Source: an uncultured Oscillibacter sp. (GTDB lineage Bacteria; Bacillota; Clostridia; Oscillospirales; Oscillospiraceae). Taken from it: a stretch of DNA of 11,770 bases. The stretch spans positions 1 through 11,770 of the forward strand of contig CAMNAE010000024.1 in NCBI GenBank assembly GCA_946530565.1, in the 5' to 3' direction. How positions within the stretch are numbered: the stretch's first letter is position 1; each line of letters begins with the position of its first letter. The position numbers and the translations under genes were made by a program. A model generated the notes under the pieces. It searched no databases and was not told the DNA's origin. It worked only from the letters and a program-made list of their open reading frames with translations. Positions 1-11,770 of the stretch are shown in pieces.

Positions 1-664
1 GCCGTCCTCTCTCACCCTCGCCTCCGCGCGGGCCCGGCAGCTGAATTCCTCGGCGGCGGTCGTGCGGGCGGCGGTGCCGTTCAGCACGACCGGCAGCGTT
101 GTGGCCGAAAAGCAGGCGGCGGCGCTTCTCGAGGAGACCAGAAATGCGGTCGGCGCTGAGGCACGGCTGCAGTTTTTAGAGGCGCTCTGGAGCCAGTACG
201 GCTCGACCGGCATGATTTTGGACGCCGCCCATCAGCCGACGGATCAGAGCTTTGCCTCCTGGTACGACGGCACCTGGCCGGATTCGACGCCCTGGTGCGC
301 CTGCTATCTTTCCTGGGCGCTCTATCGCGCGCGCGGCGGGATCGAGGGCACGCCGCTCAGGTTCGCGAGCATCAAAAACGGCATCGAGCTCTTGAGCCGG
401 GAGGACGGCGCCTTCGGACACTTCTACACGGGCTTTGAGACCGCGCGTTACGCATCTCCGGGGGATATCCTGTTCTTCGACTGGGAGGGCGACGGCGACC
501 CTGACCACGTCGGCGCGGTATTGACCCGCGGCAGCGATGTCGTCTACACGGTCGAGGGCAACAGTGCCCATGCGGTCGCACTGCGCGAGTACAAGCTCGA
601 CGACCCGCACATCTGCGGCCTCGGCACGATCCCCTGGCGCGCAGCCGGGGGATCCGGGGAATAA
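1..664 (+). CDS. CHAP-domain cell-wall hydrolase (5' partial)
   Basis: The reading frame is open from base 2 to the TAA at 662-664 with no upstream stop. GTG 62 has no ribosome binding site, so the true start is very likely outside the window. The C-terminal ~150 residues match a CHAP (NlpC/P60-superfamily) amidase or endopeptidase that cuts peptidoglycan peptides or the amide bond to the glycan. Counting from GTG 62, the Cys nucleophile is Cys79 in PWCACYLSWAL (codon at 296-298), the general base is His149 in DPDHVGAVL, and VEGNS (164-168) supplies the usual polar residue. The fold is read from these motifs; the substrate bond is not determined. The visible N-terminal part is helical and alanine-rich and could be a linker or the end of another domain. 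It precedes an AT-rich gap and an independent promoter, so it is probably not part of the following operon. Confidence 0.85.
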   Translation, partial: PSSLTLASARARQLNSSAAVVRAAVPFSTTGSVVAEKQAAALLEETRNAVGAEARLQFLEALWSQYGSTGMILDAAHQPTDQSFASWYDGTWPDSTPWCACYLSWALYRARGGIEGTPLRFASIKNGIELLSREDGAFGHFYTGFETARYASPGDILFFDWEGDGDPDHVGAVLTRGSDVVYTVEGNSAHAVALREYKLDDPHICGLGTIPWRAAGGSGE

Positions 665-742
665 AGGCCGCTGCGTGCAAACCGCCTGACCGGATCGGAA
701 AAGATCATAGCTTTATACGACAAAATTACATGGAATTGATGG

Positions 743-771
743 TTGACAGAATGCGTTCTATCGATTAAAAT
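743..771 (+). promoter_or_regulatory. Sigma-A promoter for the peptide/EPS operon
   Basis: A perfect -35 TTGACA (743-748) and a -10 TAAAAT (766-771) are separated by exactly 17 bases. This predicts transcription start near 778 and a leader of about 94 nt before the GTG at 872. It is the only convincing promoter before the terminator at 7364, so it probably serves the whole eight-gene operon. Confidence 0.8.
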
Positions 772-811
772 ATAAAAGTCATGAAAGACGATTTATGTTT
801 TATTCGATAGA
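757..811 (+). repeat. Spaced 8-bp inverted repeat over promoter and leader
   Basis: TCTATCGA (757-764, just upstream of the -10) and its exact reverse complement TCGATAGA (804-811, in the leader) are separated by 39 bases. It could be a pair of operator half-sites that allow looping, or chance in AT-rich DNA. Neither arm extends further. Confidence 0.35.
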
Positions 812-871
812 TCGCGATTATTGCTGTGCTTGCAGAAATTGCAGCATTGCGTGTTAAAGGAGGTTTGCGCC

Positions 872-1078
872 GTGCACAAAAAACCCTATGCCGCTCCCGG
901 CGCCCGGGTATTATACCTGACCCCGCAGGCATCGGTGCTTGGCACCTCCTTTGTCGGGCCTTTTCGCAGCAAGTGGTTCAGCCAAACGTTCGAGAAGACA
1001 GCCAGCGATGTGGTGACTCGCGGCACCTGGGGCAGCGGCGAATCCGTCTGGAAAGAAGACGGCTACAAGCTGCCGTGA
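872..1078 (+). CDS. Small peptide, candidate RiPP-like precursor
   Basis: This 68-residue ORF starts at GTG 872 behind AAAGGAGG (856-863) with an 8-base spacer, the strongest RBS in the region. That decides the start over an in-frame TTG at 821. It is the first gene after the promoter. It has no signal peptide, membrane segment or Cys. The N-terminus KKPYAAPGARVLYL resembles the Y-x-x-P leader motif of small precursor peptides recognised by PqqD/RRE-type proteins. The C-terminal half is rich in Ser, Thr and aromatic residues (KWFSQTFEKT, RGTWGSGESVW) and ends in DGYKLP. The next gene is an HPr-kinase-like protein and a PqqD-like protein lies 3.1 kb downstream, so a modified, possibly phosphorylated peptide is plausible. 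The function is not recognised from sequence alone; it could also be a leader or regulatory peptide. Confidence 0.65.
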   Translation: MHKKPYAAPGARVLYLTPQASVLGTSFVGPFRSKWFSQTFEKTASDVVTRGTWGSGESVWKEDGYKLP

Positions 1079-1094
1079 AGCAGTGCTTTGCTTC
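1077..1094 (+). other. Intercistronic 6-bp hairpin
   Basis: GAAGCA (1077-1082) pairs with TGCTTC (1089-1094) around a 6-base loop. It spans the peptide stop codon and ends three bases before ATG 1097. There is no T-tract, so it is not a terminator. It may stabilise the upstream message or reduce translation of the kinase relative to the peptide. Confidence 0.35.
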
Positions 1095-1096
1095 AA

Positions 1097-1876
1097 ATGC
1101 AAATCGCACTCATTGATATGATAACAGAAAAAACATACCGCCCGGGCAGAAAGCGTATGCGCATTCAGGTCGCGGGCATACAGGTGGATCTGTGCTGCTC
1201 CGGGCGCACAGCAGCTCAGGCGGAGGCTTACAGGGCCCCCGCCTCTTTTGATATGCCCGCGCAGCTCACGATCGACGTAACGGGAGAGGAGGTGCTCGCG
1301 ACCGACCCCTACATCGGCTCTGCCGATGAGGCCGAGTACCTCGGCTCCGGCGAATGCTTCGCCCGCGCGCTCCCGCATTTCGACGCGCTGATGCTCCACG
1401 CCTGCGCGGTCGATTACAGGGGCCGGGCGCTGTGTTTCTCTGCGCCTTCCGGCACAGGGAAGACGACGCATGCGCGGCTCTGGCAGGGCTTTTTCGGCGC
1501 TGAACTGATCAACGATGACAAGCCTGTGCTCCGGCGGCAAAGCGGCGTTTGGCGCTGCTTCGGCTCGCCCTGGTGCGGGAGCAGCGGCCGCGGAGAAAAT
1601 CGCAGCGCGCCGCTTGCGGCGATCTGTTTTATAGAGCGCGGCACCGAAAACCGCATCGAGCAGCTCACGCCGGCCGAGGCCTTTCCGCTCTTTATGAGCC
1701 AGACGGTCTACGCGCTGCCGCGGAGGGAGCTGGAGCTCTTCTTGCCGCTTGCGGATCGGCTTCTTCGCGAGGTGCCGCAGTATATCATCACCTGCCGCAT
1801 GGACGCGGCCGCTGCCTACTGCGCGCGCGACGTAATTTTCAAGTTAGGAGTACCCCATGAGAGAGACGATGCCTGA
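1097..1876 (+). CDS. HPr-kinase-like (HprK/PEPCK-fold) putative serine kinase
   Basis: About 259 residues from ATG 1097. No candidate start has a good RBS. ATG 1157 (MRIQVAGI) fits the family's usual N-terminus better, and TTG 1088 is unlikely. The core follows HPr kinase/phosphorylase in order: the conserved His (residue 101, LHACAVDYRG), the P-loop APSGTGKTT (116-124) and an Asp pair in INDDKPVL (138-145), equivalent to the ADD motif after the P-loop of HprK. At ~260 residues it is shorter than HprK (~310) and lacks its N-terminal domain. Relatives sit in peptide-modification clusters; the ones in paeninodin-type lasso clusters phosphorylate a Ser of the peptide. Placement directly after a small peptide gene and in an operon with a PqqD homologue supports that role here, but the substrate is inferred. 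Its 3' end overlaps the wzz-like gene by 20 bases. Confidence 0.8.
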   Translation: MQIALIDMITEKTYRPGRKRMRIQVAGIQVDLCCSGRTAAQAEAYRAPASFDMPAQLTIDVTGEEVLATDPYIGSADEAEYLGSGECFARALPHFDALMLHACAVDYRGRALCFSAPSGTGKTTHARLWQGFFGAELINDDKPVLRRQSGVWRCFGSPWCGSSGRGENRSAPLAAICFIERGTENRIEQLTPAEAFPLFMSQTVYALPRRELELFLPLADRLLREVPQYIITCRMDAAAAYCARDVIFKLGVPHERDDA

Positions 1877-2633
1877 TACCCCGATGGCTGAGCAGATCGA
1901 TCTATTCAAACTGCTGCAGGCCTATCTTGCGCATTGGAAAATGCTGATCTGCGCGCTTGTGATCGGCGCGGCGGTCGCCGGCGGCTGGACGTATATGATG
2001 GTGACGCCGCTCTACCGTGCGAACGTGACCGTCTACGTGAACAACATCAAGAGCAACCAGCAGATCGACTATATCAGCGCCGGCAACCTCGCGACCGCCC
2101 AGCAGCTCGTTGCGACCTATGTCAACATCATCAAGTCCGACACCGTGCTTGAAAAGGTCGTTCGCGAGGCAAATCTTGACTGCTCGGCCGAGCAGCTGCG
2201 GCGCATGATGACAGCCGCGCAGGTGGGGGAGACCGAGCTCTTCGATGTCTACATCACGCACCCGGATCCACAGATGGCGGCGCGGATCGCCAACGCGATC
2301 GCGACGGTCGCCCCGGGCGAGATCGAGGAGTTCGTTGAGGGCAGCTCAACGAAGATCATCGACTACGCCAAAGTGCCGGAGATCCGCTTCTCACCCTCTT
2401 ACCGCCGCAATGTGGCACTCGGAGGGCTCGTCGCGCTCATTGCGGTGCTCGGCGTGCTGACGCTCGGCTTTTTGCTCGACGTGCGCGTGCACGACGAACA
2501 GGACCTGTTGGAGCATTTCGACTACCCGGTCATCGGCCAGATCCCCTCATTTGAGCAGATCACGAGCGGAAAGGGAAAGGGCCGAGCCCAAACAGATCCC
2601 TACCACAGTGCCGACAAGGGAGGTGTCCTGTGA
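1857..2633 (+). CDS. Wzz/CpsC-family polysaccharide chain-length/export modulator
   Basis: A 258-residue membrane protein of the PCP (Wzz, CapA/CpsC) family. ATG 1857 is supported by AGGAG at 1846-1850 with a 6-base gap. Two transmembrane segments lie at about 29-49 and 186-207, flanking an outside domain that carries the family's 'P-x-Y-x-A' entry (TPLYRANVTVYV) and a pre-TM2 proline motif (IRFSPSYRRN). The cytoplasmic tail contains DYPVIGQIPSF, usual just after TM2. In Gram-positive loci this protein sets polymer length and activates the separate tyrosine kinase through its cytoplasmic tail, and the kinase gene follows here with a GTGA overlap. The last ~25 residues are hydrophilic and include a Tyr (249), a possible kinase contact or substrate. 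Confidence 0.9.
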   Translation: MRETMPDTPMAEQIDLFKLLQAYLAHWKMLICALVIGAAVAGGWTYMMVTPLYRANVTVYVNNIKSNQQIDYISAGNLATAQQLVATYVNIIKSDTVLEKVVREANLDCSAEQLRRMMTAAQVGETELFDVYITHPDPQMAARIANAIATVAPGEIEEFVEGSSTKIIDYAKVPEIRFSPSYRRNVALGGLVALIAVLGVLTLGFLLDVRVHDEQDLLEHFDYPVIGQIPSFEQITSGKGKGRAQTDPYHSADKGGVL

Positions 2634-3478
2634 AGCTGAAGCTGCCGCTGCCCCGGCTGAGGACCGGCAGGCGCGAAGAAAAAGACACGGGCCTCATTGA
2701 AAACGAGCGCCGTTTTCTTCTGAATGCAAAGAGCGATTTTTACATCCGCGAGGCCTATAAGGCCCTCAGAACGAATGTGAGCTTCTCGCTGACCGGCGAT
2801 GAGCCCTGCAAGGTCCTGATCGTTACCTCGGCTTTGAGCTCCGAGGGCAAAAGCATCACCTCGGTGAACCTCGCGGTCTCCTATGCACAGATGGGCAGAA
2901 GGGTGCTGCTGATCGACTGCGACCTCCGCCGCCCCAAGCTTGCGCGCCTGCTGCAGGTCAGGGCGAAGGTCGGGCTTACGAACGTACTCATGCGCCCTGA
3001 GCTTCTCAGTGAGGCGCTGCTCGACACTTACGCGCCGAATCTGCAGGTCCTGACAGCCGGCGCGGTCCCGCCGAACCCCTCGGAGCTCCTTGGCTCCGAG
3101 CGCATGACCCGGCTCATGGAGGCTTTGAAGACCCGCTACGAGCTCATCATCCTCGACACCTCGCCGGTGAACCTTGTGACCGACGCCTGCGTGCTCGTGC
3201 CGCAGACGAGCGGGGTGCTGCTCGTCGTGCGCGCAGAAAAGAGCGAGCGCGACGCGGTCGGCCACGCGGTCGAGCAGCTCGAGCACGCGCAGGCGAAGAT
3301 CCTGGGCTTCGTTTTAAACGGCGTAGCGATGGAAGCTACGCACTACGGCTACGGCCGCTACAAACGCTACGGCCGCTATAAGCGCTACGGCAGGTACGGC
3401 TATGGCGGCTACGGCTACGGCTATGGCTACGGCGCGCCCCCGGCGGCAGCCGACGCGGAAGCCCACGCTGAGCCATGA
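2630..3478 (+). CDS. CpsD/CapB-type bacterial tyrosine kinase (BY-kinase)
   Basis: 282 residues, starting at GTG 2630, which overlaps the previous stop (GTGA) behind AAGGGAGG. Motifs in order: oligomerisation motif EAYKALRTN (41-49; Lys replaces the first Arg of EX2RX2R), Walker A TSALSSEGKS (66-75), Walker A' LLIDCDLRRP (93-102) and Walker B IILDTSP (173-179). BY-kinases autophosphorylate a C-terminal Tyr cluster in trans and cycle with the CpsB phosphatase to control capsule or EPS assembly. Here the tail (239-269) is unusually regular: 12 tyrosines in about 31 residues, built from YGRYKR repeats followed by GYGYGYG, then an Ala/Pro-rich end. The neighbouring CpsC and CpsB homologues confirm the assignment. 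The Arg/Lys between tyrosines could also bind anionic polymer or nucleotide-sugar lipids, which is speculative. Confidence 0.92.
   Translation: MKLKLPLPRLRTGRREEKDTGLIENERRFLLNAKSDFYIREAYKALRTNVSFSLTGDEPCKVLIVTSALSSEGKSITSVNLAVSYAQMGRRVLLIDCDLRRPKLARLLQVRAKVGLTNVLMRPELLSEALLDTYAPNLQVLTAGAVPPNPSELLGSERMTRLMEALKTRYELIILDTSPVNLVTDACVLVPQTSGVLLVVRAEKSERDAVGHAVEQLEHAQAKILGFVLNGVAMEATHYGYGRYKRYGRYKRYGRYGYGGYGYGYGYGAPPAAADAEAHAEP
3350..3403 (+). repeat. 18-bp tandem repeat encoding YGRYKR units
   Basis: Three 18-base units (3350-3367, 3368-3385 and the diverged 3386-3403) encode Y-G-R-Y-K-R twice, then Y-G-R-Y-G-Y. They run into TAC-GGC / TAT-GGC repeats up to about 3433. Units in multiples of three can expand or contract by replication slippage without breaking the frame, which would change the number of phosphorylatable tyrosines. 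Confidence 0.8.
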
Positions 3479-4197
3479 AAGACTATACCGACCTGCACAC
3501 GCACATCCTGCCGGGCATCGACGACGGTGCGCGGGATCCGGACGAGAGCATCGCGCTGTTGAGGCAGCAGGCGGAGCAGGGCGTCAGGCGCGTTGCGCTG
3601 ACGCCGCATTTCTACCCCCGGCACGAGTCCGCAGCGCATTTTCTCTCGCGCCGTGCCAAAGCATATGACGTGCTGCGCCGCCGCATCGATGCGCTGCAGC
3701 CCGTTGAGCGCGACGCGCTGCCGGAGCTCCTGCTTGGCGCCGAGGTCGCCTGGGCGCCGGAGCTCACCGAGGAAACGCGGCTCGACGCGCTGCGCCTCGG
3801 CGGCAGCGGGCCGCTCCTGCTCGAGCTGCCCTTTGAGCGCTGGGGCACAGGCGTGCGCGCCAGCCTTTATGAGCTGGCGCAGGGTCTGGGCGGGTCTTTG
3901 CTCCTTGCGCATCTGGAGCGCTATCAAAAGCTGCAGAGCAAAGAGATCTTCGAAGAGGTGCTCTCGCTCGGCCTTGCGGTGCAGCTGAGCGCCGCGCCGC
4001 TCACGCACACCTTTGCCCGCGGCGCACTGATCAGGCTTTTAAAACGGCCCGGCGCCTGGCTGATCGCCTCCGACTGCCACCGCCCGAAGGAGCGCCCGGC
4101 TGATCTTGCCCGCGGCTTTGCTTACGCGGAGCGCTCGCTCGGCACTGCTGCCGCCGCGGCGCTGGAGGCGAGGGCGCGCGCGCTTTGGGAAATATGA
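3475..4197 (+). CDS. CpsB/Wzb-type PHP-family protein-tyrosine phosphatase
   Basis: 240 residues starting at ATG 3475, whose ATGA overlaps the kinase stop; there is little SD sequence, so translational coupling is likely. It is a metal-dependent PHP-fold phosphatase that removes phosphate from the BY-kinase tyrosine cluster. The metal ligands are present in the family order: DLHTHILPGIDDG (His8, His10), TPH (His45), GAEV (Glu90), LLAHLERY (His146) and SDCH (Asp200, His202). Length is normal for CpsB/YwqE (~240-255). It completes a CpsC-CpsD-CpsB set, so phosphotyrosine cycling of the kinase is the expected role, acting in the cytoplasm at the membrane-bound complex. Confidence 0.92.
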   Translation: MKDYTDLHTHILPGIDDGARDPDESIALLRQQAEQGVRRVALTPHFYPRHESAAHFLSRRAKAYDVLRRRIDALQPVERDALPELLLGAEVAWAPELTEETRLDALRLGGSGPLLLELPFERWGTGVRASLYELAQGLGGSLLLAHLERYQKLQSKEIFEEVLSLGLAVQLSAAPLTHTFARGALIRLLKRPGAWLIASDCHRPKERPADLARGFAYAERSLGTAAAAALEARARALWEI

Positions 4198-4213
4198 CGG
4201 AAGGGGAGATGAG

Positions 4214-4483
4214 ATGCGGCGAAACGAGGAGTATTTGCTCCGTGAGGCGGCCGGGCTCACGCTGATCCTGCCGGTCGGCGCGGCAGCAGCACGCTTAAAT
4301 GGTATGATCCAGGTGAATGAGACCGGCGCCTTTTTGTGGGAGCGGCTTGCATCACCGCAGACCCGTGAGAGTCTTGCTGCGGCGCTCACAGATGCTTACG
4401 AGGTGACGAGGGAGCAGGCGGCGGCGGACGTGGACCGGTTTTTATCCGCGCTTGCTTCCACCGAGGCGATCCTGGAGGACTGA
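4214..4483 (+). CDS. PqqD-family peptide-binding protein (RRE-like)
   Basis: 89 residues. ATG 4214 lies 5 bases after GGGGAG (4203-4208), and the longer open frame upstream from 4106 overlaps the phosphatase. The sequence matches the PqqD family: an N-terminal strand pair EEYLLREAAGLTLILPVG (5-22) with NGMIQVNETGAFLW (29-42) and a helical C-terminus with a VDRFLSAL segment. PqqD and its RRE relatives bind the leader of a ribosomally made peptide and present it to a modifying enzyme. No radical SAM enzyme or cyclase is in the window; the only candidates in the operon are the small peptide at 872 and the HPr-kinase-like protein at 1097. Proteins of this subtype also accompany HprK-like kinases in other clostridial clusters (family knowledge from memory). 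Partner assignment is inference. Confidence 0.85.
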   Translation: MRRNEEYLLREAAGLTLILPVGAAAARLNGMIQVNETGAFLWERLASPQTRESLAAALTDAYEVTREQAAADVDRFLSALASTEAILED

Positions 4484-4486
4484 GCC

Positions 4487-5389
4487 ATGAGTAGAAAACG
4501 GATCTTTGCCGCACTCGGCATCGTACTTGCGCTGCTGCTGGCTGTGGGCTTTGCCCTGTGGCGAAGGCAGAACATCAAGGCGCTCACAGACGCGGTGACG
4601 AAGGACTCTGCCGCAGTAGCCGCAGAGCTCGAGGAGGCGCTCGGCACGCTGGAAGCGACGCTCCCGGAGGCGGGCTTCTCGGCGCCGAGCATGGAGCAGA
4701 CCGAAGCCCTGCTCGAAGGATACGCAGACCCCGAGGCGATCAAGGCCGAACTCGGCTTGAGCGCACCGGCCGAAGATGCGATCGCAAGCGAGGCGGACGC
4801 CGCGCAGGCGCCGCCGAAAGAAAAGACACCCGCGGCATCGGGCGGCGCAGCCGGATCGGCCGACCTGCCCGTAACGCCCGAAGCCCCGGCGTCCGCGGAG
4901 CAAAGCGCGCCGGCTGAGAAGACACCCGCAGCATCGGGCGGCGCGGCCGCATCGGCCGACCCGGCCGAAACAGCCGAAGATCACGCGCCCGCGGAGCAAA
5001 GCGCGCCGGATAGCTCCGTGCAGCCCGCAGTCGATACGGACGCGCTTGCCGATGGGATCTATCACCGCTGCGTCGCGGAGCTCTACGCGCTCCAGGTCGA
5101 TGTGATGGCGGAGCTTGGGCGGATGAAGAAGGCGGCCTTAGACGAGTGGGGCGCACTGCCGGAGGAGAAGCGGACGAGCATCCGCAAGCAGCAGATCGGC
5201 ATGGCCGGGCTTCGAAAATGCTATGCCTACGAGGTCACGGTCGACGCCGAGGTGCATAAGATCCTGGACCGCGGCCGCGCGGACCTGACAGCCATCGGCG
5301 CGGATGATGATCGCATGGATATGCTCTGGACCTACTACGTGCGCGAAAAAGAGGCACAGAAAACGTATTACCTGCAGAAATATCTGTAA
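4487..5389 (+). CDS. Single-pass exported protein, Ala/Pro-rich duplicated linker, unknown domain
   Basis: 300 residues. ATG 4487 follows GGAGG (4474-4478) with an 8-base gap, three bases after the pqqD-like stop. One hydrophobic segment (about 6-24, preceded by SRKR) predicts a signal anchor with the rest outside. Residues 40-90 look helical. Residues 95-180 are a low-complexity Ala/Pro/Ser/Glu linker containing two copies of a 32-residue unit (112-143 and 144-175, each starting EKTPAASGGAA). The C-terminal ~115 residues (186-300) form a compact, charged, mainly helical domain with two Cys (195, 245) and an aromatic end (WTYYVREKEA, TYYLQKYL). I do not recognise the domain. The position between pqqD and an SLH protein in a surface-polymer operon suggests an envelope role. 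The linker could cross the wall. Confidence 0.75.
   Translation: MSRKRIFAALGIVLALLLAVGFALWRRQNIKALTDAVTKDSAAVAAELEEALGTLEATLPEAGFSAPSMEQTEALLEGYADPEAIKAELGLSAPAEDAIASEADAAQAPPKEKTPAASGGAAGSADLPVTPEAPASAEQSAPAEKTPAASGGAAASADPAETAEDHAPAEQSAPDSSVQPAVDTDALADGIYHRCVAELYALQVDVMAELGRMKKAALDEWGALPEEKRTSIRKQQIGMAGLRKCYAYEVTVDAEVHKILDRGRADLTAIGADDDRMDMLWTYYVREKEAQKTYYLQKYL
4820..5011 (+). repeat. Tandem 96-bp coding duplication
   Basis: Two adjacent 96-base units (4820-4915, 4916-5011) encode related 32-residue segments that begin EKTPAASGGAA and end EQSAPA / EQSAPD. The first 15 codons are nearly identical and the middle has diverged. This is consistent with an in-frame duplication that lengthened the linker. 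Confidence 0.75.
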
Positions 5390-5429
5390 AAAATATTCCA
5401 ATCTGTTATCAAAAAGGAGAGGGTTGAAG

Positions 5430-7346
5430 ATGAAAAAGATGACCCGCAGAGCGCTTTCACTGCTGCTTACGGCAGCGATGGCCTGCAGTCTGCTGTCCGC
5501 GTCGGTCATGGCCGCGCCGGGCGCGGGCGACAGCTTCGAAACGGTCGCAAAGGACGCAAACCTGGCGCTCGGCACATCCGGCACTGCGTCGGCCGCGGCC
5601 GCGGGGCGGAGCGTGGAGCTCAGTGCGCCCCTGCCGGAGGAATATGACGCCGCCGCAGGTCCGGTCATGCTGCTCGTAAAGGCGCAGGACGGATCTGAGA
5701 GCGCTCTGCGCTTCATCCGCGCCGAAAAGAGCGGGGAAAACGCCGTCGCGACCGTGCAGCAGAACGGCGCCGCGCGCTTTGCTTATGCCGCGGCACAGCT
5801 CCCGCTCGACCAGGGCGGCATCGAGGATTTCACGGTCGATTACAACGCTGCGAAGCAGACGATCAGCTACAGCGGCGAGCTCGCGATCACGTCGGACCTT
5901 GCGATCCTGTGCTACGAGGGCCATACCGAGACCGAGCGCCTCGCCGGCCTGCGCTTTACCTGCTATCTCGATGACGCGCTGATCCGCACGCTTACGAGCG
6001 TCGACGGCGACGACATCAGACTCACAGGCGCGACGTTCAACGGCGTGCCCGTCTTTACGCTCAACGATGCCGGCGTCGACGCTGAGAGCGGCGCCTGGGC
6101 CGAGTATCGCCTGAGCGACGAGGCACTTGAGGCCTTCAAAGGCTTCACCGGCTCCGCAACAGAATTCGTCTCCGCGCTGCATGGCCGCATGACGATGACC
6201 TGCTCCGGACAGGTGGACCGCGACAGACTGCGCAGCGCCCTGAATGCCGACTCCGAGCTCTGGAGCTATGCCCGCATGGAGATCAGCTACACAGGCGGCG
6301 CCGTGCCGCGCATCGGCGCAAAGTACATCGTCGTGCCTGCCGCAATGGGCGGCGGCAGGATCAGCTTCGCCGATGGCTCCTCCGACGGTCCTTCCGGCGG
6401 CAGCACGCCGGCGCCGCTGATTGAGATCCGGGACGGCGCGCATACCGTGACAACGATCACCACGCCCGACGGCAAGGAGCACAGCGGCTCCGTAAGTGTG
6501 ACGCCCGGCAAGACGGTCACCGTCCGCACGAAGGATACTGACCCCGCCGAGCGCATCCGCACGATCCGCGTGACCGATGCCGCGGGCAAGACCGTGCCTG
6601 TCACCGAGCTGGAAAGCGGCGTCTACACCTTTGTCGTGCCGAGCAGCCGAACGCTCAGCATTTCGCCCGTCGTCGCCTCCGCAGTCTTCGACCCTGATGA
6701 GACCGGTGTTTCAGCCGTTTTGGAGACCGCGAAGCACAACGCCTTTATGCAGGGCTACACCGACGGCAGCTTCCGCCCCGGCCGCAACATCTCAAGAGCC
6801 GAGGTCGCGGTGATTTTCAACCGGCTTCTGAAGGACCATCCGGCGAAGGTCGTCGACCCGCACTATGAAGATGTTCCCGAGAATGCCTGGTACAAGGACG
6901 CGGTCGACGAGCTCTCGACGCTCGGCGTGATCCGCGGCGTCGGAGACGGCACGAACTTCGCCCCGAACGCCCCGATCACACGTGCGCAGTTCGTCGCGAT
7001 GGCCGTCCGCTTTACTGACGCGACCGTCGCCGGCCGGACCTTCAGCGACGTGCCGGCAGGTTACTGGGCGGAGGCTTATATCCGCACGGCCGCGTACTAC
7101 GGCTGGGTGACCGGCTTTGAGGACGGCACCTTCGGCCCGACCCGCAATATCACGCGCGCGCAGGCGGCGGCGATCTTTAACCGCATGCTTTGCCGCCTCG
7201 CCGACGCGAACGCGATCGACGCCGGCGCGTTCCGGACGTTCACCGATGTGAATAGCGGATACTGGGCCTGGTATGATATCGCCGAGGCGACCTACACGCA
7301 TGGCTTCACGATGAGTGCCGATAAAACGCAGGAGACCTGGAAGTAA
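5430..7346 (+). CDS. Secreted SLH-domain surface protein, unknown N-terminal region
   Basis: 638 residues from ATG 5430, behind AAAGGAGA (5413-5420), 40 bases after the previous stop; the open frame continues upstream but lacks an RBS. A signal peptide (1-28; MKKMTRR, hydrophobic core, cleavage after SVMA) sends it out by Sec. Residues 29-310 form an unrecognised, mixed alpha/beta region with three Cys (161, 178, 258). A Gly/Ser/Pro linker (314-330) is followed by a beta-rich module (330-420). Three SLH repeats (about 430-592) carry the signatures GYTDGSFRPGRNISRAE, GVGDGTNFAPNAPITRAQ and GFEDGTFGPTRNITRAQ, plus a trailing TFTDVNSGYWA half-repeat. SLH domains bind secondary cell-wall polymer. 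As last gene of the operon it may anchor or organise the polymer made by the locus; that link is inference. It could instead be a structural S-layer protein. Confidence 0.85.
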   Translation: MKKMTRRALSLLLTAAMACSLLSASVMAAPGAGDSFETVAKDANLALGTSGTASAAAAGRSVELSAPLPEEYDAAAGPVMLLVKAQDGSESALRFIRAEKSGENAVATVQQNGAARFAYAAAQLPLDQGGIEDFTVDYNAAKQTISYSGELAITSDLAILCYEGHTETERLAGLRFTCYLDDALIRTLTSVDGDDIRLTGATFNGVPVFTLNDAGVDAESGAWAEYRLSDEALEAFKGFTGSATEFVSALHGRMTMTCSGQVDRDRLRSALNADSELWSYARMEISYTGGAVPRIGAKYIVVPAAMGGGRISFADGSSDGPSGGSTPAPLIEIRDGAHTVTTITTPDGKEHSGSVSVTPGKTVTVRTKDTDPAERIRTIRVTDAAGKTVPVTELESGVYTFVVPSSRTLSISPVVASAVFDPDETGVSAVLETAKHNAFMQGYTDGSFRPGRNISRAEVAVIFNRLLKDHPAKVVDPHYEDVPENAWYKDAVDELSTLGVIRGVGDGTNFAPNAPITRAQFVAMAVRFTDATVAGRTFSDVPAGYWAEAYIRTAAYYGWVTGFEDGTFGPTRNITRAQAAAIFNRMLCRLADANAIDAGAFRTFTDVNSGYWAWYDIAEATYTHGFTMSADKTQETWK

Positions 7347-7363
7347 GGATCAGCAGATACCAG

Positions 7364-7395
7364 CAGGGGGCGGCCGTTCGGCCGCCCCCTGTTTT
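7364..7395 (+). terminator. Rho-independent terminator
   Basis: A perfect 12-bp GC-rich stem (7364-7375 with 7380-7391) closes a 4-base GTTC loop and is followed by TTTT (7392-7395). It lies 18 bases after the SLH protein stop and just before a new promoter, marking the end of the 872-7346 operon. Confidence 0.93.
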
Positions 7396-7406
7396 GCGCC
7401 TCGCTC

Positions 7407-7435
7407 TTGTTTTCGCCTGCGGAACATGGTATCAT
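7407..7435 (+). promoter_or_regulatory. Extended -10 promoter for the deacetylase-hemW operon
   Basis: TTGTTT (7407-7412) and TATCAT (7430-7435) have a 17-base spacer, with a TGn extension (7427-7429) directly before the -10. Predicted start is near 7442. That would leave ATG 7441 effectively without a leader and favours ATG 7483 as the start of the deacetylase. Confidence 0.65.
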
Positions 7436-7482
7436 CAGGGATGAAAAAACGGGCGCATGCCCGGGAAGGCAGAGAAAAGCAT

Positions 7483-9264
7483 ATGAACAGGATGAGAAAG
7501 ATCACAAACGGGCTGCTGGGCGCCGTTCTGGCGCTGGCGCTGCTTTTGCCGCTTGGCGGTGCGGTCGTGCCCGAGGCGCGGGCCGAGGAGGACACGGGGG
7601 CGAAGCTCCTTGCGATCACCTTTGACGACGGCCCCTCTCAGTATACCAACGAGCTGCTCGACGGGCTCAAGGCGCGCGGCGCGAAGGCGACGTTCTTCAT
7701 GTGCGGCGTGAACGGCGGCAACGGCACGGTCAAGCACCGCGCCGAGATGGAGCGCATGCTCGCTGAGGGCCACCAGCTCGCCAACCACACCTGGTCCCAC
7801 GCGTCTTTCGGGCGGCTGGGCGCGGCAAAGATCAAGTCCGAGGTCGCGGCGGTCGAGGAAGCGCTCTTTGACGTCGTCGGCGGGGCGTACATGGATCTCG
7901 TGCGCACGCCCGGCGGCGCGAACAACGCGACGATCCGCGCAAACGTCGGCCATCCGGTCATCACCTGGCGCCTCGACCCGATGGACTGGCGCGACCGGAA
8001 CGAGGATACGGTCTATAACCGCATCGTCGAGCGCGCAAAGGACGGCGACGTGATCCTGCTCCACGACCTGTATCTCACGAGCGTGCGCGGCGGCCTCCGC
8101 GCGATCGACACGCTCCAGCAGCAGGGCTACGAGTTCGTGACCGTCTCCGAGCTCTTCCGCCGCCGCGGCGTGTACCTTGAAAACGGCGTCTTTTACAACT
8201 CCGCTCCGAACAAGGGCATCAACCGCCCGGGCTACAGCGCGCCGAAGCTCTCGGTGAGCTACAACGCCGCGGGCGATACGCTCGTCTCGGTCACCGGCCT
8301 TGAGAGCTGGATGGATGTGCGCTACACGCTCGACGGCTCGGCCCCGACGCTCAGGAGCCCCAAGTACACCGGGCCGATCACCCTGAAAGAGACCGCGACG
8401 GTCAGTGCGGCGGGCTTTGACCGCTTCGCAACGCGCACGCCGGTCGCCTCTGAGGAGATCGCCGGCAACGTCTGCGCGCAGCCGGTGCTGACCTCCGCCG
8501 AGGGCGGCACCCTGACCTTTACGACCGCGACGCCCGGCGCTTCTGTCTACTACACGACCGACGGCTCGAACCCGGTGAGCAGCGGCGTTCCCGCCTCCGG
8601 CGCGATCGAGGCGGGCCTCATCACCCGCGTGATCCCCCGCGCCTCCGGCCGCATCGACAGCCCTGAGCTCACGGTCACCCGCGCCGCCGACGGCAGCTAC
8701 TTCACCGACGTGCCGATCGACCACCACGACTACCTGCCGATCTCCCGCGCCCATGAGGCGGGCTTCATGAACGGCGTAGCAGATTTCGTCTTCGCGCCCG
8801 GCGGCGCGACGACGCGCGCGCAGCTCGTGAGCATCCTCTACCGCATGGCAGGGGAGCCCGCCGTCGACCTTTCGGGACTGGAAGCGCGCTTTTCCGATGT
8901 GAAGGCCGGCGACTGGTGTGCAGCGGCCGTTGAATGGGCGGCCGCAAACGGCGTCGTGAACGGCGTGGACGGCAGGTTCCTGCCCACGGCCGGCTTAAAG
9001 CGCGAGCAGGCTGCCGCGATCCTCACACGTTACGCCGCCTCGCTCGGCCTCGATACCGCGTCGGGGGACCTTGGCGCGTATCCCGACGCGGACAAGGTGA
9101 GCGAGTACGCGCGTGACGCCTTCGCCTGGTGCCTCTCCGAGGGTCTGCTTGAGGCGCAGAGCGGCGCGCTCCGCCCGGCCGACATCGCCACGCGCGGCCA
9201 GATGGCGCGCATGGTCACGGCGCTCTCCGCCGCGGCGGACGCCGAGGGCGGCGAAAACGCATGA
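7483..9264 (+). CDS. Secreted polysaccharide deacetylase with CHB_HEX-like and SLH domains
   Basis: 593 residues from ATG 7483. ATG 7441 and 7492 are alternatives and the RBS is weak (GGAAGG, AGAGAA). A signal peptide (1-34, cleavage after EARA) precedes a NodB-type domain (about 40-225). Its motifs are TFDDGP (46-51), NHTWSH (101-106, metal His102/His106), RTPGG (141-145), DPMDW (165-169) and ILLHD with catalytic His194. The family removes N-acetyl groups from peptidoglycan or other amino-sugar polymers using a divalent metal. Two segments with Y-T-x-D-G-S-x-P (280-288 and 357-364) resemble CHB_HEX_C/Fn3-like modules that extend the catalytic domain. Three SLH repeats (about 407-582; e.g. 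GGATTRAQ, GLKREQ, DIATRGQ) fix it to the wall; the last two lack the usual TRAE. The substrate may be peptidoglycan or the locus polymer and cannot be told from sequence. Confidence 0.92.
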   Translation: MNRMRKITNGLLGAVLALALLLPLGGAVVPEARAEEDTGAKLLAITFDDGPSQYTNELLDGLKARGAKATFFMCGVNGGNGTVKHRAEMERMLAEGHQLANHTWSHASFGRLGAAKIKSEVAAVEEALFDVVGGAYMDLVRTPGGANNATIRANVGHPVITWRLDPMDWRDRNEDTVYNRIVERAKDGDVILLHDLYLTSVRGGLRAIDTLQQQGYEFVTVSELFRRRGVYLENGVFYNSAPNKGINRPGYSAPKLSVSYNAAGDTLVSVTGLESWMDVRYTLDGSAPTLRSPKYTGPITLKETATVSAAGFDRFATRTPVASEEIAGNVCAQPVLTSAEGGTLTFTTATPGASVYYTTDGSNPVSSGVPASGAIEAGLITRVIPRASGRIDSPELTVTRAADGSYFTDVPIDHHDYLPISRAHEAGFMNGVADFVFAPGGATTRAQLVSILYRMAGEPAVDLSGLEARFSDVKAGDWCAAAVEWAAANGVVNGVDGRFLPTAGLKREQAAAILTRYAASLGLDTASGDLGAYPDADKVSEYARDAFAWCLSEGLLEAQSGALRPADIATRGQMARMVTALSAAADAEGGENA

Positions 9265-10514
9265 GCCTCTTTTCACGTTCGACAGCAGAGGGCGCGGCAT
9301 CCCCGCGCCCTCTGGGGCTTTATATCCATATCCCGTTCTGCAGGGCGAAGTGCGCCTACTGCGATTTCTATTCGCTCAAGTGCGCCGAGGGTGAAATGGA
9401 CGCCTATGCCGCGGCGCTCACGCGGCAGCTGAAGGAATACGCGCCCTGGTGCAAGGGCTACGCGGTCGATACCGTCTACTTCGGCGGCGGCACGCCGAGC
9501 TATTTCGGCGCCGGGCGGCTGTCAGAGCTCCTCGGCGTGATCCGGCGGCACTATGCCGTCACAAAGGACGCCGAGATCACGTTTGAGGCGAACCCCGACA
9601 GCGCCCGCGACGTGAAGGACCTGAAGCGCCTGAAACGCGCCGGCTTCAACCGCATCTCGCTCGGCATGCAGTCCTCGGACGCGGCACTCTTAAAGGCGAT
9701 CGGGCGCATCCACAGTCCCGCGGAGACAGAGGAGGCCGTCGCCGCGGCGCGGCGGGCGGGCTTTTCAAACCTCTCGCTCGACCTCATCTACGGCCTGCCC
9801 GGTCAGAGCCGGGAGCAGTGGGCACAGGACCTTGCCGCAGCGCTCGCGCTGCAGCCGGAGCATCTTTCCTGCTACGGGCTCAAGCTGGAGCCCGGCACGC
9901 CCCTGTACGAACGGCGCGCGCTGCTCGACCTTCCGGGCGACGACGCGCAGGCCGACATGTATCTTGCCGCCGTGAAAACGCTCGGGGACGCCGGCTACGG
10001 GCAATATGAGATCTCGAATTTCGCAAAGCCCGGGCGCGAAAGCCGGCACAACCTGAAATACTGGCGGCTTGAGGAATATCTCGGCTTCGGCCCCGGTGCG
10101 CACTCCGACAGCGGCGGCGTGCGCTTCGCCTGGCCGCGGGATCTGCAGGGCTATATCGCCACCGCCGGCACGCCGGCGCTCCTCCCCTCGGAGCGCGACG
10201 AGATCCCGCCTGCCGACCGCGACAGCGAGTATCTGATGCTCGGCCTCAGGACCGCCGAGGGCATCTCGAAGCGCGTTTATGAGCGCCGCTTCTTCCGGCC
10301 CTTCGCCGTCCTCGAGCCCTTTTTAAGGCGCTGCGCCGCCGCCGGCTACGCCCTCGAGCCCGAGAGCGGGCACTGGCGGCTCACGCCGCAGGGCTTCCTC
10401 GTCTCGAACCAGATCATCGGCGAGCTGCTCGATGTGATGAACGCCGACAAGCTCCGCCGGGCGGAGGCGGACGAAAAACACGATTACAGAATGTTTATTC
10501 CGGAGGGAAAATAA
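9261..10514 (+). CDS. hemW: HemW-like radical SAM heme chaperone
   Basis: 417 residues starting at ATG 9261, whose ATGA overlaps the deacetylase stop. The [4Fe-4S] SAM-binding motif is CRAKCAYCDF (Cys27, Cys31, Cys34). The CxxxCxxC-x-F form, with Phe where HemN has a fourth Cys, together with the RHNLKYW motif, points to HemW, a heme-binding chaperone for respiratory enzymes, rather than coproporphyrinogen dehydrogenase. GGGTPS (75-80) is the SAM-contacting glycine motif, and a HemN_C-type winged-helix tail lies at about 340-400. The conserved part begins at LGLYIHIPFC (residue 18). The first ~17 residues are non-conserved-looking and are encoded over a 12-bp hairpin. No other in-frame ATG, GTG or TTG lies between 9264 and the conserved core. 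Translational coupling to a cell-wall enzyme is unusual for hemW. Confidence 0.9.
   Translation: MSLFSRSTAEGAASPRPLGLYIHIPFCRAKCAYCDFYSLKCAEGEMDAYAAALTRQLKEYAPWCKGYAVDTVYFGGGTPSYFGAGRLSELLGVIRRHYAVTKDAEITFEANPDSARDVKDLKRLKRAGFNRISLGMQSSDAALLKAIGRIHSPAETEEAVAAARRAGFSNLSLDLIYGLPGQSREQWAQDLAAALALQPEHLSCYGLKLEPGTPLYERRALLDLPGDDAQADMYLAAVKTLGDAGYGQYEISNFAKPGRESRHNLKYWRLEEYLGFGPGAHSDSGGVRFAWPRDLQGYIATAGTPALLPSERDEIPPADRDSEYLMLGLRTAEGISKRVYERRFFRPFAVLEPFLRRCAAAGYALEPESGHWRLTPQGFLVSNQIIGELLDVMNADKLRRAEADEKHDYRMFIPEGK
9286..9314 (+). other. 12-bp perfect hairpin in the 5' coding region of hemW
   Basis: The arm 9286-9297 pairs perfectly with 9303-9314 around a 5-base CATCC loop, 22 bases after the deacetylase stop. 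It has terminator-like strength and position, but the following bases are GGGCTTTATA, not a T-tract. It encodes residues 9-18 of hemW. It may attenuate transcription into hemW or protect the 3' end of the deacetylase message. Confidence 0.7.
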
Positions 10515-10517
10515 CAG

Positions 10518-11555
10518 ATGGGCGTCTATTCGACCGGCCAGTGGGTCGTACTCTTCTTCCTCTACGGCTTTCTCGGCTGGATCTGGGAGTGCTGCTGGGT
10601 CTCGGCCCATGAAAAGCGCTGGGTGAACCGCGGCTTCCTGCACGGGCCGTTTCTGCCGATCTACGCCTTCGGCGCGATCATCATCCTCTTCGTCACGCTG
10701 CCGGTGCAGGGGAGCTATCCCCTCATGTTCGTATTTGCGATGGTCAGCGCGACGGCGCTCGAGCTTGTGACCGGCTGGGGCATGGAGCGCCTCTTCCACA
10801 TGCGCTACTGGGACTACTCCGACCGGCCGTTTCAGCTCGGCGGGTACATCTGCCTGCGCTCCTCGCTCGCCTGGGGCGTACTCGGGATCCTGGTCGTCAA
10901 GGTCATCCACCAGCCGGTCGCGGCATTTTTGGCAGAGATTCCGGCGGTCGCGATCGACCCGCTCGGCCATGCGCTCGTGGCGGCCCTCGCGGTGGATACG
11001 ACCCTTTCTGCCCGCGCTGCCTTCGACCTCAGGGATACGCTCGAGCGATTGAGCGCCGAGAATGAGGACATCCGGCGGCTCCTCAGGCGCGCGGAGATCG
11101 CCCAGACCTTCGCTGAAGACGACCTGCGGCGTTTCCGTGCGCGCATGAACGGGAGCCGGGAGGCCTGGGAGGCGCGCGCAAAGGCCTTGCGCGGCAGCGG
11201 CGCGCAGCGGGCCGCCGCGATGCTCGAGAGCTACCGGGCCATGAACCGGGAGCTGCTCGACACGCTCGAGACGATCGCGGACTCGGTCTCCGGGGCGCTG
11301 CCGCATCCGGCGCAGCTCACGCCTGACGACCACAGCTTCGTTTCCGAGCTCCGCCGCGCGCGCATGGCGGCAAAACAGGGCGTCGCGCTGCGCGCGGAGG
11401 CCTATTCCGGCATGCTGCGGCAGCTGCGCGGCAACCCCGGCGCGGTGAGCCGCATGGCCGAGGCGATGAAGCTTTTAAAGACGATGGAGCGCGAGAGCCG
11501 CGGGAAAAAACCGACGGAAGCGGAGAAAAATCACGACAATTCGGCGCAGCTTTAG
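10518..11555 (+). CDS. CmpB-family (DUF1113) putative ABC transporter permease with helical tail
   Basis: 345 residues; ATG 10518 follows GGAGGG (10502-10507), three bases after the hemW stop. The first ~165 residues are a multi-pass membrane domain with segments near 8-28, 46-62, 68-86, 113-131 and 148-165. They carry the family motifs NRGFLHGPFLPIYAFGA (37-53), GWGMERLFHMRYWDYSD (86-102) and ICLRSSLAWG (111-120). The family (PF06541, common in Firmicutes) is annotated as an ABC permease by similarity, but its transport role is not established. Residues 166-345 form a charged, Arg/Glu-rich, probably cytoplasmic helical region with coiled-coil character, ending in a Lys-rich tail. I recognise no domain in this tail. 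Co-transcription with hemW and the deacetylase is likely because the gaps are 3 bases or overlaps. Confidence 0.85.
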   Translation: MGVYSTGQWVVLFFLYGFLGWIWECCWVSAHEKRWVNRGFLHGPFLPIYAFGAIIILFVTLPVQGSYPLMFVFAMVSATALELVTGWGMERLFHMRYWDYSDRPFQLGGYICLRSSLAWGVLGILVVKVIHQPVAAFLAEIPAVAIDPLGHALVAALAVDTTLSARAAFDLRDTLERLSAENEDIRRLLRRAEIAQTFAEDDLRRFRARMNGSREAWEARAKALRGSGAQRAAAMLESYRAMNRELLDTLETIADSVSGALPHPAQLTPDDHSFVSELRRARMAAKQGVALRAEAYSGMLRQLRGNPGAVSRMAEAMKLLKTMERESRGKKPTEAEKNHDNSAQL

Positions 11556-11566
11556 CCGAAAGGCTA

Positions 11567-11595
11567 TTGACAATCCCGGGGGGCTGTGCTATCTT
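11567..11595 (+). promoter_or_regulatory. Sigma-A promoter for the last gene
   Basis: TTGACA (11567-11572) and TATCTT (11590-11595) are separated by 17 bases, 11 bases after the CmpB stop. Transcription would start near 11602, inside the palindrome at 11598-11616. No convincing terminator separates it from the upstream operon. Confidence 0.8.
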
Positions 11596-11597
11596 TT

Positions 11598-11616
11598 TTT
11601 GCGAATCATTCGCAAA
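11598..11616 (+). promoter_or_regulatory. Fur/Zur/PerR-type operator
   Basis: TTTGCGAAT-C-ATTCGCAAA is a perfect 9-1-9 inverted repeat. Its inner 15 bases, TGCGAATCATTCGCA, keep the AATnATT core shared by the 7-1-7 boxes of the Bacillus Fur family (Fur TGATAATnATTATCA, Zur TCGTAATnATTACGA, PerR TTATAATnATTATAA). It covers the predicted transcription start, where a bound repressor would block RNA polymerase. The identity of the regulator and the metal is unknown. Confidence 0.7.
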
Positions 11617-11620
11617 TTTG

Positions 11621-11651
11621 CGCAGACCGACCGCAGATAAGCAGTCTGCGG
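11621..11651 (+). other. Mutually exclusive leader hairpins
   Basis: The arm GTCTGCGG (11644-11651) can pair in two ways. TCTGCGG (11645-11651) pairs with CCGCAGA (11631-11637) over a 7-base loop. GTCTGCG (11644-11650) pairs with CGCAGAC (11621-11627) over a 16-base loop. Both cannot form at once. They lie in the 5' leader, 33 bases before ATG 11685. Confidence 0.5.
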
Positions 11652-11684
11652 GAGCGGATAATGCCGACAGGGGAGGCGGGGGAT

Positions 11685-11770
11685 ATGACGACCGGCAAGC
11701 GTTTTTCGGCGCTGGTCCTGGCGGCGATCGCCCTGCTTGTCCTCGTGACCTCGTCCGCCTTCCTCGTGCA
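11685..11770 (+). CDS. Signal-anchored or secreted protein, 3' partial
   Basis: ATG 11685 lies 8 bases after GGGAGG (11671-11676); an in-frame ATG at 11661 lacks such an RBS. Only 28 complete codons are visible, and the frame runs off the window. They encode MTTGKRFSALVLAAIALLVL followed by more hydrophobic residues, which fits a signal peptide or a single membrane segment. The promoter with a Fur-family-type operator suggests control by a metal or by peroxide. From memory, short clostridial membrane proteins with this kind of start and a downstream His/Cys-rich tail occur near metal-uptake genes, but the diagnostic part is outside the window, so the function is left open. Confidence 0.7.
   Translation, partial: MTTGKRFSALVLAAIALLVLVTSSAFLV

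Follow-up and report, generated by a model that had tools for sequence, protein, structure and literature searches.

A probable reduced variant, from Clostridia, of the linear polyphosphorylated peptide cassette interleaved with a CpsC-CpsD-CpsB phosphotyrosine module

Results

The window, by which we mean the whole 11,770-nucleotide stretch analyzed here, is an entire contig, ending at positions 1 and 11770, of a metagenome-assembled genome (MAG) that is 69% complete. Between positions 872 and 4483 it carries a single, closely packed run of genes encoding a peptide, an HprK-like kinase, CpsC, CpsD, CpsB, and a PqqD/RRE protein. The features of the run and its surroundings are as follows.

743 to 771, + strand: sigma-70-like promoter match (TTGACA-17-TAAAAT) ahead of the peptide gene; 11 of 12 positions match
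857 to 863, + strand: ribosome-binding site (RBS) AAGGAGG of the peptide gene, 8 nucleotides 5' of the start; from sequence
872 to 1078, + strand: precursor peptide, 68 amino acids, GTG start; divergent member of a 93-protein family, with same-genus homologs
1097 to 1876, + strand: HprK-like kinase (LppK-like); weak sequence match, fold, P-loop and NDD
1857 to 2633, + strand: CpsC-like Wzz chain-length/kinase-adaptor protein; PF02706, TIGR01006
2630 to 3478, + strand: CpsD-like BY-type tyrosine kinase with a Tyr-rich tail; TIGR01007
3475 to 4197, + strand: CpsB-like PHP phosphotyrosine phosphatase; PF19567
4214 to 4483, + strand: PqqD-family discrete RRE (LppB/lasso B1-like); PF05402, PDB sequence matches, fold
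4487 to 5389, + strand: membrane-anchored protein, homolog of the gene 3' of the S26-ABC pair in locus L104; alignment
5430 to 7346, + strand: SLH-domain surface protein; L104 has an SLH protein as the same neighbor
7483 to 9264, + strand: polysaccharide deacetylase with SLH domains, possibly a further member of the run; domain matches

The peptide gene and hprk are separated by 18 nucleotides, hprk and cpsC overlap by 20, cpsC and cpsD by 4, and cpsD and cpsB by 4, and gaps of 16 and 3 nucleotides follow cpsB and pqqD, respectively. These gaps and the gene families agree with a sequence-only reading of the window, which had described a tightly packed peptide gene with a strong RBS, an HprK-like gene, CpsC-CpsD-CpsB, and a PqqD/RRE gene and had seen no maturase, cyclase, or exporter; we likewise saw no maturase, cyclase, peptidase, or exporter between 872 and 4483. 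Since chance alone would yield 0.9 promoter-type matches over the scanned region, the promoter match at 743 to 771 is credited for its position alone. The start of hprk is either TTG 1088 or ATG 1097, and no RBS was seen ahead of it.

The kinase had no Pfam match and matched TIGR04352 weakly (E = 0.0007, under the cutoff), but its structure model matches HprK/P and PEPCK, and it carries a P-loop (residues 119 to 124), NDD (residues 139 to 141), and His101. The G, G, K, and T of the P-loop and the NDD were kept in 16/16 aligned kinases. An HprK-like kinase, which is a feature of linear polyphosphorylated peptide (LPP) clusters, is present in the window on the strength of fold and motifs.

The PqqD protein scored 63.5 bits against PF05402 (cutoff, 23.4), and its four PDB sequence matches under an E value of 0.001 were TbiB1, TfuB1, PbaB1, and LppB; the top folds for its model (pLDDT, 95.5) were TbiB1 and TfuB1. 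Residues N35, Y62, D72, and F76 correspond to N33, Y60, D70, and F74, which LppB uses on YxxP, so that the window has an LPP-type discrete RRE with the Tyr/Pro-binding residues. At the LppB contact positions, Asn was conserved in 15/15 proteins and Asp in 13/15, but Phe in only 8/15, and eight other LppB pocket positions are changed in the window RRE (e.g., V35/T37, C39/L41, V63/T65, and V67/A69). Elsewhere in the genome, a second PqqD (C223) adjoins a Cys-rich small ORF that resembles SCIFF; C223 was rejected as part of the peptide system.

The CpsBCD module, for which we take Wzd/Wze/Wzh to be synonyms, is complete, consisting of a Wzz adaptor, a P-loop kinase with a Tyr-rich tail, and a PHP phosphatase. 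CpsC scored 54.5 bits against PF02706 (cutoff, 25.5) and matched TIGR01006 under its cutoff (E = 1.3e-38), CpsD scored 217 bits against TIGR01007 (cutoff, 108) and has 12 Tyr residues in its last 48, and CpsB scored 109 bits against PF19567 (cutoff, 27). A surface polymer is the likely target of the switch, although we noticed no glycosyltransferase on the window contig.

The codon-position GC content of the peptide ORF (0.56/0.53/0.74) resembles that of the neighboring genes, compared with 0.35/0.38/0.51 in the upstream gap. The peptide contains YxxP at residues 6 to 9 (positions 887 to 898; Tyr6-Ala-Ala-Pro9) and EDG at residues 62 to 64. A homologous peptide occupies the same place in the same-genus locus L104, and its alignment with the window peptide scored 58, where shuffled sequences averaged 23 (0/2,000 as high). 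Single-sequence searching of 5.8 billion proteins found only a near-identical copy, and weak single-sequence matches in 6 other genomes of 200 were left out of the analysis. A nine-peptide profile gave weak matches (13 genomes) at L203 (E = 0.0073) and L208 (E = 0.023), which were taken as family members because of their sequences. Once the L104 and L203 peptides were in hand, and only then, profile A4 reached 93 proteins of about 70 residues, the divergent window peptide among them, and the Tyr and Pro were invariant in 95/95 aligned sequences of the family. The window peptide matched a family model built without it at an E value of only 0.033, was unrecognized by a general clostridial leader matrix built from the 38 peptides in reach (score, -1.3; rank, 602/2,200), and lacks the published leader consensus YxxPxVLxHQxIxFETxxS (PMC13381572). 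No relative of the family was found on viral contigs.

Conservation and pairing of the peptide gave a mixed picture: a homolog holds the same place in L104, but in G235, of the same genus, two homologous peptides lie on contigs other than that of hprk-pqqD, so that a precursor gene can lie apart from the genes for its kinase and RRE. A small, basic ORF with [YF]xxP and an RBS lay within 450 nucleotides upstream of 18/49 hprk genes versus 8/355 control genes.

A single-sequence HprK search of genome_contigs gave no match; an alignment-based search did find loci, at least 592. Comparison across 126 distinct loci, a set that includes the best 80 of these and from which 3 duplicates had been removed, revealed a recurrent clostridial cassette of YxxP-leader peptide, HprK, PqqD, S26-like peptidase, ABC exporter, and NTP transferase. 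Within 10 kb of hprk on the same strand, pqqD was present in 99 of the 126 loci listed, an S26-like peptidase in 85, an ABC exporter in 60, and NTP_transf_5 in 43; because the named loci are the best 80 of at least 592, these frequencies describe the nearer relatives.

This cassette matches the LPP family of RiPPs (lppAKBSDN), published in May 2026 by Popov et al. (PMC13381572), in which polyphosphate is carried on core Ser3, the clusters, like those of lasso peptides, are located in polysaccharide loci, and the biological role is given as unknown. For that reason the earlier suggestion that the trio might be an undescribed type was not upheld. The YxxP leader and B1-like RRE would also fit a lasso peptide cluster with a remote cyclase, and related kinases act as tailoring enzymes on lasso peptides (PMC9266682). 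Against this, among matches that could be placed because they share a contig with hprk, 45 hprk genomes had none to transglut_core3 at a distance of up to 20 kb, and Asn_synthase gave two short partial matches only (G145 and G004) within 15 kb. With no full lasso cyclase or B2 near hprk in these genomes, the lasso reading was rejected as extremely improbable.

In the same-genus loci L096 and L104, an S26-like peptidase and an ABC exporter lie 3' of kinase-cpsCDB-pqqD. The lack of an exporter or maturase, from which the sequence-only reading had drawn a possible minimal type, is therefore not supported as a trait of the type. The gene at 4487 to 5389 (alignment score with its L104 homolog, 173; shuffled maximum, 75 in 300) marks the site where S26 and ABC are missing from the window. 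LppS, a SipW-like leader peptidase, is absent from the locus, and an LppS-type query, run with no positive control, had no match in the 69% complete MAG; LppD, an MsbA-like exporter, is also absent from the locus, its best match elsewhere in the genome being 34% identical; and LppN, the NTP transferase, had no match in the window or in the fetched stretches of L096 and L104.

Such losses raise the question of decay, in which peptide, kinase, and RRE would be remnants, or the bound peptide would now only regulate the kinase inside the cell. The precise disappearance of S26 and ABC from the interval separating pqqD from the following gene, which L104 also has, is in keeping with this, as is the divergence of the window peptide. 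We nevertheless judge decay to be quite improbable: the kinase still has an intact P-loop and NDD and the RRE its four contact residues, the peptide retains its Y, P, EDG, and strong RBS, and near-identical copies occur in other assemblies (4 sequences clustered together, from 3 contigs of at most 3,289 bases).

Detailed mapping covered 49 of the 66 hprk matches, that of the window among them, and left out the 17 lowest-ranked. Of the 66, 8 lay within 10 kb of cpsB versus 0.83 expected, an approximately 10-fold excess, with 4 of the 8 belonging to the window's own genus. The order hprk, cpsCDB, pqqD was found in three genomes of the genus, and differently ordered combinations of cpsCDB with a nearby cassette occurred both in other genera (L040, L043, and L052) and in MAGs whose name goes no further than Clostridia (L114, L127, and L159). 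Both the excess and these other orders count against the view that two separate systems, the LPP-like trio and CpsCDB, stand behind a common promoter, with cpsCDB having landed between hprk and pqqD by chance and being coexpressed as surface genes. That view, which we regard as possible but rather doubtful, draws on the occurrence of LPP and lasso clusters in polysaccharide loci in any case (PMC13381572), on the second CpsB (C66) of the window genome, and on the 115 of 126 hprk loci listed that had no same-strand cpsB within 10 kb, many of them on short contigs.

YxxP peptide genes come after very long ORFs far more often than control genes do. The count covered 42 peptides (the 38 of the leader matrix, minus 3 judged to be chance, plus 7 others), two of which, in L172, share one upstream ORF. 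Several of the long ORFs have a visible signal peptide and others, such as that of L108, do not look secreted; this position behind long, partly signal peptide-bearing ORFs points to the cell surface.

Discussion

In this study, we find that the window locus is likely a reduced, divergent variant of the LPP-type cassette; the trio is of a known kind, and its interleaving with a phosphotyrosine module is a new arrangement. It is probable that the run from 872 to 4483, as a reduced clostridial relative of the LPP cassette, is made together with the CpsCDB switch for a surface polymer. The earlier proposal of one system holds insofar as peptide, HprK, and PqqD appear to form a single system of the RiPP type, whose tie to Cps recurs; the unlinked precursors in G235 speak against it.

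We infer both the phosphorylation of this peptide and any link to a surface polymer, taking the LPP mechanism (PMC13381572) as the model. PqqD would bind leader Tyr6/Pro9 in the cleft of Asp72, Asn35, Phe76, and Tyr62; with the leader held by this RRE, the kinase would phosphorylate the core. HprK may then place one or more phosphates on core Ser, with Ser45 (in TASD) and Ser26 as uncertain candidate acceptors. Because the locus is without its own leader peptidase, the leader may be removed by a general peptidase or by one of the S26 type whose gene lies elsewhere, after which the peptide would leave the cell and act at the surface built under CpsCDB control. There, a sugar could be added to the phospho-Ser, in the way that PsmN is reported to act on pseudomycoidin. 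It can be imagined, as a bolder and unlikely variant, that the peptide is built into the surface, the HprK-phosphorylated core Ser being the joining site for the CpsCDB-controlled polymer or its sugar and the precursors being companions of the giant secreted proteins that they often follow; if true, the product would be a ribosomal phosphopeptide conjugated to a polysaccharide, and the polymer switch would share its operon.

The placement of a polymer phosphotyrosine switch between an LPP-type kinase and its RRE offers a testable hint at the role of LPPs, and, since other genera also carry cpsCDB close to the cassette, the general remark that such clusters often adjoin capsule genes becomes a concrete question, namely, whether CpsD/CpsB activity alters the peptide or the peptide alters the polymer.

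Like known CpsB-CpsC-CpsD modules, that of the window has all three proteins with their domains and a Tyr-rich tail; unlike them, it has peptide-system genes on both sides. With lasso clusters of the paeninodin/pseudomycoidin type, the locus shares an HprK kinase, a discrete B1 RRE, and, in its relatives, an NTP transferase, but here no cyclase or B2 peptidase is nearby, and the RRE residue facing the Tyr or Trp of the leader is Asp, not Gln. The likeness to LPP clusters extends to the YxxP leader, the HprK kinase, a discrete RRE with the same Asn/Tyr/Asp/Phe contacts, the absence of a nearby cyclase, and the surrounding polymer genes, and, in the relatives of the window, to genes for an S26-like peptidase, an ABC exporter, and an NTP transferase that follow one another as in LPP clusters. 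The locus differs from those clusters in belonging to Clostridia, in being without S, D, and N in the window, in its other leader consensus and other pocket residues, in the cpsCDB genes set between kinase and RRE, and in a precursor family of about 70 residues that is conserved from end to end.

RESULTS

Gene run and its proteins. The sequence-only reading had placed genes for a small peptide, an HprK-like kinase (hprk), CpsC, CpsD, CpsB, and a PqqD-family leader-binding protein (RRE) on one strand between 872 and 4483, and this run is borne out by the gene map. The gaps, in gene order, are 18, -20, -4, -4, and 16 nt, and CpsC (Pfam), CpsD, CpsB, and PqqD pass curated cutoffs; the window is the whole 11,770-base contig of a MAG that is 69% complete. 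The kinase sequence match is weak (TIGR04352; E, 0.0007), and the kinase model (pLDDT, 89) has HprK/P and PEPCK as its nearest solved folds (best E, 3.2e-6), with TM scores by query length of at most 0.56 among the matches listed. Across 16 aligned kinases, the P-loop G, G, K, and T, the NDD motif, and His101 are invariant.

Downstream of the run are two SLH-domain proteins (5430-9264), of which one is a polysaccharide deacetylase, and then a candidate HemW-like radical SAM protein (CxxxCxxC by eye) and a membrane protein (9261-11555). Same-strand SLH ORFs occur within 10 kb of hprk in 17 of 129 loci, 80 of which are the best 80 of at least 592 matches.

Cassette in relatives. HprK homologs were found in 39 of 200 family genomes and 7 of 86 genus genomes, with the window genome counted in both. 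We mapped 129 hprk loci (126 distinct), comprising 49 from the family and genus searches and 80 on named GTDB contigs. In the 126 loci, which include the best 80 of at least 592 matches, the genes on the same strand within 10 kb of hprk encode PqqD (99 loci), a small S24/S26 peptidase-like protein (85), an ABC exporter (60), and an NTP_transf_5 protein (43); pqqD, S26, and ABC occur jointly in 50 and all four in 28. The peptidases of the same-genus loci L096 and L104 have archaeal-type signal peptidase as their best models, and that of L096 also matches the SipW model, all under curated cutoffs. In 45 genomes with hprk, the hprk contig has no transglut_core3 match up to 20 kb from the gene, and Asn_synthase matches up to 15 kb away are limited to two short partial ones (G145 and G004).

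Interleaving with cpsCDB. The gene orders of three loci of the window's genus are as follows.

Window: peptide, hprk, cpsCDB, pqqD, membrane protein, SLH protein
L104 (genome G270): peptide, hprk, Polysacc_synt_2 protein, cpsCDB, pqqD, S26, ABC, membrane protein, SLH protein
L096 (genome G235): hprk, DUF5658 protein, cpsC, cpsD, cpsB, pqqD, S26, ABC

Where L104 has S26 and ABC, between pqqD and the membrane protein gene, the window has neither; its CpsC, CpsD, and CpsB proteins are 66, 70, and 47% identical to those of L104. A cpsB gene lies within 10 kb of hprk in 11 of the 126 loci (window included, as are the best 80 of at least 592 matches), with other gene orders at L040, L043, L052, L105, L114, L127, L144, and L159. 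By coordinates, 8 of 66 hprk genes have a cpsB within 10 kb, where uniform placement would give 0.83 (p = 1.7e-6); the genomes are, however, related, and four of the eight belong to the window's own genus.

Peptide family. Of 49 hprk genes, 18 have a small ORF with a basic start, a [YF]xxP motif, and an RBS in the 450 nt before them; the same holds for 8 of 355 controls, and one of the eight is itself such a peptide. The window peptide misfits the general leader matrix (Y, P, F at 11, acidic at 14-15, and I at 17), ranking 602 of 2,200; its placement rests on closer relatives. The L104 peptide directly precedes hprk and aligns with the window peptide over most of its length (score, 58; shuffled mean, 23; none of 2,000 shuffles as high), and two further homologous peptides of G235 are encoded away from the hprk contig.

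A profile (A4) built from the window, L104, and L203 peptides recovered 93 proteins of 65 to 85 aa among 103 candidates, and the 93 include a near copy of the window peptide; named relatives come from Oscillibacter sp. and Oscillospiraceae. When these 93 were aligned with the window and L208 peptides (n = 95), Tyr6, Pro9, Ala11, and Pro18 were invariant, Trp35 was present in 94, and Glu62, Asp63, and Gly64 were present in 91, 93, and 94. A leave-out model, trained after removal of the window peptide and its near copy and scored on 23,079 frames from overlapping loci, ranked the window peptide first among nontraining frames (E, 0.033; best reversed control, 9.3); the next ranks were mostly YxxP peptides located before hprk. 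On this sequence model, we regard the window peptide as a real, though divergent, family member.

The Oscillibacter family (P0002 to P0093) is rich in near-identical variants that differ in the middle and share a conserved Glu-Asp-Gly end. In 85 of 93 peptides, an xAS motif comes after residue 30. L129, L141, and L172 each have two YxxP peptides with similar leaders. Elsewhere in the window genome (L103, contig C223), a small Cys-rich minus-strand ORF (590-780), which we take to resemble SCIFF, is adjacent to the frame that carries the second PqqD match of the genome, and a primase-like gene (by eye) is next on the plus strand.

RRE. Four solved proteins are related by sequence to the window RRE (E < 0.001), namely, TbiB1, TfuB1, PbaB1, and LppB; its model (pLDDT, 95.5) matches the TbiB1 and TfuB1 folds (TM, about 0.7). 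Residues N35, Y62, D72, and F76 are the same in LppB (N33, Y60, D70, and F74), whereas the other eight pocket positions compared all differ, mostly as small or hydrophobic residues. Across 15 RREs, the four positions shared with LppB hold Asn in 15, Tyr in 11 (Phe in 4), Asp in 13, and Phe in 8. PbaB1, which prefers Trp leaders, has Gln aligned at the Asp position (by eye).

Possible surface link. A same-strand ORF of at least 700 aa ends within 700 nt upstream of 25 of 42 YxxP peptides versus 40 of 336 control genes from the same loci (odds ratio, 10.9). Several of these ORFs have a visible N-terminal signal peptide; that of L108 does not look secreted. At L040, L042, L043, L065, L104, L105, L116, and others, the peptide gene follows a very long ORF, often by a few tens of nucleotides. 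The 220-aa frame upstream of the window peptide, 210 nt away, has a CHAP domain and runs off the contig edge.

DISCUSSION

We propose that the RRE would hold the peptide leader while the HprK-like kinase phosphorylates a core Ser; a peptidase encoded outside the window locus would then remove the leader, and the peptide would be exported to act at the surface. Through its association with CpsCDB, the peptide could be produced together with the polymer and perhaps joined to it. Glycosylation of such a phosphate would not be without precedent: the phospho-Ser of pseudomycoidin reportedly receives hexoses through a nucleotidyltransferase-like protein (PMC9266682).

A radical SAM (SPASM-like) protein is encoded in 16 of the 126 hprk loci (best 80 of at least 592 matches included), and a YxxP peptide was identified in 12 of these. 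By eye, 10 of the 12 combine a C-terminal Ser with a Cys-containing core (L045, L050, L067, L073, L076, L078, L079, L097, L106, and L107), and the L057 and L182 peptides do not end in Ser. These loci apparently form a second class that shares the leader and kinase; in lasso clusters, a C-terminal Ser is a known kinase target (PMC9266682).

The clostridial cassette of hprk, pqqD, S26, ABC, and NTP_transf_5 corresponds to the lppK-B-S-D-N gene set of the linear polyphosphorylated peptides (LPPs). In the LPP report (PMC13381572), a YxxP leader is bound by the RRE, core Ser3 is polyphosphorylated by HprK, and the leader is cut by a SipW-like peptidase; the clusters are described there as having no cyclase, often lying in capsule loci, and being of unknown role. 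The window locus probably works like an LPP locus but is not filed as a member, because LppS, LppD, and LppN counterparts were not found at the locus. Titles and abstract beginnings in the literature searched, which covered few subscription papers, held no description of an LPP-type cassette interleaved with CpsBCD, and a term search of the LPP main text (PMC13381572) returned no Clostridi, Oscillo, CpsB, tyrosine kinase, S-layer, or surface protein. On these grounds, we regard the interleaving with CpsBCD as a new arrangement of a known kind of gene set.
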